Source of the DNA: Balnearium lithotrophicum
Lineage (GTDB): Bacteria > Aquificota > Aquificia > Desulfurobacteriales > Desulfurobacteriaceae
NCBI RefSeq assembly: GCF_900182585.1
Contig: NZ_FXTM01000008.1
Span: forward strand, 1-63,309
Direction of reading: 5' to 3'
Length of the DNA: 63,309 bases
Part shown: in pieces, positions 1 to 63,309 of the stretch
How positions within the stretch are numbered: position 1 is the first letter of the stretch
How the letters are laid out: each line of letters opens with the position of its first letter
Notes under the pieces: generated by a model
Database searches by the model: none
The model's input: the letters and a program-made list of their open reading frames with translations, nothing else
Told to the model about the DNA's origin: nothing
Made by a program: the position numbers and the translations under genes

Positions 1-24
1 TTTGAATTTCTTTAATTGTTTCAT
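1..24 (-). CDS. Transposase N-terminus, first eight codons only
   Basis: ATG at 24-22 begins MKQLKKFK and runs off the left edge. An AGGAGG Shine-Dalgarno sits 6-8 bases upstream on the minus strand, and the lysine-rich start suits an IS481/IS3-type DDE transposase. Assignment rests on the terminal repeat shared with the larger transposase fragment at the other end of the window; eight codons alone would not support it. Too short to test for intactness. Confidence 0.6.
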
Positions 25-25
25 T

Positions 26-76
26 GGTGGACACCTCCTTTTGTTGGAGTTCAAATCTTATTTTAGGGTGTCCACC
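26..76 (-). promoter_or_regulatory. Hairpin over the transposase ribosome-binding site
   Basis: GGTGGACACCT at 26-36 is the inverse of AGGGTGTCCACC at 65-76, leaving a 28-base loop. In a transcript entering the IS from outside (minus strand) these arms would pair, burying most of the AGGAGG two bases from the start codon. A transcript starting inside the loop would lack the outer arm and stay open. This arrangement is known from IS10, IS50 and IS200, where it blocks translation from read-through transcripts. The pairing is visible; the function here is inference. Confidence 0.5.
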
Positions 77-190
77 TTCTTTCTGAACTTCAACAGTGGT
101 TGTTCTTTATCAATACGTATCGAGTGCTCTATAGTTGGCTTACCTGGATTTAATATACTTTTGAAAAATTCTTTTAATTGGGAGGCCAAA

Positions 191-946
191 TTGTTGGCAA
201 AGAGAATCATTCCATGCCTTGACGTTAAAGAAGGAAGAGTAGTTAAAGGAGTTAACTTTGTGAACTTGATTGATGCAGGAGACCCTGTCGAGAATGCCAA
301 GGTCTACGATGAACAGGGAGCAGATGAGCTGGTTTTTCTGGATATAACTGCAAGCTACGAAAAGAGGGGAATTATGATAGACGTTGTAAGGAGGACTGCA
401 GAGGAGGTATTTATGCCCTTAACTGTGGGGGGAGGGGTTAGAACTGTTGATGATATAAGGAATCTACTAAATGCCGGAGCTGACAAGGTTTCGATAAACA
501 CAGCTGCTGTAAAGAATCCCGAACTCATAACTGAGGGGGCAAAACTCTTTGGCTCGCAGTGTATAGTTGTTGCAATTGATGCAAGGAGAAAGGGGAAAAG
601 CTGGGAAGTTTACATTCACGGAGGAAGAACTCCAACGGGAAAGGATGCTGTTGAGTGGGCAAGGGAGGTTGTTGACAGGGGAGCAGGGGAAATTCTCCTC
701 ACATCTATGGATAGGGATGGAACGAAGAAAGGTTACGACATTGAACTGACAAGAGCAGTTTCAGAGGCTGTTTCAGTTCCAATCATAGCCTCAGGAGGAG
801 CTGGAAAGCCGGAACACTTTTACGAAGGATTGACAAAGGGGAAAGCTGACGCCGTTTTGGCCGCATCTGTTTTCCACTTTAGGGAAATATCAATTCCAGA
901 TTTAAAGAAATATTTAAAGGAAAGAGGAGTTTGGGTAAGGGTTTAG
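191..946 (+). CDS. hisF: Imidazole glycerol phosphate synthase, cyclase subunit HisF
   Basis: HisF (251 aa) is the cyclase half of the HisF-HisH complex; it turns PRFAR plus ammonia into imidazole glycerol phosphate and AICAR in cytoplasmic histidine synthesis. The protein starts [12 protein letters not shown], with the first catalytic Asp in CLDV (about residue 11) and the second in the AIDAR strand near residue 130; phosphate-binding glycine loops such as GGGVR and ASGGAG follow the (beta/alpha)8 pattern. I chose TTG at 191 because GGAGG lies at 181-185 and the length then matches the usual ~253 aa; the reading frame stays open upstream, but that stretch is IS and leader DNA. No hisH adjoins, so the histidine genes are dispersed. 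Confidence 0.96.
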
Positions 947-961
947 GGGGGTACCCCTAAA
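942..961. terminator. Bidirectional terminator hairpin between convergent hisF and mtaP
   Basis: TTTAGGGG (942-949) pairs with CCCCTAAA (954-961) across a GGTA loop, an 8-bp perfect stem. The stop codons of both convergent genes (hisF TAG at 944-946, the phosphorylase TAG at 957-959 on the minus strand) lie inside the stem. T-runs are short on both sides, so termination strength is uncertain. Confidence 0.6.
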
Positions 962-1811
962 CCCTATCCTTTAGTAGTAACCAGAGTCGTTTTTTAGCTT
1001 CATCTGAAATGTATTCAGGTTTTGTTTGAATTGCACCAATTAGAGCTGTTTTAGCAGGAGAATTTTCAATATCTTCAGGTTTTATTTTTTCAACAACTCT
1101 CTTAATCATTTTCTTTGCATTTTCGACGTTTCTTGCCATAGTTGCAAGAACCTTTTCTACGTTAACTTCCTCTCCTTCCTTCCACACGTCGTAGTCTGTT
1201 GCAAGGGCAACAGCTGAATAGGGAATTTCAGCTTCCCTTGCAAGCTTTGCCTCGGGAATGTTTGTCATTCCAATAACATCAACTCCCCAGCTCCTGTATA
1301 TTTTTGATTCTGCCTTTGTTGAGAACTGGGGACCTTCTATACATATATAGGTTCCCTCCTTGTGAACGGGAATTCCCTCTTCCAAACAAGCATTGTAGAT
1401 TATTTCGTTTAGGAGTGGACATGTAGGTGTATCAAAGGGAATGTGGGCAACTATTCCGTTACCGAAGAACGTTGAAGGCCTGTTCTTTGTCCTATCAAAG
1501 TACTGGGTTACTATTACAAAATCCCCCGGTTTTATCTCCTCCTTCATGGAACCAACAGCACTAACGGAAATAATACAGTCAACACCTAACATCTTAAAAC
1601 CGTAGATGTTTGCCCTGTAGGGAACTTCTGATGGAAGGTATACGTGTCCCCTTCCATGTCTTGGAAGAAAGTAAATCTCTTTATCCTCTAACTTCCCGTA
1701 TATGTAAGCATCGGAGGGCTGTCCAAACGGTGTATCAAGTCTTATCTCCTTAACATCTCTTAATCCTTCGATGTCGTAAAGGCCACTTCCACCAATGACT
1801 CCAATTTTCAC
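957..1811 (-). CDS. mtnP: S-methyl-5'-thioadenosine phosphorylase
   Basis: Cytoplasmic phosphorylase (284 aa) that splits methylthioadenosine with phosphate to adenine and 5-methylthioribose-1-phosphate, recycling the by-product of polyamine and other SAM reactions. The N-terminal GVIGGSGLYDIEGL phosphate loop, the RHGRGH motif and the MTNIPEAKLAREAEIPYSAV block are typical of the trimeric MTAP/PNP family; the Asp in ATDYDVW favours 6-aminopurines, i.e. adenosine-type substrates. It starts at GTG, overlapping by four bases (GTGA) the stop of the small upstream gene, so the two are probably translationally coupled. No methionine-salvage genes follow. Confidence 0.93.
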   Translation of the reverse strand: MKIGVIGGSGLYDIEGLRDVKEIRLDTPFGQPSDAYIYGKLEDKEIYFLPRHGRGHVYLPSEVPYRANIYGFKMLGVDCIISVSAVGSMKEEIKPGDFVIVTQYFDRTKNRPSTFFGNGIVAHIPFDTPTCPLLNEIIYNACLEEGIPVHKEGTYICIEGPQFSTKAESKIYRSWGVDVIGMTNIPEAKLAREAEIPYSAVALATDYDVWKEGEEVNVEKVLATMARNVENAKKMIKRVVEKIKPEDIENSPAKTALIGAIQTKPEYISDEAKKRLWLLLKDRV

Positions 1812-2092
1812 TCTTCACCTCCAGTTTTTAGTTTGATTATTGTTCCCATTCCCCAAACGTTTACTACCTTGTCCCCATCCTTGTCCGTTCCTTCCAAAAT
1901 TTTAATCGTAATGTTCTTTACTCCATCTGCTTTCAACTGCTGAGCCTGCTGTTCCAACATAGAAACAACCCTCATTATAGGGTCTATGGGGAGTTCCCCG
2001 TTAAACCACGTTTTCTGCTTCTGCTGGGAAAATGCATAGGCAATGTTGACAATTTCGTGGGGTTCTCTAACTTCTCCAAAGGATAAAACCAT
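1808..2092 (-). CDS. Small conserved-looking protein coupled to the MTA phosphorylase gene
   Basis: A 94-aa soluble protein that I do not recognise. ATG at 2092 follows a good AGGAGG, and its TGA overlaps the phosphorylase GTG, so the pair forms an operon. No signal peptide, membrane helix or cysteine is present. It has a helical middle rich in Gln (SMLEQQAQQLKADG) followed by a beta-rich end (ITIKILEG ... VWGMGTIIKLK). The shape is loosely like small ring-forming alpha/beta proteins, but I cannot place it in a family; a role in thioadenosine salvage is only suggested by position. Confidence 0.75.
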   Translation of the reverse strand: MVLSFGEVREPHEIVNIAYAFSQQKQKTWFNGELPIDPIMRVVSMLEQQAQQLKADGVKNITIKILEGTDKDGDKVVNVWGMGTIIKLKTGGEE

Positions 2093-2152
2093 CTTTTCCT
2101 CCTGTTTTAAGTTTTAAGTTTTAAGAGAAATTTTATCCTACTGGAGGTTGTA

Positions 2153-2641
2153 TTGGTTTTAAGGGATTTGGATGAGTTAAAGAACTTGGTTTTAAGTTTG
2201 AAGAAGGGCGGGAAAAAAGTTGTCTTTACAAACGGTTGTTTTGACATTCTCCACGCAGGACACGTTGACTACTTGGAAAGGGCAAAGCTACTGGGAGATT
2301 TCCTCATCGTTGGAATGAACAGCGATGAGTCTATAAGAAAAATTAAGGGAGAAAAAAGACCTATTGTTCCTGAGGATTTAAGAGCAAGGGTTCTTACAGG
2401 ACTTAGAGCAGTTGACTGCGTTTTCATATTTAATGAGGAGACCCCTTTAAAGGTTATTGAAACTATTAGGCCGGATGTTCTTGTAAAGGGAGCAGATTGG
2501 CCGATAGAGAAAATAGTGGGAAGGGAATTTGCAAAGTCTGTTGAGAGGATTCCGTTTAAGTTTGATATATCTACAACAAAAATAGTTAGGAGGATTGTAG
2601 AGGTTTACTGTTCAAAGAACTCCCGAGGGACAACAACGTAG
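2153..2641 (+). CDS. rfaE2: D-glycero-beta-D-manno-heptose-1-phosphate adenylyltransferase (RfaE domain II type)
   Basis: Stand-alone 162-aa nucleotidyltransferase matching the C-terminal half of HldE. It would transfer AMP to heptose-1-phosphate for LPS core synthesis. The signature VFTNGCFDILHAGHVDYLE carries the HxGH nucleotide-binding motif, and the C-terminal STTKIVRRI fits the family's ISTT(R/K)I loop. TTG at 2153 is preceded by GGAGG at 2143-2147. The kinase half (domain I) is not in this window. The tail overlaps the convergent HD gene by 37 bases. Family members sometimes act on other sugar phosphates; the LPS genes elsewhere in the window support the heptose reading. Confidence 0.88.
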   Translation: MVLRDLDELKNLVLSLKKGGKKVVFTNGCFDILHAGHVDYLERAKLLGDFLIVGMNSDESIRKIKGEKRPIVPEDLRARVLTGLRAVDCVFIFNEETPLKVIETIRPDVLVKGADWPIEKIVGREFAKSVERIPFKFDISTTKIVRRIVEVYCSKNSRGTTT

Positions 2642-3801
2642 GTTTTTGAAACCTCCCTTGAGAGGGCCTTTACTGCATCTGTGGGAGCTACGTTTGAGAG
2701 CTCCTCAACTCTATCTCCAAATTTTACCCTTATAACGTCATCGCCCTTAGGAGAGTAGTAGGAATAGGCAACTTTTGAGGGTTCAACAACCTCAAAGTAG
2801 TACCTATGGTCAAAACCTAACTTTTCTACCCTCTCCCTAAACTCTATAACTTGAGAAGGCTTTACTTCAACAGTTTTGAAGAGCTCCCTCCTTATAAATC
2901 TCCTGGATAGGTCAGAAATTATTTCGTCCTTGTGTTTCTGGAGCATGTATATAGCAGTTGTGATGTTTCCGTCAGTTAGGTTGAAGAATGCCTCTAAGTC
3001 GTTATGCTTTAAACACCTTTCTAAGTTTTCATCTATTGGCAGTTTCTCCCCGTTCAAAAGGAGCTCCCTCAACCTAATAACTATTTTTTGAAGTAGAACC
3101 TGGGCAGAGAGGTTTACCTTGTGAAAGTAGACTGCCCAGTACATCTGATACCTCGACATAACGTAGGATTCTAAAGCATTCAATCCCTTGAAACTCCACA
3201 CTAAACGGTCGTTTTCCAAATTGGCAGAGACCAAGATTCTGTTTGTATCTATTCTTCCAAACGATACTCCCGTGTAGAAAGCATCCCTCCTTAAGTAGTC
3301 AAGTCTGTCACAGTCAAGTTGGCTTGAGACCATCTGATGCGTAAATGGCTTCTCGTGTTCCTTTCTTAGAATTTTCATTGCCGACTCGATTAGTTTCCTA
3401 TCTACACTCTCCTCCTCAATTAGTAGAGCGAGAGCCTTTTGAGTCAAATCCTCGTGGTGGAAGGGAAGGATATAACCTTCAAGAGCATGGGAGAAGGGAG
3501 AGTGTCCTAAGTCATGGGTAAGCGCTGCAACTTCAACAGACAGCTTGATTTCATCATCAAGATTGAAGCCGTTCAGCTCTAAATACTCAAAGAGTTTAAC
3601 TGTAAGCCAGTACGTTCCAAGGGAGTGTTGAAACCTTGTGTGTTCAGCTCCCGGGTAAACGAGGTAACAGGGGCCTAACTGCCTTATGTATCTGAGCCTC
3701 TGCAGAAGTCTGCTCCTTAGAATCCTCTCTAAGGAGGAGTCCCTTTCAAAGAGGATAAATTCCTCATAAACAGGGTCCATCAAGAGTTTATGCTTTTTCA
3801 A
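2605..3801 (-). CDS. HD-domain phosphohydrolase (dGTPase-like)
   Basis: A 398-aa cytoplasmic metal-dependent hydrolase of the HD superfamily. Metal ligands are visible in HTRFQHSLG (first His, about residue 52) and LTHDLGHSPFSH (the HD pair, about residue 94), with a second His cluster in FHHEDLT and a late Asp in QLDCDRLDYLRRDAFYTG. This is the pattern of YdhJ/SAMHD1-like proteins that cleave (d)NTPs, though the substrate cannot be read from sequence. It starts at TTG 3801, 14 bases inside the end of the Fur-family gene; an ATG at 3780 is a possible alternative but has no ribosome-binding site. Confidence 0.85.
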   Translation of the reverse strand: MKKHKLLMDPVYEEFILFERDSSLERILRSRLLQRLRYIRQLGPCYLVYPGAEHTRFQHSLGTYWLTVKLFEYLELNGFNLDDEIKLSVEVAALTHDLGHSPFSHALEGYILPFHHEDLTQKALALLIEEESVDRKLIESAMKILRKEHEKPFTHQMVSSQLDCDRLDYLRRDAFYTGVSFGRIDTNRILVSANLENDRLVWSFKGLNALESYVMSRYQMYWAVYFHKVNLSAQVLLQKIVIRLRELLLNGEKLPIDENLERCLKHNDLEAFFNLTDGNITTAIYMLQKHKDEIISDLSRRFIRRELFKTVEVKPSQVIEFRERVEKLGFDHRYYFEVVEPSKVAYSYYSPKGDDVIRVKFGDRVEELSNVAPTDAVKALSREVSKTYVVVPREFFEQ

Positions 3802-4216
3802 CTCTGCACTCTCTACAGATTCCGTAACAAACTGCCGAACAGCTTAAAGGTTCTCCTATGTGTTTTACCCTCTCCCTATCAATTTCGGGAATGAGGTCTA
3901 AATCGTAGATTTTCCCGCAGTTTAAACAGATGAAGTGGCTGTGGGGTTCAACCCTCGCATCGTACCTTACCTTGTCCTTTAGTGTAGGAACCCTTTGAAT
4001 GAGACCAACCTTCTCCAAATTTGAGAGCGTTCTGTAAACCGTTGTAAGTGAAATTCCCTCAATCTTTCCCTTTAGACTCTCGTAGAGCTCCTCTGCACTC
4101 GGGTGGTCCTTCCTTGAGAGAATCTCCCTGTAAACGGCTATTCTCTGGGGAGTTACCTTTAACCCACAGCTTTTAGACTTTCTTTTAAACTCATCTATCT
4201 TCTCATTAACCTTCAT
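3788..4216 (-). CDS. perR: Fur-family metalloregulator, PerR-like
   Basis: A 142-aa dimeric repressor. Residues about 15-80 form the winged helix (KVTPQRIAVYREIL ... SLTTVYRTLSNLEKVGLI); the C-terminal half carries the metal sites, with HSHFICLNCG (HxH plus CxxC) and a terminal CRECRVEKA (second CxxC), i.e. the structural zinc site of PerR/Fur. Two further cysteines lie just before it (CSAVCYGIC). I start at ATG 4216 because AGGAG lies directly upstream; a TTG at 4231 in frame has none. Whether it senses peroxide (PerR) or iron (Fur) is not settled by sequence. An inverted repeat upstream could be its own operator. Confidence 0.85.
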   Translation of the reverse strand: MKVNEKIDEFKRKSKSCGLKVTPQRIAVYREILSRKDHPSAEELYESLKGKIEGISLTTVYRTLSNLEKVGLIQRVPTLKDKVRYDARVEPHSHFICLNCGKIYDLDLIPEIDRERVKHIGEPLSCSAVCYGICRECRVEKA

Positions 4217-4229
4217 TATTTTCTCCTGC

Positions 4230-4245
4230 AAGATATTTGCATCTT
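4230..4245 (-). promoter_or_regulatory. Candidate Fur/PerR operator upstream of the regulator gene
   Basis: AAGAT (4230-4234) and ATCTT (4241-4245) form an inverted repeat with a 6-base AT-rich spacer, 14 bases before the regulator's start codon and within the gap after fmt. A/T-rich inverted repeats of this kind are what PerR/Fur proteins bind. TATAAG on the minus strand next to it may be a -10 element. The repeat is visible; binding is inference. Confidence 0.35.
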
Positions 4246-4265
4246 ATAAATTTAGTAAATTTTAA

Positions 4266-5201
4266 CTAATCTCCAAATTTATCACCTACACTTACCCTGT
4301 AACCCCTTACAAATTCCTCTCCAGAAATTTCCCTTCTACCTTCGGGCTTTAATCGCTCTATCCTTAGAGCTCCTTCCCCAGTTGCAACTATCAGCTCCTT
4401 ATCTGCCCTTACTACCTCTCCAGGTTCTCCCCTTCCTGAAATGGGAATGGCTTTCGTTATTTTTATACGTTTTCCCTTAAATTCCGTAAAGGCAGAAGGC
4501 CATGGAGTAAAAGCTCTAACCATGTTAAATATCTCCTGAGAGCTCCTCCTCCAGTCAATTCTCCCCATCTCCTTTTTTATCTGTGTACAGTAGGTTGCTT
4601 CCTCCTCGTTTTGAGGTACTGGCTTTATCTCTCCAGAAACGTAAAGGGGAATCGTTTTTACCAGAAGGAGAGCTCCAACCTTTGATAACTTGTCATGAAG
4701 TGTTTGAGCGTTATCCTCAGGATTTATTGGGACTCTCTCCTGACTTATAATGTCTCCGGCATCCAACCTCTCTGTAACCTTCATTATTGTAATTCCCGTT
4801 TCAGTTTCTCCGTTTAGAATGGCACTCTGAATAGGGGATGCTCCCCTGTACTTTGGAAGAAGGGAGGCGTGGACGTTTATAACTCCAAATCTCGGGAGCT
4901 CTAAGAGCCATTTAGGGAGTATCTTTCCGTAAGCTGCAACGACAATTAAGTCTGGAGATACTTCTTCCAATAATCCCTTTAACTCCTCGTTTTCTTTCAA
5001 TTTTTCAGGCTGGTAGACGGGAATTCCAAACTCTTGGGCAGTAACTTTTACAGGAGGAGGTGTTAGCTTTTTACCCCTACCTGCCGGTTTATCTGGCTGT
5101 GTTACAACTAAAGGAACTTCATAACCCGACTCAACCAACTTTTTTAGGGAAGGAACGGCAAACTCCGGCGTTCCCATAAAGACAACTTTTAAATTACTCA
5201 C
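4266..5201 (-). CDS. fmt: Methionyl-tRNA formyltransferase
   Basis: A 311-aa cytoplasmic enzyme that formylates Met-tRNAfMet using 10-formyl-tetrahydrofolate, needed for initiation. The N-terminal VVFMGTPEFAVPSL strand-loop, the catalytic INVHASLLPKYRGASPIQ block (Asn and His) and the later LDAGDI Asp are all present, followed by the C-terminal OB-like tRNA-binding domain (about residues 205-311). It starts at GTG, overlapping the tsaC stop by 8 bases. def, its usual partner, is not here. Confidence 0.96.
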   Translation of the reverse strand: MSNLKVVFMGTPEFAVPSLKKLVESGYEVPLVVTQPDKPAGRGKKLTPPPVKVTAQEFGIPVYQPEKLKENEELKGLLEEVSPDLIVVAAYGKILPKWLLELPRFGVINVHASLLPKYRGASPIQSAILNGETETGITIMKVTERLDAGDIISQERVPINPEDNAQTLHDKLSKVGALLLVKTIPLYVSGEIKPVPQNEEEATYCTQIKKEMGRIDWRRSSQEIFNMVRAFTPWPSAFTEFKGKRIKITKAIPISGRGEPGEVVRADKELIVATGEGALRIERLKPEGRREISGEEFVRGYRVSVGDKFGD

Positions 5202-5802
5202 TGAATACCTCCTTTACCCTTTCAAAGGGGAAGGCTCCATCTCTCAAAAGCTCCGGTTTCCCCTTGAGGAGGGAAACAAGGGTTGATGGTAAATTTAGCG
5301 TCTCTCCCTCTAAACAGAGGGATATCCTGTCATCAAAGTACCTCTCACAGTCACTACAGCTTTCTGAGGGTTTTTCCCCTTCAGGGTTTGCACTTGGGGC
5401 AAAGAGAGGAAATGTTTCAGAAATCAGTTTCAAAAGAAATTCATCCTTCGGAACTCTAACAGCAACGTTCTCCCTCTTTAAAACCCTTCCAAGTGGGGAG
5501 TTTCTATTTAGGGGAAGTACTATCGTCAACCTCTCTGGAAAGATACTTTTTAACTTTTCCTTTGTTCCTTTAGGGAATAAAACTCCTAATTTCTCAGCCC
5601 TTTCAATAGAATCAAAGAGAACTATTAACGGTTTTTTATGGCTTCTCCTCTTAAGTCTGTAAATATCCCTGTAAACCTTTTCAGAAAGGGCACTACCTAA
5701 GAGTCCGTAGAGTGTATCCGTAGGGGAGCAGACAATTTTCTCCTTTCTTATTTCCTCTGCAACTACAGGCAGGTTGTCAATCTCCTTTCTCAGCTTCCTC
5801 AT
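5194..5802 (-). CDS. tsaC: L-threonylcarbamoyladenylate synthase (Sua5/YciO/YrdC family)
   Basis: A 202-aa single-domain YrdC-fold protein. TsaC makes threonylcarbamoyl-AMP from threonine, bicarbonate and ATP for the t6A37 modification of ANN-decoding tRNAs. Visible family motifs: SPTDTLYGLLG, KRRSHKKPLIVLF and PSANPEGEKPS. There is no Sua5 C-terminal domain. It overlaps the upstream DUF89 gene by 26 bases and fmt by 8, so all three are one transcription unit. The functional link to mtaB (55432), which acts on t6A itself, is worth noting. Confidence 0.9.
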   Translation of the reverse strand: MRKLRKEIDNLPVVAEEIRKEKIVCSPTDTLYGLLGSALSEKVYRDIYRLKRRSHKKPLIVLFDSIERAEKLGVLFPKGTKEKLKSIFPERLTIVLPLNRNSPLGRVLKRENVAVRVPKDEFLLKLISETFPLFAPSANPEGEKPSESCSDCERYFDDRISLCLEGETLNLPSTLVSLLKGKPELLRDGAFPFERVKEVFSE

Positions 5803-6688
5803 TACCTTCCTTTATGTTTAAAAGGTGCTTGTTATAGAGAAATATTAAATCGCCGACGTTGCACGAGAGTTCCATTGCAACCGGCTCACACTTTGCCTTG
5901 AGAATGAAAAAGATGTCCTTGTCGTAAACACCATCAAGGGTTTCAAAGTTTGCCTGTCCCTTTGATACAACGAAGTAGCTGTTCTTCCACGCCTCCTTGA
6001 ACTCTGAAGAGGCAAATTCAAAGTCGATTCCAATGTAGTCCTTTCCAGCCGTGACAACCTCGTCAACAATATCCGCAACACCAGTTGAAACTGCATCCTC
6101 AACGGTTGCATCGTTAAGGACGGGAGCTCCCCTAACTGCCAGTACTACCCTTAATCCCCTTTTCTTAAGCTCCCTTATCAAAAACTTATCAAAGACTATC
6201 TCACCAGCGTTGTCTGCAGCGTAGAGAACGGTCTTTCCCGGAACTAAAAACCTCTCTAATATTGCTACATCAAAGTAGGCAAATGGCGTTTTAAAGAAGT
6301 TGTTTATCTCCTCCTCAAGGTCAAATGTGGAGGGAACACCAAAGTCTATGACGTTTCCAAGGGCTGCAAGTTTTATTGCTACAGAGAGCTTGTCGTCACT
6401 CCTTTCGTAAATTTCCCTCTCTAAAATTGGCTCCAATTTAAGGGCAATTGAGTTGTACTTGTCCTTAAGGTTTCTGTAGGGGTCCTCTACCTTTGACATC
6501 CTTTTAAATATCCTGTGAACAAAGGTAGCATTGTGACCTGGTGATTTTTCAGGGTCTAACTCCTTCCAGAGGAATTTTGCAACTTCCCTCTCAATTTTAA
6601 TAGTTTCCTTATTAGAAAGCCCTGCCACCTTTGCGGCCTTTCTCACCTGGTTGAGAAAGCAGGGAAGACAAAGGGGATACACTTTCAT
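5777..6688 (-). CDS. DUF89/ARMT1-like damage-control phosphatase
   Basis: A 303-aa protein of the DUF89 family. Metal-dependent members hydrolyse phosphate from damaged or excess sugar-phosphate metabolites. The N-terminus has the YPLCLPCFLNQVRKA Cys-containing motif found in the archaeal/bacterial subgroup, and the core carries YAADNAGEIVFDKF, whose Asp, Asn and Glu bind metal, plus a further acidic cluster in AGKDYIGIDFE. Substrate is unknown; family members act on fructose-1-phosphate, phosphopantetheine and others. It is two bases from purE and overlaps tsaC, suggesting a housekeeping unit. Confidence 0.85.
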   Translation of the reverse strand: MKVYPLCLPCFLNQVRKAAKVAGLSNKETIKIEREVAKFLWKELDPEKSPGHNATFVHRIFKRMSKVEDPYRNLKDKYNSIALKLEPILEREIYERSDDKLSVAIKLAALGNVIDFGVPSTFDLEEEINNFFKTPFAYFDVAILERFLVPGKTVLYAADNAGEIVFDKFLIRELKKRGLRVVLAVRGAPVLNDATVEDAVSTGVADIVDEVVTAGKDYIGIDFEFASSEFKEAWKNSYFVVSKGQANFETLDGVYDKDIFFILKAKCEPVAMELSCNVGDLIFLYNKHLLNIKEGNEEAEKGD

Positions 6689-6689
6689 C

Positions 6690-7157
6690 TTAGCCCTCTA
6701 AAACCTTTTTCTTCATCTCTTCTCTATAACTTTTGAGTTTTTCTCGGAGCTCCGGGTACTTAATGGCCATTATCTCAACTGCAAGGACCGCCGCATTTTT
6801 TGCACCGGCCTTCCCTATTGTAACGGTAGCAACAGGAATTCCTCCTGGCATTTGAACTATAGATAGAAGGGAATCTATCCCCTTTAAAGGAGAGGCATCC
6901 AACGGAACTCCAATTACAGGAAGTGTAGTTTTTGCAGCTATGACTCCTCCAAGGTGTGCTGCATAACCCGCAGCTGCAATTATGACCTCGTACTCCTCCT
7001 CTGCCTTTTCACAGAAGGAAATTACCTCATCTATTGTCCTGTGAGCAGAGAGAACCTTAACGTCAAAAGGAACTCCAAATTCTCTGAGCGTCTTTAGACA
7101 GGACTCCATAACGGGCATGTCAGACCTACTTCCCATCACTACTGCAACCTTTTTCAT
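6690..7157 (-). CDS. purE: N5-carboxyaminoimidazole ribonucleotide mutase PurE
   Basis: A 155-aa octameric class I PurE that converts N5-CAIR to CAIR in purine synthesis. VVMGSRSDMP near the N-terminus, the catalytic-His motif LSAHRT (about residue 40) and IAAAGYAAHLGGVIA are the family's active-site loops. ATG at 7157 lies 32 bases inside the preceding lipoprotein gene, so translation is probably coupled. PurK, its expected partner, is not in the window. Confidence 0.95.
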   Translation of the reverse strand: MKKVAVVMGSRSDMPVMESCLKTLREFGVPFDVKVLSAHRTIDEVISFCEKAEEEYEVIIAAAGYAAHLGGVIAAKTTLPVIGVPLDASPLKGIDSLLSIVQMPGGIPVATVTIGKAGAKNAAVLAVEIMAIKYPELREKLKSYREEMKKKVLEG

Positions 7158-8022
7158 CTAAGACCTCCGGAAAAGCAGGTTTTGAAAGGTTCCCCGACTT
7201 ATCAACGGCGTAGATAGCTACCTTTTTGGGACAGACTTTAAAGGTTAAGTATATACCACTAACTCTAATTTCCCTTCTATCTGTTTTAACTACGTAATCA
7301 ACAACGTCCTTTGAAGGAGATGGCTCCCAGAATAGGGTACATACAGGTCTTTTAACTAAATACGCCTTTGGAGGAGGAAGGGGAGGAATTCTATCCTGAG
7401 GAGTAACAGAATAGGGTTCTGTTAATCTTCCCTTTACACTACCTTTTGAAAACCTAAATCTGTAGTTGTACCTTTTTCCGTTCTTTACGTTTTTATCGAT
7501 AAAGGAGCTCCCCTTAAAGGTGGCGTAGGGTTTTACAAATGGAAATTCCTGATTTCTGAATGCTTCAACTTCCGTAACGGGATTTTCTACAGAGACTTTT
7601 ACAAGTCCATCTCCAGCCTTCACCTTTACCTTTGGAACGTCCACGATAGGCTTTCTTCCCAGCAGACACTCTACGTTACTTTCGTTTTTTTCCCTTTTGT
7701 AGATGGAGATTACTTTGTAGCACCTCTTCTCTCCAGCCTTTATAGGAACATCTAAAAAGTAATTCTTTTCTGTTTCATACGTCTCCTTTCCAAAGTTTAC
7801 TATCACCCTGTAATGGACTTTTGAAGGGTTCGGAATTTTCCTTCCATCCTCATAGGTGCTAACCCTCTTCCAAACGATTAGTGGCCTGTTGAAGTCCTGT
7901 ACTTTTTCAGTTATTATTGGAGGTGATGGTTTTTTTGTAAGGGGAGGGAGAGGATTTCCCCTGTGGCCACAGGTGGAAAAGGAAAACAAGAGGGGAAATA
8001 GGAACAGTACTAATTTCTTCAA
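7126..8022 (-). CDS. Putative lipoprotein with fibronectin-like beta domains
   Basis: A 298-aa exported protein. Starting at TTG 8022 (GGAGG four bases upstream) gives MKKLVLFLFPLLFSFSTC, a short signal peptide ending in a rough lipobox (FSTC, Cys about residue 18), then a proline-rich linker (NPLPPLTKKPSPP). The remainder is beta-rich with repeated Tyr/Lys patterns resembling two fibronectin type III modules (about residues 35-120 and 125-290), and a late DRIPPLPPPKAYLV linker. No catalytic motif is apparent. Similar lipoproteins occur in Aquificota and Deltaproteobacteria without known function. The gene heads the purE operon, overlapping purE by 32 bases. Confidence 0.75.
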   Translation of the reverse strand: MKKLVLFLFPLLFSFSTCGHRGNPLPPLTKKPSPPIITEKVQDFNRPLIVWKRVSTYEDGRKIPNPSKVHYRVIVNFGKETYETEKNYFLDVPIKAGEKRCYKVISIYKREKNESNVECLLGRKPIVDVPKVKVKAGDGLVKVSVENPVTEVEAFRNQEFPFVKPYATFKGSSFIDKNVKNGKRYNYRFRFSKGSVKGRLTEPYSVTPQDRIPPLPPPKAYLVKRPVCTLFWEPSPSKDVVDYVVKTDRREIRVSGIYLTFKVCPKKVAIYAVDKSGNLSKPAFPEVLDEKGCSSDGK

Positions 8023-8047
8023 ATTTCCTCCATTGAAAATTTTTTGC

Positions 8048-8056
8048 TGATATAAT
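8048..8056 (+). promoter_or_regulatory. Extended -10 promoter for efp
   Basis: TGATATAAT (TG at 8048-8049, TATAAT at 8051-8056) is an exact extended -10 element 34 bases before the efp TTG start. No good -35 is seen at the normal distance, as is usual for extended -10 promoters. It lies between divergent genes. Confidence 0.55.
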
Positions 8057-8089
8057 TTTCTCAAAATTTGAATCCATAAGGAGGTGGCG

Positions 8090-8662
8090 TTGGCTTCTAT
8101 AGATGTAAATCAAATATCAAAGGGAATGAAGTTGGAAATAGAGGGAGCTCCGTACGAAATAATCGACTATCAGCACGTTAAACCCGGTAAGGGACAGGCA
8201 TTTGCAAGAATCAAACTGAAGAATCTAAAAACTGGAAACGTTGTTGAAAAGACGTACAAGGTTGGTGAAAAGTTAGAACTCGCAGACTTTGAAGAGAGGG
8301 AGATGGAGTACATCTACAACGACGGTGAGTACTACTACTTTATGGATACGAGAACTTACGAACAGGTTGGAGTTCCAGCTGTTTCTTTGGGAGAAAAGGC
8401 AAAGTTTCTGAAGGAGAACACTCCCGTTATGGTTCAATTTTACAAAGGAGAGGCAATTTCTGTAAAACTTCCAAAGAGCATTGTTCTCCAGGTTGTTGAC
8501 ACCGAACCAGGGTTTAAGGGTGATACTGTTACAAACGTTACAAAGCCGGCTACCCTTGAAACTGGAGCGGTAATTCAGGTTCCTACTTTTATAAACGTTG
8601 GAGATTTTGTAAAGGTTAACCCTGAAACGGGAGAGTACATAGAAAGGGTAAACGTTAAGTAG
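8090..8662 (+). CDS. efp: Elongation factor P
   Basis: A 190-aa translation factor of three beta-barrel domains that relieves ribosome stalling at polyproline. With TTG at 8090 (AAGGAGG at 8078-8084) the protein begins MASIDVNQISKGM. Domain I carries the loop HVKPGKGQAFARI, with Lys at the modified position; no EpmA/EpmB or rhamnosylation gene is seen here. The C-terminal PTFINVGDFVKVNPETGEYIERV motif is complete. The efp-accB-accC order is conserved widely in bacteria. Confidence 0.96.
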   Translation: MASIDVNQISKGMKLEIEGAPYEIIDYQHVKPGKGQAFARIKLKNLKTGNVVEKTYKVGEKLELADFEEREMEYIYNDGEYYYFMDTRTYEQVGVPAVSLGEKAKFLKENTPVMVQFYKGEAISVKLPKSIVLQVVDTEPGFKGDTVTNVTKPATLETGAVIQVPTFINVGDFVKVNPETGEYIERVNVK

Positions 8663-8671
8663 GAGGATGTT

Positions 8672-9103
8672 TTGGAGAATTTGGAGAAAGTAAAGAACTT
8701 ACTAAAGTCCCTGGAGAACACATCCTTAGAGGAAGTTGAAATAGAGACGGAAGGAATCAAAATAAAGGCAAAGTTCAAAAGGGAAATTACTGTTCAAACT
8801 GTTAAACCTTCCCCTGTAAAGGAGGAAGTTGAGGTTCCTCAGGAAGAGGAATTAGAAGAGAACTACTACGTTGTAGAGTCTCCCATGGTGGGAACGTTTT
8901 ACAGAGCTCCCTCTCCGGGAGCTGAGCCATTTGTTAAGGAGGGGGATTACGTTGAAAAGGGGCAGGTTCTGTGTATAATAGAGGCTCTCAAAGTTATGAA
9001 CGAGATTGAGTCTGAAGTATCGGGAATAGTTAAGAAAGTCCTCGTTGAGAATGGTCAACCTGTTGAGTACGGTCAACCTCTTTTCTACATTGAGAAAAAA
9101 TAG
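8672..9103 (+). CDS. accB: Biotin carboxyl carrier protein of acetyl-CoA carboxylase
   Basis: A 143-aa carrier that holds biotin between AccC and the carboxyltransferase in fatty-acid synthesis. The N-terminal ~60 residues are charged and flexible, and the C-terminal biotinyl domain starts at VVESPMVGTFYRAPSPGA. The biotinylation motif reads EALKVMNEIE, so the residue before the target Lys is Leu rather than the near-universal Met, and Val follows. TTG at 8672 follows AGGAGG. It lies nine bases after efp and nine before accC. Confidence 0.93.
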   Translation: MENLEKVKNLLKSLENTSLEEVEIETEGIKIKAKFKREITVQTVKPSPVKEEVEVPQEEELEENYYVVESPMVGTFYRAPSPGAEPFVKEGDYVEKGQVLCIIEALKVMNEIESEVSGIVKKVLVENGQPVEYGQPLFYIEKK

Positions 9104-9112
9104 GAAAGTGTA

Positions 9113-10459
9113 ATGTTCAAAAAGGTCCTTATTGCAAACCGTGGAGAAATAGCTGTAAGAATCATAAGAACGTGTAAGGAATTGGGAATAAAGACAGTTG
9201 CAGTTTATTCAACGGCGGATAGGGAGTCGCTCCACGTTTACTTAGCGGATGAGGCCGTCTGTATAGGAGGGCCTCAGCCAAGCCAGAGTTACCTTAACAT
9301 ACCGGCAATAATTGCTGCTGCTGAGTTAACTGGAGCCGATGCAATTCACCCTGGGTACGGTTTTCTGTCTGAAAATCCCGGATTTGCCGAAATTTGTAAT
9401 GCCTGTGGAGTGAAGTTTATAGGGCCCTCTCCAGAAACAATGCTCTTGATGGGAGATAAGGCGAAGGCGAGGGAGATTGCAAAGAGAGCAGGAGTTCCTG
9501 TAATTGAGGGAAGTGGTGTTTGCAGGAGTGTTCAGGAAGCCCTTAAGGAAGCGGAGAGAATAGGTTATCCGCTCTTAGTTAAGGCAGCCCACGGTGGTGG
9601 TGGAAGGGGAATGAGACTGATAAGTGAACCATCGGAGGCGGAAACACTGATAGCAACCGCCATGTCTGAAGCTGAGGCTGCCTTCGGAAGTAGTGAGGTT
9701 TACCTTGAGAGGTTCATAGAAAATCCAAGGCATATAGAAGTTCAAATAGTTGCAGATAGAGGGGGAAATGTAGCAACCTTTGGGGAGAGGGAGTGTTCTC
9801 TTCAGAGAAGGCACCAGAAGGTCTTAGAGGAAGCTCCTTCATCCTTTGTCGATGAGGAGCTCAGAAAGAAGCTTTCAGAGGCAGCAAAGAGGATTGCAGA
9901 GTACATAAATTATGAGGGTGCTGGAACGGTTGAATTTTTAGTTGATAAGGAAAAAAATTTCTACTTCATCGAAATGAATACGAGAATTCAGGTGGAACAC
10001 CCTGTTACTGAAATGGTAACAGGAAAGGATTTAATTTCACTTCAAATAAAGGCAGCTTCCGGTGAGAAAATTGACTATAATCAAGTTGAATTAAAAGGAC
10101 ATGCTATAGAATTTAGAATAAACTGTGAAGATTATAAAAAAGGATTCTCCCCAGTTCCGGGAAAGATTGAAAAACTATTGATACCCGGAGGATTTGGAGT
10201 AAGGGTCGATACTCATATATACGAGGGATACCAAGTTCCCGTTTACTACGATTCTCTACTTGCAAAGCTCATAGTTTGGGGAGAGAGTAGGGAGGAAGCA
10301 ATAAGGAGAGGAAGGAGAGCTCTCTCTGAGTTTGTAATAGAGGGAAGTTTAAAAACTACAATTCCTTTTCACCTGAAATTGATAGAAACGGAGGAATTTA
10401 GAAAAGGGAATTTGAATACGAGGATTTTAGAAGAGGTTATCCTTCCCAAGATTGTTTAA
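9113..10459 (+). CDS. accC: Acetyl-CoA carboxylase, biotin carboxylase subunit
   Basis: A 448-aa ATP-grasp enzyme that carboxylates biotin on AccB using bicarbonate and ATP. The N-terminal [19 protein letters not shown], the ATP-grasp glycine loop [13 protein letters not shown] (about residue 160) and the catalytic [17 protein letters not shown] block are intact. Length is normal for AccC and not for pyruvate carboxylase subunit A (which is longer), and accB is adjacent, though some autotrophs use AccC-like subunits in pyruvate carboxylase. Confidence 0.95.
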
Positions 10460-10477
10460 TCAGTTTGGAGGAAAATA

Positions 10478-10993
10478 ATGCCCAGTCAGTCGAAGTCTGA
10501 AAAGGTAAAAATATGGATTAAGGAGTACCTTTCTGAGTTTGGAGAGTACAACGGAACGATTGAGGAGCTATCAAATTTAACGAACGCCTCACCCTACATA
10601 GTGAAAAAAGTTTTAAAGGAACTTGAGAAGGAAGGTTTTCTAAAGTCTGAATCCAAAAGGGGGAAGGGGTTGACTATAAAGCTGGCCGAGTCTTCCGAAC
10701 CTCAGAAAGAGGAGGAGGTGGCCAAGGTGGAGGAGAAAGAGGAAAAACAGAAAAACGTTGAGGAAGTGGAAGTAAAGGAAAAAAAGGAAAAGGAGAAGAA
10801 GAAGTCCCTTCAGGACAGGGTACTTTCATCCCTGTTGGGAAAGGACGTTACGGTTTTCCTCATAAGTGGAACGAGATTGGAGGGAAAACTTTTGGATTTT
10901 GATAACTTTACACTATCCATGACAGCTCCAAAGGGAAAATCCTTAGTTTATAAACACGCCATTGCAACAATTCTCTATGATGTGGAAGAGTAA
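10478..10993 (+). CDS. Winged-helix/Hfq-domain fusion protein 1
   Basis: A 171-aa protein with three parts. Residues about 5-68 look like a winged helix (GTIEELSNLTNASPYIVKKV, then a Lys/Arg-rich wing). Residues 70-110 are a highly charged Glu/Lys linker. Residues 111-171 are an Hfq domain: LQDRVLSSLLGKDV keeps Hfq's LQD start, GTRLEGKLLDFDNFTL is the Sm1 motif with FD conserved, and LVYKHAIATI is the Sm2 signature YKHA. Bacterial Hfq is an sRNA chaperone forming hexameric rings, normally without a DNA-binding domain. The arginine patch of the Hfq rim is not kept (LLGKD here). The stop overlaps the next gene's ATG (TAATG). Confidence 0.8.
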   Translation: MPSQSKSEKVKIWIKEYLSEFGEYNGTIEELSNLTNASPYIVKKVLKELEKEGFLKSESKRGKGLTIKLAESSEPQKEEEVAKVEEKEEKQKNVEEVEVKEKKEKEKKKSLQDRVLSSLLGKDVTVFLISGTRLEGKLLDFDNFTLSMTAPKGKSLVYKHAIATILYDVEE

Positions 10994-11490
10994 TGAAGAG
11001 GTATAAGACCTTAGAGGAAGCCCAAATAGCCCTTATTGAACTTCTTGAGGAGAGGGGAGAGTTTAGAGGAACGATTGAGGAGTTGTCTGAGGAGCTTTCT
11101 GTTAAACCTGAGCAGGTCAAACTTGTTGTTCAGGTTTTAAAGTCATCCGGTAACGTAATTACAGAGGAGTTTGACGACCACATAATCATAAAGCCTGCCT
11201 CATCAATTCAGGTTTACCTTCCGCCGATTCTGACGGAAGAGCAGAAAGAGGAGATTGAGAGGAAGGTGGAGGAGGGTTACAAGGTTATAGCCTGTTCAAC
11301 TATGGGGGGAGTTCAGAGTAGGGAGCTCCGAAGTGCCCTTGGAAAGAGAGTTATTGTTTACTTTAGAAACGGTAGTAGATTGGAGGCAAAGCTAAAGGGT
11401 TTTGACAGGTTCTGTTTAAAGTTGAGAAACTACATGGGAAACATTCTTGCGTACAAACACGCAATTTCGACAATAGTCTATAAACCTTAA
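10993..11490 (+). CDS. Winged-helix/Hfq-domain fusion protein 2
   Basis: A 165-aa paralogue of the upstream protein with the same architecture. Residues about 5-68 are a winged helix with the same GTIEELSEELSVKPEQVKLV helix pair. Residues 70-108 are a linker (ILTEEQKEEIERKVEEGYKV). Residues 109-165 are an Hfq domain: SRELRSALGKRVIVYFRNG, RLEAKLKGFDRFCLKL as Sm1, and AYKHAISTIVYKP as an almost canonical Hfq Sm2 end. It starts at ATG 10993, one base inside the previous stop, preceded by GGAAGAG, so the two are made together and could form mixed rings. It lacks the LQD start seen in protein 1. I assign the Hfq homology from motifs by eye; function is inference. Confidence 0.8.
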   Translation: MKRYKTLEEAQIALIELLEERGEFRGTIEELSEELSVKPEQVKLVVQVLKSSGNVITEEFDDHIIIKPASSIQVYLPPILTEEQKEEIERKVEEGYKVIACSTMGGVQSRELRSALGKRVIVYFRNGSRLEAKLKGFDRFCLKLRNYMGNILAYKHAISTIVYKP

Positions 11491-11522
11491 ATTTCCCCCT
11501 TCTTTTACTTTAGGAGAAAGAA

Positions 11523-13634
11523 GTGAAGAAACTCCTGAATGAACTTAATCCACAGCAGAGAGAGGCCGTTCTCTACTTTGATTCTCCACTTTTAATACTT
11601 GCAGGTGCAGGTTCAGGAAAAACGAGGGTTATTACCTATAAGATTGCATACATGGTTAGGGAGCTCTCCTTCTCTCCCGAGAGAATTCTCGCAATAACGT
11701 TTACAAACAAAGCAGCAAGGGAGATGAAGGAGAGGGTAGAGAAGCTCTTAGGGAGTGACGTTCCCGTTTTTGTTTCAACGTTTCACTCCTTCTGTGTTAG
11801 GCTTTTAAGGTCTCACGCTGCTAAAGTAGGCTTAAAACCAAACTTTGTGATAGTTGATACTGAGGATAAGAAGAGGCTTCTAAAGGAAGTAGTAAAGGAG
11901 TTAAACCTTGATACAGAACTCTACAGTCCCTCTGCCCTGTCCTCTGTTTTGAGCAACATAAAGAATGGAACGTTCTCTCTTGATTCTGCACAGGTTTACT
12001 ACGATAGAATTTCTCCTATTTTTGAGCTCTACAACAGAAAGCTGAAGGAACTTAATGCCGTTGACTTTGATGACTTACTCCTTTATGGAAGAGACATCTT
12101 AAGTGACGAAAGGACGAGAAGTTACTACGAAAGGTACTTTCAGTACCTGTTGATTGATGAGTATCAGGATACAAACAGAATCCAGTACGAAATTGCAAGG
12201 TCAATTGCTGGTAGAAAGGGAAATATCTGTGTTGTTGGAGATGAGGACCAGTGTATCTATACCTGGAGGGGGGCAAACATTGAAAACATCCTCTCGTTTG
12301 AAAGGGACTTCAAGAATGCAAAGGTAATAAAACTTGAAAAGAACTACAGGTGTACAAAGGTAATTCTTGAAGCTGCAAACGCCGTAATATCCAACAACAG
12401 GCTCAGAAAGGGAAAAAGGCTTTACACAGACAATCAAACTGGAGAACCAATAAGGCTCTTTAGGGCTGAAACAGACTCAGAGGAGTCACTCTTTGTTTCA
12501 AAGGCTATAAAGAACTTGATTAAAAAAGGAATAAGTCCAAAGGACATTGCAGTTTTCTACAGGACCAATTCCCTGTCAAGGTCGATAGAGGATGCTTTAA
12601 GGAGGGAAGGAATCTCCTATCAGATTGTTGGTGGAGTTAAGTTCTACGAGAGAAAGGAGATTAAGGACATTCTGGCCTACTTGAGGCTCTCTCTCTTTGA
12701 GGAGGACCTTATTTCCCTTTTCAGAGTTCTAAACGTTCCTAAGAGGGGACTTGGAAGTGCTGTTGAGGAGAGGTTACGGAGGATAACCGAAAGGGAAAGG
12801 TCATGGAGTGGAGTCCTCTCAAAGCTTGAAGGGGAACTCCGAATGGAAAAGCAGAGGAGGGCAGTCAGGGAGCTCCGTGAAACGTTAGAAATACTCAAAG
12901 GTAAGACCTCAGAACTTTCTCCCTACGAGCTTATCAAATTTATCGTTACAGTTACCAACTATGAGGACTACCTGAGGAACGAGTTTAAGGAGGACTTTGA
13001 ACAGAGGTTGGAAAACGTTAGAGAGTTGGGAAATACAATTCAGGAGTTTTCAGAGAGAACGGGACTTAAAGGGGAGGAGCTCTACTTGGACTTCTTGACA
13101 ACGGTAACTCTGTCATCGGACCAGGACGAGATTGAAAACGCTGAGAAAGTTACCCTTATGACAGTTCATGCATCAAAGGGTTTGGAGTTCCCCGTTGTCT
13201 TTGTAACTGGTCTTGAAGAGGGAGTTTTTCCTCACTTCAAATCGTCAGATTCCTCAGAGGAGATTGAGGAGGAGAGGCGTCTTTTCTACGTTGCCGTAAC
13301 GAGGGCAAAGAGGCTCTTAACCCTTTCCTATGCAAAAAAGAGAAGGACATTTGGAAAATTAAGGGATACAAAGCCTTCAAGGTTTATCTCAGAAATTCCT
13401 TCAAACTTGATTAAAGAGGTAAAGAAGAGGACGAGGGGTGAGACCTTAAGGGAAAAAACGGAAAACTTGGAGATTGAAAAAAGCAGAAAGCCAAAACTGG
13501 TCTTTCACAAAAAGTACGGAAAGGGAGTTGTTAAGAGAGTTGATGGAAGGGGAGAAAATGCAAAGGTAACAGCGTTCTTTTCCAACTACGGTGAAAAGAC
13601 GATAATAATGAAGTTTCTCAAAGTCTTGGCATAG
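11523..13634 (+). CDS. pcrA: UvrD/PcrA-type 3'-5' DNA helicase
   Basis: A 703-aa superfamily 1 helicase acting in repair and replication restart. Motifs in order: Q-motif LNPQQREAVLYF, Walker A GAGSGKT (about residue 30), TFTNKAAREMKERV, Walker B LIDEYQDTN (about residue 222), EDQCIYTWRGA, LEKNYRC, TVHASKGLEFPVVFVTG and VAVTRAKRLL. The C-terminal VFHKKYGKGVVKRVDGRG segment is the PcrA-type Tudor-like end. GTG at 11523 follows AGGAG. PcrA, UvrD and Rep are hard to separate by eye; the tail favours PcrA. Confidence 0.93.
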   Translation: MKKLLNELNPQQREAVLYFDSPLLILAGAGSGKTRVITYKIAYMVRELSFSPERILAITFTNKAAREMKERVEKLLGSDVPVFVSTFHSFCVRLLRSHAAKVGLKPNFVIVDTEDKKRLLKEVVKELNLDTELYSPSALSSVLSNIKNGTFSLDSAQVYYDRISPIFELYNRKLKELNAVDFDDLLLYGRDILSDERTRSYYERYFQYLLIDEYQDTNRIQYEIARSIAGRKGNICVVGDEDQCIYTWRGANIENILSFERDFKNAKVIKLEKNYRCTKVILEAANAVISNNRLRKGKRLYTDNQTGEPIRLFRAETDSEESLFVSKAIKNLIKKGISPKDIAVFYRTNSLSRSIEDALRREGISYQIVGGVKFYERKEIKDILAYLRLSLFEEDLISLFRVLNVPKRGLGSAVEERLRRITERERSWSGVLSKLEGELRMEKQRRAVRELRETLEILKGKTSELSPYELIKFIVTVTNYEDYLRNEFKEDFEQRLENVRELGNTIQEFSERTGLKGEELYLDFLTTVTLSSDQDEIENAEKVTLMTVHASKGLEFPVVFVTGLEEGVFPHFKSSDSSEEIEEERRLFYVAVTRAKRLLTLSYAKKRRTFGKLRDTKPSRFISEIPSNLIKEVKKRTRGETLREKTENLEIEKSRKPKLVFHKKYGKGVVKRVDGRGENAKVTAFFSNYGEKTIIMKFLKVLA

Positions 13635-13645
13635 GGAGGTTTACG

Positions 13646-14791
13646 TTGAAACCTATAAAGAAGAGGCTGTTAACTCCAGGTCCGACAATGGTTCCAGAGA
13701 GGGTTCTTGAAGCACTTTCAAGGCCAACCCTCTACCACAGGTCTCCCGAATTTAAGGAGGTCTTTTTAGAAACGAGAGAGCTCCTTTCAAAGGTTATGAG
13801 GACCGAAGGGGAGGTTCTTATCCTTACTTCCTCCGGAACTGGAGCAATGGAGGCAGCAGTATCTAACCTCTTCCAGCCTGGAGACAGTGCAATAGTGGTT
13901 GTTGGAGGAAAGTTTGGTCAGAGATGGGAGGAGCTCTGCAGAGTTTACAGTATCAACCCTATAGTGATTAACGTTGAATGGGGAAGGGCTGTGGACATAG
14001 AGGATGTGGAGAGAGCCCTGAAGGAAAATCCAGATGTTAAGGGTGTTCTTGTTCAAATTTGCGAAACATCAACTGGAACTATTCACGATGTTAGGGGAAT
14101 TGGGGAGCTCCTTAAAAACTACCCAGATGTTCTCTTGGTTGCAGATGGAATTACAGCCTACGGAGTCTACGATATACCTACAGATGAGTGGGGAATTGAC
14201 GTTGCAGTGACAGGTTCTCAAAAGGCACTGATGACTCCTCCCGGCCTTGCCGTTATAACTTTGAGCAAGAGGGCTGTTGAGAGAATAAAGCCGAGGAACT
14301 ACTACTTTGACCTTAAAAAAGAGATAAAGCAGCAGAACAAGGGACAAACTGCTTACACAACTGCAACCAATTTGGTTGTGGCACTGAACGAGGCCCTTAA
14401 AATGATAGTTGAGGAAGGGTTGGAGAACGTTGCCAAGAGACACAAAGTTCTTGCAGAGGCAACGAGGGAAGGAGTTAAGGCTCTGGGATTGGAGCTCCTC
14501 TCAAGCAACCCTGCAAACGGCGTTACAGCAGTAAGGTGTCCTGAGGGGATAAATGGTCAGGAGATTGTAAGGGTAGCAAGGGAGAAGTACGGTGTGACGA
14601 TTGCCGGTGGTCAGGAGCACCTGAAGGGGAAGATATTCAGGCTCTCCCACATGGGGTACGTTGACCAGTTTGACGTCCTTACAGGGCTTGAGGTGACAGA
14701 GTTTGCCCTTAAAGAGTTGGGATACGAAGGGTTTAAATTTGGTGACTCTGTCAGGGCTGCCATGGAAGTCTTCTACAAAAATGGTGTATAG
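13646..14791 (+). CDS. Class V aminotransferase (alanine/serine-glyoxylate type)
   Basis: A 381-aa PLP enzyme of the SPT/AGT family, which moves amino groups from alanine or serine to glyoxylate or pyruvate. The start KKRLLTPGPTMVPERVLEAL is typical, the cofactor-binding SSGTGAMEAAVSN turn lies near residue 65, and the PLP Lys is in AVTGSQKALMTPPGLAV (about residue 195). In autotrophs such enzymes often serve serine or glycine synthesis; homologues were historically mislabelled soluble hydrogenase subunits. TTG start with GGGAGG upstream. Confidence 0.9.
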   Translation: MKPIKKRLLTPGPTMVPERVLEALSRPTLYHRSPEFKEVFLETRELLSKVMRTEGEVLILTSSGTGAMEAAVSNLFQPGDSAIVVVGGKFGQRWEELCRVYSINPIVINVEWGRAVDIEDVERALKENPDVKGVLVQICETSTGTIHDVRGIGELLKNYPDVLLVADGITAYGVYDIPTDEWGIDVAVTGSQKALMTPPGLAVITLSKRAVERIKPRNYYFDLKKEIKQQNKGQTAYTTATNLVVALNEALKMIVEEGLENVAKRHKVLAEATREGVKALGLELLSSNPANGVTAVRCPEGINGQEIVRVAREKYGVTIAGGQEHLKGKIFRLSHMGYVDQFDVLTGLEVTEFALKELGYEGFKFGDSVRAAMEVFYKNGV

Positions 14792-14817
14792 TTAGGAAAA
14801 AATTAAAAGGAGAAAGT

Positions 14818-15240
14818 ATGGAAAAGTACATCTGCACAGTTGAGTACACACTGACCTCACCAACGGGAGAGGTTATAGACACAACGGCTGGAAGGGAGCC
14901 ATTTACATTCAAAACTGGTGAGGAGCAGGTAATTCCCGGATTTGAAAGGGAAGTTTTAAAAATGGAGGAGGGAGAGGAGAGGACCTTTACCTTACAGCCC
15001 TCTGAGGCGTACGGAGAAAGGAGGGAGGAGCTCCTTGAGACCCTTCCTAAAACTCTCTTTCAGGGTTTAGACCTTCAGAAGGGACAGCTTCTACAGGGAA
15101 CAACTCCTGAAGGACAGACCTTCTTAGTGAGGGTTTTTGACTTTAACGATGAAACAGTAACGGTAGACCACAACCATCCACTTGCAGGAATGCCTTTAAC
15201 GTTTAAGGTTAAACTCCTTAAGAAGGAGGTTGTTTCCTGA
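14818..15240 (+). CDS. slyD: FKBP-type peptidyl-prolyl isomerase, SlyD-like
   Basis: A 140-aa cytoplasmic prolyl isomerase and chaperone. FKBP strands flank an inserted chaperone flap (about residues 70-120), as in SlyD, and the signature VDHNHPLAGMPLTFKVKLL closes the fold. The Gly-rich IPGFEREVLKMEEGEERTF segment is the FKBP active-site edge. It lacks SlyD's C-terminal His-rich metal tail. It sits three bases before the flavin reductase gene. Confidence 0.92.
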   Translation: MEKYICTVEYTLTSPTGEVIDTTAGREPFTFKTGEEQVIPGFEREVLKMEEGEERTFTLQPSEAYGERREELLETLPKTLFQGLDLQKGQLLQGTTPEGQTFLVRVFDFNDETVTVDHNHPLAGMPLTFKVKLLKKEVVS

Positions 15241-15242
15241 AA

Positions 15243-15824
15243 ATGGAGACGGTTTTGGTTTCTGAGGAAAACCAGAAACTTATAAGTAAGCTCATTTTTA
15301 GCACGATTGTTCCAAGACCGATAGCTTGGATAACTACAGTTTCAAAGGAGGGGGCCGTTAATCTGGCTCCCTTTTCATTCTTCAATGCAGTTACAACGAA
15401 ACCTCCACTCCTCTTTGTTTCTGTTGGAAAGAGAAAGGACGGTTCCCTTAAGGATACCTCGAGGAACATTGTTGAAACGGGAGAATTTGTCGTCAATGTA
15501 GTTTCTGAGGAGTTTTTGGAGAAGATGCACCTTTCGGGAAAGGACTTCCCACCTGAAGTAAGTGAACCGGAGGAGCTTGGGATTTCCCTTGAAAGTTCAG
15601 AGAAGGTTAAACCTCCGAGGGTTAAGGGAGTTCCTGCATCCTTAGAGTGCGTACTGAGGGAGCACTTAAACTTAGGTTCAACCCCGATGGACGTTTTCAT
15701 AGGGGAGGTTGTTTCAATAACGTACTCTCCAGAGATTTTAAATTCCCAGAGGGGAATTGTAGGAAGGTTAGGGGGAAAGAGGTACTGTATAGTTAAAAAT
15801 GAAGTTGACCTATCAAACCTTTAA
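15243..15824 (+). CDS. Flavin reductase family protein (FMN-binding split barrel)
   Basis: A 193-aa FMN-binding split-barrel protein. Key features are the early FSTIVPRPIAWITTVSKEG strand, NLAPFSFFNAVTTKPPLLFV (FMN loop), and DTSRNIVETGEFVVNVVSEE, all hallmarks of the flavin-reductase/DIM6-NTAB family. Such proteins reduce flavin with NAD(P)H or act as flavoprotein oxidoreductases of unknown substrate. It ends just before a strong terminator hairpin that closes the operon. Confidence 0.87.
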   Translation: METVLVSEENQKLISKLIFSTIVPRPIAWITTVSKEGAVNLAPFSFFNAVTTKPPLLFVSVGKRKDGSLKDTSRNIVETGEFVVNVVSEEFLEKMHLSGKDFPPEVSEPEELGISLESSEKVKPPRVKGVPASLECVLREHLNLGSTPMDVFIGEVVSITYSPEILNSQRGIVGRLGGKRYCIVKNEVDLSNL

Positions 15825-15827
15825 AAG

Positions 15828-15847
15828 AGGGGGGCTAAGCCCCCTTT
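15828..15847. terminator. Terminator after the flavin reductase gene
   Basis: GGGGGC (15830-15835), loop TAA, GCCCCC (15839-15844), flanked by A-rich and TTT sequence. A short, very stable stem at the end of the plus-strand operon; with AAAAG on the other side it could also act on minus-strand transcripts leaving ubiD. Confidence 0.75.
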
Positions 15848-15952
15848 AGTATCAAGGCGTTTATTTATTATTAATATTCCGCTATATCTAATATGGTAAA
15901 TCAAATTTCTATTTCAATAGGTTAATTGCAAAATTATTACAGTAGCCAAATT
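15845..15952. other. AT-rich spacer between convergent flavin reductase and ubiD
   Basis: About 108 bases, strongly AT-rich (TTTATTTATTATTAATATT near 15862-15880). I see no open reading frame, RNA gene or further hairpin of note. Confidence 0.5.
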
Positions 15953-17437
15953 CTATCTCCCCCAGCTCCAGGGATTTTTCCTCTCCTTTACAGCTGGAAG
16001 TCCTAACTTGTCCCAAATTTCGTCAACTTTCCTCTTTATCCTTTCGTCCATCTCTATATCTGGCGGCCAATCCCTCTGAAAACCTTCACTCTTCCACTTT
16101 CTCGTTGCATCAACTCCCATCTTGCTACCGTAGAATGGAAGGGGTGACGTGTGGTCTAAAGCATCGACAGGCCCCTCTGAGAAGACAATGTCCCTCTTAG
16201 GGTCTACGTTGTTTCCCCACCTCCAGATAACTTCTCCGATATCGTGAACGTTTGTATCCCTGTCAAAAATAACTATGTTTTTTGTAAAGCTCATCTGCCC
16301 CAAACCCCAAAGTGCAGAGATAACCTTCCTTGCGTGTCCAGGATACCTCTTGTCTATGGAAATAAAGGCAAAGTTGTGGAATACCCCTTCAATGGGGAGG
16401 TTCATATCTACTATCTCCGGAAGCTGGGTTTTAAGTAGCGGAAGGAAAATTCTCTCCGTTGCCTTTCCAATGTAACAGTCCTCCATTGGAGGTTTACCAA
16501 CGATTGTTGCAGGATATATGGGATTTCTCCTCCTCGTTATGCACGTGATGTGGAAAACAGGGTAAAAGTCCGGTAATGAGTAGTAACCTGTGTGGTCTCC
16601 AAAAGGACCTTCAAACCTGAACTCCTCAGTATCTACATATCCCTCAAGAACAATCTCTGCATTTGCCGGAACTTCTAAATCAACCGTTTCACACTTAACC
16701 ATTTCAACAGCCTTTCCCCTTATGAATCCGGCAAAGACCATCTCATCAACATCATCGGGAAGTGGGGCTGTAGCCGAGTAGATGACTGCCGGGTCTGAGC
16801 CTATTGCAACGGCAACTGGAAACCTCTTTATTCCCATCCTTTTTGCTTTCCAGAAGTGCTTTGCCCCTACCTTGTGCCAGTGCCAGTGCATTCCCGTTGT
16901 GTTTTTACTGTAAACGTGAAGCCTGTACATTCCGCAGTTTCTCTCACCGGTTTCCGGGTCCTTCGTAAAGACTAAGGGAAGAGTAATAAACCTCCCGCCA
17001 TCCTTAGGCCAGCAGAAGAGAATTGGAAACTTTGTAAGGTCCGGCTTCTCTATGACCTCTTTACAGGGAGCTCTGTTCTTACTTACCTCCTTCGGGAAGA
17101 TGTCAGCTATCTTCTTTAGTTCAACAAGTTTCTTGATTTTATCCACAAAGCCTGTTGGCTTTTCAGGTTTTAGAAGCTTTGCTGCTCTCTTTCCAATCTC
17201 ATCAGGGTCATCCTCAAGGGCCAGTTTCATCCTTCTGTAACTTGCAAAGAGATTTATAGCAACGGGAATATCTCCTCCATCAACATTTTTAAACAGAAGT
17301 GCCGGTCCTCCTGCTTTAACTACTCTATCGGCAATTTCTGTAATTTCCAAGTAGGAGCTGACGGGATAGTCTATTTCTTTCAGCTCTCCCTCTTTCCTCA
17401 ACCTATCTATAAATTCCCTCAAATCCCTGTAGGCCAT
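15953..17437 (-). CDS. ubiD: UbiD-family (de)carboxylase
   Basis: A 494-aa prenylated-FMN-dependent decarboxylase. The family acts in ubiquinone (UbiD) and menaquinone (MqnP) synthesis and on other aromatic acids. The N-terminal YRDLREFIDRLRKEGELKEID start, the prFMN/metal region (NCGMYRLHVYSKNTTGMHWHWHKVGAKH), the glutamate-rich VLEGYVDTEEFRFEGPFGDHTGYYS block and the C-terminal MGVDATRKW segment are intact. With ubiE nearby (24706) and no sign of aerobiosis, a menaquinone role is likely. UbiX, which supplies prFMN, is not in the window. It is transcribed divergently from nif3. Confidence 0.92.
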   Translation of the reverse strand: MAYRDLREFIDRLRKEGELKEIDYPVSSYLEITEIADRVVKAGGPALLFKNVDGGDIPVAINLFASYRRMKLALEDDPDEIGKRAAKLLKPEKPTGFVDKIKKLVELKKIADIFPKEVSKNRAPCKEVIEKPDLTKFPILFCWPKDGGRFITLPLVFTKDPETGERNCGMYRLHVYSKNTTGMHWHWHKVGAKHFWKAKRMGIKRFPVAVAIGSDPAVIYSATAPLPDDVDEMVFAGFIRGKAVEMVKCETVDLEVPANAEIVLEGYVDTEEFRFEGPFGDHTGYYSLPDFYPVFHITCITRRRNPIYPATIVGKPPMEDCYIGKATERIFLPLLKTQLPEIVDMNLPIEGVFHNFAFISIDKRYPGHARKVISALWGLGQMSFTKNIVIFDRDTNVHDIGEVIWRWGNNVDPKRDIVFSEGPVDALDHTSPLPFYGSKMGVDATRKWKSEGFQRDWPPDIEMDERIKRKVDEIWDKLGLPAVKERKNPWSWGR

Positions 17438-17458
17438 TTCTTCCTCTCACTCGATTTT

Positions 17459-17470
17459 GTAGAATTCTAC
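17459..17470. promoter_or_regulatory. Palindrome with back-to-back -10-like elements between ubiD and nif3
   Basis: GTAGAATTCTAC is a perfect 12-bp palindrome in the 51-base gap between divergent ubiD and nif3. It holds TAGAAT, a -10-like hexamer, on both strands. It could be a shared promoter core or an operator; no clear -35 elements are seen. Confidence 0.35.
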
Positions 17471-17488
17471 CACCTTAGGGAGGAAGGT

Positions 17489-18271
17489 ATGGCTAAACTA
17501 AAGGAAATAAAGGATTTTTTGGACTCTGTAATCCCTCTTGAGACTCAGGACAGCTGGGACAACTCAGGCATTCAGTTTGGTGTGAAAGATGCAGAAATTA
17601 AATCCATAGGTTTTGCCCTATCTGTATCAAAGGATGTTATTGAGGAGGCAAAAGAGAAGGGAATTGATTTGCTGATAACCCATCATCCCCTTACAATTTC
17701 CGGACTTAAAAAGTATGCTGATGACCTATACCCTCAAAACCTCCTGATAGAGCTCGTTAAAAACTCAATCTACCTTCTATCACTCCACACGAACTTGGAC
17801 GTTTCTCCCTTTGGTCCAACGGCCATCATAGCCGACTTTTTGGGAATTGAAAGGAGGAGTTCTATCGTTCAGAATCCCCCCTACGGAATTTTAGGGGAGC
17901 TCCCTTCCCCTATCACTCAGAAAGAGCTTCTGAGTAAACTTGTGAAATTTTTACCGAGGGACGTATTTAAAACGGTTCTGTACAGGCCGGACTTTGAAGT
18001 TAAAAGGGTGGCCATTTGTTCCGGAAGTGGCGCTTCATTCATAGACAGAGTCTGCAGTAAGGCCGACGTTTACATTACAGGAGATGTTAAGTACCACGAT
18101 GCTATGAAGGCTCTTGATTTGGGCTTAACCGTATTTGATATGGGCCACTTTGGTACCGAGAGGTTGTTTTTTAAAAAACTAATTTCCGTTCTTTCAGAGA
18201 ACTTTCAGGAGCTTGAGTTCGTTATTTTTGAAGAAAAATCCCCCTTCGAGGTAGTTAAGGATGTTGAATGA
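17489..18271 (+). CDS. Nif3-like dinuclear metal-centre protein
   Basis: A 260-aa protein of the NIF3/YbgI/DUF34 family, which forms hexameric toroids with a dinuclear metal site. DSWDNSGIQFG, LLITHHPLTI (two His ligands, about residue 66) and SLHTNLDVSPFG (His and Asp) supply the metal ligands, and VFDMGHFGTER near the C-terminus closes the site. The family's molecular function is unsettled (proposed GTP cyclohydrolase-like or metal-related roles). It overlaps the next gene by 11 bases; this NIF3-zinc-ribbon pairing recurs in many bacteria. Confidence 0.9.
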   Translation: MAKLKEIKDFLDSVIPLETQDSWDNSGIQFGVKDAEIKSIGFALSVSKDVIEEAKEKGIDLLITHHPLTISGLKKYADDLYPQNLLIELVKNSIYLLSLHTNLDVSPFGPTAIIADFLGIERRSSIVQNPPYGILGELPSPITQKELLSKLVKFLPRDVFKTVLYRPDFEVKRVAICSGSGASFIDRVCSKADVYITGDVKYHDAMKALDLGLTVFDMGHFGTERLFFKKLISVLSENFQELEFVIFEEKSPFEVVKDVE

Positions 18272-18968
18272 AAAGTTGTTGGAGTTTCAGAATAAGGAAA
18301 TTGAGCTTTTGAGATTAAAGACGAAAAAGGAGGAGCTCTTAGAAAGGAAGAGAGAACTCGAGTATGAGACAGGAGAACTTCAAAAACAGATAGACGCGGC
18401 TAAGAGTAAACTTGAAGATAAGAAAAAGGAGCTGAAGGATTTAAAAAACTTCATCTCCTACAAGAAGGAGAGAATTAAAGAACTGGAAAAACAGAAGGAG
18501 AGTGTAAAGAATAGGGAAGAATTCAAAAGGATTCTTAGACAGATAGCCAAAAATGAGGATGAGATAATCAAGACATCTCAACAAATAACAAAGATAGATG
18601 CAGAGATTGAGGCTTTGAAGGATGCATATCAAAAGGTTAAACAGGACGTGTTTCCCAAGATTAATGAAATTTTAGAGGAGTTGAATGAGATTGAGAGTGA
18701 ATCCAAGAGATTGGAGGAGAAAATAGAGAAGGTTAGTGGAGAGATTGAAAAAATGAGGAGGGAGATACCGGAGGGTGACTTGGAGTTCTTTGAAAAGTTG
18801 AAGGGAAAATACAGTGGACTCGTTTTTTCCGATATATCAACTGGTATCTGTGAAGGTTGCGGAATAGCCTATTCTCCGGCTGAGTTTAGGGAGCTCCTAA
18901 GAAGTTTAGAGCCGGGGAAGACAAAGTGTCCTTACTGTGGAAGATTTATATACGCAAAAAACAGATAA
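18261..18968 (+). CDS. Coiled-coil protein with C-terminal zinc ribbon
   Basis: A 235-aa protein. Residues about 5-170 are a long charged coiled-coil hairpin (many Glu/Lys heptads). Residues 190-235 are a zinc ribbon with two CxxC pairs: CEGCG and CPYCG. This matches the C4-type zinc-ribbon family often encoded beside NIF3 proteins; its role is unclear. The frame overlaps nif3, implying coupled translation. Confidence 0.88.
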   Translation: MLNEKLLEFQNKEIELLRLKTKKEELLERKRELEYETGELQKQIDAAKSKLEDKKKELKDLKNFISYKKERIKELEKQKESVKNREEFKRILRQIAKNEDEIIKTSQQITKIDAEIEALKDAYQKVKQDVFPKINEILEELNEIESESKRLEEKIEKVSGEIEKMRREIPEGDLEFFEKLKGKYSGLVFSDISTGICEGCGIAYSPAEFRELLRSLEPGKTKCPYCGRFIYAKNR

Positions 18969-19029
18969 GGTTGTTATTTTTCCACTGTGGCCATAAATTG
19001 AGCTTCAATATACAAAGTTAGGAGGAATT

Positions 19030-19392
19030 ATGTCAGCAGAGGTAATTAAGAAAGCCTCAGAGCTTGCTCAGGCCATTGCAGAGAGTGAGGAGCTTGCAAA
19101 CTTTAGGGCAGCAGAGGCCAAGTTAAGATTAGACCCTGAGGCTATGCAGCTTTTAAACGAGGTTCAGAGGCTTCAGCAGATGGCCCAAATGTCTCAAACT
19201 CCCGAAGCTATGCAGCAGTTGGAGGAGGCCTTTAACAAATTTGCCGAAAATCCAATTGGAAAGGAGTACTTAGAGGCCAACCAAAAGTTTTCACAGATGC
19301 TTGAAACTGTTAATGCTCTCCTTCAGGAAGCCATTGAAGGTCCTAAACAGCACGGTCACGGCTGTTCAGGTTGCTCCGGCTGTAGCTTCTAA
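19030..19392 (+). CDS. YlbF/YmcA-family protein with cysteine-rich tail
   Basis: A 120-aa helical protein with the YlbF-family core (ELAQAIAESEELANFRAAEA; then Met/Gln-rich helices). In Bacillus subtilis related RicA/RicF proteins work with RicT in an Fe-S-bearing complex affecting mRNA processing. Here the C-terminus ends HGHGCSGCSGCSF: three Cys spaced every third residue plus two His, a plausible metal or cluster ligand set. AGGAGG precedes the ATG. No ricT is in this window; mtaB, an Fe-S tRNA enzyme, is far away. Confidence 0.82.
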   Translation: MSAEVIKKASELAQAIAESEELANFRAAEAKLRLDPEAMQLLNEVQRLQQMAQMSQTPEAMQQLEEAFNKFAENPIGKEYLEANQKFSQMLETVNALLQEAIEGPKQHGHGCSGCSGCSF

Positions 19393-19396
19393 TTCC

Positions 19397-19435
19397 GGCG
19401 GCTCTGCCCGCCTTTAATCAAATCCCTTTTTGATT
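19397..19435 (+). terminator. Two consecutive hairpins after the ylbF-like gene
   Basis: GGCGG (19397-19401)/CCGCC (19408-19412) with a 6-base loop and TTT after it, then AATCAAA (19416-19422)/TTTGATT (19429-19435). The first is a probable intrinsic terminator; the second may reinforce it. The following ~80 bases up to the next start hold no other feature I can see. Confidence 0.55.
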
Positions 19436-19518
19436 TAAATCACGGAAAACTCAGCAGTTAATACCATATCTTTTTATTCAGGAAGTTTCAAAGCCATTTA
19501 TACAACAACGGAGAGGTT

Positions 19519-20764
19519 TTGCCAAGAAAGAAAATGCAAAAGTTTTTAGGTTTTGAGAAGTTGAAAAAGTTAATAACTAAATCGGAACTTTCAGAAGAGT
19601 ATAAAAATAAAGTCATCCAAGAACTTGAACATGGCAATTTGTACTTCAATTTCTTTCAACTTTTAGAAAAAAAGTTTCATAGAAATTCAGAAAAAATTTA
19701 TTATTAAATGGTTAAGGTTTTCAATTATATTTGGAATTGTTCTCTATTTTGTCTCTAGAATGGCTGATATTTTTCTACCAATTGATGTAAAGAAAACTCT
19801 TCTTTTAATAGATTTTGGTTTAGTTCTTCCTGCAGGTATCCTTCTTTTTCTGCTAACTTATAGGATTAAAAATGTTAATATTTTAGAACTTTTGTTTTCA
19901 ATCCTTATAATTTTTGTTGGCTTAGTTAATATAATTCAATGCTATTTTCTCCCAGAAGGGAGTAGACAGTGGTTGTTTTTTGGTATATCGCTAATAATCT
20001 TATTTTCATACGCCTTTCAAAGGTTTAAATATGCAATTTTTAGTTCTCTATCCTTATCTCTCTTCTACATTTTAATGGCTGATTTATTTATCAGGTTGGA
20101 TAAAAATACCCTTCTGGCCAATATACTTTTCCTAACCGTTGAAAATCTAATTTCAGTATTTTGTTCCTATCTTAAAGAAAGGACATTTATAAGGGATATT
20201 CTTCTTTCGGTTTTTACGTCCCAATCAAACAATGAGCTGAAAATACTCTCATACATTGATGGTCTAACAGGAATACCAAACAGGAGGTTCTTTGAGGAGC
20301 AGTTTGAACGTGAGTGGAAGAGGGCAATGAGAACAAAGCGTCCTATTTCACTTCTTATGATTGATATAGACTTTTTTAAGAACTTTAACGATACGTTGGG
20401 GCACTTGGAAGGGGATTGGGTTCTAAGGGAAGTTGCCAGAATAATTTCTGAAAATTTGAGAAAGGACATGGATATTGTGGCAAGGTACGGCGGGGAGGAG
20501 TTTGTTGTGGTTCTCCCTGAAACTGATGCCAAAGAGGCTAAGGAGGTAGCTGAAAGGATAAGAAAGGCTATTGAAAGCAGGTGTATAGAGCATCCTTCTT
20601 CCAAGGTTTCCAAGTGTGTAACGGTTAGCATAGGAATAGCAACTATTACTCCAGAGGAAAATCAATCTAAGGAGATTCTTATAAAAAGGGCGGACGAGGC
20701 CCTTTACGAAGCAAAGAGAAAAGGAAGAAATAGAGTGGAAGTCTTTGCAAAAAGTGAAAGTTAA
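19519..20764 (+). pseudogene. Membrane-anchored GGDEF diguanylate cyclase, interrupted by a frameshift
   Basis: Two reading frames appear to be one gene. Frame A starts at TTG 19519 after GGAGAGG and gives ~50 charged helical residues, then stops at 19707. Frame B opens at 19667 and continues through a first membrane helix (FSIIFGIVLYFVS), five more hydrophobic segments and a C-terminal GGDEF domain with the active motif RYGGEEF (about DNA 20485). The first usual start in frame B is ATG 19760, which would cut off helix one and has no ribosome-binding site. The frames meet at a run of seven A's (19667-19673); removing one A yields a continuous ~414-aa protein. It may be a sequencing error, a mutation or slippage. 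The inhibitory RxxD site reads KDMD, so product inhibition may be weak. Confidence 0.65.
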
Positions 20765-20770
20765 GGAGAC

Positions 20771-21424
20771 TTAAATGTTAAACTTTTCTCTGTTTCTCCT
20801 TATGATTTCAATAACCTCTTCATCGGTTGTCTGTGAAAAATCCCTGTAAAATTGACCGACAGCCTGAAAGAATTCAGGAGCGTGAAGGACCACCAATTCA
20901 TCAACCATCTCACGAAACTCGGGGACTTTTTCAGCAGGCATTACTGGAACTGCAAGAATAATTCTGTTTGGATTTTGACGACGAAGTGAAAGAATGGCTG
21001 CCTTTACCGTTAGTCCGGTTGCTATTCCATCATCTACAAGTATAACGTCCCTCCCCTCAATGGGAATCCTCGGAAGGTCTCCCAAGTACTTCTTCTTTCT
21101 CCTCTCAATTTCTAAGAGCTCCTCCTGAACTTTCCTCTTAAGGTACTCCTTAGTAACTCCAAATGTTTCAGCGTAAGGGTTTAAAAGAACGCGGCCGTCC
21201 TCAGTTACAGCTCCAACGGCAAATTCCTCGTTGAATGGAGCTCCAATCTTTCTTGGAAAAACAAGTTCAATTGGAGCTCCCAAAACTTCAGCTATTGGTT
21301 CTGCAACAACAACGCCACCCCTTGGTATTGCAACGACAACAGGGTCAATAAGTGTGTTTCCAAACTTCCCGTATATCTCCCTTGCAAGGAGCTCTCCTGC
21401 CTCTCTCCTGTCTGAAAATACCAT
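20771..21424 (-). CDS. Phosphoribosyltransferase-family protein
   Basis: A 217-aa type I PRTase-fold protein. The PRPP-binding motif VILVDDGIATGLTV is intact (about residue 127), and PRGGVVVAEPIAEVLGAPIELVFPRKIGAP is the N-terminal loop common to this subgroup, whose members are often hypothetical and may be phosphoribosyltransferases or acid hydrolase partners. The acceptor is not evident, so I name only the fold. It is transcribed after nfo, with a 16-base gap. Confidence 0.83.
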   Translation of the reverse strand: MVFSDRREAGELLAREIYGKFGNTLIDPVVVAIPRGGVVVAEPIAEVLGAPIELVFPRKIGAPFNEEFAVGAVTEDGRVLLNPYAETFGVTKEYLKRKVQEELLEIERRKKKYLGDLPRIPIEGRDVILVDDGIATGLTVKAAILSLRRQNPNRIILAVPVMPAEKVPEFREMVDELVVLHAPEFFQAVGQFYRDFSQTTDEEVIEIIRRNREKFNI

Positions 21425-21440
21425 CTCTCCCTCCCGAAAA

Positions 21441-22286
21441 TTACGTTTCTACTAACGAATATAGGAGTTCTATCTCCTCCTTCCAAATTGATGGGTCTAT
21501 CGTTTCAAGGATTAGCGGAATGTCGTTGAGCCTATCGTCGTTCATTATGAACCTAAAGGCATCAATTCCAATGTTTCCCTTCCCGATTGAGTGGTGTCTA
21601 TCAACTCTGCTTCCCAAAGTTGATTTAGCATCGTTCAGGTGCATTCCCTTTAAGTACTCAAACCCAACGATACTTCTAAACTCCTCCATAGTTTTTTCGT
21701 AGGCTTTTTTTGTTCTTATGTCGTACCCCGCTGCAAACATGTGGCACGTATCAAGACACACTCCTATTCTCGACTTATCCTCAACTAACTCGATTATCCT
21801 TGCAAGGTGTTCAAATCTGTAACCGACGTTTGAACCTTGACCTGCCGTGTTTTCAATTACTAAGACAACGTCCTTCGTTCTTGAAACAGCCTCGTTTATC
21901 GAATCTGCAACGACCTTTAAGCAGTCATCCTCTGTGAGCTTCCCAAGGTGGCTTCCTGGGTGGAAGTTCAGATACTTTAGTCCCAATTGATGGCACCTTT
22001 CTATCTCCTCAATAAAGGCTTCAATGGACTTTCTTCTCTTTTCTGGATAGGGATTCCCCAAATTTATTAAGTAGCTGTCGTGAGGTAGAACGTGTTCTGG
22101 CTTTATTTTGACTTTCTTTAAATTCTCCTTAAATTTTAAAATATCCTCATCCTTCAGAGGCTTTGCCTTCCACTGCCTTTGGTTTTTTGTAAAGAGGGCA
22201 AAGGCTCTTGCATTAATACTTTTAGCATTGAGGGGAGCGTTGAAAATTCCTCCTGAAGTGCTGACATGGGCACCGACGAACTTCAA
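21441..22286 (-). CDS. nfo: Deoxyribonuclease IV (AP endonuclease IV)
   Basis: A 281-aa zinc-dependent AP endonuclease of base-excision repair, a TIM barrel with three metals. [14 protein letters not shown] at the N-terminus, [68 protein letters not shown] and the final ILETIDP contain the expected His, Glu and Asp ligands. It begins at TTG 22286 after AGGAGG. Confidence 0.96.
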
Positions 22287-22315
22287 TTTAACCTCCTTAC
22301 GTTTTGGGGGTATTA

Positions 22316-22630
22316 ATGGCAGAATATATTCAGGTCATAACTACAGTGCCAACAAAGGAAGATGCTGAAAGAATTTCAAGACAGTTGCTTGAGAAAAGAT
22401 TGGCAGCCTGCATCCAAAAGTTTAAGGTTGAGAGCTCCTACCTATGGAAGGGAAAAATTGAAAGAGGGATGGAATATATTCTCTTCATAAAGACTAAAAG
22501 AAGCCTTTACTCAAAGCTTGAAAAGGAGATTCTTTCAATTCACCCTTACGAAGTTCCTGAAATAATTGCACTACCTATAGTTAAAGGTTATTCTGCTTAT
22601 CTTAACTGGATTAACATGGAGCTCCAATAG
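22316..22630 (+). CDS. cutA: CutA-like divalent-cation tolerance protein
   Basis: A 104-aa trimeric ferredoxin-like protein. [43 protein letters not shown] and [13 protein letters not shown] are the CutA hallmarks. Its physiological role is uncertain; it binds copper in some bacteria and resembles PII. I start at ATG 22316 because GGGGG lies five bases upstream. Its stop overlaps the TSUP permease GTG. Confidence 0.93.
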
Positions 22631-23415
22631 TGGAAATTTACTTAATCCTCTTTCTGGTTGGAATCATCTCAGGGTTTGCTGCAGGTCTTTTTGGGATTGG
22701 AGGGGGAGTAATTCTAGTTCCCATTTTCAACTATTTTTTTTCAATGAAGGGTATTCCTGAGGAGATAGGCTTTAAACTCTCCGTTGCTACAAGTCTATCT
22801 GTAATAACGGTTTCAACCCTGTTTACATCAGGGCTTCACATCTTTAAAGGAAAGGTTGAATTTGGAAGAGTTCTAAGGATTCTCCCCTACATCTTCTCAG
22901 GTATTCTCCTTGGAGTTCTTTTTTCCCACCTCGTTTCGGGAAGCTTTCTAAAAAGGTTCTTCGGAGTTTTTTTACTTCTTCTTTCGTTCAAGATACTTAC
23001 TGAAAAGAAAGGAGTCTTAAGGTTTAACTTAAAGGAGTCTGTACTTTTTCCGTTTACTTCACTTCTTTCTGCATTTTTAAGTGCTCTCCTTGGAATAGGT
23101 GGAGGAGTTGTAGTAAATACACTAATGTTTAGTTTTTCTGAGATGGAAGTTAGAACTGTTGTAGCCTTTGCCTCTGTTCTCTCATTTATAAATGCCTTTT
23201 TGGGAACTCTTCTCTACCTTTTAGTGCCTGCAGAGAGGGTTTTAAGTTACCAGGTTGGGTACATATACCTTCCTGCTGCGCTGTTTGTCTCCATAGGAGG
23301 GCTTATAGGTAGCAGACTTGGAGTTAGAATTCTCCACACAGTTGAACAGAAACTATTGAAGAGGCTTTTTGGAGTTCTGCTCTTTTTGATTGGCCTAAGA
23401 ATGTTGATGAAATAA
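22630..23415 (+). CDS. TSUP (TauE/SafE) family anion permease
   Basis: A 261-aa inner-membrane protein with about eight helices in two repeats, each opening with a glycine motif: GFAAGLFGIGGGVILVPIF (about residue 16) and SALLGIGGGVVVNTL (about residue 153). The family exports or imports sulfite, sulfoacetate, taurine-derived or other small anions. A sulfur-oxyanion substrate would suit a sulfur-respiring organism but is not shown by the sequence. GTG start, one-base overlap with cutA. Confidence 0.88.
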   Translation: MEIYLILFLVGIISGFAAGLFGIGGGVILVPIFNYFFSMKGIPEEIGFKLSVATSLSVITVSTLFTSGLHIFKGKVEFGRVLRILPYIFSGILLGVLFSHLVSGSFLKRFFGVFLLLLSFKILTEKKGVLRFNLKESVLFPFTSLLSAFLSALLGIGGGVVVNTLMFSFSEMEVRTVVAFASVLSFINAFLGTLLYLLVPAERVLSYQVGYIYLPAALFVSIGGLIGSRLGVRILHTVEQKLLKRLFGVLLFLIGLRMLMK

Positions 23416-23448
23416 GGCCACGGGGAATTAGAACGTTCCCCCGTGGGC
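23416..23448. terminator. Convergent hairpin between the permease and cytochrome genes
   Basis: GCCACGGGGAA (from 23417) and TTCCCCCGTGG (to 23446) pair with one extra C bulged; the cytochrome's stop codon is in the loop. Located exactly between two converging genes, it probably serves both as a terminator although T-runs are lacking. Confidence 0.5.
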
Positions 23449-24648
23449 ATGACACTCAGTACACTTGTGGCCTGAATTGTGGTTCTGTATGTCAATTGGA
23501 AGTCCAAGACCGTTAACTGGAGAGTAGTCGCTGCTTCCATCGTGACAGGACGCACAGAGTGATGGAGACGTACTCCTGTTGTTTTCAACTGAGGAATCGT
23601 CGTTTTTTACAGGTAGATTCACATAATCGTTCAAATCTGTCGAGTTTTCCAAGTTGTACGTTCTATCCTTGGCCTCTACACTTCCGTAGTACTTCATGTT
23701 TTCAAAGTAGGCCGTCGTTTGGGGGTCAACAATCGTGTACTTGACTTCCTGAGTATTATCAACCTGCTTAACTGGTTTAACAACTGAGAGGGTCTCTCCA
23801 ACTTTTTCAACTATCAATCCATCATTGTTACTTCCGTGGGGATTGTGGCACTGGACACACTCAAGCGGGGAGTGTTCAGTGTGGAAGAGGAGCTCCCCGT
23901 CCAAGTCAACCTGTTTAAACGGTTTTTCCGACGAAAAGCTGTTGTCTCCGTGGTAGTCCCCAGACCACTTCAGACCTACGTCTGGAGGGTTTAGATTCTC
24001 TGAAACTTTTTTATCGGGAGTACCATCACCGTTTGTATCTGCAAGGGGTTCATCCTTAATGGAGCTCCAGGTGTTGGAGTGGCACTTAAGACAGAGTTCC
24101 TGAGTGTTCCTTACTACAGTTCCTCCCAACTTTCCAAAGTCCGTATCCATCTCAACAATTCCGTCCATATCCGGCTGCCAGTGGCAAACTACACAGTCAC
24201 CGTCATCGATTTTTCCGTTTCCGTTAAAGTCGTGGAAGTGTTTCCTATTGGAGGTGTTGGAGTAAAAGTGAAGTTTGTCCATCTGGTCATGACACACAAG
24301 GCACTGTCTCCTCTCACCACTAACTCCGTTAAGACCGTGACAGGCAGAACAGACCTCTATGGAGTTTCTAACTCCAACGTTTTCTACCGCCCTATCTATC
24401 AATTTCTGGTATTTGTCAGCGGAAAACTTTGGAGTTGCCATTGTATGCTTGAAGTTTTGGTGGCATCCTAAACAGTCCCTCTGTCCCCAGCCGTCCCTGT
24501 GGTTTTCCTCCGTTAGATAGGGGCTGCTTGGAACTGCAACGTTTACGCCAAAATCCCTGTAGTGAATATCGGGTTTTGCTATCCCTCCACCTCCCCCACA
24601 TCCGTAGAGGAGGGAAATTCCCCCGGCGATAAGAAGAAGCCTTCTCAC
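23428..24648 (-). CDS. Octahaem c-type cytochrome lipoprotein
   Basis: A 406-aa exported protein. GTG at 24648 follows GGAGG and gives a signal peptide ending in the lipobox SLLYGC, then GGGGG, so it is likely lipid-anchored. Eight CxxCH haem sites follow: CLGCH, CSACH, CLVCH, CVVCH, CLKCH, CVQCH, CASCH, CTECH. Distal His candidates are scattered. Two acidic loops, DFNGNGKIDDGD and DTNGDGTPDKK, resemble calcium-binding EF-hand/dockerin loops. Multihaem lipoproteins of this type carry electrons between the quinone pool and periplasmic or outer reductases. The usual NrfA-type CxxCK is absent, so I do not assign a nitrite or sulfite reductase function. Confidence 0.88.
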   Translation of the reverse strand: MRRLLLIAGGISLLYGCGGGGGIAKPDIHYRDFGVNVAVPSSPYLTEENHRDGWGQRDCLGCHQNFKHTMATPKFSADKYQKLIDRAVENVGVRNSIEVCSACHGLNGVSGERRQCLVCHDQMDKLHFYSNTSNRKHFHDFNGNGKIDDGDCVVCHWQPDMDGIVEMDTDFGKLGGTVVRNTQELCLKCHSNTWSSIKDEPLADTNGDGTPDKKVSENLNPPDVGLKWSGDYHGDNSFSSEKPFKQVDLDGELLFHTEHSPLECVQCHNPHGSNNDGLIVEKVGETLSVVKPVKQVDNTQEVKYTIVDPQTTAYFENMKYYGSVEAKDRTYNLENSTDLNDYVNLPVKNDDSSVENNRSTSPSLCASCHDGSSDYSPVNGLGLPIDIQNHNSGHKCTECHAHGGTF

Positions 24649-24705
24649 ATTACCCTCCACAATTTTGTAAAAAGGGAAAATAATTGATTTAATATGATAT
24701 CAAAA

Positions 24706-25365
24706 TCAGCTCTGAAAAGTGTAAATCGTTACCATTCCAAAAAAGAGAGGTCTGTAGCTTCCGTTTTTAAACCCTGTTCTTTTCGCAACTTCTAAAAGCT
24801 CCTCGTAGTGAGGAAAGTTAACTATCGTTTCGTATAGGTGTTTAGTAACGTCAGATTTTGAGCGGAGCTTTCCAAGCGGAAGCATAACCCTTTTTAGAAA
24901 CTGAATGAAAAGTCCCTTTAACAGGGGGTTTTTAGGAACTGAAACCTCCAAAATTCTTACCTCTCCACCCTCCTTTAAAATCCTCCTAATCTCACTCAGA
25001 CCCCCTTCAGGGTTTTCAAAGTGCCTTAGAGCAAGTGAAACGAGAACCAAATCAAAGGAACTGTCCTTGAACGGGGTTTTAAGGGCATCTCCCCTTACGA
25101 AGGAAATTTCTGGATACTTCCTTTTGGCTACCTCCAACATGGAGAGGGAGTAGTCAAGTCCAACTATGGAGTCGGCCTTTCCAAGAAGGAGAGCTCCCAC
25201 ATCACCCGTACCACAGGCAAGGTCTAAAACCTTACCTGTCTTCTCTATTCCCTTTACTAGTTCTCTCTGCCATCTTGGAATGAGCCCCATTGAAAGGAAC
25301 CTTGAAATAGAGTCGTACTTGTGGGCTATTCTGTCAAAAATTTCAACGCCTACAGGCTTTTTCAA
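24706..25365 (-). CDS. ubiE: Demethylmenaquinone/ubiquinone methyltransferase UbiE/MenG
   Basis: A 219-aa SAM-dependent methyltransferase that puts the C-methyl on demethylmenaquinone. FDRIAHKYDSISRFLSMGLIPRWQRELV is the family N-terminus; SAM motif I is VLDLACGTGDVGALLLG and motif III ALKTPFKDSSFDLVLVSLALRHFENP. I chose TTG 25365, since GGAG lies five bases upstream and a more distal TTG (25395) has no ribosome-binding site. With ubiD at 15953 it suggests a menaquinone pathway split across the chromosome. Confidence 0.92.
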   Translation of the reverse strand: MKKPVGVEIFDRIAHKYDSISRFLSMGLIPRWQRELVKGIEKTGKVLDLACGTGDVGALLLGKADSIVGLDYSLSMLEVAKRKYPEISFVRGDALKTPFKDSSFDLVLVSLALRHFENPEGGLSEIRRILKEGGEVRILEVSVPKNPLLKGLFIQFLKRVMLPLGKLRSKSDVTKHLYETIVNFPHYEELLEVAKRTGFKNGSYRPLFFGMVTIYTFQS

Positions 25366-25437
25366 GATATCTCCATTAATAGGTTTTAATTTCAAAGGGC
25401 TATTTTAAAATAGACCAAACCCAAAGGAGAGAAAAAA

Positions 25438-27411
25438 ATGTTAACTGTTGGAGTTGATACAGGCGGAACGTTTACAGACTTTGTCTATAGGACTGAGGAT
25501 GGGTGGAAGGTATTAAAGATTCCATCAACTCCGGAAAATCCAGCCAGAGCTGTTCTTGAGGGTTTAAAGGTTATAGGGGGAAAGGGGAGGAGAGTTATCC
25601 ATGGAACAACCGTTGCTACAAATACCTTACTTGAGAGAAAGGGGGCAAGAACCGCATTTGTTACAAACAGGGGATTTGAGGACTTGCTCCGAATTGGAAG
25701 ACAGAACAGAAGGGAGCTCTACTCCTTTAAGGTTGAAAAGACTAAACACTTGGTAGACAGAGAACTTTCCTTTGGATTAAACTGCAGGCTTAACTCAAAG
25801 GGAAAACACGTCGAAGTTTTGAAGGAAGAGGAGTTGGAAGAGCTCATTAAAAGACTAAAGGAGAAAGAAGTAGAGTCTGTTGCCGTGTGTTTCCTATTTT
25901 CATTCTTAAATCCTGTGGATGAAAGGAGAGTTAAAGAAAGGTTGGAGGAGGAGGGGTTCTACGTTTCAATCTCCTCGGAGATAGTTCCTGAGTTTAGGGA
26001 GTACGAAAGGGCATCAACGACAGTTGTCAATGCCTACGTTATGCCAAGGATGGATAGGTACATCTCCTACCTTGAGGAGAACTTAGAGGCTGGAGATACC
26101 TTGAGGATTATGCAGTCAAACGGGGGAACTATCTCTCCTGAAACGGCAAAGAGGGAGGCTGTAAGGACAGTTCTTTCCGGACCTGCAGGTGGAGTTGTTG
26201 GAGCCTGGAAGATAGGGGAAAGGGCAGGATTTAAGAAGCTCATAACGTTGGATATGGGTGGAACGTCAACGGACGTTTCGCTGATAGATGGAGAACCTAA
26301 GGTCTCCTTTGAATCTAAAATTTCCGATATTCCTATAAAGGTTCCCGTTGTGGAAGTTCACACGGTAGGAGCCGGAGGAGGTTCAATTGCCTACATAGAC
26401 AGGGGGGGAGCTCTACAGGTTGGCCCTGAGAGTGCCGGAGCTTTCCCCGGCCCTATCTGTTACGGGAGAGGAGGAGAGAGAATAACCGTTACAGATGCAA
26501 ACCTCTTTTTGGGGAGGTTAGAGCCTGACTTCTTCTTAGGTGGAGGGATGAAACTCTACCCTGAAAAGCTCAAGGAGCCGTTTGAGGAGATGGCAAGGAA
26601 TTTAGGAGTTACCCCTCTTGAAGTTGCCGAAGGAATAGTTGACATAGCGAACTCAAAAATGGCAAAGGCTTTGAGGGTTATCTCCGTTGAAAGGGGATAC
26701 GACCCGGAGGAATTTACCCTCCTCTCCTTTGGGGGAGCTGGAGGACTTCACTCTGCTTATTTGGCAAGGGAATTAGGAATTCCCAGAGTTTTAATTCCCC
26801 AAAATCCGGGAATACTCTCGGCCCTTGGAATGGTAATGTCGGACGTTATTAAGGACTTTTCCAAAACTGTAATGATGAGGGAAGAGGAGGCAACGGAGGA
26901 GAGAATTGAGGAGATTTTCTCGGAGATTGAGAAGGTTGGACTAAAGGAGATGGAAAAGGAGGGAGTAGAGGGAGAAGTTTTATTGGAGAGGTTTGTTGAT
27001 GTCAGGTACAGAGGACAGTCCTTTGAAATTACAGTTCCCTACTCAAAGAGGTTCATGGAGGAGTTTGAAGAGCTCCACAGGAGAATTTACGGGTATACCC
27101 ACAGTAGGGACAAGGAAGTGGTGACTCTGAGGGTTAGGTTAACGGGAGTAACCGAAAAGCCGGAAACTGAGGAGTTTGAGGAAGTTCCGATGGAGCTCCC
27201 CTCCGAAGCAGTTTTGAAGGAGAAGGAGGTCTTCTTTGAAGGAACCTATCAGAAAACTCCCGTTATAGATAGGGAGAAGTTAAATCCGGGAAACGAGTTT
27301 TCGGGTCCTGCACTCATTGTTGAGTACAGTTCTACAACCCTCGTTCCACCCTGGGCAAAAGTCAAAGTGGACAGGTTCAAGAACTTAATATTAGAGGTCA
27401 AAGATGGTTAA
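25438..27411 (+). CDS. hyuA: Hydantoinase/oxoprolinase subunit A (HyuA-like)
   Basis: A 657-aa ATP-dependent amidohydrolase subunit of the ASKHA fold. The nucleotide-binding strands are GVDTGGTFTDFVY at the N-terminus and LDMGGTSTDVSLIDG in the middle, followed by VGAGGGSIAYIDRGGALQVGP and SFGGAGGLHSAYLARELG. With HyuB it hydrolyses cyclic amides such as 5-oxoproline or N-methylhydantoin; related acetone/acetophenone carboxylases share the fold, so the exact substrate is uncertain. It overlaps hyuB by eight bases. Confidence 0.9.
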   Translation: MLTVGVDTGGTFTDFVYRTEDGWKVLKIPSTPENPARAVLEGLKVIGGKGRRVIHGTTVATNTLLERKGARTAFVTNRGFEDLLRIGRQNRRELYSFKVEKTKHLVDRELSFGLNCRLNSKGKHVEVLKEEELEELIKRLKEKEVESVAVCFLFSFLNPVDERRVKERLEEEGFYVSISSEIVPEFREYERASTTVVNAYVMPRMDRYISYLEENLEAGDTLRIMQSNGGTISPETAKREAVRTVLSGPAGGVVGAWKIGERAGFKKLITLDMGGTSTDVSLIDGEPKVSFESKISDIPIKVPVVEVHTVGAGGGSIAYIDRGGALQVGPESAGAFPGPICYGRGGERITVTDANLFLGRLEPDFFLGGGMKLYPEKLKEPFEEMARNLGVTPLEVAEGIVDIANSKMAKALRVISVERGYDPEEFTLLSFGGAGGLHSAYLARELGIPRVLIPQNPGILSALGMVMSDVIKDFSKTVMMREEEATEERIEEIFSEIEKVGLKEMEKEGVEGEVLLERFVDVRYRGQSFEITVPYSKRFMEEFEELHRRIYGYTHSRDKEVVTLRVRLTGVTEKPETEEFEEVPMELPSEAVLKEKEVFFEGTYQKTPVIDREKLNPGNEFSGPALIVEYSSTTLVPPWAKVKVDRFKNLILEVKDG

Positions 27412-28963
27412 TCCATTAAAAATAGAACTCTTTAAGAATGCCCTCTCATCCGTTGCTGAGGAGATGGGGGCAGTTCTCCAGAGGACTGCCTTCTCCCCAA
27501 ATATCAAGGAGAGGAGGGACTTCTCCTGTGCCCTATTTGACAGGCATGGAAGGTTGATAGCTCAGGCTGCCCACATTCCCGTCCACTTGGGTTCAATGCC
27601 AATGTCTGTAAGGAGCGTTGTAGAGAGTTTAGAACTTAATGAGGGGGATGTAGCGGTAATCAACGACCCCTTTAAGGGAGGAACCCACCTTCCCGATATT
27701 ACAGTTGTTTCTCCCGTTTACTACAGGGGAGAGCTCCTCTTCTACGTTGCAAACAGGGCTCACCACTCAGACGTTGGAGGAATAACCCCAGGCTCTATGC
27801 CCATTTCAACCTCTATATTCCAGGAAGGCCTTGTAATTCCACCCTTTAAGTGTGTAGAGGGAGGAAAGGTTAGGGAGGAGTTTATAGAGCTCCTAAAGTC
27901 AAACACGAGGACACCGGAGGAGAGGGAGGGAGACTTCAGAGCCCAGCTCATGGCTAACAGGAGGGGAGAGGAGAGGTTGAAGGAGCTCCTTGATAAGTAC
28001 TCCCCGGAGGTTTTAGAGGCCTACTCTGAAGCCCTCCTCGACTACTCGGAGAGGAAAATGAGAGGAATAATTTCAGAAATCCCCGATGGAACCTACACCT
28101 ATGGAGATTTCTTGGACAGTGATGGGTTCAGCGAAACCCCCGTTAGAATCAGAGTCATCCTTAAAATAGATGGGAGTAGTGCCGTTGTTGATTTTTCCCC
28201 CTCTGACCCTCAGGTAAGGGGGTGTTTAAACGGAGTAAGGTCAATAGCAGTTTCTGCCACCCTCTACGTCTTCAGGTGTCTTTCAGATGAGGATATTCCA
28301 ACAAACGAGGGGATTTTAAGGCCCATTGAGGTAATTACGAAGAGGAGAACGGTTGTTGATTCGGAATTTCCAAGTGCAGTTTCCGGCGGAAACGTTGAAA
28401 CCTCACAGAGACTTGTTGACGTTCTGATTGGAGCTCTCTCAAAGGCCATTCCTGAGAAGGTTCCTGCTGCAAGTCAGGGAACTATGAACAACGTAACATT
28501 TGGGGGTAAGAACGAAAGGGGTGAGGACTTTACCTACTACGAAACTGTAGGTGGAGGGGCTGGAGCTCTCAAAGGGGCTGACGGTGAATCTGCAGTTCAA
28601 ACCCACATGACGAACACTCTAAACACCCCCGTTGAAGTCCTTGAATACCAGTACCCACTTATGGTTACAGAGTACAGTATAAGGGAAAACTCCGGCGGAG
28701 GGGGAATCTGGAAGGGAGGAGATGGAATAGTTAGGGAGTTTCTATTTTTAGGAGAAACTGAAGTTACGGTCCTTTCTGAAAGGAGGAAGTTTTCCCCCTA
28801 CGGACTTGAAGGGGGAAGGCCCGGAAAGAGGGGAGTGAACATTTTGATAGACGGGGAGGGAAGGAAGAAGGAGCTCCCCTCGAAGTTTACAAGGCTCTTT
28901 AAACCGGGAGAGAGGTTGAGGATAGAAACTCCTGGAGGTGGCGGCTACGGTAGAAAACTTTGA
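27404..28963 (+). CDS. hyuB: Hydantoinase/oxoprolinase subunit B (HyuB-like)
   Basis: A 519-aa partner of HyuA. Family motifs: LQRTAFSPNIKERRDFSCALFD, VINDPFKGGTHLPDI, FYVANRAHHSDVGGITPGSMP and VETSQRLVDVL; the C-terminus ends PGGGGYGRKL as usual. The metal-binding His pair is in RAHHSDVGG. ATG at 27404 lies inside hyuA. No acetone-carboxylase gamma subunit follows, favouring a hydantoinase/oxoprolinase. The rpsB promoter begins within its last codons. Confidence 0.9.
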   Translation: MVNPLKIELFKNALSSVAEEMGAVLQRTAFSPNIKERRDFSCALFDRHGRLIAQAAHIPVHLGSMPMSVRSVVESLELNEGDVAVINDPFKGGTHLPDITVVSPVYYRGELLFYVANRAHHSDVGGITPGSMPISTSIFQEGLVIPPFKCVEGGKVREEFIELLKSNTRTPEEREGDFRAQLMANRRGEERLKELLDKYSPEVLEAYSEALLDYSERKMRGIISEIPDGTYTYGDFLDSDGFSETPVRIRVILKIDGSSAVVDFSPSDPQVRGCLNGVRSIAVSATLYVFRCLSDEDIPTNEGILRPIEVITKRRTVVDSEFPSAVSGGNVETSQRLVDVLIGALSKAIPEKVPAASQGTMNNVTFGGKNERGEDFTYYETVGGGAGALKGADGESAVQTHMTNTLNTPVEVLEYQYPLMVTEYSIRENSGGGGIWKGGDGIVREFLFLGETEVTVLSERRKFSPYGLEGGRPGKRGVNILIDGEGRKKELPSKFTRLFKPGERLRIETPGGGGYGRKL

Positions 28964-28987
28964 TTTTTTCCTAACTTCGTTTATATT
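28960..28987 (+). promoter_or_regulatory. Promoter for the rpsB operon
   Basis: TTGATT (28960-28965), 16-base spacer, TATATT (28982-28987). The -35 overlaps the hyuB stop. A start near 28994 would put the whole structured leader into the transcript. Confidence 0.5.
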
Positions 28988-29000
28988 TCCCACTGAAAAC

Positions 29001-29070
29001 TCACCGAGCCAGACTCCGGAAGGGGTGCCCTTTCGGGTTCTTCCGGGGAAGGAAGGTTCGGGAGGCCAAA
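29001..29070 (+). ncRNA. Structured 5' leader of rpsB, candidate ribosomal-protein autoregulatory RNA
   Basis: GC-rich island in AT-rich surroundings, 22 bases before the rpsB ATG. Outer stem: CCGAGCC (29004-29010) with GGTTCGG (29055-29061), 7 bp with one G-T. Inner stem: CTCCGGAAG (29014-29022) with CTTCCGGGG (29040-29048), 9 bp, two of them G-T. Apical stem: GCCC (29027-29030) with GGGT (29035-29038) around TTTC. An A-rich internal bulge (AAGGAA, 29049-29054) faces AGA. Bacterial rpsB leaders are often bound by S2 itself, but I do not recognise this fold as a described class. Confidence 0.6.
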
Positions 29071-29091
29071 CCCAAATTAGGAGGTAGACCT

Positions 29092-29922
29092 ATGTCAGAG
29101 GAAATCAGGGAAAACCAAGAACAGACACAGCAGACTGCACAGGAGCAGGAAACATTTAAGCCAAGGCCACCGGGACAAAGGGTTACCATGAAGGAGCTCC
29201 TTGAAGCGGGTGTCCACTTTGGTCACCAGAAGGAGCGCTGGAACCCTAAGATGAAAAAGTTCATCTTTACAGAGCGTAACGGTATCCACATCATAGACCT
29301 TCAAAAGACCCTTCAGTACTTTGAGAAGGCCTACGATTACGTTGCAGACTTAGTTGCAAACGGAGGAAAGCTCCTCTTCGTCTGTACGAAGAAGCAGGGA
29401 CAGGACATTATCAAGGAAGAGGCCGAAAGGTGTGGAATGTTCTACGTCAACAAGAGGTGGCTTGGTGGAACACTGACAAACTTCCAAACAATTAGGAAGT
29501 CAATCTACAAACTCAAAATGCTCAAGAAGATGGAAGAGGAGGGCGTTTTTGAGCAGCTTCCAAAGAAGGAGGCTGTTAAACTTCGCAGGAAGAAGGAGAA
29601 GTTAGAGAAGTACATCGGTGGAATTGAAAACATGAACCGCATACCTGACGCTCTCTTTATCGTTGATGTTGTTAGGGAGGAAAATGCCGTAAGGGAAGCA
29701 AGAAAGGCTGGAGTTCCAATAGTCGCTTTAGTTGATACAAATGCAGACCCAGACCTTATAGACTATCCAATTCCTGCAAACGATGATGCCATCAGGGCAA
29801 TAAGGCTCCTTACATCAAGAATTGCAGATGCCGTTTTAGAAGGAAAGATGAGAAGGGAGGCGATTAAACTAGCTGAAGGTGAAGAGGCAGAAGAACTTGA
29901 ATTCCTACCAGAGGAAGAGTAA
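29092..29922 (+). CDS. rpsB: 30S ribosomal protein S2
   Basis: A 276-aa small-subunit protein that completes the 30S head and helps position mRNA. The core begins [22 protein letters not shown] and includes [35 protein letters not shown] and [24 protein letters not shown]. About 32 residues of Glu/Gln-rich sequence precede the usual start, an extension most S2 proteins lack; AGGAGG before ATG 29092 supports the longer form. The order rpsB-tsf-pyrH-frr is the standard bacterial one. Confidence 0.97.
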
Positions 29923-29933
29923 GGGAGGAGAAA

Positions 29934-31874
<1,941 letters not shown>

Positions 31875-31887
31875 GGAGGTGAAGGCT

Positions 31888-32064
31888 ATGGCTCACAAGA
31901 TTGACCCAGAACTCTGCATTGGATGTGGAGCATGTGCATCCGTATGCCCAACAAATGCAATCCATCCTACAGACGATGGAAAGTACGAAATTAACCCTGA
32001 CGACTGTATCGACTGTGGAGCTTGTGTTGAAGTTTGCCCAACTGACGCGATTTCTGCCGAGTAA
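31888..32064 (+). CDS. 2[4Fe-4S] ferredoxin
   Basis: A 58-aa clostridial-type ferredoxin with two full cluster motifs: CIGCGACASVCP and CIDCGACVEVCP. It would carry low-potential electrons for anaerobic metabolism, for example 2-oxoacid:ferredoxin oxidoreductases of a reductive TCA cycle (inference). ATG 31888 follows AGGAGG. A terminator comes directly after. Confidence 0.95.
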   Translation: MAHKIDPELCIGCGACASVCPTNAIHPTDDGKYEINPDDCIDCGACVEVCPTDAISAE

Positions 32065-32068
32065 AACA

Positions 32069-32087
32069 GGGGGGCTTTAGCCCCCTT
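32069..32087 (+). terminator. Terminator after the ferredoxin gene
   Basis: GGGGGC (32070-32075), loop TTTA, GCCCCC (32080-32085), then TTATC. It is the same stem style as at 15828 and closes the rpsB-ferredoxin operon. Confidence 0.7.
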
Positions 32088-32108
32088 ATCTAAAAACAAG
32101 GAACATGG

Positions 32109-33431
32109 ATGGGGATATTTGGGGAACTAGGTTTCTTAGATATATCAAAACTTTTACTAAAAATTTCCGATTTAAGCGGATTTCTTGACCATTCACTTAA
32201 AGGACACAATCTAAGGGTTGCAGCTATTTCCTCAATACTGGCTCAGGATATCTCTTATTCTAAAGAATTTCTTAAAAAAGTTCTGATAGCTTCCATATTT
32301 CATGATATAGGAATCCTTTTTCAGAAGAAAGTTGAGCAGAAAGAATTACTGTTTAGAGAATCGTCGGAAGGGACAAAGGCGATTCATCTTCATGCTTTTC
32401 TAGGATATGAACTCTTTAAGAGATATCCTAAGTTTAAAGAAGTTGCCTTAGCAATAAGAGACCATCATAGAAACTATAGTGAATTTTTAAAAAATCCCGG
32501 TAAGTATTCCTATACTGGTCAAATAATACACTTAGCAGATAGAATTGATATATTTGTAATGAATAGAATTAAGTTAGGTTGGGATTTTCCTAAAATATTA
32601 TTCTATTTAAAGGAAAAACTTTCTGTTTCAAAGGGAAGAATCTTTGACCCAGTACTCGTAGAGATTTTGATTAATCGTTACTTTGATAAGGAGGCTTTTT
32701 GGTTTTATCTCTATACAGATAGAGAGGAGTATGTTGAGGAATTAATACTTTCCTTAATATCAAATCTTGATTTATCCTATAAAATAAAGGAAGTTCTACA
32801 GGTTGTAGATATATTTGGTTTTATTATTGACTTCAAAAGCCCTTTTACAGCTACCCACTCATCTGGTGTAGCTCAAACTGCCGCTCATTTATCTTCCATT
32901 TTAGGGTTTTCTCCTGAAGAAGTTAGAAAAATGAAAATAGCTGGTTTCTTACACGATATTGGAAAAATCTATATTCCTCTTGAAATTTTAGAAAAACCAG
33001 GAAGATTGACAGAGAGTGAATTTTTCATAATGAAATCCCACGTTTTCCATACTTATATGATACTAAAGGAGTCTATTGGTGACATTGATATAGTAAAGTG
33101 GGCATCCTACCATCATGAAAAGTTGAATGGGGAAGGATATCCTTTTAAGTTGAAAGCGGAGGAACTTCCTATAGGTTCCAGAATTATGGCCGTTGCTGAT
33201 GCTTTCACAGCCCTTACAGAAGATAGACCCTATAAAAAAGGTATTCCCCCAGAAAAGACCGTCCAAATCTTAGAGGAACTTGCCCAAAAAAATGCTTTAG
33301 ATAAAAGAGTTGTTTATGTGCTAAAGAAAAATCTCTCATCGATAAATACATCTAAAGAAAAAGTACAGGAAAAAGCAAAAGAATTATATGACAGGATGAG
33401 ACAAATAGCCTACTCTGGAGAGTTTAATTGA
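32109..33431 (+). CDS. Dual-HD protein: N-terminal HD plus C-terminal HD-GYP phosphodiesterase
   Basis: A 440-aa cytoplasmic protein. Residues about 25-150 hold one HD domain (HNLRVAAISSILAQ; ASIFHDIGIL; IRDHHRNYSEF). Residues about 240-410 are an HD-GYP domain with ATHSSGVAQTAAHL, FLHDIGKIYIP and HHEKLNGEGYP, the signature for cleaving c-di-GMP to GMP. No signal peptide or membrane helix is present. The N-terminal HD keeps its metal His/Asp residues and could be a second phosphodiesterase or a regulatory domain. AT-rich, unlike the ribosomal genes upstream. Its tail overlaps pyrF by eight bases. Confidence 0.85.
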   Translation: MGIFGELGFLDISKLLLKISDLSGFLDHSLKGHNLRVAAISSILAQDISYSKEFLKKVLIASIFHDIGILFQKKVEQKELLFRESSEGTKAIHLHAFLGYELFKRYPKFKEVALAIRDHHRNYSEFLKNPGKYSYTGQIIHLADRIDIFVMNRIKLGWDFPKILFYLKEKLSVSKGRIFDPVLVEILINRYFDKEAFWFYLYTDREEYVEELILSLISNLDLSYKIKEVLQVVDIFGFIIDFKSPFTATHSSGVAQTAAHLSSILGFSPEEVRKMKIAGFLHDIGKIYIPLEILEKPGRLTESEFFIMKSHVFHTYMILKESIGDIDIVKWASYHHEKLNGEGYPFKLKAEELPIGSRIMAVADAFTALTEDRPYKKGIPPEKTVQILEELAQKNALDKRVVYVLKKNLSSINTSKEKVQEKAKELYDRMRQIAYSGEFN

Positions 33432-34119
33432 TCTCCTCTAATATTTTTTTTACAGCAAGAACAGGATTAGAAGCTTTTGTTATAGGCCTTCCTATAACCA
33501 TATAATTAGTTCCTAAAGTTAAAGCATCTTTAGGAGTAACTACTCTTTTTTGATCGTTCTTTTCAGACCAAGCAGGTCTAATTCCGGGAGTTACAGTTAT
33601 AAAATCCTCACCTAAGTTTTCCTTTATTAATCTTACTTCTTTTGCTGAACAGACTACACCGTCTAATCCGGCCTTTTTTGAGAGCTCTGCCAACCTCAGA
33701 ACAGTGTCGTTAACTGAGGAGTTAATGCCTATACTTTTTAGGTCGTCTTCGTTCATACTCGTTAAAACAGTAACTGCAATCAAAAGAGGTCTCTCTATTC
33801 CCAATTTATCGGAGTACTCCCTGTTAAACTCAGCCACTTCCCTTAAAAAATCGTACCCCCCGAGGGCGTGGACGTTGTACATCCAGACTCCAGCCTCTAT
33901 CGCAACTTTTGCCGCAGATTTTACTGTGTTTGGTATGTCAAAGTACTTTAAATCTAAAAAGACCTCTCCTCCTTTACTCTTTATGTTTTTAACTACCTCA
34001 ATTCCGCACCTTGAAAAGAGCTCCAGTCCAACCTTGAACCTTTTAATTCTTCCCTTCAGTTCATCAACCAACTTTAGAGCTTTGGAACAGTTATCAAAGT
34101 CAAGAGCAACTATTATCAT
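33424..34119 (-). CDS. pyrF: Orotidine 5'-phosphate decarboxylase
   Basis: A 231-aa TIM-barrel enzyme, last step of UMP synthesis. The catalytic FLDLKYFDIPNTV (Lys-Asp-Lys-Asp array) and VTPGIRPAW phosphate loop are present. It overlaps hom by four bases and shares its operon with alaC. Confidence 0.95.
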   Translation of the reverse strand: MIIVALDFDNCSKALKLVDELKGRIKRFKVGLELFSRCGIEVVKNIKSKGGEVFLDLKYFDIPNTVKSAAKVAIEAGVWMYNVHALGGYDFLREVAEFNREYSDKLGIERPLLIAVTVLTSMNEDDLKSIGINSSVNDTVLRLAELSKKAGLDGVVCSAKEVRLIKENLGEDFITVTPGIRPAWSEKNDQKRVVTPKDALTLGTNYMVIGRPITKASNPVLAVKKILEEIN

Positions 34120-35405
34120 TGGAGTTCCTCCACCATACAGACAAATGTAGGTTTAACAATAACGTCCATCCTGTCTATTTCCTCTACTGCCCTCTCTATC
34201 TGGGACTTCTTTGCCGGATGGGTCGTCATAACTATCGGTACACCACCGTTGAACTCAATGTTTTTCTGAAGGGCACTCTTTATACTTATGTTTTCCCTCC
34301 CCAGAATTTCAGCAATCCTTGCAAGGACTCCTGGTCTATCAACGGCAGTAAACCTGAGGTAGAACGATGAAACAAACTCGTTGGGCTTTTTCAGTTTAAT
34401 CTCTCTATTTTCCTTGAATAAACACTCTGGAACGGAGAACGTATTTCCAAGTGCCAAATCAACAATATCGCTCACAACTGCGCTGGCAGTTGGCCTTCTG
34501 CCGGCACCTTTACCGTAGTAAAGCGTTCTTCCGACAAAATCCCCCTCAACAAGGCAGGCATTAAAAACATCGTTAACACTTGAAAGAATGTTCTCCTCAG
34601 GAATCATTGTAGGGTGAACCCTTACTTCAACTTCTCCACCTGAAACCTTACTTATTGCAAGGAGCTTTACAGCGTATCCGAACTCCTCCTTTGCTATTTC
34701 AACGTCTAAGGGTGTTAAATCCCTTATTCCATCAACAAAAACTTCCTCCGTTCTAATCCACCTGCAGAATGCAAGACTTGAGAGAATTGCTATCTTATGG
34801 GCTGCATCGTAACCATCAACGTCCAAGGATGGGTCCGCCTCTGCATACCCCTTCTCCTGTGCCTCTCTCAGGGCTTCCTCAAAACTTATGCCCCTTTGAG
34901 ACATCTCTGTTAGTATAAAGTTTGCAGTTCCGTTTATTATTCCGTAGATAGCCTTTATTCTGTTTCCAACAAGCCCTTCCCTTACAGCTTTAATAACAGG
35001 AATTCCTCCTCCGACGCTTGCTTCAAACTTTACCGATACGCCATTCTCCTTTGCAAGCTTAAATATCTCCTCTCCGTAGTCTGCAAGGAGGGCTTTATTG
35101 GCAGTTACAACGTGTCTCTTCCTTTTTATTGCAGTTTTTACTATTTCCTTGGCAAAAGTCGTTCCGCCAACAAGTTCAACTACAGCATCACACTCAACAT
35201 CTAAGGCTTTAAAGGCATCTGCAAATATTTTTTCAGCCGGAATTCCAAGTTTTTTAGGCTTTTCAGTATCCCTATCTACAACAAAGGCTATTTCGATTTT
35301 CCTTCCTATTCTACTTTCGATTGTTTCTCCATTTTCCAAGAGGAGCTCCACAACGCCACCACCTACCGTTCCACATCCAACTATTCCAACTCTAAAACTG
35401 TCCAA
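34116..35405 (-). CDS. hom: Homoserine dehydrogenase
   Basis: A 429-aa enzyme reducing aspartate semialdehyde to homoserine for threonine and methionine. GIVGCGTVGGGVVELLLENG is the NAD(P) loop; catalytic Lys/Glu lie in KFEASVGGGIPVIKAVREGL and YAEADPSLDVDGYDAAHK. Residues about 350-425 form an ACT domain (LRFTAVDRPGVLARIAEIL), so feedback inhibition by threonine is likely. TTG start after GGAGGAGG. Confidence 0.95.
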   Translation of the reverse strand: MDSFRVGIVGCGTVGGGVVELLLENGETIESRIGRKIEIAFVVDRDTEKPKKLGIPAEKIFADAFKALDVECDAVVELVGGTTFAKEIVKTAIKRKRHVVTANKALLADYGEEIFKLAKENGVSVKFEASVGGGIPVIKAVREGLVGNRIKAIYGIINGTANFILTEMSQRGISFEEALREAQEKGYAEADPSLDVDGYDAAHKIAILSSLAFCRWIRTEEVFVDGIRDLTPLDVEIAKEEFGYAVKLLAISKVSGGEVEVRVHPTMIPEENILSSVNDVFNACLVEGDFVGRTLYYGKGAGRRPTASAVVSDIVDLALGNTFSVPECLFKENREIKLKKPNEFVSSFYLRFTAVDRPGVLARIAEILGRENISIKSALQKNIEFNGGVPIVMTTHPAKKSQIERAVEEIDRMDVIVKPTFVCMVEELQ

Positions 35406-35415
35406 AACCTCCTCC

Positions 35416-36633
35416 CTAAACCTTTATGTTCCTCAATCCGTACTTTTCAAATGCCCTTTTTATTCCCCTAACTGCCTGTTTTATCCTCTGCTCGTTTTCA
35501 ACTAAGGCAAACCTTACATACCTGTCTCCGTACTCGCCAAATCCAATTCCCGGGGAAACGGCAACTTTCCCATCAATTAGAAGCATCTTCGCAAACTCCA
35601 AAGAACCCATAGATTGAAATCTCTCGGGAATCCTTGCCCAGACAAACATTGTCGCCTTAGGCTTATCTACATGCCAACCAATCCTGTTTAATCCTTCAAC
35701 TAAAACGTTCCTTCTCCTTTCATAAATCTGCCTGTACTCCTCAACGCAGGACTGGTCGCTCTTGAGAGCAATTATTGCAGCAATTTGAATGGGCTGGAAC
35801 ATTCCATAGTCGAGGTAACTTTTCATCCTGTAGAGGGCATGAATTATCTCTTTGTTTCCTGCTGCAAAACCAACCCTCCAGCCTGCCATCGAGTAGGTCT
35901 TTGAAAGGGAATAGAACTCAACAGCTACATCCTTTGCACCTTTTACCTGTAAAATGCTCGGGGGAACGTAGTTATCAAAGGCTATTTCTGCATAGGCTAT
36001 GTCCTGAATAACTATTAGATTGTTTTCCCTTGCAAAATCAATTACCTTTTCGAAGAATTTTAGGCCAACCGTTGCAGTTGTAGGATTGTGAGGGAAGTTA
36101 AGGATTAAAACTTTCGGTCTTGGCCAGCTCTCCTTGTACGCCTTTATGATTGATTCAAAAAAGGCCTCCTCGTCAAACCCCTCCTCGGTTAGAAGGGGAA
36201 CACTCCTTACATCTCCGCCGGAGATGATTATCGAATAGGGATGAATCGGATAGGCAGGAGTAGGAACAATTGCAACGTCTCCCGGATTTATAAGTGTTAA
36301 GGCTAAGTGGGCTATACCCTCCTTTGAACCTATCGTTGTTATAACTTCCGTTTCAGGGTCTAATTCGACGTTGTACTTTCTCTTGTACCACAGAGCCAGG
36401 GCTTCCCTTAACTTGTAAAGTCCCTTTGTTTGTGAGTACCTGTGATTTTTCGGGTTCTGTGCAGCGTCGCACAGCTTATCAACGATGTGCTGAGGTGTAG
36501 GAAGGTCAGGATTTCCCATTCCAAGGTCAACTATGTCCTCGCCAGCTCTTCTCATTTTCATTTTAAGGTCGTTAACGACTGCAAAAACGTACGGTGGGAG
36601 CCTGTCTATCCTTGCAAACTGAAACTTTGGCAT
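35416..36633 (-). CDS. alaC: Class I/II aminotransferase, AlaC-like alanine transaminase
   Basis: A 405-aa PLP fold-type I enzyme. The N-terminus [20 protein letters not shown] and [22 protein letters not shown] closely follow AlaC; the PLP Lys is in [15 protein letters not shown] (about residue 240), and the carboxylate-binding Arg in [15 protein letters not shown]. AlaC makes alanine from pyruvate and glutamate, but LL-diaminopimelate aminotransferases are close relatives. ATG 36633 follows AGGAG. Its promoter is well defined (36665-36693). Confidence 0.88.
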
Positions 36634-36664
36634 TTTTTTCTCCTAAAGCTGAGTAGGTTTTAGA

Positions 36665-36693
36665 ATTATAAAAACTGCTACCTTTGAATTCAA
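36665..36693 (-). promoter_or_regulatory. Strong promoter for alaC-hom-pyrF
   Basis: On the minus strand: TTGAAT (36693-36688), 17-base spacer, TATAAT (36670-36665), near-consensus sigma-70. The -35 lies inside the 18-bp palindrome at 36680-36697. Confidence 0.7.
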
Positions 36694-36697
36694 AGGT
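36680..36697. promoter_or_regulatory. Perfect 18-bp palindrome between divergent alaC and btu promoters
   Basis: ACCTTTGAATTCAAAGGT reads the same on both strands. It holds the alaC -35 and abuts the -35 of the btu promoter, so one bound dimer could affect both directions. No T-run-dependent hairpin is likely because the arms meet without a loop. The binding protein is unknown. Confidence 0.5.
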
Positions 36698-36727
36698 TTG
36701 ATTTTTTTCCTTTTTATCAAATAAAAT
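36698..36727 (+). promoter_or_regulatory. Promoter of the btu operon
   Basis: TTGATT (36698-36703), 18-base spacer, TAAAAT (36722-36727). Transcription would begin about 36734, exactly where the riboswitch P1 stem starts. Confidence 0.55.
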
Positions 36728-36733
36728 TTAACT

Positions 36734-36938
36734 GCACGGGTGAACGGGAAGTCCGGTGAAAGTCCGGCGCTGTCCCCGCAACCGTGAGCAGGAAAAAAGG
36801 AGGACCTTAGCCACTGGAGTGGAAGGGTGAGGAGCTCCCACTCTGGGAAGGCTAATGTCCGTTAAAGTCCTGCGAGCCGGGAGACCGGCCCGTGCAAAAC
36901 CTTAACTGTCCTGCGGGGGTTCGGGACAGGGAGGAGAG
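36734..36938 (+). ncRNA. Cobalamin (AdoCbl) riboswitch with translational expression platform
   Basis: P1 is GCACGGG (36734-36740) with CCCGTGC (36889-36895). The conserved core is intact: GGGAAGTCCGGTGAAAGTCC, CTGTCCCCGCAACCG, GCCACTG, CTGGGAAGG and GCGAGCCGGGAGACCGGCC. Downstream, CTGTCC (36906-36911) pairs with GGACAG (36924-36929) around a G-rich loop, and the stem runs into the GGGAGGAG ribosome-binding site (36929-36936) of the TTG start at 36939. This points to translational repression when cobalamin binds. This element explains the only gene-free gap larger than 300 bases in the window (36634-36938). Confidence 0.95.
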
Positions 36939-37694
36939 TTGAGAGGGCTTTTTCTTTTTATTTTTTTACTTACTTTCTGGTTAAACTGTTATTCTCAGGA
37001 GAGAATAGTTTCACTTTCCCCTGCACTTACAGAGATAATCTCCTACTTAGGAGAGGATAATAGATTAGTAGGAGTTACAACTTTTTGTCATGGAAGTTTG
37101 TGCAGAGGAAAGGAGAAAGTCGGCGGGATTGTCAATCCAAATGTTGAGAAAATCTACTCCCTACATCCTGACTTAGTTGTATCAACGGACCTAACTCCTA
37201 AGAGGGAAATCGAAGTTTTAAGAAAGTTAGAGATAAGGGTTTTTGTCTTTAAGCTCACCTCACTAAAGGATATAGAGAGAGCAACAGACGAGTTAGGAGC
37301 TCTCTTTAAAGAGGAAAACAGAGGAAAGGAGCTGATAAGAAAAATAAAACGGGAGGCTGAAAATTTTCTATCCTGCTTTAAAGGGAAAAAAGTTTTAGTT
37401 CTAATATCCGTCAAACCCTTTTACTGTGCAGGAAGTAAAACGTACATAGGGGAAATTCTCTCAACTTCTGGGGCAAAGGTTGTTCCCAAATCTGACTTTA
37501 AGCCAATTTCAGCTGAGGAGATATTAAAACTTAAACCTGACGTTGTTCTGGTTGTAGGAAGAGAGGTTCCAAGCCTCCTCAGGAACTTCGGATTGAAGAC
37601 TCTCAATTTCAAAAACAGTGATGAAATTCTCCATCCGAGTCCTCTCCTTCTAAAGGGAATCAAGGACTTGGGGAGGGAAGTTTGCAAAAATTAG
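36939..37694 (+). CDS. btuF: Cobalamin ABC transporter, periplasmic binding protein
   Basis: A 251-aa exported protein. Residues 1-19 are a signal peptide (GLFLFIFLLTFWLNCYSQ). RIVSLSPALTEIISYLG, VGVTTFCHG, VNPNVEKIYSLHPDLVV and YCAGSKTYIGEILSTSGA are the BtuF/helical-backbone binding-protein blocks. It could bind other corrinoids or haem-type ligands, but the riboswitch and btuB support B12. It overlaps btuC by 13 bases. Confidence 0.9.
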   Translation: MRGLFLFIFLLTFWLNCYSQERIVSLSPALTEIISYLGEDNRLVGVTTFCHGSLCRGKEKVGGIVNPNVEKIYSLHPDLVVSTDLTPKREIEVLRKLEIRVFVFKLTSLKDIERATDELGALFKEENRGKELIRKIKREAENFLSCFKGKKVLVLISVKPFYCAGSKTYIGEILSTSGAKVVPKSDFKPISAEEILKLKPDVVLVVGREVPSLLRNFGLKTLNFKNSDEILHPSPLLLKGIKDLGREVCKN

Positions 37695-38584
37695 CACTTC
37701 TTCTCACTCCGATTTTATCATCTCTCCTCTTTCTTTTTTACGGATTACCGGACGAGAGAATTCTAAAGTTTATTAGGATTCCCGAGCTCCTTCTAACCTT
37801 TGGATTTGGTGGAACCCTTGCCTATGCTGGGGCAGTTTTTCAGGGAACTTTAAAAAATCCACTGGCGGAACCCTACACCTTGGGGGTTGCGTCTGGGGCA
37901 GGATTCGGAGCTACACTATTTTCCCTTCTAAAACTGCCGATTGAAGCAGGAGCTCTAACAGGTGGATTAGTCTCAGTATTTCTCCTCCTTTTTGCCTATA
38001 CTCTTTTTAAGGATACCCTTTCTATACTCCTGTTTGGCGTTGGAATTTCATCCCTCCTCTCTGCTCTTATACTTTTTCTCTATGCAATTTTACCGGCTTA
38101 TTCACTTCAGGATGCTCTCTTCTTTACCTTAGGTTACATAACTCCCGTTTCTATAAAGGTTTCATTCATTCTATTTCTAATTTCTCTCTTATTTCTAATT
38201 GTTCTTTTCTTTAAATCCCGCTCCTTGGACCTGCTCTCCTTGGGAGATGAAACGGCTTTCTTCAGTGGAATTGAAGTTGAAAGGGAGAGATTAGAACTCC
38301 TCATCCTCTCGTCAATTCCGATTTCCCTATTTGTTTCTGAGTGTGGAATTGTTGGATTTGTGGGGATAGTCATTCCTCACATATCAAGGTTTTTAGGCTT
38401 TAGAGTTAGTATGGAACTCCTTTTTTCCTCCTACCTTATTGGCGCTTCTTTTTTAACGCTCTCACAGTTGCTTGCAAAAAACCTTGTTCCCTCAACGGTT
38501 CTTCCATCGGGAGCAGTCACTGCCGTTTTAGGTGTTCCCTTTTTTCTCTACGTTCTCTGGAGGTACTCAGGTGGTAGAGGTTAG
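37682..38584 (+). CDS. btuC: Cobalamin ABC transporter permease
   Basis: A 300-aa FecCD-family inner-membrane permease with about ten helices. FGFGGTLAYAGAVFQGTLKNPLAEPYTLGVASGAGFGA is represented by its start RIPELLLTFGFGGTLAYAG, and ECGIVGFVGIVIPHISRFL holds the coupling helix that meets BtuD. TTG start after GGGGAGG. Confidence 0.93.
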   Translation: MQKLALLLTPILSSLLFLFYGLPDERILKFIRIPELLLTFGFGGTLAYAGAVFQGTLKNPLAEPYTLGVASGAGFGATLFSLLKLPIEAGALTGGLVSVFLLLFAYTLFKDTLSILLFGVGISSLLSALILFLYAILPAYSLQDALFFTLGYITPVSIKVSFILFLISLLFLIVLFFKSRSLDLLSLGDETAFFSGIEVERERLELLILSSIPISLFVSECGIVGFVGIVIPHISRFLGFRVSMELLFSSYLIGASFLTLSQLLAKNLVPSTVLPSGAVTAVLGVPFFLYVLWRYSGGRG

Positions 38585-39284
38585 GGAGCTCTCATTCAGA
38601 ATTCTGAGTAACTTCACTTTTTCAGTTGGAAGTGGGAAGGTTGTTGGTATTGTCGGAAGGAACGGCTCTGGTAAGACAACTCTACTTAGGTGTTTAGGGG
38701 GATACCATAAGTACACGGGAAGCGTGAAGGTTGAAGGAGTAGAGATAAAAAGGGCTTCTTCCAAGGAGAGGTTTAAGCTTGTTAATTACCTGCCTCAGAG
38801 CTTCTCCTATTTCTTTCCCTACACAGTTCTTGAGTTTTTATCCGTTACTACTGGAAAAGAAAGGGAGGAAACAGAGGAGGTTTTGGAGGAGCTCCAAATT
38901 GGAAATTTGAGGAAGAGGTTTGTAAATACCCTTAGTGGCGGGGAGAGCGTAAAGGTTCAACTTGCAAGACTCATTCTTTCAGCCCCAAAGGTTTTCCTCT
39001 TAGATGAACCTGTAGCCTTTTTGGACGTTACTGTCTATTCACTGATAGGAAAGTTAGTAGAGAAATTACAGAGAGAGGGGAAAACGGTCTTTATAACGGC
39101 TCACGACCTTTCGTTCCTCTACGATACGTGCGACCTTTTTTTGGGAATGGAAAAGGGAAAGTTCGTCTTTTTCGGTGAAAAGGGAGATTTTCTCTATGGG
39201 ATAAGGGAGCTCTTTAACGGATTTTTAAAGGTCAAGGCGTTTAACGGGGAAGTTTTTATAAAACCAAAGGGAGGTGAGAGTTGA
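38571..39284 (+). CDS. btuD: Cobalamin ABC transporter ATPase
   Basis: A 237-aa ABC ATPase. Walker A GRNGSGKTTLL (about residue 28), Q-loop LPQSF, signature LSGGESVKVQLARL, Walker B VFLLDEPVAFLD and H-loop TAHD are all intact. I start at GTG 38571 (GGAGG seven bases upstream), 14 bases inside btuC, rather than the more distal frame opening. Confidence 0.93.
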   Translation: MVEVRELSFRILSNFTFSVGSGKVVGIVGRNGSGKTTLLRCLGGYHKYTGSVKVEGVEIKRASSKERFKLVNYLPQSFSYFFPYTVLEFLSVTTGKEREETEEVLEELQIGNLRKRFVNTLSGGESVKVQLARLILSAPKVFLLDEPVAFLDVTVYSLIGKLVEKLQREGKTVFITAHDLSFLYDTCDLFLGMEKGKFVFFGEKGDFLYGIRELFNGFLKVKAFNGEVFIKPKGGES

Positions 39285-41137
39285 GAAAGGTTTTACTTCT
39301 TTTGACGCTTCTTTCGGCTACGGGTGGGGCTCTTGCAGGTGAAAACTCTAACGAAATCACAGTAACTGCAACAAGGGTATACGTTCCAATTGAGAACGTT
39401 GGTGACGACGTTGACGTAATTACAGAAAAGGAAATCAAAAAGCTTGGATTTACATCGATTACTGACGTTTTAAACTACGTTGCAGGAATCACTTTTTACT
39501 CAAACGGCGGATGGGGGAAGCAGAGTAACGTCTTTATTCAAGGTCTTGGCGGAAAGTACATTTTAGTTCTCTTAAACGGAGTTCCGATTAACGACCCTTC
39601 AACTCCAAGTGGTAAGGCAAACTTTGAGTGGATAGACCTTAACAACGTCAAGAGGATTGAAGTTCTAAAAGGTTCCCAAAGCTCCCTTTACGGTTCAGAG
39701 GCAGTAGGAGGGGTGATAAACATAATCACGAAAACGCCTAAGAAGAACGAATTTTCTTTACGTTTTGAAGGGGGAAAGTACAAAACGTTCAAGGAAAACC
39801 TCTATTCAGGATTGAAACTGAGAAACGGATTTTTATCAATTTCTGCAGAGAACTTTAAGACAAACGGCTTCAGTGCTACAAACGAAAAGGCCGGGAAATA
39901 TACTTACAATCCCGACAGTGACGGATTCCACTACACGACAGGAATGGTTTCTTTTGGATACAGACCTTCAACTACGGTTGAAATTTCTGGGGATTTTTCA
40001 GTGAAAGGAGGATACACAGATTACGATGCAGGAAGTTATCCGGCAAGGACTAACTACGATAGGCTCTTTTCAGATATTAGGACTAAGATATTTTCCTCCG
40101 AAAATCTGACCTGGGAGTTTTTACTTGGAAACAACAAAGAGGAAAGAAACGACACTTTTGGACTTTACAGGGGAATAACAAGGTATGTTTCTCTGTCTCC
40201 AACTTACTATTTGGGAGAGAAGACTTTTATTAAAGGAGGAGCATCCTACAGATACGAAAAGGCAAAGGTTGTAGGTTATCCAAACGTTGATAACAAAAGC
40301 CACTACTTGAGGTCTCTCTATGCTGAAGGGGTTACAAACCTCTTCGGAATTAATTTTGTAACCTCCCTAAGACTCGACGATCACAAGGAGTTTGGGACCC
40401 ACGGAACGTACAAAATCAGCTCAGCCTACACTCTTTCAAGGACAGGAACAACGTTTAAAGCTCAATACGGAACAGGATTTAAAGCTCCTACACTGAGCCA
40501 GATGTACGGTTATTACAGCTCAGCTTGGGGAAAGACGATAGGAAATCCTGACCTTGACCCTGAAAAGTCAGAAGGGTGGACGTTAGGAATCTCTCAGAGA
40601 CTTCCAGTAATTTCGGGAAATCTGTCCATTAACTACTTTAAAAACAGAATTTGGAACCTAATAACTACAACTTACGACTCAAAGGAAAATGCAACTACGT
40701 ATACAAACGAAGGAAAGGCAATAACGGAGGGAGCAGAGGTAAAACTGAGAGGAAATTTAACAAGTTGGCTCTCCCTGTTTGGCTCGTACACACACTTGAG
40801 GGCTGTTAGTAAGAAAAACGGAAGGTGGGAGAAACTTGAAAGGAGACCTAAGGAGAAGTTTACACTTGGAGCAAACATTAAACTACAAAGGTTGGAGCTC
40901 TCCTTGGTTGTAAACCACTACGGTTCGAGGAAGGATACAGATTGGTCAACGGGAGTTCCTAAAAAGGTAACCCTTGACAGCTTTACAGTCTACAACTGCT
41001 ACGTGACCTATAAACTCAGCGATAGAGTGGAGCTCTACGCAAAGGGAATCAACCTAACAGACAAGGACTACGAACTTGCTTACGGTTACAACACAATGGG
41101 GAGAGCTCTCTTTTTGGGAACGGACTTTACGTTTTAG
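39281..41137 (+). CDS. btuB: TonB-dependent cobalamin receptor BtuB
   Basis: A 618-aa outer-membrane beta-barrel. Signal peptide 1-19 (LLLLTLLSATGGALA), then the TonB box NEITVTATRV, the plug domain (GFTSITDVLNYVAGI; GSQSSLYGSEAVGGVINIITK) and a barrel ending in an aromatic (GRALFLGTDFTF). TTG start overlapping btuD's stop. TonB itself is not in the window. Confidence 0.92.
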   Translation: MRKVLLLLTLLSATGGALAGENSNEITVTATRVYVPIENVGDDVDVITEKEIKKLGFTSITDVLNYVAGITFYSNGGWGKQSNVFIQGLGGKYILVLLNGVPINDPSTPSGKANFEWIDLNNVKRIEVLKGSQSSLYGSEAVGGVINIITKTPKKNEFSLRFEGGKYKTFKENLYSGLKLRNGFLSISAENFKTNGFSATNEKAGKYTYNPDSDGFHYTTGMVSFGYRPSTTVEISGDFSVKGGYTDYDAGSYPARTNYDRLFSDIRTKIFSSENLTWEFLLGNNKEERNDTFGLYRGITRYVSLSPTYYLGEKTFIKGGASYRYEKAKVVGYPNVDNKSHYLRSLYAEGVTNLFGINFVTSLRLDDHKEFGTHGTYKISSAYTLSRTGTTFKAQYGTGFKAPTLSQMYGYYSSAWGKTIGNPDLDPEKSEGWTLGISQRLPVISGNLSINYFKNRIWNLITTTYDSKENATTYTNEGKAITEGAEVKLRGNLTSWLSLFGSYTHLRAVSKKNGRWEKLERRPKEKFTLGANIKLQRLELSLVVNHYGSRKDTDWSTGVPKKVTLDSFTVYNCYVTYKLSDRVELYAKGINLTDKDYELAYGYNTMGRALFLGTDFTF

Positions 41138-41157
41138 GGGGACCTCCCCCCTTTTTT
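41136..41157 (+). terminator. Rho-independent terminator after btuB
   Basis: AGGGGG (41136-41141), short ACCT loop, CCCCC, then CTTTTTT (T6). The best terminator in the window. Confidence 0.85.
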
Positions 41158-41162
41158 ATAAT
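41157..41162 (+). promoter_or_regulatory. -10 element for the CitE-like gene
   Basis: TATAAT immediately after the btuB terminator T-run. Transcription would start near 41169, leaving a leader of about 20 bases with GGAGAG at 41179-41184. No convincing -35. Confidence 0.45.
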
Positions 41163-41188
41163 TTAGAAAAATTTAACTGGAGAGAAAA

Positions 41189-42181
41189 CTGGAGGAGCTT
41201 CTTAAGATTTCAGAGGAAGTTCTTGAGGGTAAGAGGGATTTTTCAGAGCTCTTCAATTTCCCTGAAAAATTACAGGAAAGAAAGCCCGTTGAAAATCCAT
41301 TTAAACGCTCTGCACTGATAGTTTCAGGAGACAGAATAAACCACGTTAAAAAGGCTCTTCTGAGACCTGCAGATGTAGTTATTTTCAACGTTGAGGATGG
41401 AGTTTCGGAGGATAGGAAGGAATTTGCAAGGTGGTTTTTGAGAAAGTTTCTGATAAACACACCCTTGGATGGTTCTAAAGAAGTTGTACTGAGAATAAAT
41501 CCCATAAATTCCAAACATTTTTGGAAGGACATAACGACCCTTCTACCTGTAGTTCCCCATGCAATAAGACTCAGTAAGGTGAAAGGACCTGAAGATGTTT
41601 CAACCCTTGATTCGATAATAACATCCTTTGAACTCTCTAAGGGAATTGAGAGAAATTTTATAAAAATTCAGCTCTCAATAGAAACTCCTGAGGCAGTTAA
41701 CAAGCTGTTAGATATCCTTTCCTCCTCAGAGAGAATTAACGCCGTTTATCTTGGAATCCTTGACCTCTTCTCTGAACTCTCTCTTTCCCATAGGCTATCT
41801 CAAGGGGATTTGGGAAGATTTGTAAGGGAGAAATTTGTCTTCGAATCAAGGAGTAAGGGAGTTCACCCGATAGCTCCTGCATTTCAGGACTACGAGAACT
41901 TAAAAGGCTTTGAGGATGAGGCAGAGAAAGAGAGGGAAATTGGATTTTCAGGAAAGATGTGCATATCGGTAAGTCAGGTTGAAGTTGCAAACAGGGTATT
42001 TTCTCCAACTAAAGAGGAAATTGAGGAAGCAAGGGAGATTGTTGAAATTTATGAGAGAGCTCTTAAGGAAGGAAAGGGAGGTATTCCATACAAGGGAAAA
42101 TTTATAGACCAGCCGATTTACAAGGGAGCTCTCAATCTCCTTCGTTATGCAGGAATTTCTGGAGATGGTTTTCCAAAGTAG
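41189..42181 (+). CDS. HpcH/HpaI aldolase (CitE-like lyase), probable CTG start
   Basis: A ~330-aa TIM-barrel protein of the CitE/malyl-CoA-lyase family, which cleaves or makes 3-hydroxy-CoA thioesters. RSALIVSGDRINHVKKALL and VVIFNVEDGVSEDRKEFAR are the typical N-terminal strand pair, VLRINPINSKHF carries the Arg, and QLSIETPEAVNKL and YLGILDLFSEL the Glu and Asp. No ATG, GTG or TTG occurs in frame before codon 84 (41438), which would delete the conserved first strands. CTG at 41189, with GGAGAG six bases upstream, is the best start; CTG 41177 and ATT 41207 (after GGAGGAG) are alternatives. Substrate is unknown. Overlaps the next gene tail-to-tail by 37 bases. Confidence 0.75.
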   Translation: MEELLKISEEVLEGKRDFSELFNFPEKLQERKPVENPFKRSALIVSGDRINHVKKALLRPADVVIFNVEDGVSEDRKEFARWFLRKFLINTPLDGSKEVVLRINPINSKHFWKDITTLLPVVPHAIRLSKVKGPEDVSTLDSIITSFELSKGIERNFIKIQLSIETPEAVNKLLDILSSSERINAVYLGILDLFSELSLSHRLSQGDLGRFVREKFVFESRSKGVHPIAPAFQDYENLKGFEDEAEKEREIGFSGKMCISVSQVEVANRVFSPTKEEIEEAREIVEIYERALKEGKGGIPYKGKFIDQPIYKGALNLLRYAGISGDGFPK

Positions 42182-44424
42182 AATCCCTGTCCGTAGTCAA
42201 TTCCCAGTTCTTTTACCTTTTTGTAAAGTTCTTCATTACTAATAAACTCTGCAACTGTTTTTATATTAATATCTCTAGCAAACTCTGCAGTATGAGCAAC
42301 AAATTTCTCAATGTCCTTGGACTGGGGAATTTTTAAAATTAGACTTCCATCTATTTTAATAAAATCCGGTTTCACAACAGCTAAGTACTCATAGTTGGAA
42401 TATCCGCTTCCGAAGTCATCAATCGCAAAGGAAGCTCCTAAATCTTTAACTTTAAAGAAGAAGTCCATTAATCTCTTTTTATCGCTAAAGGCTTCCGTTT
42501 CAACTATTTCAAAACAAACCTTATCACCGATATTAAATTCCTTGAGCAATGAAAGAATCCAATCAACCATCTTTTCATCTACCAAATCATCGGAGGAGAT
42601 GTTAACGGAGATACCAATACCTTTCTCTGCACAGGTGGAAAAAGCCTTCTCCATGAGGCGTTTTGAAAGTTTCCTGTACAGGGAAAGTTTTTTTGCAATG
42701 GGAAGGAAATCTCCTGGGTTTAGCAATTCTCCATCCAACATTAATCTCATTAAAACTTCGTACTTTTCTGGAGTGAGTGTTTTCAAGTTAACTATCGGTT
42801 GGTAATAAGGAACAATTCCATCGACCTCAATAGCTTTTTTGACCTTTAAAGCTACCCTTACGTTCTTCTCTGCTTCTTTAAGTTTTTCCTGGAGTTCCTC
42901 ATCAAAAACGAATACATCTACCTGTCTCCTCTTTGCTTCCTCCAGTGCCATTTCGGCTTCTATCAGAAAGTTTGAGGAGTTGCTTGAAATTCCAGCTACT
43001 ACATCCATTTTTAAATTAATTTCCCTCACATTTATACTCATCGATTCCAATTTATTTATAACCTGCTGAACAAAACTTTTAAACTGTGACTCATTTGTAT
43101 CACAACAGAGAACTCCAAACTGGTCTGCTCTAATTCTATAAATAGAACAGTCTTTTTTTAAGTTCCTAACAACCTTTCTAAGGTTTTTACCAAGTTCCCT
43201 TAAAACTCTATTTCCTCCCTCAAATCCAAAAACTTCGTTTATCTCCTTAAAATTCCTAACGTCCAGAATTGCAAAGCAGAATTCCCTTCCAAAAATTTGA
43301 TTTATCCTGTTCAAAAGTTTCTTTCTGTTTGGAAGTCCCGTAACATCGTCCTTATAGGCAGTTAGTAAAAGTTTCCTATTCAACTTTGCGAGTTGTTTTT
43401 CGCTTTCAATCAAACTTTTTAACGTTCCCATTAGATGTCTATTACTTATATACAGGCCTATTCCTGAAACCAGAATAATAAATAGGACAATAGAAGAAAT
43501 AATATTTATAGCAAGATTAGCATTTTCTACAAATTCTCTCTTGTATAGGTAAACATTTTTTAGTAATTCTGGTAATTTTACATATGAAGCTAAGATTAGA
43601 TTTACATCTTTATAATATTTCACATAGTAAATTTTATTTTTGAGCTGAATTAATATTCCATTTGAGATATCTTTAAGCTTATATCCTCTTAAAAGTTTGA
43701 AACTGTTCAGATTATCAATAGCAAAAACATTGTAAGCAGATAGAACATTTGAAAAAACTTCCCTTGTCATTTTTAAGATATCAGTTTTATAAATACCAGC
43801 TCCTATTATCCAGTGGTAAGGTTTAAAAAGTTTCACAAAGGAAATTTTCTCATCCATCTTCTTAGTATTTGGAAGATACCAGTAGTAGGAAACAAAACCC
43901 TCGTTGTTTGGAGAATAGAGAACTTTTTCCTCAAATTTTCTGTGGACAAAATTTCCTTTTAAATCCCTCCAATTCCACATACTTTTACCTTCTATTTGTG
44001 GAAAGGCTGGATTTAAAAATACTTTTCCCTTTACTTCATCGATGAAAATATAACTTTTTCCATTGAACAGTTTAAAATTTGTTAATGTTCGCTTAATAAT
44101 TTTCTTAATTAGATTATCGCTACACCCTCTCTTTTTACAGTAGTAGTAAATACTGTTTGCTACAATCCAGGCATCATCAACGAACTGTTTAATCTCTTTC
44201 TTTGCATTTTTAATCTGAAAATCCTTTAACTTTTTAAGAGCTTTATGTGAGGACTCAACGTTATTTTTCAGCGTAAGCTTGGTTTCCTCAATCGTTGTTG
44301 AATAAACAATTTCATTTAATTTTTGTTTTAAGAAGATAAAATTAAATCCAGCAAAGATTAAGGTAGATACCAAAAGAAATACGAGAACCAACTGGTATGT
44401 GAACCGTTCCTTACCTATGTTCAT
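42145..44424 (-). CDS. Cache-sensor GGDEF-EAL protein, GGDEF degenerate
   Basis: A 759-aa membrane protein. One helix near the N-terminus (YQLVLVFLLVSTLIFAGFNF), a periplasmic Cache domain (about 50-290; SYIFIDEVKGKVFLNP, YYWYLPNTKKMDE, HWIIGAGIYK), a second helix (about 305-325), then GGDEF (350-510) and EAL (525-759). The GGDEF signature reads RADQF, so cyclase activity is unlikely. The EAL domain keeps EVLMRL, SVNIS, FEIVETEAF, IDDFGSGYS, IKIDGSL and TVAEF, so c-di-GMP phosphodiesterase activity is plausible. ATG 44424 (AGGGAGAG upstream) is preferred over ATG 44439. Confidence 0.88.
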   Translation of the reverse strand: MNIGKERFTYQLVLVFLLVSTLIFAGFNFIFLKQKLNEIVYSTTIEETKLTLKNNVESSHKALKKLKDFQIKNAKKEIKQFVDDAWIVANSIYYYCKKRGCSDNLIKKIIKRTLTNFKLFNGKSYIFIDEVKGKVFLNPAFPQIEGKSMWNWRDLKGNFVHRKFEEKVLYSPNNEGFVSYYWYLPNTKKMDEKISFVKLFKPYHWIIGAGIYKTDILKMTREVFSNVLSAYNVFAIDNLNSFKLLRGYKLKDISNGILIQLKNKIYYVKYYKDVNLILASYVKLPELLKNVYLYKREFVENANLAINIISSIVLFIILVSGIGLYISNRHLMGTLKSLIESEKQLAKLNRKLLLTAYKDDVTGLPNRKKLLNRINQIFGREFCFAILDVRNFKEINEVFGFEGGNRVLRELGKNLRKVVRNLKKDCSIYRIRADQFGVLCCDTNESQFKSFVQQVINKLESMSINVREINLKMDVVAGISSNSSNFLIEAEMALEEAKRRQVDVFVFDEELQEKLKEAEKNVRVALKVKKAIEVDGIVPYYQPIVNLKTLTPEKYEVLMRLMLDGELLNPGDFLPIAKKLSLYRKLSKRLMEKAFSTCAEKGIGISVNISSDDLVDEKMVDWILSLLKEFNIGDKVCFEIVETEAFSDKKRLMDFFFKVKDLGASFAIDDFGSGYSNYEYLAVVKPDFIKIDGSLILKIPQSKDIEKFVAHTAEFARDINIKTVAEFISNEELYKKVKELGIDYGQGFYFGKPSPEIPA

Positions 44425-44480
44425 AACTCTCCCTAACATAAAGTGCTAAAATTTCAAAAATTTCAATTGGAGGAACAGCT

Positions 44481-45146
44481 TTGAAAAAGCCACCGTACAA
44501 AGTCCTCAAAAAGAAGGAAAAGAGGGAAGTTTCCATTCCGGAAAAGATTGACACTCCACAGGCCGAACAGTTGGTTTCCGACATATACTTCGTTCTCCAC
44601 TTCTTGGAAAAGCACAGGAAAAAAATATTAAGTGCGTTAATTATTATACTCCTATTCGGAGGAGTTTACGCCGGGTACTCCTTCTACTCAAAAGGTATAG
44701 AACTAAAGGCAGCCGAGATAACAGACAAAGGGCTTTACTATTTAGATAAGGGAGATAAGAAGAAGGCAATTGAGTACTTTAAAGAAGCCGTAAGGAAATA
44801 CGGAAGTGCTCCTTCGGGAAAACTCTCTAAGTTCCTTTTGGGAAAGTTGACTAAAAGTAAGCAGGATTTTAAGGATTTAACTAACGTGAAAAGCTTTCTC
44901 CTATCTCCTCCATCAAAAACGTCACTTTCAGCCATCCTGATAGATGAAAAAAAACTAAACGAGGCTAAAGGGATTTTAGGTGGAGTGAAAAGGGATGAGT
45001 GGACTCACCCTGAGGCCATTTACGATAAACTAATAATATCACTAATGGAAAATAAAAAGGGCGATGCGAGAATGTACTTAGAGACGATTAAGGGGAACTA
45101 CTCAAACCTTCCCATATCACAGCTTGCAGAGAGGTTGATGAAGTGA
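44481..45146 (+). CDS. Single-pass membrane protein with TPR-like periplasmic domain
   Basis: A 221-aa protein. A Lys-rich cytoplasmic start (KKPPYKVLKKKEKRE) and acidic stretch precede one helix (ILSALIIILLFGGVYAGYSF, about 49-68). The rest is helical with one clear TPR (ADKGLYYLDKGDKKKAIEYF-like, residues ~80-105). This resembles YfgM-type proteins that accompany SecYEG or BamB, but the match is only in architecture. TTG start after GGAGGA; four-base overlap with upp. Confidence 0.7.
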   Translation: MKKPPYKVLKKKEKREVSIPEKIDTPQAEQLVSDIYFVLHFLEKHRKKILSALIIILLFGGVYAGYSFYSKGIELKAAEITDKGLYYLDKGDKKKAIEYFKEAVRKYGSAPSGKLSKFLLGKLTKSKQDFKDLTNVKSFLLSPPSKTSLSAILIDEKKLNEAKGILGGVKRDEWTHPEAIYDKLIISLMENKKGDARMYLETIKGNYSNLPISQLAERLMK

Positions 45147-45796
45147 AGCTAAAGATTTTAGAGGGAGCTCTAAAGGAGGAGCTCCTAACAACACTGAGGA
45201 ACAGAGAGACTTCTCCAAAGGAGTTCAGGGAAAACTTGGAGAGGTTAGGAACGCTTTTAATCTCTGAAGCTTTAAAGGACGTAAAGACAAGGACGGTTAA
45301 TTTAAAGACTCCCGTATCGGAAGGAAACTTTAGAAAAATTTCACAGGAAGTTGTCTTCATTGCGATTTTAAGGGCAGGGCTTTCTCTCATTCCCCCTGCA
45401 GTTAACCTCTATCCAAAGGGAAGGATAGGTTTCATAGGAACGTACAGGAACGAAAGAACCCTTGAGCCTGTAAACTACTACGTTAAATTTCCAAAAGTTG
45501 AAGGAGCAAAGTACATTATCTTGGACCCCATGCTTGCAACGGGAGGAACTGCAGAACAGTCAATAGAGATTTTAATGGAAAATGGAATTAGAGAGGAAAA
45601 CATAACTTTCGTCTCCGTTGTATCTGCTCCTGAAGGGATAGAGAGGTTAAGAAGATTTAAAGAAGCAACTCTAATCACGGCCTCTGTTGATGAAAGGTTG
45701 AACGATTACGGTTACATTGTTCCGGGACTTGGAGATGCAGGGGATAGGTTCTGCGGAACTGACGATGTGGAGGTAGTTGAGAGCTATGGAGTTTAA
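45143..45796 (+). CDS. upp: Uracil phosphoribosyltransferase
   Basis: A 217-aa PRTase salvaging uracil to UMP. RAGLSLIPPAVNLYP, YYVKFPKVEGAKYIILDPM, the PRPP loop LDPMLATGGTAEQSI and the C-terminal GYIVPGLGDAGDRFCGT uracil-binding loop are diagnostic. GTG start. Confidence 0.95.
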   Translation: MKLKILEGALKEELLTTLRNRETSPKEFRENLERLGTLLISEALKDVKTRTVNLKTPVSEGNFRKISQEVVFIAILRAGLSLIPPAVNLYPKGRIGFIGTYRNERTLEPVNYYVKFPKVEGAKYIILDPMLATGGTAEQSIEILMENGIREENITFVSVVSAPEGIERLRRFKEATLITASVDERLNDYGYIVPGLGDAGDRFCGTDDVEVVESYGV

Positions 45797-47018
45797 GGCC
45801 ATAAGGGGTGTTGAGGACATAATTCCACCGGAAAGTGAGAAGTTCGAGAGGGTGGTTGATACCTTTAAGGAAATTGTAAAGCTTTCAGGCTTTAAGGAGG
45901 TAATACTCCCAATTTTTGAGGAGGCAAAGCTCTTTACGAGGAGCGTTGGGGAGACAACGGACATAGTTCAAAAGGAGATGTACGTCTTTCAGGATAAGGG
46001 AGGGAGAACAATTGCCCTGAGGCCTGAGGGAACAGCATCGGCAGTTAGGGCTTACGTAGAAAACGGTATCTATGCGAGGGAGCCCTTTACAAAGTGGTTC
46101 TACGTAGGTCCTATGTTCAGGTTTGAAAGGCCTCAGGCAGGAAGAAAGAGGCAGTTCTTTCAGGCTGGGTGTGAGGTCTTTGGAATTAAGGAGCCGGGAG
46201 CAGATGCAGAGCTCATAAAGGTTGCTTCAGACATCCTTAAAAAGTTAGGTATTGATGCGGAGCTCCAGATAAACTCCATAGGCTGTAAAAAGTGCAGGCC
46301 TGAGTATAGGAGAGCTCTAATCTCATTTTTGAGGGAAAGAGTAAATGAACTCTGTCCTACCTGTCGGGAGAGGTTGGAGAGAAATCCTTTAAGGGTTCTT
46401 GACTGTAAGGAGGAGAGCTGTCAGGAGGTAGTGAGTAGAGCTCCAAAAATTACAGATTTCCTCTGTCAGGAATGTAAGGAGCACTACGAAAGGGTTAAGG
46501 AGTACTTAAAACTCCTCAGCGTTCCGTTTGTAGAAAATCCACTCCTTGTAAGGGGATTGGACTACTACACGAAAACGGTCTTTGAGTTTAAGAGCTCCAA
46601 GCTCGGAGCTCAGAGCACAGTCCTTGCAGGGGGGAGGTACGACGACCTCATAGAGGAGATAGGAGGGCCAAGGACTCCTGCTTTAGGCTTTGCAATGGGA
46701 ATAGACAGAGCTATCCTCCTCCTTCCAGAATCTAAGGAAAGGAGGGAGGGAGTATTTGTCGTAACGAGGGGAGAGGAGGCCTATAGAAGGGGATTAAAAG
46801 TTGTTTCGTTTTTAAGGGAAAAGGGAGTAAAGTCAGAGATTGACCACAGGAGAGGAAGTTTTAAGGCACAGATGAAGGCTGCCGATAGGAACAGGGCAAG
46901 GTATGCACTAATAATAGGTGAAGAGGAGGTTGAAAACGATTTCTTCTCTCTTAGGGATTTAGAGACTGGAAAGCAGGAGAGAGTTGAAGGTCTGGAGGAG
47001 CTTCTTGGAAGGCTCTAA
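45786..47018 (+). CDS. hisS: Histidyl-tRNA synthetase
   Basis: A class II synthetase (410 aa). Motif 2 region YVGPMFRFERPQAGRKRQFF, histidine loop RGLDYYTKTVFEF and motif 3 FAMGIDRAILLL are intact; the C-terminal anticodon domain ends FSLRDLETGKQERVE. ATG 45786 gives the usual MEFKAIRGVEDI start; TTG 45777 sits closer to the GGAGG at 45769 and is possible. Overlaps upp's end. The four-Cys insert (CKKC ... CPTC, CKEESC) may bind zinc. Confidence 0.95.
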   Translation: MEFKAIRGVEDIIPPESEKFERVVDTFKEIVKLSGFKEVILPIFEEAKLFTRSVGETTDIVQKEMYVFQDKGGRTIALRPEGTASAVRAYVENGIYAREPFTKWFYVGPMFRFERPQAGRKRQFFQAGCEVFGIKEPGADAELIKVASDILKKLGIDAELQINSIGCKKCRPEYRRALISFLRERVNELCPTCRERLERNPLRVLDCKEESCQEVVSRAPKITDFLCQECKEHYERVKEYLKLLSVPFVENPLLVRGLDYYTKTVFEFKSSKLGAQSTVLAGGRYDDLIEEIGGPRTPALGFAMGIDRAILLLPESKERREGVFVVTRGEEAYRRGLKVVSFLREKGVKSEIDHRRGSFKAQMKAADRNRARYALIIGEEEVENDFFSLRDLETGKQERVEGLEELLGRL

Positions 47019-48102
47019 AAGGAGAGTTCTCATTTTAGGTTCGACCGGCTCAATAGGTGAGAGTACGATTGACATAGTTAAAAGGTTTCCCGAAAGGTTT
47101 GAAGTTGTTGGTCTTGTTGCGGGAAGGAACAGGGAAAAACTTTTAAAACAGGCGCAGGAGTTAGACGTCAAAAACTACGTTCTGTTTTCTGAAAGGGGTT
47201 TAGAGGGGATAAAGGAGCTGATAGAGAGTACCGATTTTGACGTGGCTGTATGTGCCATTTCAGGCTCTGCCGGAATCCTTCCAACCTACTGGGCTTCAAG
47301 GAAAGGAGGGAGAATTGCCCTTGCAAATAAGGAATCTTTGGTCTGTGCAGGTGAGTTTATAAAGAGGGAAGCAAAGGAGATTATTCCCGTTGACAGTGAA
47401 CACTCTGCAGTCTTTCAGTGTTTAGTAGGTGAGAGAAAGGAGGACGTTGAGGAGATTGTTTTAACGGCCTCAGGCGGAGCTTTTTTAGAAAGGGAAGACC
47501 TTGAAAACGTAAAACCTGAGGAGGCCCTTAAACACCCCAATTGGGATATGGGCAAAAAGGTAACGGTTGACTCATCAACTTTAATGAACAAGGGATTGGA
47601 GGTTATAGAGGCCTACTGGCTCTTTGAACTTCCTTTGGATAGAATAAAGGTCGTCATCCATCCTCAGAGTATCGTTCACTCGTTAGTTGTCTTTAAGGAC
47701 AAATCTGTAAAGGCTCAAATTGGTATTCCCGACATGAGAATTCCGATAAGTTATGCCCTATCCTACCCCGAGAGGTTGGAGTTAGGTGAGGAGATGAAGT
47801 TGAACCTCTTTGGACTTAGCCTCTCCTTTTTAGAGCCCGACGTTGAAAGGTTTCCCTGCTTGAAGTTGGCCTATGAGAGTTTAAAGAGGGGATACCCCTA
47901 TCCGATAGTTTTAAATGCTGCCGATGAGGTTGCAGTGGAGCTCTTTTTAAACGGAAAAATTAGATTTACAGACATTCCTAAGCTAATTGAGGAGGCTCTC
48001 AACAGGGCAGACTTCAAAAAGCCAGAAACCATTGAAGAGGTCGTTGAAATTGACAGAAGGGCAAAGGAACTAACGTTGGAAATTTTCAGGAGATTCCATT
48101 GA
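47005..48102 (+). CDS. dxr: 1-deoxy-D-xylulose 5-phosphate reductoisomerase
   Basis: A 365-aa MEP-pathway enzyme using NADPH and divalent metal. LILGSTGSIGESTIDIV is the NADPH loop; GRIALANKESLVCAG, PVDSEHSAVFQCL (metal Glu/Asp) and SSTLMNKGLEVIEAYWLF follow. I choose TTG 47005 because GGAGGAG lies at 46994-47000 and the N-terminus then matches the family. Overlaps hisS by 14 bases. Confidence 0.95.
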   Translation: MEGSKRRVLILGSTGSIGESTIDIVKRFPERFEVVGLVAGRNREKLLKQAQELDVKNYVLFSERGLEGIKELIESTDFDVAVCAISGSAGILPTYWASRKGGRIALANKESLVCAGEFIKREAKEIIPVDSEHSAVFQCLVGERKEDVEEIVLTASGGAFLEREDLENVKPEEALKHPNWDMGKKVTVDSSTLMNKGLEVIEAYWLFELPLDRIKVVIHPQSIVHSLVVFKDKSVKAQIGIPDMRIPISYALSYPERLELGEEMKLNLFGLSLSFLEPDVERFPCLKLAYESLKRGYPYPIVLNAADEVAVELFLNGKIRFTDIPKLIEEALNRADFKKPETIEEVVEIDRRAKELTLEIFRRFH

Positions 48103-48605
48103 GAAAGGGATACGTTCATCTCTACACGGGAAATGGAAAGGGAAAGACATCTGCAGCAGTAGGTCTCTGTATAAGGGCTATAGGAAGGGGTCTTAAGTGT
48201 TCGTTCATTCAGTTTATTAAAGGAAAAGAGACGGGCGAAATGATTACTGCAAAGAAACTTCCTAACTTTGAGTTTATACAGACGGGAAGGCCTGACTACG
48301 ACTTTAGGCCAAACGAGGAGGACAAGAGAAGGGCAGAGGAAGGCTTAAAAATTGCAAGGGACAGAATGAACTCAGTTGACGTTTTGGTTTTGGACGAGGT
48401 TGTCGTTGCCGTATTTTTAAAGCTAATAGAGGAAGAGGAGCTCCTTTCCCTGATTTTAGAGAAACCTAAGAGTCTGGAACTTGTGCTGACGGGAAGACAT
48501 GCAACGGGAAGACTTATAGAGGTTTCAGACTACGTTACAGAATTTCAACTAATAAAACACCCTTTTTACAGAGGAGAAAAAGCAAGACCTGGCATAGATT
48601 ATTAG
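48099..48605 (+). CDS. cobO: Cob(I)alamin adenosyltransferase, CobO/BtuR type
   Basis: A 168-aa enzyme that transfers the adenosyl group from ATP to corrinoid. The P-loop YTGNGKGKTSAAVGLCIRA, FIQFIKGKETGE, VLVLDEVVVAV and TGRHATGRLIEVSDYVTE are characteristic. It complements the btuFCDB uptake genes and can convert imported cobalamin to the riboswitch ligand. TTG start overlapping dxr. Confidence 0.94.
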   Translation: MRKGYVHLYTGNGKGKTSAAVGLCIRAIGRGLKCSFIQFIKGKETGEMITAKKLPNFEFIQTGRPDYDFRPNEEDKRRAEEGLKIARDRMNSVDVLVLDEVVVAVFLKLIEEEELLSLILEKPKSLELVLTGRHATGRLIEVSDYVTEFQLIKHPFYRGEKARPGIDY

Positions 48606-48613
48606 GAGAAGCG

Positions 48614-48778
48614 ATGAGATACTTAACTGCCTTTCTTCTACTTTCTCTTTCCTTTACCCTTCAAAGTTGCCTACCCCTTATAGCAGCTGGAGCTGGGGCT
48701 GCTGGTGGCTACTACGTAGGTAAGAACTACAATGTAAAAGTCAAGTCACCTGTTGAGGTTGAGAAGAAGAATGATTAG
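48614..48778 (+). CDS. Small lipoprotein with glycine-zipper-like segment
   Basis: A 54-aa protein. ATG 48614 follows AGGAG. Residues 1-18 are a signal peptide with lipobox LQSC (Cys 19), then IAAGAGAAGGYYVG, a Gly/Ala small-residue stretch like glycine zippers of outer-membrane lipoproteins, then a short charged tail NYNVKVKSPVEVEKKND. The stop overlaps the queE start by eight bases. Function unknown; its place ahead of LPS genes suggests an envelope role. Confidence 0.7.
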   Translation: MRYLTAFLLLSLSFTLQSCLPLIAAGAGAAGGYYVGKNYNVKVKSPVEVEKKND

Positions 48779-49430
48779 GGTTTGCGAAATATTTGAGTCC
48801 ATCCAGGGAGAAGGATTAACCCTTGGAGCTCCCTCAATATTCATAAGAACGGGAAAGTGCTCTGTTGGTTGTAAGTTCTGCGATACAAAGTACTCATGGG
48901 ATTCAGGGAGGGATTACACATTAAATGAAATCTCTAAAATAGTACAGGAGAGCAGAATTCCTGAGGTTGTTATAACAGGAGGAGAACCTTTAGAGGAGGA
49001 GGATTTACCGGAGCTCCTTAAAGAACTTTCGAGTTTTTCCCAAGTTAGGAGGATAACGTTAGAGACCTGCGGTCATATGTTTAGGGAGCTCCCAAAGGAA
49101 AAGCTCCACTTGGTCGTTTCACCTAAACCTCCAACGATGGGAGTTAAATTCCCTCTTTCGGAACTTCAAATGTTTCTAAAGTTTTATACTGACCTTGAGC
49201 TTAAGTTTACGCTCTTTTCGGAGGAAGACTTTAGTGTGATTAAGGATTTTTTGAATAAAAGTAAGAAAGTTCCTGAACCTATTGTTTTACAACCCTTAAA
49301 CGTTCCAACTGAAAATTACTCCGAAACCTGTAAAAGAGTTATTTCCCTAATCTTTTCTAACAGGGATTTTATAAACAGGTACAGAATTAGGATAATTCCT
49401 CAGGTTCACAAGTTTATCGGAGTAAAGTGA
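48771..49430 (+). CDS. queE: 7-carboxy-7-deazaguanine synthase
   Basis: A 219-aa radical SAM enzyme making CDG from carboxytetrahydropterin for queuosine. EIFESIQGEGLTLGAPSIF, the cluster motif CSVGCKFCDTKYSWD (CxxxCxxC) and VVITGGEPLEEEDLPEL are present. ATG 48771 gives the standard start IRVCEIFESIQGEG. Other queuosine genes are absent from the window. Confidence 0.94.
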   Translation: MIRVCEIFESIQGEGLTLGAPSIFIRTGKCSVGCKFCDTKYSWDSGRDYTLNEISKIVQESRIPEVVITGGEPLEEEDLPELLKELSSFSQVRRITLETCGHMFRELPKEKLHLVVSPKPPTMGVKFPLSELQMFLKFYTDLELKFTLFSEEDFSVIKDFLNKSKKVPEPIVLQPLNVPTENYSETCKRVISLIFSNRDFINRYRIRIIPQVHKFIGVK

Positions 49431-50615
49431 ATGTTCTGGCTCTACCAGTTACTCCTTTCCGTTTCAATTCCCCTTTTTCCTCTCCTTAAAAAGACTGTAA
49501 GTAAGAGGGGAAAAGTAAGTTTAAAAAATAGATTTTCTACAGAATTCTCGGAGGGGAAACAAAAATTTCTACTTCACGTTTCAAGTATAGGTGAGGTTAA
49601 CTCTGTAAAGCCACTTGTTAAAGCCCTCCAAGGGAAAGTCTCTCTTACGGTTTTTACAGACTACGGTCTTGAAAGGGCAAGGAAAATTTACCCTGAGATT
49701 CCTTCAAGAATCTCTCCAATTGACCTTTACCCTATCGTTAAAAACTTTCTAAAGAAAACTTCCCCTAAGGCCGTTCTTATTTACGAGACGGAAATCTGGC
49801 CTTCCCTTCTTAAAGCTTCCTCAGAGCTCCAAGTTCCAACCATCTTCGTTAGTGGAAAAATTGGTGAAAGAACGTACAGGAGGATAAAAAGGTTTGAAGG
49901 ATTTTTAAAGCCCCTATTTAGTGACAAGATTTTCCTTTCAAGAAGCGAGGAGGATGCAGAAAGAGCTTTAAAACTTGGATTTAAGGAAGTTCAAGTCGTA
50001 GGAGACCTTAAATTGGATTACGAACCTCCAGAAAAGGGGGTCTCACTTGAAATCGATGAGGAAAGACCGGTAGTTATCTGGGGAAGTACCCACGAGGGAG
50101 AGGAGGAGTTGGCCGTAGAGGTTCACAAAAAACTAAAGAGAGACTTTCCAAACATTTTAACAGTGATAGCTCCAAGGCACGTTGGAAGGAGGATAGATAT
50201 TTCGGGAAACGTTGAGTACAGAAGCAGAACAAAGAGGGTTAGAAGGGAAACAGAGTTTTACATTGTTGACACCGTTGGAGAGCTCTCCTCTCTCTACTCC
50301 TACGCAACCGTTGCAGTGGTTGGAGGAAGCTTTGTTGAGGGAATTGGAGGGCACAACCCCGTTGAACCTGTTGCACTTAAAGTCCCGACGTTAATCGGTG
50401 AGTTTGGAAATGAGTTTAAGGAGATTGCCCAAACGTTGAAAGTTCCCGTTTTAAAGAGGAGTGAGCTCTACCCCTGTTTGTTGACACTGTTAAAGGAGCC
50501 TAAATTGAGGAGTAAGCTTGGAAAGGAGAGTTACTTCCTCTGGCAGGAAAGGAGAGGAGTAACGGAAAGGATTTTGAGGTTTTTAGGAGAGAGAGTTGAA
50601 CTACAACGAAATTAG
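49431..50615 (+). CDS. waaA: 3-deoxy-D-manno-octulosonic acid (Kdo) transferase
   Basis: A 394-aa GT30 enzyme adding Kdo to lipid IVA at the inner membrane. An N-terminal hydrophobic anchor (LYQLLLSVSIPLFPLL), then FLLHVSSIGEVNSVKPLV, VLIYETEIWPSLL, VIWGSTHEGEEELAVEV and GGSFVEGIGGHNPVEP, the acceptor and CMP-Kdo site blocks. Directly follows queE (TGAATG) and overlaps lpxK by 20 bases. Confidence 0.94.
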   Translation: MFWLYQLLLSVSIPLFPLLKKTVSKRGKVSLKNRFSTEFSEGKQKFLLHVSSIGEVNSVKPLVKALQGKVSLTVFTDYGLERARKIYPEIPSRISPIDLYPIVKNFLKKTSPKAVLIYETEIWPSLLKASSELQVPTIFVSGKIGERTYRRIKRFEGFLKPLFSDKIFLSRSEEDAERALKLGFKEVQVVGDLKLDYEPPEKGVSLEIDEERPVVIWGSTHEGEEELAVEVHKKLKRDFPNILTVIAPRHVGRRIDISGNVEYRSRTKRVRRETEFYIVDTVGELSSLYSYATVAVVGGSFVEGIGGHNPVEPVALKVPTLIGEFGNEFKEIAQTLKVPVLKRSELYPCLLTLLKEPKLRSKLGKESYFLWQERRGVTERILRFLGERVELQRN

Positions 50616-51684
50616 GAGGAAGGTTTTAAAGAGAGAGGGACTTTACGGCCTCCTGTTTCCCCCGTTCTACCTCCTTTCGAAACTTTACTGTTTTGGAGCT
50701 CTCCTCAGAAACAGGCTCTACGATTCAGGCTTTTTTGAGAGTAAGTCCTTTAATCTTCCTGTAATTTCTGTTGGAAACATAACTGCAGGAGGAAGCGGAA
50801 AAACTCCCCTCGTAGAATCAATCTACCTACTCTTAGAGGAGTCTGGATTTTCCCCTGCAATAGTCTGTAAGGGATACAGGGGAAAGGAAAAGGGGCCTGT
50901 TTTTGCCGAACCCGAACCTGAAAGGTTCGGTGACGAGTGTGCCGTTTATTCCTTAAAAGGCTATAAAACGGTTGTTTCAAATTTAAAGGTTGATGGAGTT
51001 GAATTTGCATTTGAGAAAGGAGCAAATGTTGTAATTGTTGACGATGGATTTCAGCATAGAAAGGTAAAGCCCAAGATAAACTTGGTTGCAGTAGACCCCT
51101 TTAATCCATTCGGAGATAACTACTGCTTACCTTTAGGCCTTTTGAGGGAACCCTTAAGTGGCCTTGAGAGGGCTGATGCCTTTGTAATAACGAGGAGTAA
51201 TTTGATTGATGAAAAGAGGTTGGAGAGTTTGGAGCTCTACCTGAAAACCTTTAAAAAGCCCATTTTCAGAGCAGAGTTTTCATTTAAGTACTGGGTTGAT
51301 TCAGGATTTAACAGAACCTTACCTCCGGAGGATAAGGAAGTTGACCTCTTCTGCGGAATAGGAAACCCTGGACAGTTTGTTGAAATGGTTATAAAGATGG
51401 GATACAGAATTAGAAACCTTATTGTCTTTGAAGACCACCACAGGTACACCGCTATTGAGGCAATGGAGCTCCAAAACTTAAAAAACCCTGTAACAACAGA
51501 AAAGGATTTGATAAAGCTGAGAGGAATGGTTCCAAAGGCAAAGGCTCCCGTTTTAAGGTTGGAGTCCTATGGGCTTAAGGAGTTTCTCCTGGCAAACATT
51601 GAAAATACAGAGAGAAACGAAGAGGAGGAATTTGAAGGAAGTCTCGCAACTTCTGGAATATCTGACTTTAAAATTAACCGTTAG
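50596..51684 (+). CDS. lpxK: Tetraacyldisaccharide 4'-kinase
   Basis: A 362-aa lipid A kinase. The P-loop is VGNITAGGSGKTPLVES (about residue 60); VDDGFQHRKVKPKINLVAVDP and FCGIGNPGQFVEM are family blocks. The N-terminal hydrophobic helix (LYGLLFPPFYLLSKLY) suits its membrane association. TTG start; the last 53 bases overlap lpxL. Confidence 0.94.
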   Translation: MNYNEIRRKVLKREGLYGLLFPPFYLLSKLYCFGALLRNRLYDSGFFESKSFNLPVISVGNITAGGSGKTPLVESIYLLLEESGFSPAIVCKGYRGKEKGPVFAEPEPERFGDECAVYSLKGYKTVVSNLKVDGVEFAFEKGANVVIVDDGFQHRKVKPKINLVAVDPFNPFGDNYCLPLGLLREPLSGLERADAFVITRSNLIDEKRLESLELYLKTFKKPIFRAEFSFKYWVDSGFNRTLPPEDKEVDLFCGIGNPGQFVEMVIKMGYRIRNLIVFEDHHRYTAIEAMELQNLKNPVTTEKDLIKLRGMVPKAKAPVLRLESYGLKEFLLANIENTERNEEEEFEGSLATSGISDFKINR

Positions 51685-52492
51685 CGGAATTCAGAAGTTA
51701 GATAGAAAGAGGGCTTTTTCAATTGCCGAAAAGTTGGGAAGTATCCTCTACAACATTCCGAGGGTAAAGAAGGTTTGTGAGGAAAATTTAAGGTTTACAG
51801 GTTTTCCAGAGGAGATTGGAAGAGAGAGCTTTAAAAACTTCCTCAAGGCATCTGTTGATTTCTTTAGGATGTCGAAGTATTCCGAAGAAGAAATTAAAGA
51901 CCTCTTTCTTCCTGTTGACCCTTCGGTTGTTCCAGAGGGAGGTGGTTTTCTGCTTACAGCCCATATAGGAAACTGGGAGATAATGGGAGCTCTCTTCTCA
52001 ATCCTAAGTAAAGGAAAGCTCTCAGTGGTTGCAAAGCCAATGAAAAACAAAAGAGTTGACAAACTTATAAATGGAATAAGGAGAAGGTTTGGAATTAGGG
52101 TTATTCCAACGGGAAAAGGTATTGAGATTTTTAAGGAGATAAAGAAAGGAAACTACGTGGGAGTCCTCTTAGACCAGAGGCCAAAGGTAAAGGAAGGTGT
52201 TCTAACCTCGTTTTTAGGTAGAAAAACCTACACGAACAAGGGATTGGCACTTCTATCTATAAAAACCGGTAAGCCTGTAATTCCAGCATTCTGTTTCCTT
52301 GAGGGTGAAAGGTACAGAATTGAGGTTTACGAGCCGATATACCCTGAATGGAGTGTTGAGGAGTTGACTCAAAAGTACACATCCGCAATTGAGAGAGCAG
52401 TTAGAAGACATCCAGAGCAGTGGTTCTGGTTCCACAGAAGGTGGAGGAACTCACCTGAGTTTAGGGAGTGGAAGGGTGAGAAGGCTATTTGA
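51632..52492 (+). CDS. lpxL: Lipid A acyltransferase (LpxL/HtrB family)
   Basis: A 286-aa lysophospholipid-acyltransferase-fold protein. The catalytic HX4E motif is FLLTAHIGNWEIMG (about residue 110), followed by VLLDQRPKVKEGVLTSFLG and YPEWSVEELTQKY; the end QWFWFHRRWR is the family signature. I choose TTG 51632 because AGGAGGAA lies just upstream, although the frame is open further into lpxK. Confidence 0.92.
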   Translation: MKEVSQLLEYLTLKLTVSGIQKLDRKRAFSIAEKLGSILYNIPRVKKVCEENLRFTGFPEEIGRESFKNFLKASVDFFRMSKYSEEEIKDLFLPVDPSVVPEGGGFLLTAHIGNWEIMGALFSILSKGKLSVVAKPMKNKRVDKLINGIRRRFGIRVIPTGKGIEIFKEIKKGNYVGVLLDQRPKVKEGVLTSFLGRKTYTNKGLALLSIKTGKPVIPAFCFLEGERYRIEVYEPIYPEWSVEELTQKYTSAIERAVRRHPEQWFWFHRRWRNSPEFREWKGEKAI

Positions 52493-52742
52493 GTTTTTGA
52501 AGCTTTTTTTTAAGGGAGCGGTAGGAGACCCATTTGAAAGGGTTGAGTATAAGGAGGGAACTCTAAACGACCAGCTCTTAACAGTTATCCTAAGCGAAAG
52601 GTTGGGAATTCCAAATCCTATGTACTACTATCTTGTTGAACTCCTTCCCTACTTGGGAGAGGAGGTTCCTAATTGGGAGGTTAGGAGCTCCAACAGGAAA
52701 ACCGTTCTTGATAGAGCTCTTAAGGAGTTTGGAGAACCCTAA
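52476..52742 (+). CDS. Small protein coupled to the ArsA-type ATPase
   Basis: An 88-aa helical protein with an aromatic and basic start (RRLFEFLKLFFKGAVGDPFE) and the segment LSERLGIPNPMYYYLVELLPYL. GTG 52476 overlaps lpxL's end; its TAA overlaps the ATPase ATG by one base, so it is co-translated with the ATPase. From memory it resembles small proteins encoded next to ArsA-family ATPases (the cory-CC-star group) in the IPNP...YY..ELLPYL stretch, but the terminal Cys-Cys is missing. Treat that as a hint. Confidence 0.65.
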   Translation: MRRLFEFLKLFFKGAVGDPFERVEYKEGTLNDQLLTVILSERLGIPNPMYYYLVELLPYLGEEVPNWEVRSSNRKTVLDRALKEFGEP

Positions 52743-53617
52743 TGGTTGAAAATTACGACACCTTTTTCTGCTCAGGAAAAGGGGGAGTAGGAAAGAGCAC
52801 TGTTTCCTCCGCGATTGGAGTAAAGCTTGCAGAAAAGGGATACAGAACGTTAGTTGTTTCGTTGGACCCCGCCCATTCCCTCTCTCTGACGTTTGACAGA
52901 AAAATAGGTGAAAAACCGACTAAAGTTGTAGAAAACCTTTATGCAGTTGAGTTTAACGTTGAAAAAGAGATTAAAAATTACCTTGAAAGGGTAAAAAGAG
53001 AGGCAAGGGAGATTCTGAGCCCTGTTGTCCTGTCTGAGATTGAGAAGCAGATTGAGCTTGCCTATTACTCTCCTGGGGCTTTTGACCTTGCCACTCTGGA
53101 TTTAATGTACAGAACGGCCATTTTGGAAAGGGGGAAATTTGAAAAGGTCGTATTTGATACCGCCCCTTCAGGTTTTACGGTTAGACTCCTGTCATCCCCC
53201 CAGATAAGTGAAAAATGGCTTGAAGGACTTATCAATTTGAGGAAGGAGTCCTTAAAGTACAGAAAAATGGCAGGGGGAACAGAAGTTGAGAGCGACCCAG
53301 TTGTAAGGATACTTAGGAAAAGACTAAATCAGATAAGGGAGCTCCGAAAACTCGTCTTCTCTCCCAGAACCCTCTTTTCAATTGTTGTAAATCCTGAAAC
53401 GCTAACCGTTGAGATAGGAAGAAGGACTCTTTTGGAGCTCCGAAATTTGGGAATTGTGGTAAGACTCATTGTTGCAAACAAAATTGAAAGTAAAGAGGAA
53501 CTTTCAAAAATAGAGAGGGAGTTCAAGAAGTACAGAACGGAGTTTCTCGTTATTCCAAAGAAAGGGAAAGAACCTAAAGGGGTTGAATCCCTAAGAAGTA
53601 TTGCATTTGGTCTATAA
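52742..53617 (+). CDS. ArsA/Get3-family ATPase
   Basis: A 291-aa single-domain ATPase. The deviant Walker A FFCSGKGGVGKSTVSSAIG, switch I LVVSLDPAHSLS and switch II VVFDTAPSGFTVRLL are complete, so it should be active as a dimer. No methionine-rich or CxxC client-binding motif is apparent. Bacterial members are mostly uncharacterised; arsenite efflux is unlikely without arsB or arsD. The adjacent small protein is the best clue to function. Its end overlaps the convergent GGDEF gene by six bases. Confidence 0.85.
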   Translation: MVENYDTFFCSGKGGVGKSTVSSAIGVKLAEKGYRTLVVSLDPAHSLSLTFDRKIGEKPTKVVENLYAVEFNVEKEIKNYLERVKREAREILSPVVLSEIEKQIELAYYSPGAFDLATLDLMYRTAILERGKFEKVVFDTAPSGFTVRLLSSPQISEKWLEGLINLRKESLKYRKMAGGTEVESDPVVRILRKRLNQIRELRKLVFSPRTLFSIVVNPETLTVEIGRRTLLELRNLGIVVRLIVANKIESKEELSKIEREFKKYRTEFLVIPKKGKEPKGVESLRSIAFGL

Positions 53618-54214
53618 CATCCCCTTTCTCTTTTTCTTATCCTTGTACATTAACGAATCAACGGTGGAGATTAAAATCCTTACTATTTCATCCTTGTTCT
53701 TTAATCCCTTAAAATCGCTGGGGAAAGTTACAATTCCAAAGGAAACAGAAAGATTTTCCTCCGGGAAAATCTTCTCAATCTCCCTTCTTATGTCCATCAG
53801 TCTTTTCTTTATTCTGTTTTTACTTTCGCTGGATAGAATGAGGATTAGAAACTCATCACCTCCAAATCTTGCAACTACATCGTAAGAACGAAAGTGTTTT
53901 TTTAGAATGTCTGCTACTTTCTTTAAGACTTCGTCTCCTTTTAGGTGGCCGTACTTGTCGTTTATCCTTTTAAAGTTATCAAGGTCCAACATAACTACGC
54001 TGAAGCTTGTCTTTTCCCTCAGAGCTCTCTCAATTTCGTTCTCCAGTCTGTCGAGAACGTAGTATCTGTTGTAGAGACCTGTTAATTCATCAGTAACCGA
54101 TAACTTGTAGGTTTCCTCCAAAAGTTTTTCCCTCTGGAGGAGAAAGTAGTCGTACTTCTTCGTAACCTCTTCAAGTAAGTTCTTCAGAATAGTAATCTTT
54201 ACGTTCTCTCTCAT
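53612..54214 (-). CDS. Soluble GGDEF diguanylate cyclase
   Basis: A 200-aa protein: about 40 N-terminal coiled-coil residues, then one GGDEF domain. The active motif ARFGGDEFLIL and the inhibitory RSYD (RxxD) site are intact, so c-di-GMP synthesis with product inhibition is expected. Its ATG overlaps the FIST gene stop by four bases (ATGA), so the FIST protein probably supplies the input signal. Confidence 0.93.
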   Translation of the reverse strand: MRENVKITILKNLLEEVTKKYDYFLLQREKLLEETYKLSVTDELTGLYNRYYVLDRLENEIERALREKTSFSVVMLDLDNFKRINDKYGHLKGDEVLKKVADILKKHFRSYDVVARFGGDEFLILILSSESKNRIKKRLMDIRREIEKIFPEENLSVSFGIVTFPSDFKGLKNKDEIVRILISTVDSLMYKDKKKRKGML

Positions 54215-55347
54215 TGTTTTTCCCTCAAAGCTACGAGAAGAGATGTCTGATTGTAAAACTTCAGTGATTTAAAGAACTTGTCCGGTCCTATTTCACCGTA
54301 GGTAAAGAAACCAAAGAGTGGGGCATTTAGAACCTGAGTGTAAATTTCATTTTCAACGTAGTTTAAATCCTCCAAAACGAACTGTCTTGCGGTACATGAG
54401 AAGTTTAAAATAACGTCAGGATATCTAATGGACTTTTTAACCTTAAGGGCAACTCTTCTATCCTCCTCAAGAATCTCATCCTTATCTCCGTAGGAGAATT
54501 TAAACTTCTGTCCCTTCTTTACAGGGCCGTAAAATTCAACGTAGTCCTTTTCAACTTTCCTAAAAGTCCTCATCGTTGCAACGTAACCGTCCTTCTCATC
54601 CAATATATTTATAGGAGAATACCAGAGATTTCTAACGTCGTTCTCAACTCCCTTCATCAGATTTTGAACAAGGTAAGAGAAGTTTTTCCCATCATCAGTT
54701 TTGTATATCCTGTAGCCTGAGGCATCTTCTATGGTGTACGCTATACCGTAAGGTCTGAAACCGAGGGAAATTCCAATCTCAAAGTCAAAGTTGTCAAACG
54801 ACAGAATAACAAAACCATTTTTTATGACCTTGTTTTCTGTAAATTGGTACGTTAAAACCTCTCCATCATTTTCAAATCCACTTGAAAGACCGCCTATTAT
54901 GTTATTAACATAACTGTAATTTAATAGGTTACTTAAATTCTCGATGAAGTACCCCATATTGTGTTCACAAAGGCCACTAAAAATCAAGTGTAATTTACCA
55001 GTATTCCTGTTGAGGTAATCGGCAGTTCTCTCTAGTGCTGACTGTTCCTCTATGTTTTCTACAAGGAATTTGCCTATTCTCCCATTTTTCTCAAATTTCA
55101 GACTTAAAAGGCTTATTCCTTCGACTATTTCAGTATTTGAAAAGGCATCTAAAGCATGAAAAGCAATCCAATTATCCGTTTTAAAAAACTTGTTTATAAA
55201 GTAAGTCACATCCTCGTAACCGTACTTTGGGTGTATGGCGAAGATAAAAAAATCAAAATTAGTTTTTAAATTCGATACTTTTTCTTTTAATTCCTTAAGG
55301 GCAAAGTAGAGACTGTTTTCTTTTGAACAGTTGACTGTAGCAATCAT
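54211..55347 (-). CDS. FIST-domain sensory protein
   Basis: A 378-aa soluble protein with FIST N and C domains, a family thought to bind small ligands such as amino acids. The C-terminal part ends NFSCTARQFVLEDLNYVENE and FGFFTYGEIGPDKF, the FIST_C hallmark (Cys, then G-x-x-TYGEI). No membrane helix or output domain is fused; the coupled GGDEF gene downstream is the probable output. Confidence 0.85.
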   Translation of the reverse strand: MIATVNCSKENSLYFALKELKEKVSNLKTNFDFFIFAIHPKYGYEDVTYFINKFFKTDNWIAFHALDAFSNTEIVEGISLLSLKFEKNGRIGKFLVENIEEQSALERTADYLNRNTGKLHLIFSGLCEHNMGYFIENLSNLLNYSYVNNIIGGLSSGFENDGEVLTYQFTENKVIKNGFVILSFDNFDFEIGISLGFRPYGIAYTIEDASGYRIYKTDDGKNFSYLVQNLMKGVENDVRNLWYSPINILDEKDGYVATMRTFRKVEKDYVEFYGPVKKGQKFKFSYGDKDEILEEDRRVALKVKKSIRYPDVILNFSCTARQFVLEDLNYVENEIYTQVLNAPLFGFFTYGEIGPDKFFKSLKFYNQTSLLVALREKQ

Positions 55348-55431
55348 AGTATTAAATCATCCTCAATCTGGTTCCCAATTTATATTATACATCCATAATT
55401 TTAAGATAAATCTCAATTAAAAGGGGTAAAC

Positions 55432-56739
55432 TTGAGGAAAATAGCCTTTTATACCTTAGGTTGTAAGATGAACATCCACGAAACCGCCTACATGGAGGAA
55501 AGATTCAAAGAGGCAGGATATGAAGTCGTTCCCTTTGAGGAAAGGGCTGATGTTTATATTATCAACACGTGTACAGTAACTCACACGGCAGACTCAAAGA
55601 GCAGAAAGGCCGTGAGAAAGGCCAAGAGTACAAATCCTGAATCCCTTGTAGTTGTTACCGGATGTTACTCTGAAGTCTACCCAGAGGAAGTGGAAAAAAT
55701 AGAGGAGGCTGATTTTATAACAGGTAACGTTGAAAAGTTCAACATTGTTGGACTTGTTGAGAGAAGGTTGAGGGGAGAGTTACCAAGAGTTTACGTTAAA
55801 GGGGTCTGGAAGGATGGAAAGTTTTATCCACTCACGTTGAGGCACTATGAGGGAAGAACGAGGGCTTTCTTAAAAGTTCAGCAGGGGTGTGAACTCTTCT
55901 GTTCCTACTGCATCATTCCTAAGGCAAGGGGAAGGATGGTAAGTCTTCCACCAGAGGAGGTTCTAAAACAGGCGGAGGAGTTGGTTTCTGCAGGGTACAA
56001 GGAAATTGTCCTTACGGGAACTCACTTGGGTGGTTACGGTGTTGACCTTGGGGGAGACTGGAATCTGGCAAGATTAATCACTAAATTAGTAGAGATTCCA
56101 AACCTTTACCTTCTAAGGCTTAGCTCCGTTGAGCCAGTGGAGTTTACAGATGAGCTGATAGAGGTTATAACCTCCTCAGAAAAAGTTGCTCCACACTTTC
56201 ACATTCCCCTCCAGAGTGGAAGCAGAACTGTTCTTGAGAGGATGAGGAGAAGGTACACTCCGGAGGAGTACAGGAGAGTTGTAGAGAAAATAGTTTCCTT
56301 GAGGCCTGAGAGCTGTATTGGAACCGATGTAATGGTTGGATTTCCAGGGGAAACTGAAAAGGAGTTTGAGGAGACAAGAAAACTTATCGAGGAACTTCCC
56401 TTAGGATACCTTCACGTGTTTCCATACTCAAGGAGAGAGGGAACAGTTGCATCTAAACTCAAGGATTCGGTCTCCCCTGAGGAGAAGAAGGAAAGGGCTA
56501 AAATTTTGAGGGAAATAGGAAAGGAAAAGAGCATTTCCTTTAGAAAGCAGTTTTTAGGAAGGAAACTTGAAGGGCTGGTTTTAAGCGAAATTGAAGGAAA
56601 AAGGAGCAGAGCTCTGACAGGAAACTACATAAACGTAATCTTGGATAAGAAAGTTCCTCCCGGAGAAGTTGTAAGATTTAAACTGAAAAAGGTTGGAGAG
56701 AAGAGGGAGGAGAACTACGGAGAGGTTGTAAACAGATGA
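55432..56739 (+). CDS. mtaB: tRNA (t6A37)-methylthiotransferase MtaB
   Basis: A 435-aa radical SAM enzyme that makes ms2t6A37. UPF0004 domain: YTLGCKMNIHETAYMEE, INTCTVTHTADSKSRKAVRKA and VVTGCYSEVYP give the auxiliary cluster cysteines; radical SAM motif CELFCSYCIIPKARG (CxxxCxxC); C-terminal TRAM region ALTGNYINVILDKKV. The CTVTHTADSK motif points to MtaB rather than MiaB. TTG start. Confidence 0.94.
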   Translation: MRKIAFYTLGCKMNIHETAYMEERFKEAGYEVVPFEERADVYIINTCTVTHTADSKSRKAVRKAKSTNPESLVVVTGCYSEVYPEEVEKIEEADFITGNVEKFNIVGLVERRLRGELPRVYVKGVWKDGKFYPLTLRHYEGRTRAFLKVQQGCELFCSYCIIPKARGRMVSLPPEEVLKQAEELVSAGYKEIVLTGTHLGGYGVDLGGDWNLARLITKLVEIPNLYLLRLSSVEPVEFTDELIEVITSSEKVAPHFHIPLQSGSRTVLERMRRRYTPEEYRRVVEKIVSLRPESCIGTDVMVGFPGETEKEFEETRKLIEELPLGYLHVFPYSRREGTVASKLKDSVSPEEKKERAKILREIGKEKSISFRKQFLGRKLEGLVLSEIEGKRSRALTGNYINVILDKKVPPGEVVRFKLKKVGEKREENYGEVVNR

Positions 56740-56990
56740 AGAAATTTAAGAAACTCATGAAGTGTTCAACGTGTGGAAACGTTGGAGAGTTTGAGTATGT
56801 AGGCTCAAGGAACGTAAACAAGAGGGGGGAGGTTTCCGACATTGTAGGAGACAGTGAAATGTGGATAAGTTACTTTAGGTGTCCAAACTGCTCCTCCTAC
56901 GAGGTTGATTTTCACCCCTTAGGGGAAAAGCCCGACGTTCCGGATGAGTTCTTTAAAGAGGTTGACTTGGATGGAAAAGTGGGAAGATAA
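56736..56990 (+). CDS. Small zinc-ribbon protein
   Basis: An 84-aa protein with two CxxC pairs: CSTCG (residue 9) and CPNCSS (residue 53), a typical ribbon spacing. The rest is acidic at the C-terminus. Not assigned to a named family. It overlaps mtaB by four bases and the following transferase by 20. Confidence 0.75.
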   Translation: MKKFKKLMKCSTCGNVGEFEYVGSRNVNKRGEVSDIVGDSEMWISYFRCPNCSSYEVDFHPLGEKPDVPDEFFKEVDLDGKVGR

Positions 56991-58497
56991 GTTTTTCAAG
57001 TGGTTCTCCCTCTTTCTCCTCTTTGCCCTTCTAATAAACGTAGGAACACTGGTTTTGATTCACGAGGAGCCAAGAAGGGGAATAATCACCTTTGAAATGC
57101 TAAAGAGTAACAACTTTCTCCAGCCGACCGTTTTAGGAGTTCCTTACTTTAAAAAGCCTCCCTTACACGAATGGATTACTTCGCTCCTTTCCCTCCCCTT
57201 TGGAGTTTCTGAAACAACGTTGAGACTCCCTTCGGCCATTGCCGTATTCTTAACCTCCTTTACACTCTTTTTCCTTCTGAAAAACTTTTTGGGCAGGAGA
57301 GGAGCTCTCTTTTCATCCCTCATATATCCAACCTTCTTCGTTGTCCTCTTTGGATACTCAACAAAGTGTGAACCAGATACTATTTTTACCCTGTTTGTAA
57401 CGCTCTCTATACTCCTATTCTTCTACTTCTTTGAGAAGAAGAGGGAATTTACAGCTTGGTTTTTGGGTTACTTTTTTACATCCCTTGCCCTTTTAACAAA
57501 GGGGCTCCCTGCAGTCCAATTTTTCCTCTTTTTTCTGTTCTCCTACTTTCTTATAAACAGAAATTTCAAAAAGCTCCTCTCAATAAATCACCTAATCGGC
57601 CTTTTGGCAGGAATTTTTCCCTTTCTTCTCTGGCTCCTTTCAGTTAACACAGACCAAGCTATTAAAACTCTCTTTTCTGAGGTTCTTTCGAGAGCTCCCG
57701 GCAAAGTTAACTTTTTACACGCAGTAAAGAACTACACTACTTATCCCTTTAGATTTCTACTTTCGACATTTCCTTGGTCATTCATTTTCCTTTACTACAT
57801 TTTTAAGAGGAGAATAAATTGGAGGACAGAGGATAATTTAATAAAGGTCTTCTCTATCACCTTTCTCTTGGATACCCTTCTTTACTGGGTTTTTCCCGGA
57901 AGCAGACTGAGATACCTTATGCCTGCTCTACCTCTATTTTCAGTAATCCTGTCTCAATTCTTCCTTAAAGAAAAGCTCATACACAAGAGGGCCAAAGAGA
58001 TACTGAGATTTACCGTTGAAATTTTGGTTCCACTTGGAATTGTTGCTGGTGTTTTAATCACAGGGTATCCTTCACTGATTTTAAAGGAAACACTGATATT
58101 TCTTATTTTTCTCTACGGAATTTATTTCTTTTTTCTTCCAAGGTTCAACTTTTCCTACGTAGTTATTCTCATTTCTGTACTAATGGTTATTTTAAGGGGA
58201 TTTTACAGTTCCTACTACTATCCTATTGCAGAGTACAAGTATCCTCCCGTTAGAATTACTGCTAAACAGATAGCAAGGGATACAGAGAAATATGAACTTT
58301 TTACGAAAACGACCTATTTACAGCTCTGTTTTTACGTTGAAAAGTACAAAAATAAGGTCTTATACTTTGTAGAGAATCCTCCCGAAGATTCCCTCTTTCT
58401 GTCTCAAAGGAGGGAAGGAAATGTTTTAAAGGAGTATAATTTAGGAAAACACAGGTTTTTTCTGTGCTCTTACGGAATAAAATCTCTGAGGCAATGA
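56971..58497 (+). CDS. GT39/ArnT-like membrane glycosyltransferase
   Basis: A 508-aa multi-spanning protein with about twelve helices. The first periplasmic loop IHEEPRRGIITFEMLKSNNF carries the acidic (D/E)E...R motif of polyprenyl-phosphate-sugar transferases, followed by YFKKPPLHEWITSL. It moves a sugar from an undecaprenyl carrier onto lipid A or a protein; with LPS genes close by lipid A is plausible but unproved. ATG 56971 gives a normal N-terminus. Confidence 0.83.
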   Translation: MEKWEDKFFKWFSLFLLFALLINVGTLVLIHEEPRRGIITFEMLKSNNFLQPTVLGVPYFKKPPLHEWITSLLSLPFGVSETTLRLPSAIAVFLTSFTLFFLLKNFLGRRGALFSSLIYPTFFVVLFGYSTKCEPDTIFTLFVTLSILLFFYFFEKKREFTAWFLGYFFTSLALLTKGLPAVQFFLFFLFSYFLINRNFKKLLSINHLIGLLAGIFPFLLWLLSVNTDQAIKTLFSEVLSRAPGKVNFLHAVKNYTTYPFRFLLSTFPWSFIFLYYIFKRRINWRTEDNLIKVFSITFLLDTLLYWVFPGSRLRYLMPALPLFSVILSQFFLKEKLIHKRAKEILRFTVEILVPLGIVAGVLITGYPSLILKETLIFLIFLYGIYFFFLPRFNFSYVVILISVLMVILRGFYSSYYYPIAEYKYPPVRITAKQIARDTEKYELFTKTTYLQLCFYVEKYKNKVLYFVENPPEDSLFLSQRREGNVLKEYNLGKHRFFLCSYGIKSLRQ

Positions 58498-58504
58498 GAA
58501 AGGA

Positions 58505-61500
58505 ATGCTAAATTTTGCTGTTTGCTCCCACGTTGTAGAGACTAAGAAGGAATTTTCATTCTGGAGGAAATTTTCAGACTTCTTCTCGAGGAAATTAAAC
58601 ACAAAAATTGAAATAGTTACTTTTGAAAACTATTTAGAGGAAAAAAATAAAGCTCTAAAGGCAAGTTATGATATCTATTATTCAAATCCTGTGATTTCCT
58701 ATACTTTATACAAGAGAGGTTACAAGCCTATTGCAAGATTCAGGAATAAAAAGGACAACTTCGTAGTAATTGGATACAAGAAATTTTTTGAGAATTCAAA
58801 CACAGTAATAACAACGTACGTAGAAACAAATTTACTTCCTGTACTGATAATTGAAAACTTTGACTTTTTAAGGACAAACGTTGCATTTTCCAAGAATCAA
58901 AGTGAAGTTTACAAAAGAGTAAAGGAAGGTGTCGCTGATTTTGGAATAATGTACGAGGAGACCTATTTAGAGATAGAGGATAGCAACAAACCCCCTGTTA
59001 TTCTAAAAATAAATTCAAACTTAGAACACACCTTAATGGTTAAACCTGAGCACTATGAAAAAATTAAAGAATATGTAGAAAAGTTTGATGAGCTGAAGAG
59101 AATAACGGAAGATGAGTTTCTTGAAGGTTTAACGGAAAAACTTCCAATTATTTCATTTTTAAAAACTAAGGAAATTTTTGATATTGCAAAGGCCGTTTAC
59201 CACAATCCTTACGTTGGTATTGCAATTTACAAAGATACCATAGTCTATGCAAGTGAAAACATTCAGAGGATTTTAGGATATTCCTTGGATGAATTAAAAA
59301 AACTTAGACCTCAAGACATTGTAGTAGAAAACTATAGAGAGGTAGTAGAAAAGGCATACAACAAGAGATTAAAGGGGGAATTCTTCTTTAAAGGTTACGA
59401 GTACGTTAAGTTGAGGACAAAAAGTGGGAATTACATATACGCTTTTGTATTTTCAAGTACGATACTCTACCAAAACTCATATGCAGGTCTTCTTTTTATA
59501 ATTGATGTAACTAAAGAGGTTTTATTTAGAAAGTTCTACAGTATCTTAAGGAACGTGAACAGAGCAATCATATCGGTTCTTACAGAGAGGGAGCTCTTCG
59601 AGGTTATCTGTCGCACTCTTAAAAAGGAGTTAGAAATTAAATTTGCATGGATTGGTGTTATTGATGAAAAAACAAAGAAGTTTAAGAAGATATATAAATG
59701 TGGTCAAGATGACAGGTATTTAGAAGTTTTTAACGTTTCTATAGATAAGAGTATCTTAAATACAGAAGATTTTACGATTAAAGCTTACGAAGAAGGGGAA
59801 ATTGTCCTAAATCCCTCTGTTGAGAAAGGAAAAGAACGTTGGAAAAGTGAAATGTTAAAGAGGAATTTTCTATCATCTGTTTCCGTTCCTATAATGAAAA
59901 ACGGTAAAGTTTATGCTGTTTTAAACATATACTCACCTATTTCCCGTTTCTTTGATGATTCTTATAGGAGTTTGTTTGAAGAACTAAGCAACGATTTAAG
60001 TTTTGCTCTTGAGAAAATAGATAGCATTAAGAAATCCGTTGTTTTGGAGAACTCAATAGAAAAGGCCACGGAGTGGGTAATAATTACAGATAAAAATGGA
60101 AAGATTGAGTATGTAAACGATTATGTATGCGAAATATCGGGATACTCCAAAGAGGAACTTTTAGGTAAAAGGCCAAGTATCTTCAAGTCGGGTTATCACA
60201 GTGAGGAATTTTATAGAAAACTCTGGGAAACAATTTCTTCTGGAAAAGAGTTTAGTGCTGTATTTGTAAATAGAGCCAAATCAGGGAAACTCTTTTATTT
60301 GGAACAGAAGATAGTTCCTGTAACCCTTCCCGACGGAGAGTCAAGGTTTGTTGGAATTGGAAGGGATATAACGACAGAGAGAATTCTCCTTGAGGAGAAC
60401 GAGAGGTTAAAGTACTACGACATTCTAACGGGACTTTATAACTTTAATGGCTTTTCTGTCCACGTGGAGGATTTCTTAAATAAAAATCCCGACACTTTGT
60501 CTGCTCTTTTGATTTTGGATATAGCCAATTTTTCTTACATTAATAAAACTTTTGGCTCAGATTTTGGTGATGAAGTTTTAAGGAAAGTTACAGAAATCTT
60601 AAGAAGTAACTTTAAAAGAGAAGATATAGTTGGAAGAATAGGGGGAGATGAATTTGGAATATTTCTCAAAGATTTGTCAGATAAGAGGGATTTATTCTTA
60701 ATTATTGAAAGGGTTAAGGATATCCTTAACCGGTACATCCCTTTAAAAGTTGGAAATAGAGAGTTGAACTTAGTCATTCATGGAGGAATTGCCGTTTATC
60801 CAGACGATGGAAGAACGTTTAAAGAGCTCTTACAGAATGCAACTGTTGCCTTGAAGGCAGCTAAAAGGAGCAAAGGTAGTGACATAAGAATTTTTAACAA
60901 GAGTTTGGAAAAGGAGATAGGTTCATTTTTAGTTGTAGACAATCTCCTATTTAATGCGGTAAGAAAGGAGTTATTTTTATTCCACTATCAGCCTTACTTT
61001 AATGTAAAAAGTAAAGAACTTGTCGGTTTTGAGGCACTTGTAAGGATAAGGGATGAAAATGGTATCCTTCACTATCCCGGTGAATTTATAGACGTTCTTG
61101 AGCAGTCTAACTATCTAAATCCATTTAGAGAATGGGCTTTAAAGGAAGTTTCAGAAAAGATAAAGAGGTGGAAAAGACCTATAAGTGTAAATATTTCTGC
61201 AAGAACGTTTAAAAATCCGAACTTTCCTAAACAGATTTTGGAGTATGTAAAGGAGCTCCCTGCTCCAATGGTTCTTGAAATAACAGAAAGGCTCTACATG
61301 TCTGAGGTGGAAAAATCGAAGGAAATTATTAAAGAACTTAGAAAGTGTAAGAACTTAAAAATTTCAATAGACGATTTTGGAACCGGATACTCCTCCCTTT
61401 CCTACTTAATGGATATAGATGCAGATACTATAAAAATAGACATATCGTTTGTGAGAAAAATGGTTAAGGATGAACGTTCAAGGATTATAGTAAAGGCAAT

Positions 61501-61663
61501 AGTAACATTGGCAAAGGAACTTAACATGAAAACTGTAGCAGAAGGGGTAGAAACTGAAGAGCAGTTTGAAATAGTAAAGAGTATGGGAATTGATTACGTT
61601 CAGGGATTTTTCTTCTCTAAACCGCTTCCCGAGGAGGAAGTTGGTAAGCTACTCGGAAATTAA
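58505..61663 (+). CDS. Multi-domain sensor: binding-protein-like, PAS, GAF, PAS, GGDEF, EAL
   Basis: A 1052-aa protein without signal peptide or membrane helix. Residues 1-215 resemble a PhnD-type substrate-binding protein (ALKASYDIYYSNPVISYTLY; VKEGVADFGIMYEETY; HTLMVKPEHYEKI). PAS1 about 225-340 (GYSLDELKKLRPQDIV), GAF about 350-505 (FLSSVSVPIMKNGKVYAVLN), PAS2 about 515-640 (ISGYSKEELLGKRPSIF), GGDEF about 645-800 with intact RIGGDEF, EAL about 815-1052 with FEALVRI, ISARTF, LEITERLYMSE, IDDFGTGYSSLSYL, KIDISFV and VAEGVE. Both catalytic domains look active, so direction is set by inputs. The binding-protein domain being cytoplasmic is unusual. Confidence 0.88.
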   Translation: MLNFAVCSHVVETKKEFSFWRKFSDFFSRKLNTKIEIVTFENYLEEKNKALKASYDIYYSNPVISYTLYKRGYKPIARFRNKKDNFVVIGYKKFFENSNTVITTYVETNLLPVLIIENFDFLRTNVAFSKNQSEVYKRVKEGVADFGIMYEETYLEIEDSNKPPVILKINSNLEHTLMVKPEHYEKIKEYVEKFDELKRITEDEFLEGLTEKLPIISFLKTKEIFDIAKAVYHNPYVGIAIYKDTIVYASENIQRILGYSLDELKKLRPQDIVVENYREVVEKAYNKRLKGEFFFKGYEYVKLRTKSGNYIYAFVFSSTILYQNSYAGLLFIIDVTKEVLFRKFYSILRNVNRAIISVLTERELFEVICRTLKKELEIKFAWIGVIDEKTKKFKKIYKCGQDDRYLEVFNVSIDKSILNTEDFTIKAYEEGEIVLNPSVEKGKERWKSEMLKRNFLSSVSVPIMKNGKVYAVLNIYSPISRFFDDSYRSLFEELSNDLSFALEKIDSIKKSVVLENSIEKATEWVIITDKNGKIEYVNDYVCEISGYSKEELLGKRPSIFKSGYHSEEFYRKLWETISSGKEFSAVFVNRAKSGKLFYLEQKIVPVTLPDGESRFVGIGRDITTERILLEENERLKYYDILTGLYNFNGFSVHVEDFLNKNPDTLSALLILDIANFSYINKTFGSDFGDEVLRKVTEILRSNFKREDIVGRIGGDEFGIFLKDLSDKRDLFLIIERVKDILNRYIPLKVGNRELNLVIHGGIAVYPDDGRTFKELLQNATVALKAAKRSKGSDIRIFNKSLEKEIGSFLVVDNLLFNAVRKELFLFHYQPYFNVKSKELVGFEALVRIRDENGILHYPGEFIDVLEQSNYLNPFREWALKEVSEKIKRWKRPISVNISARTFKNPNFPKQILEYVKELPAPMVLEITERLYMSEVEKSKEIIKELRKCKNLKISIDDFGTGYSSLSYLMDIDADTIKIDISFVRKMVKDERSRIIVKAIVTLAKELNMKTVAEGVETEEQFEIVKSMGIDYVQGFFFSKPLPEEEVGKLLGN

Positions 61664-62449
61664 GTCGGGAAGAACAGAGGAAGCTGATTCCCGAAAAGTA
61701 AAGTCACAGTATTTAGAAATGGGAGTTTCCTCAGGATTAATCTCAACAAGTAAAGCTCCTCTTTTCTTCGCAATTAAAGGGAGTGATGCTGCTGGTTGAA
61801 CTACTGCAGAAGTTCCAACAGTTATAAAGAGCTCACAGTTTTCAGAAAATAGAATTGCTTTTTCAAGGACATTCTCCGGCAGGCTCTCTCCAAACCAGAC
61901 GACACCTGGCCCGACAACTTCTCCACACTTTGGACAAATTGGGAGCTCCCCACCATCAATTTTCCTGAATACATCCTCTTTTAATTTCTCTTCGGAAATT
62001 TTCTTTAAAAACTCCCTGCTTGAGAGAGGAAAGATAACAGAAAACTCCTTTTCAGGATAGAGAGCCCCACAGTATCTGCACTTTCCGTCAAAAATGTAGC
62101 CGTGGAGCTCCAGAAACTTCCTATTTCCGGCTTCCCTGTGGAGTCCATCAACGTTTTGGGTTACATGAATAAAATGGGGAAAAACTTTTTCCATTTTAGA
62201 AATGGCATAGTGGGCAGGGTTGGGGTTGGAATTTGCTATAAGGTGCATTCTCCAAATGTACCACTTCCAGACAAGCTGCGGATTTTGAAAAAAGGCCTCT
62301 GGGGTTGCGAGTTCTGTCGGGTTAAACTTGTTCCAAAGGCCGTCTTTACCTCTAAATGTAGGAATTCCGCTCTCTGCACTTAAACCGGCACCTGACAGAA
62401 GAACGACCTTTTTTACCTCTTTTAGAATTTTGATTAGCTTTTCTTTCAT
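61649..62449 (-). CDS. cobB: NAD-dependent protein deacylase (Sir2/CobB family)
   Basis: A 266-aa sirtuin that removes acyl groups from lysines using NAD+. GAGLSAESGIPTFRG, TQNVDGLHREAGN, ELHGY (catalytic His), zinc cysteines CRYCG and CPKCG, GPGVVWFGESLP and TVGTSAVVQPAASLP are intact. WKWYIWRM keeps the YxxR pair of class III sirtuins, which favours succinyl/malonyl-lysine. ATG 62449 lies seven bases after the tRNA CCA end with no ribosome-binding site. The frame stays open upstream only because it reads through the tRNA. Confidence 0.92.
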   Translation of the reverse strand: MKEKLIKILKEVKKVVLLSGAGLSAESGIPTFRGKDGLWNKFNPTELATPEAFFQNPQLVWKWYIWRMHLIANSNPNPAHYAISKMEKVFPHFIHVTQNVDGLHREAGNRKFLELHGYIFDGKCRYCGALYPEKEFSVIFPLSSREFLKKISEEKLKEDVFRKIDGGELPICPKCGEVVGPGVVWFGESLPENVLEKAILFSENCELFITVGTSAVVQPAASLPLIAKKRGALLVEINPEETPISKYCDFTFRESASSVLPDLISE

Positions 62450-62456
62450 TTTTGAT

Positions 62457-62543
62457 TGGTGCCCGGGGCGGGATTTGAACCCGCACGGGATTTCTCCCAC
62501 AGGATCCTGAGTCCTGCGCGTCTGCCTATTCCGCCACCCGGGC
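62457..62543 (-). tRNA. tRNA-Leu(CAG)
   Basis: On the minus strand an 87-base class II tRNA with encoded CCA. Acceptor stem GCCCGGG/CCCGGGC with discriminator A. The anticodon arm CAGGA-CTCAGGA-TCCTG gives anticodon CAG. A long variable arm follows and the T arm CGGGTTCAAATCCCG is canonical. It is co-directional with the sirtuin gene. Confidence 0.96.
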
Positions 62544-62645
62544 AGGTTTTTCATTTTACGTGATAATATTAACTGTCATTTAGAATTTGTCAACGAATTG
62601 TTCGATTGTTCGAGGGTGTTTGAAAATTGCCATAGGAAACAAAAA

Positions 62646-62737
62646 AGCCTATCCTCTCCGGTATGAGAGCTAAAATTCTCAACTTCAGAAAAGTTTTCAA
62701 ACTCACTCAAAACTACATGCACCGAAGAGGACAGGCT
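62646..62737. repeat. 17-bp imperfect inverted repeat flanking about 58 bases
   Basis: AGCCTATCCTCTCCGGT (62646-62662) and the inverse of AGCCTGTCCTCTTCGGT (62721-62737) match at 15 of 17 positions. Read on the minus strand the stem is followed by TTTTTTG, so it could be a terminator behind the IS, or the remnant of a small mobile element. Short reading frames across it have no recognisable product. Nothing else is seen between 62544 and 62790. Confidence 0.5.
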
Positions 62738-63309
62738 CTAATTAAATATTTATATCCAATCAGGACAAAAAGGGTGTTCTCGTTCAATACATGGTGGACA
62801 CCCTGGAGTTTTTTAATATATTCCTCAAACTTCTCTACTGGAGTCTTATAACCAAGACTTTGATGAGGCCTAACGAAGTTGTAAAAGTTTAGATACCTAA
62901 ATAGTTTCCTGTTCATTTCATCAATTTTCGGCTCAGTCCCTTCTATCATCCACAGTTCCTTCTCCACCGTCTGTATGAACCTTTCAACGTGTGCATTGGT
63001 CTTGGGAGACCTCGGATAGCTGAAGTAGTGTTCTATTCCCCTCTCCTTAAGGTAATCCTCTAACTCTCCTATAAACTCACTCCCGTTATCAGTTTGAACC
63101 TTTTCTATTTTGAAGGGAAGAAACTTTTCAAGTTCTTGAAAGAATCGTTTTCCACTCCTGCTGCTTTTTGTAGAATAAACCTTTGCAAAGCCTATTCTGG
63201 TGAATTTATCTATTGCTGTGAATTGGTAGAAGGTTTTTCCGCACCAGTAGAGGTATTTGACATCTATGAGGACTGTTCCGGGTTTATCGGCTCTAAGTCC
63301 TCTTCTGGT
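62713..63309 (-). CDS. IS481/IS3-like DDE transposase, C-terminal 198 residues
   Basis: Open frame entering from the right edge. The rve-type catalytic triad is visible: LIDVKYLYW (first Asp), KVQTDNGSEFIGEL (second Asp), TNAHVERFIQTVEKE (Glu), followed by YNFVRPHQSLGYKTPVEKF, the usual C-terminus of these integrase-like transposases. The frame has no stop before the terminal repeat: it reads through it (QGVHH) and another ~25 codons of flanking DNA to TAG at 62713. The N-terminal part is beyond the window. Confidence 0.88.
   Translation of the reverse strand, partial: TRRGLRADKPGTVLIDVKYLYWCGKTFYQFTAIDKFTRIGFAKVYSTKSSRSGKRFFQELEKFLPFKIEKVQTDNGSEFIGELEDYLKERGIEHYFSYPRSPKTNAHVERFIQTVEKELWMIEGTEPKIDEMNRKLFRYLNFYNFVRPHQSLGYKTPVEKFEEYIKKLQGVHHVLNENTLFVLIGYKYLIRACPLRCM
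62791..63309 (-). mobile_element. 3' part of an IS element (same family as at 1-76)
   Basis: GGTGGACACCCT at 62791-62802 is identical to the inverted terminal repeat of the left-edge IS (65-76, minus strand), and lies at the transposase C-terminus. Both copies have their transposase on the minus strand. Outer boundary inferred as 62791. Confidence 0.75.

Follow-up and report, generated by a model that had tools for sequence, protein, structure and literature searches.

Hfq is regarded as a free-standing RNA chaperone. Its domains bind RNA in the cases that have been studied, the arginines of its rim drive sRNA-mRNA annealing and its Sm2 strand motif forms the edge of the ring. To our knowledge, regulators that combine an HTH with an Sm fold are known only by way of the distant WYL domain. 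In one such system, PafB and PafC, each of which has an HTH followed by a WYL domain of the Sm fold, pair up as a heterodimer that is activated by single-stranded DNA bound across both WYL domains (PMC6789036, PMC11804915).

The locus described here lies in a window of 63,309 nucleotides (the whole stretch of DNA that was analysed) of Balnearium lithotrophicum, whose genome comprised 1.73 Mb in 49 contigs and was 99.9% complete. An earlier note, made from the sequence alone, had proposed two adjacent genes overlapping by one base, each encoding a winged helix joined to an Hfq domain, and both open reading frames were found there, linked by a TAATG junction. The features of the pair and of its upstream neighbours are the following.

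8084..8662, + strand: efp, upstream neighbour of the pair (NCBIfam)
8672..9103, + strand: accB, upstream neighbour of the pair (NCBIfam)
9113..10459, + strand: accC, upstream neighbour of the pair (NCBIfam)
10478..10993, + strand: gene 1 (P1), 171 aa, ATG start; winged helix, charged linker and Hfq domain (ORF, Pfam Hfq, AF2)
10490..10684, + strand: winged helix of P1, residues 5-69 (AF2; weak matches to several wHTH families)
10655..10672, + strand: basic wing KRGKGL of P1, residues 60-65 (12-sequence alignment of the family, charge)
10691..10795, + strand: K/E-rich linker of P1, residues 72-106, probably disordered (pLDDT <50)
10805..10978, + strand: Hfq domain of P1, residues 110-167, SLQD...FDNF...YKHAIATI (Pfam, NCBIfam, AF2, Foldseek)
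10990..10995, + strand: stop/start junction TAATG, one-base overlap of genes 1 and 2 (ORF reading)
10993..11490, + strand: gene 2 (P2), 165 aa, ATG start; winged helix, helix/strand connector and Hfq domain (ORF, Pfam Hfq, AF2)
11005..11196, + strand: acidic winged helix of P2, residues 5-68 (AF2, charge)
11236..11295, + strand: connector helix and strand of P2, residues 82-101 (AF2, helix 82-93 and strand 97-101)
11311..11481, + strand: strongly basic Hfq domain of P2, residues 107-163, VQSREL...FDRF...YKHAISTIV (Pfam, AF2, Foldseek, charge)

The results given below indicate that this winged helix-Hfq pair exists and is conserved, and that it represents an architecture within the Hfq family that has apparently not been described before. 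The statement that no Hfq with a DNA-binding type of N-terminus had been reported agreed with our searches for Hfq with a winged helix, fusion, Aquificae and Thermovibrio, which returned no description of such a protein in the open-access literature covered, where absence is no proof. A paper on the Hfq of Aquifex mentions neither paralogs nor Desulfurobacterium or Thermovibrio.

The Pfam Hfq profile (PF17209, cut-off 27 bits) matched both P1 (E 2.2e-14, 53.3 bits, residues 111-166) and P2 (E 2.4e-11, 43.5 bits, residues 119-162) above its cut-off, but the scores obtained with the Hfq equivalog NCBIfam TIGR02383 (P1, E 2.8e-15, 55.9 bits; P2, E 2.7e-10, 40.0 bits; cut-off 61.7) and with PRK00395 (47 and 40.1 bits, respectively; cut-off 95) remained below theirs, showing that the two domains are diverged members of the Hfq family. 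Solved Hfq structures were the top matches of the pair in a sequence search of the PDB. In the AF2 models, for which family alignments were the input, the Hfq domains consisted of one helix and five strands (residues 111-167 of P1 and 109-163 of P2); the P1 model had a pLDDT of 76 overall and about 84-92 in the folded parts, and the P2 model one of 82.7. In a comparison with the PDB by Foldseek, as the earlier note had advised, the C-terminal parts of both proteins matched solved Hfq chains, with target-length TM-scores of about 0.66-0.88 among the matches shown; the crystal structure of E. coli Hfq with double-stranded DNA (5uk7) was among those of P2. The Sm/Hfq domain claimed for both C-termini was therefore corroborated by Pfam, AF2 and Foldseek together.

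Throughout the Desulfurobacteriaceae (f1), Gln8, Lys56 and His57 were kept in P1 and P2, as were Phe42, except for Tyr in two P2 sequences, and Tyr55, except for Phe in one; the proximal pocket Q8/F42/K56/H57 was invariant in P1 and, save for F/Y at position 42, also in P2. The Sm2 strand motif (YKHAIATI in P1 and YKHAISTI in P2) was nearly invariant as well. It had been claimed that P1 keeps the LQD start of Hfq and that P2 does not; P1 indeed has LQD and P2 lacks L7 and D9, but Gln8 persists in P2 as VQS and is invariant in f1. The mean pairwise identity of the Hfq core in the same 8 genomes was 91.5% for P1, 85.8% for the canonical Hfq and 79.2% for P2, using 55-residue cores cut at equal length whose starts lie two residues apart owing to a shorter loop.

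The pair thus shares with bacterial Hfq (PF17209; Aquifex aeolicus 5szd, E. coli) the Pfam match and fold, Gln8/Phe42/Tyr55/Lys56/His57 and the Sm2 motif. In contrast, it has an N-terminal winged helix, exists as two tandem paralogs that fall into a separate clade of the tree, lacks the rim arginine patch (R16/R17/R19) in both proteins, in which the loop is two residues shorter, and carries Glu at Gln33 in both as well as Asn (P1) or Arg (P2) at Gln41, by which the distal face is altered. With tandem-domain Hfqs of the PRK14091 type and with multiple hfq paralogs, too, a genome encodes at least two Hfq domains; unlike the PRK14091 type, the pair has its Hfq domains in separate genes, in both of which the domain is joined to a winged helix, and the PRK14091 score was far below the cut-off. 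The archaeal Hfq-like MJ1435 (2qtx, 5dy9), which has the Hfq fold and was detected by sequence search, differs from the pair in being a stand-alone protein of 71 aa without a winged helix.

A search of Aquificota for a separate short hfq found a canonical gene in the same genome as the pair (G000:C4:69646-69834), located behind miaA and encoding the rim arginines. This implied that the usual sRNA functions can be carried out without the pair, and the idea that the pair replaces Hfq in f1 was rejected. The earlier note had weighed a separate canonical Hfq, combined with a loss of ring-forming residues in both proteins, against its own proposal; the former was present, but the latter was not observed, the Sm1/Sm2 core being intact in P1 and P2.

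The winged helix proposed for both N-termini was recovered in the AF2 models, with helices at residues 6-21, 28-35 and 39-52 and wing strands at 55-60 and 64-69 in P1, and with three helices and a two-stranded wing within residues 7-68 in P2. The N-terminal parts containing it came to about 110 residues in both proteins, neither of which is a stand-alone short Hfq. No named wHTH family was matched above its curated cut-off by either winged helix in the Pfam and profile searches; the best matches were Rrf2 (23.3 bits, cut-off 30) and HTH_11 (20.5 bits, cut-off 25); GntR and HTH_Crp_2 were also matched below threshold, and three P2 relatives gave weak, sub-threshold matches to HTH_PafC. A winged-helix profile search of the PDB returned AdcR, TFE and MntR, PHROGs gave weak matches of the P1 winged helix to lambda-O-like and DnaD-like replication proteins, and weak matches to S19e and eS25 were also detected.

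Winged helices can also be RNA- or protein-binding modules, and those of ribosomal eS25/S19e, SelB and La-type proteins bind structured RNA. The pair might accordingly be an auxiliary RNA chaperone, forming a second, specialised Hfq ring whose winged helices serve as arms for structured RNA, with a post-transcriptional function that does not involve DNA. The RNA binding of Hfq domains in studied cases, the weak S19e/eS25 matches, the probable operon with efp and the very basic Sm face of P2 are consistent with such a function. We nevertheless consider it rather unlikely, because DNA-binding regulators and replication-initiation proteins of phages accounted for more of the winged-helix matches and for the better ones, the rim arginines are missing in both proteins and a canonical Hfq is present.

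The two proteins differed in the distribution of conserved residues and charge. In the 12-sequence f1 alignment, R61, G62, G64 and L65 of the P1 wing were invariant and positions 60 and 63 were occupied by K/R. The P1 linker (72-106) was variable in length and sequence (34% mean identity, zero invariant columns), and residues 71-107 of P2 had a mean identity of 59%. The winged helix of P1 was about neutral (mean net charge +0.4) with a basic wing and its Hfq domain had a mean net charge of +1.3, whereas the corresponding values in P2 were -7.3 and +10.7. These patterns favour the divided roles suggested before, and the split suggests that DNA is more likely read by P1, and RNA or single-stranded DNA more likely bound by P2. 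The acidic winged helix of P2, together with the weak matches to DnaD-like/lambda-O-like replication proteins (P1) and transcription factor E, could also point to a protein-interaction module, in which the winged helices would dock the Hfq ring on RNA polymerase, the ribosome or a replication protein without contacting nucleic acid; the invariance of the basic wing of P1 argues against this, and we regard it as very improbable.

P1 and P2 were homologous over their full length, with 39% identity (E about 1e-19) in genome searches and an E of 3.7e-22 when their family profiles were aligned by hhalign. The winged helices alone shared 41% identity (E 4e-9), so that the GTIEELS motif common to both reflects real homology. 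The simplest history compatible with these sequences would be that one winged helix was fused to Hfq and the resulting gene then duplicated in tandem. When a tree was built from 73 Hfq domains and 70 columns, the fused f1 domains and the P1 forms of the sister family of Desulfurobacteriaceae (f2) made up one set of 24 rows with support of 100/100, separate from the Hfqs of the canonical and miaA-linked kinds; with 70 columns, the tree does not single out the Hfq paralog that was the donor of the fused clade.

Among the 136 Aquificota genomes surveyed, P1 was found in 21 and P2 in 20 of those belonging to f1, and the two genes were adjacent in all 20 in which both could be read, representing 7 genera. 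The exceptions were G121, where the contig ends inside P2 (L103), and G130, which is 62% complete. The spacing between P1 and P2 ranged from -1 to +12 nt in the 12 genomes measured. The possibility that the pair is an artefact or a decaying hfq duplicate, to which the canonical hfq elsewhere in the genome might lend some credit, is practically negligible: it was refuted, pseudogenes included, by the 20 adjacent pairs in 7 genera and by a P1 core identity higher than that of the canonical Hfq. Those orthologous pairs likewise exclude the chance or assembly artefact that had to be considered for the original reading.

The block efp-accB-accC-P1-P2 was kept in the Desulfurobacteriaceae flanks examined (contig L099 is cut before efp), and the gene downstream of P2 varied between genomes. 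From their spacing, efp-accB-accC and P1-P2 are probably one transcription unit; a scan for consensus promoters and terminators around the pair gave counts within about 1.6 sd of those in shuffled sequences. On the opposite strand, an ORF of 217-229 aa was located between the pair and a uvrD/pcrA-like helicase in L093 (8479-9132, -) and also in L094-L097 and L101; the window did not contain it.

No comparable fusion was found in the Aquificota genomes of the survey beyond f1 and f2. When 84,980 GTDB species genomes were scanned with P2, relatives covering the fusion appeared only in Desulfurobacteriaceae (including Thermovibrio, Desulfurobacterium and unclassified members of the family), and neither a relative in IMG/VR (scanned with P1) nor one covering the protein in plasmids (P1) or phages (P2) was detected, all these scans resting on conserved peptide words or tblastn, which may miss remote relatives, including those in other phyla. 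A defence or phage origin was discarded on the basis of the viral and plasmid scans and of PADLOC and PHROGs, where only matches at the level of the winged helix were obtained.

In two f2 genomes the pair lies behind a gene named rpe from its sequence, not by profile search (L054:1492-2448 in G114 and L055:821-1758 in G113). The f2 and f1 proteins were related by hhalign (P1, E 5e-18; P2, E 1.5e-6), and the Sm parts had drifted, with an LSM match at E 0.0019 for one P1 and Hfq matches at E 0.025-0.032 for the P2s. Tyr55 and His57 were replaced in the f2 P1, and in f2 the Sm2 motif was lost while the winged helix was kept. No Hfq match at E 0.001 was found in either f2 genome, one of which is 95% complete; judging from these sequences, a loss of Hfq with retention of the fused paralogs is possible in f2.

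The order of domains, HTH followed by an Sm fold, is that of the HTH-WYL regulators (PafB/PafC, CapW, DriD, BrxR), and, as with PafB and PafC, two different HTH + Sm proteins are involved, in our case known from adjacent genes. However, the Sm domain of the pair is Hfq and not WYL, the proteins are about half as long, and they end right after the Sm domain with no C-terminal WCX ferredoxin-like domain. The WYL profile (PF13280) did not match P1 or P2 at E up to 1, and with WCX also absent, membership in the WYL family was rejected. Foldseek matched the P2 model to CapW (7tb5, wHTH-WYL; E 3.3e-4, 178 columns) with an rmsd of 19 A, indicating a likeness in domain order and not in relative placement. 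A role of the pair in filling in for missing WYL regulators was dropped, since 14 of the 22 f1 genomes had WYL matches, although that of the window had none. The genome of the window also gave two LexA-like matches, both under the cut-off of LexA (G000:C14:33351-33857, L125; G000:C13:43082-43504, L126), and it may contain diverged S24-type regulators in place of a standard LexA; a DNA-damage role of the pair, at which a loss of LexA might have hinted, was not adopted.

The CapW match, extending over both domains of P2, and the two-subunit HTH+Sm design of PafB/PafC (PMC6789036, PMC11804915) could also be taken to mean that the Hfq domains now serve for dimerisation or for holding a ligand, in the manner of WYL regulators, and that the pair acts as an HTH heterodimer without a ring. 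The loss of the Sm2 motif in f2 with a conserved winged helix would agree with this, but in f1 the ring-edge motif is nearly invariant in both proteins, for which a free dimer has no obvious need, and the WYL profile found nothing in either; this reading seems to us unlikely.

We tentatively favour, at somewhat less than even confidence, that the pair is by analogy a heteromeric, nucleic-acid-responsive DNA-binding regulator, PafBC-like but built on true Hfq domains. The Hfq scores above the Pfam cut-off with the agreement of AF2 and Foldseek, the full-length paralogy, the 100/100 tree set and the conserved adjacency, the kept pocket residues, the P1 core identity above that of the canonical Hfq, the charge split, the CapW match and the weak HTH_PafC matches all point in this direction, and precedents are found in PafBC (PMC6789036, PMC11804915) and in the E. 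coli Hfq-dsDNA crystal 5uk7. Against it, the winged helices fell below the cut-off of every DNA-binding family and such folds also bind RNA or protein; that of P2 is acidic, which is not typical of DNA binders; the CapW match concerns domain order alone and WCX is absent; most f1 genomes carry ordinary WYL proteins too; and the pocket is not essential in f2, where the pair is kept despite the drifted Sm pocket.

According to this PafBC-like model, the overlapping genes would lead to similar amounts of P1 and P2, which would come together by way of their Hfq domains, the most likely product being a mixed ring of the Sm type, already envisaged in the earlier note, or a smaller hetero-oligomer. 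The basic Hfq face of P2, with its Gln8/Phe42/Lys56/His57 pocket, would bind U-rich RNA or single-stranded DNA, and the winged helix of P1, with its invariant basic wing, would bind double-stranded DNA; a ligand on the Sm side would then alter or target DNA binding, making the pair a transcription regulator or a DNA-tethered RNA binder. The pair may in this way tie RNA (or single-stranded DNA) binding to gene control, and the efp-accB-accC operon is a plausible first target. The specific form in which an Hfq hetero-ring regulates transcription, P1 reading DNA through its winged helix and P2 sensing RNA or single-stranded DNA through its Hfq face, is in our opinion unlikely; if true, the pair would provide a transcription factor made of an Sm ring, and the HTH+Sm design would have been reached independently by way of Hfq. 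Small and probably thermostable, this pair of heat-loving bacteria lends itself to asking if DNA binding can be gated or guided by an Hfq ring and if bacterial Sm rings mix, and it bears on how WYL-type regulators could have arisen.

In the groups f3-f5 of Aquificota, most genomes had two short Hfqs and one had three. Many f3 and f4 genomes carried one Hfq in a miaA and/or hflX setting, both genes being recognised by eye, and the other elsewhere (L104-L123). The only solved Aquificota Hfq structure found in this analysis was that of Aquifex (5szd/5sze). The miaA/hflX-linked Hfqs showed a different rim loop and a VQDE/IQDE start.
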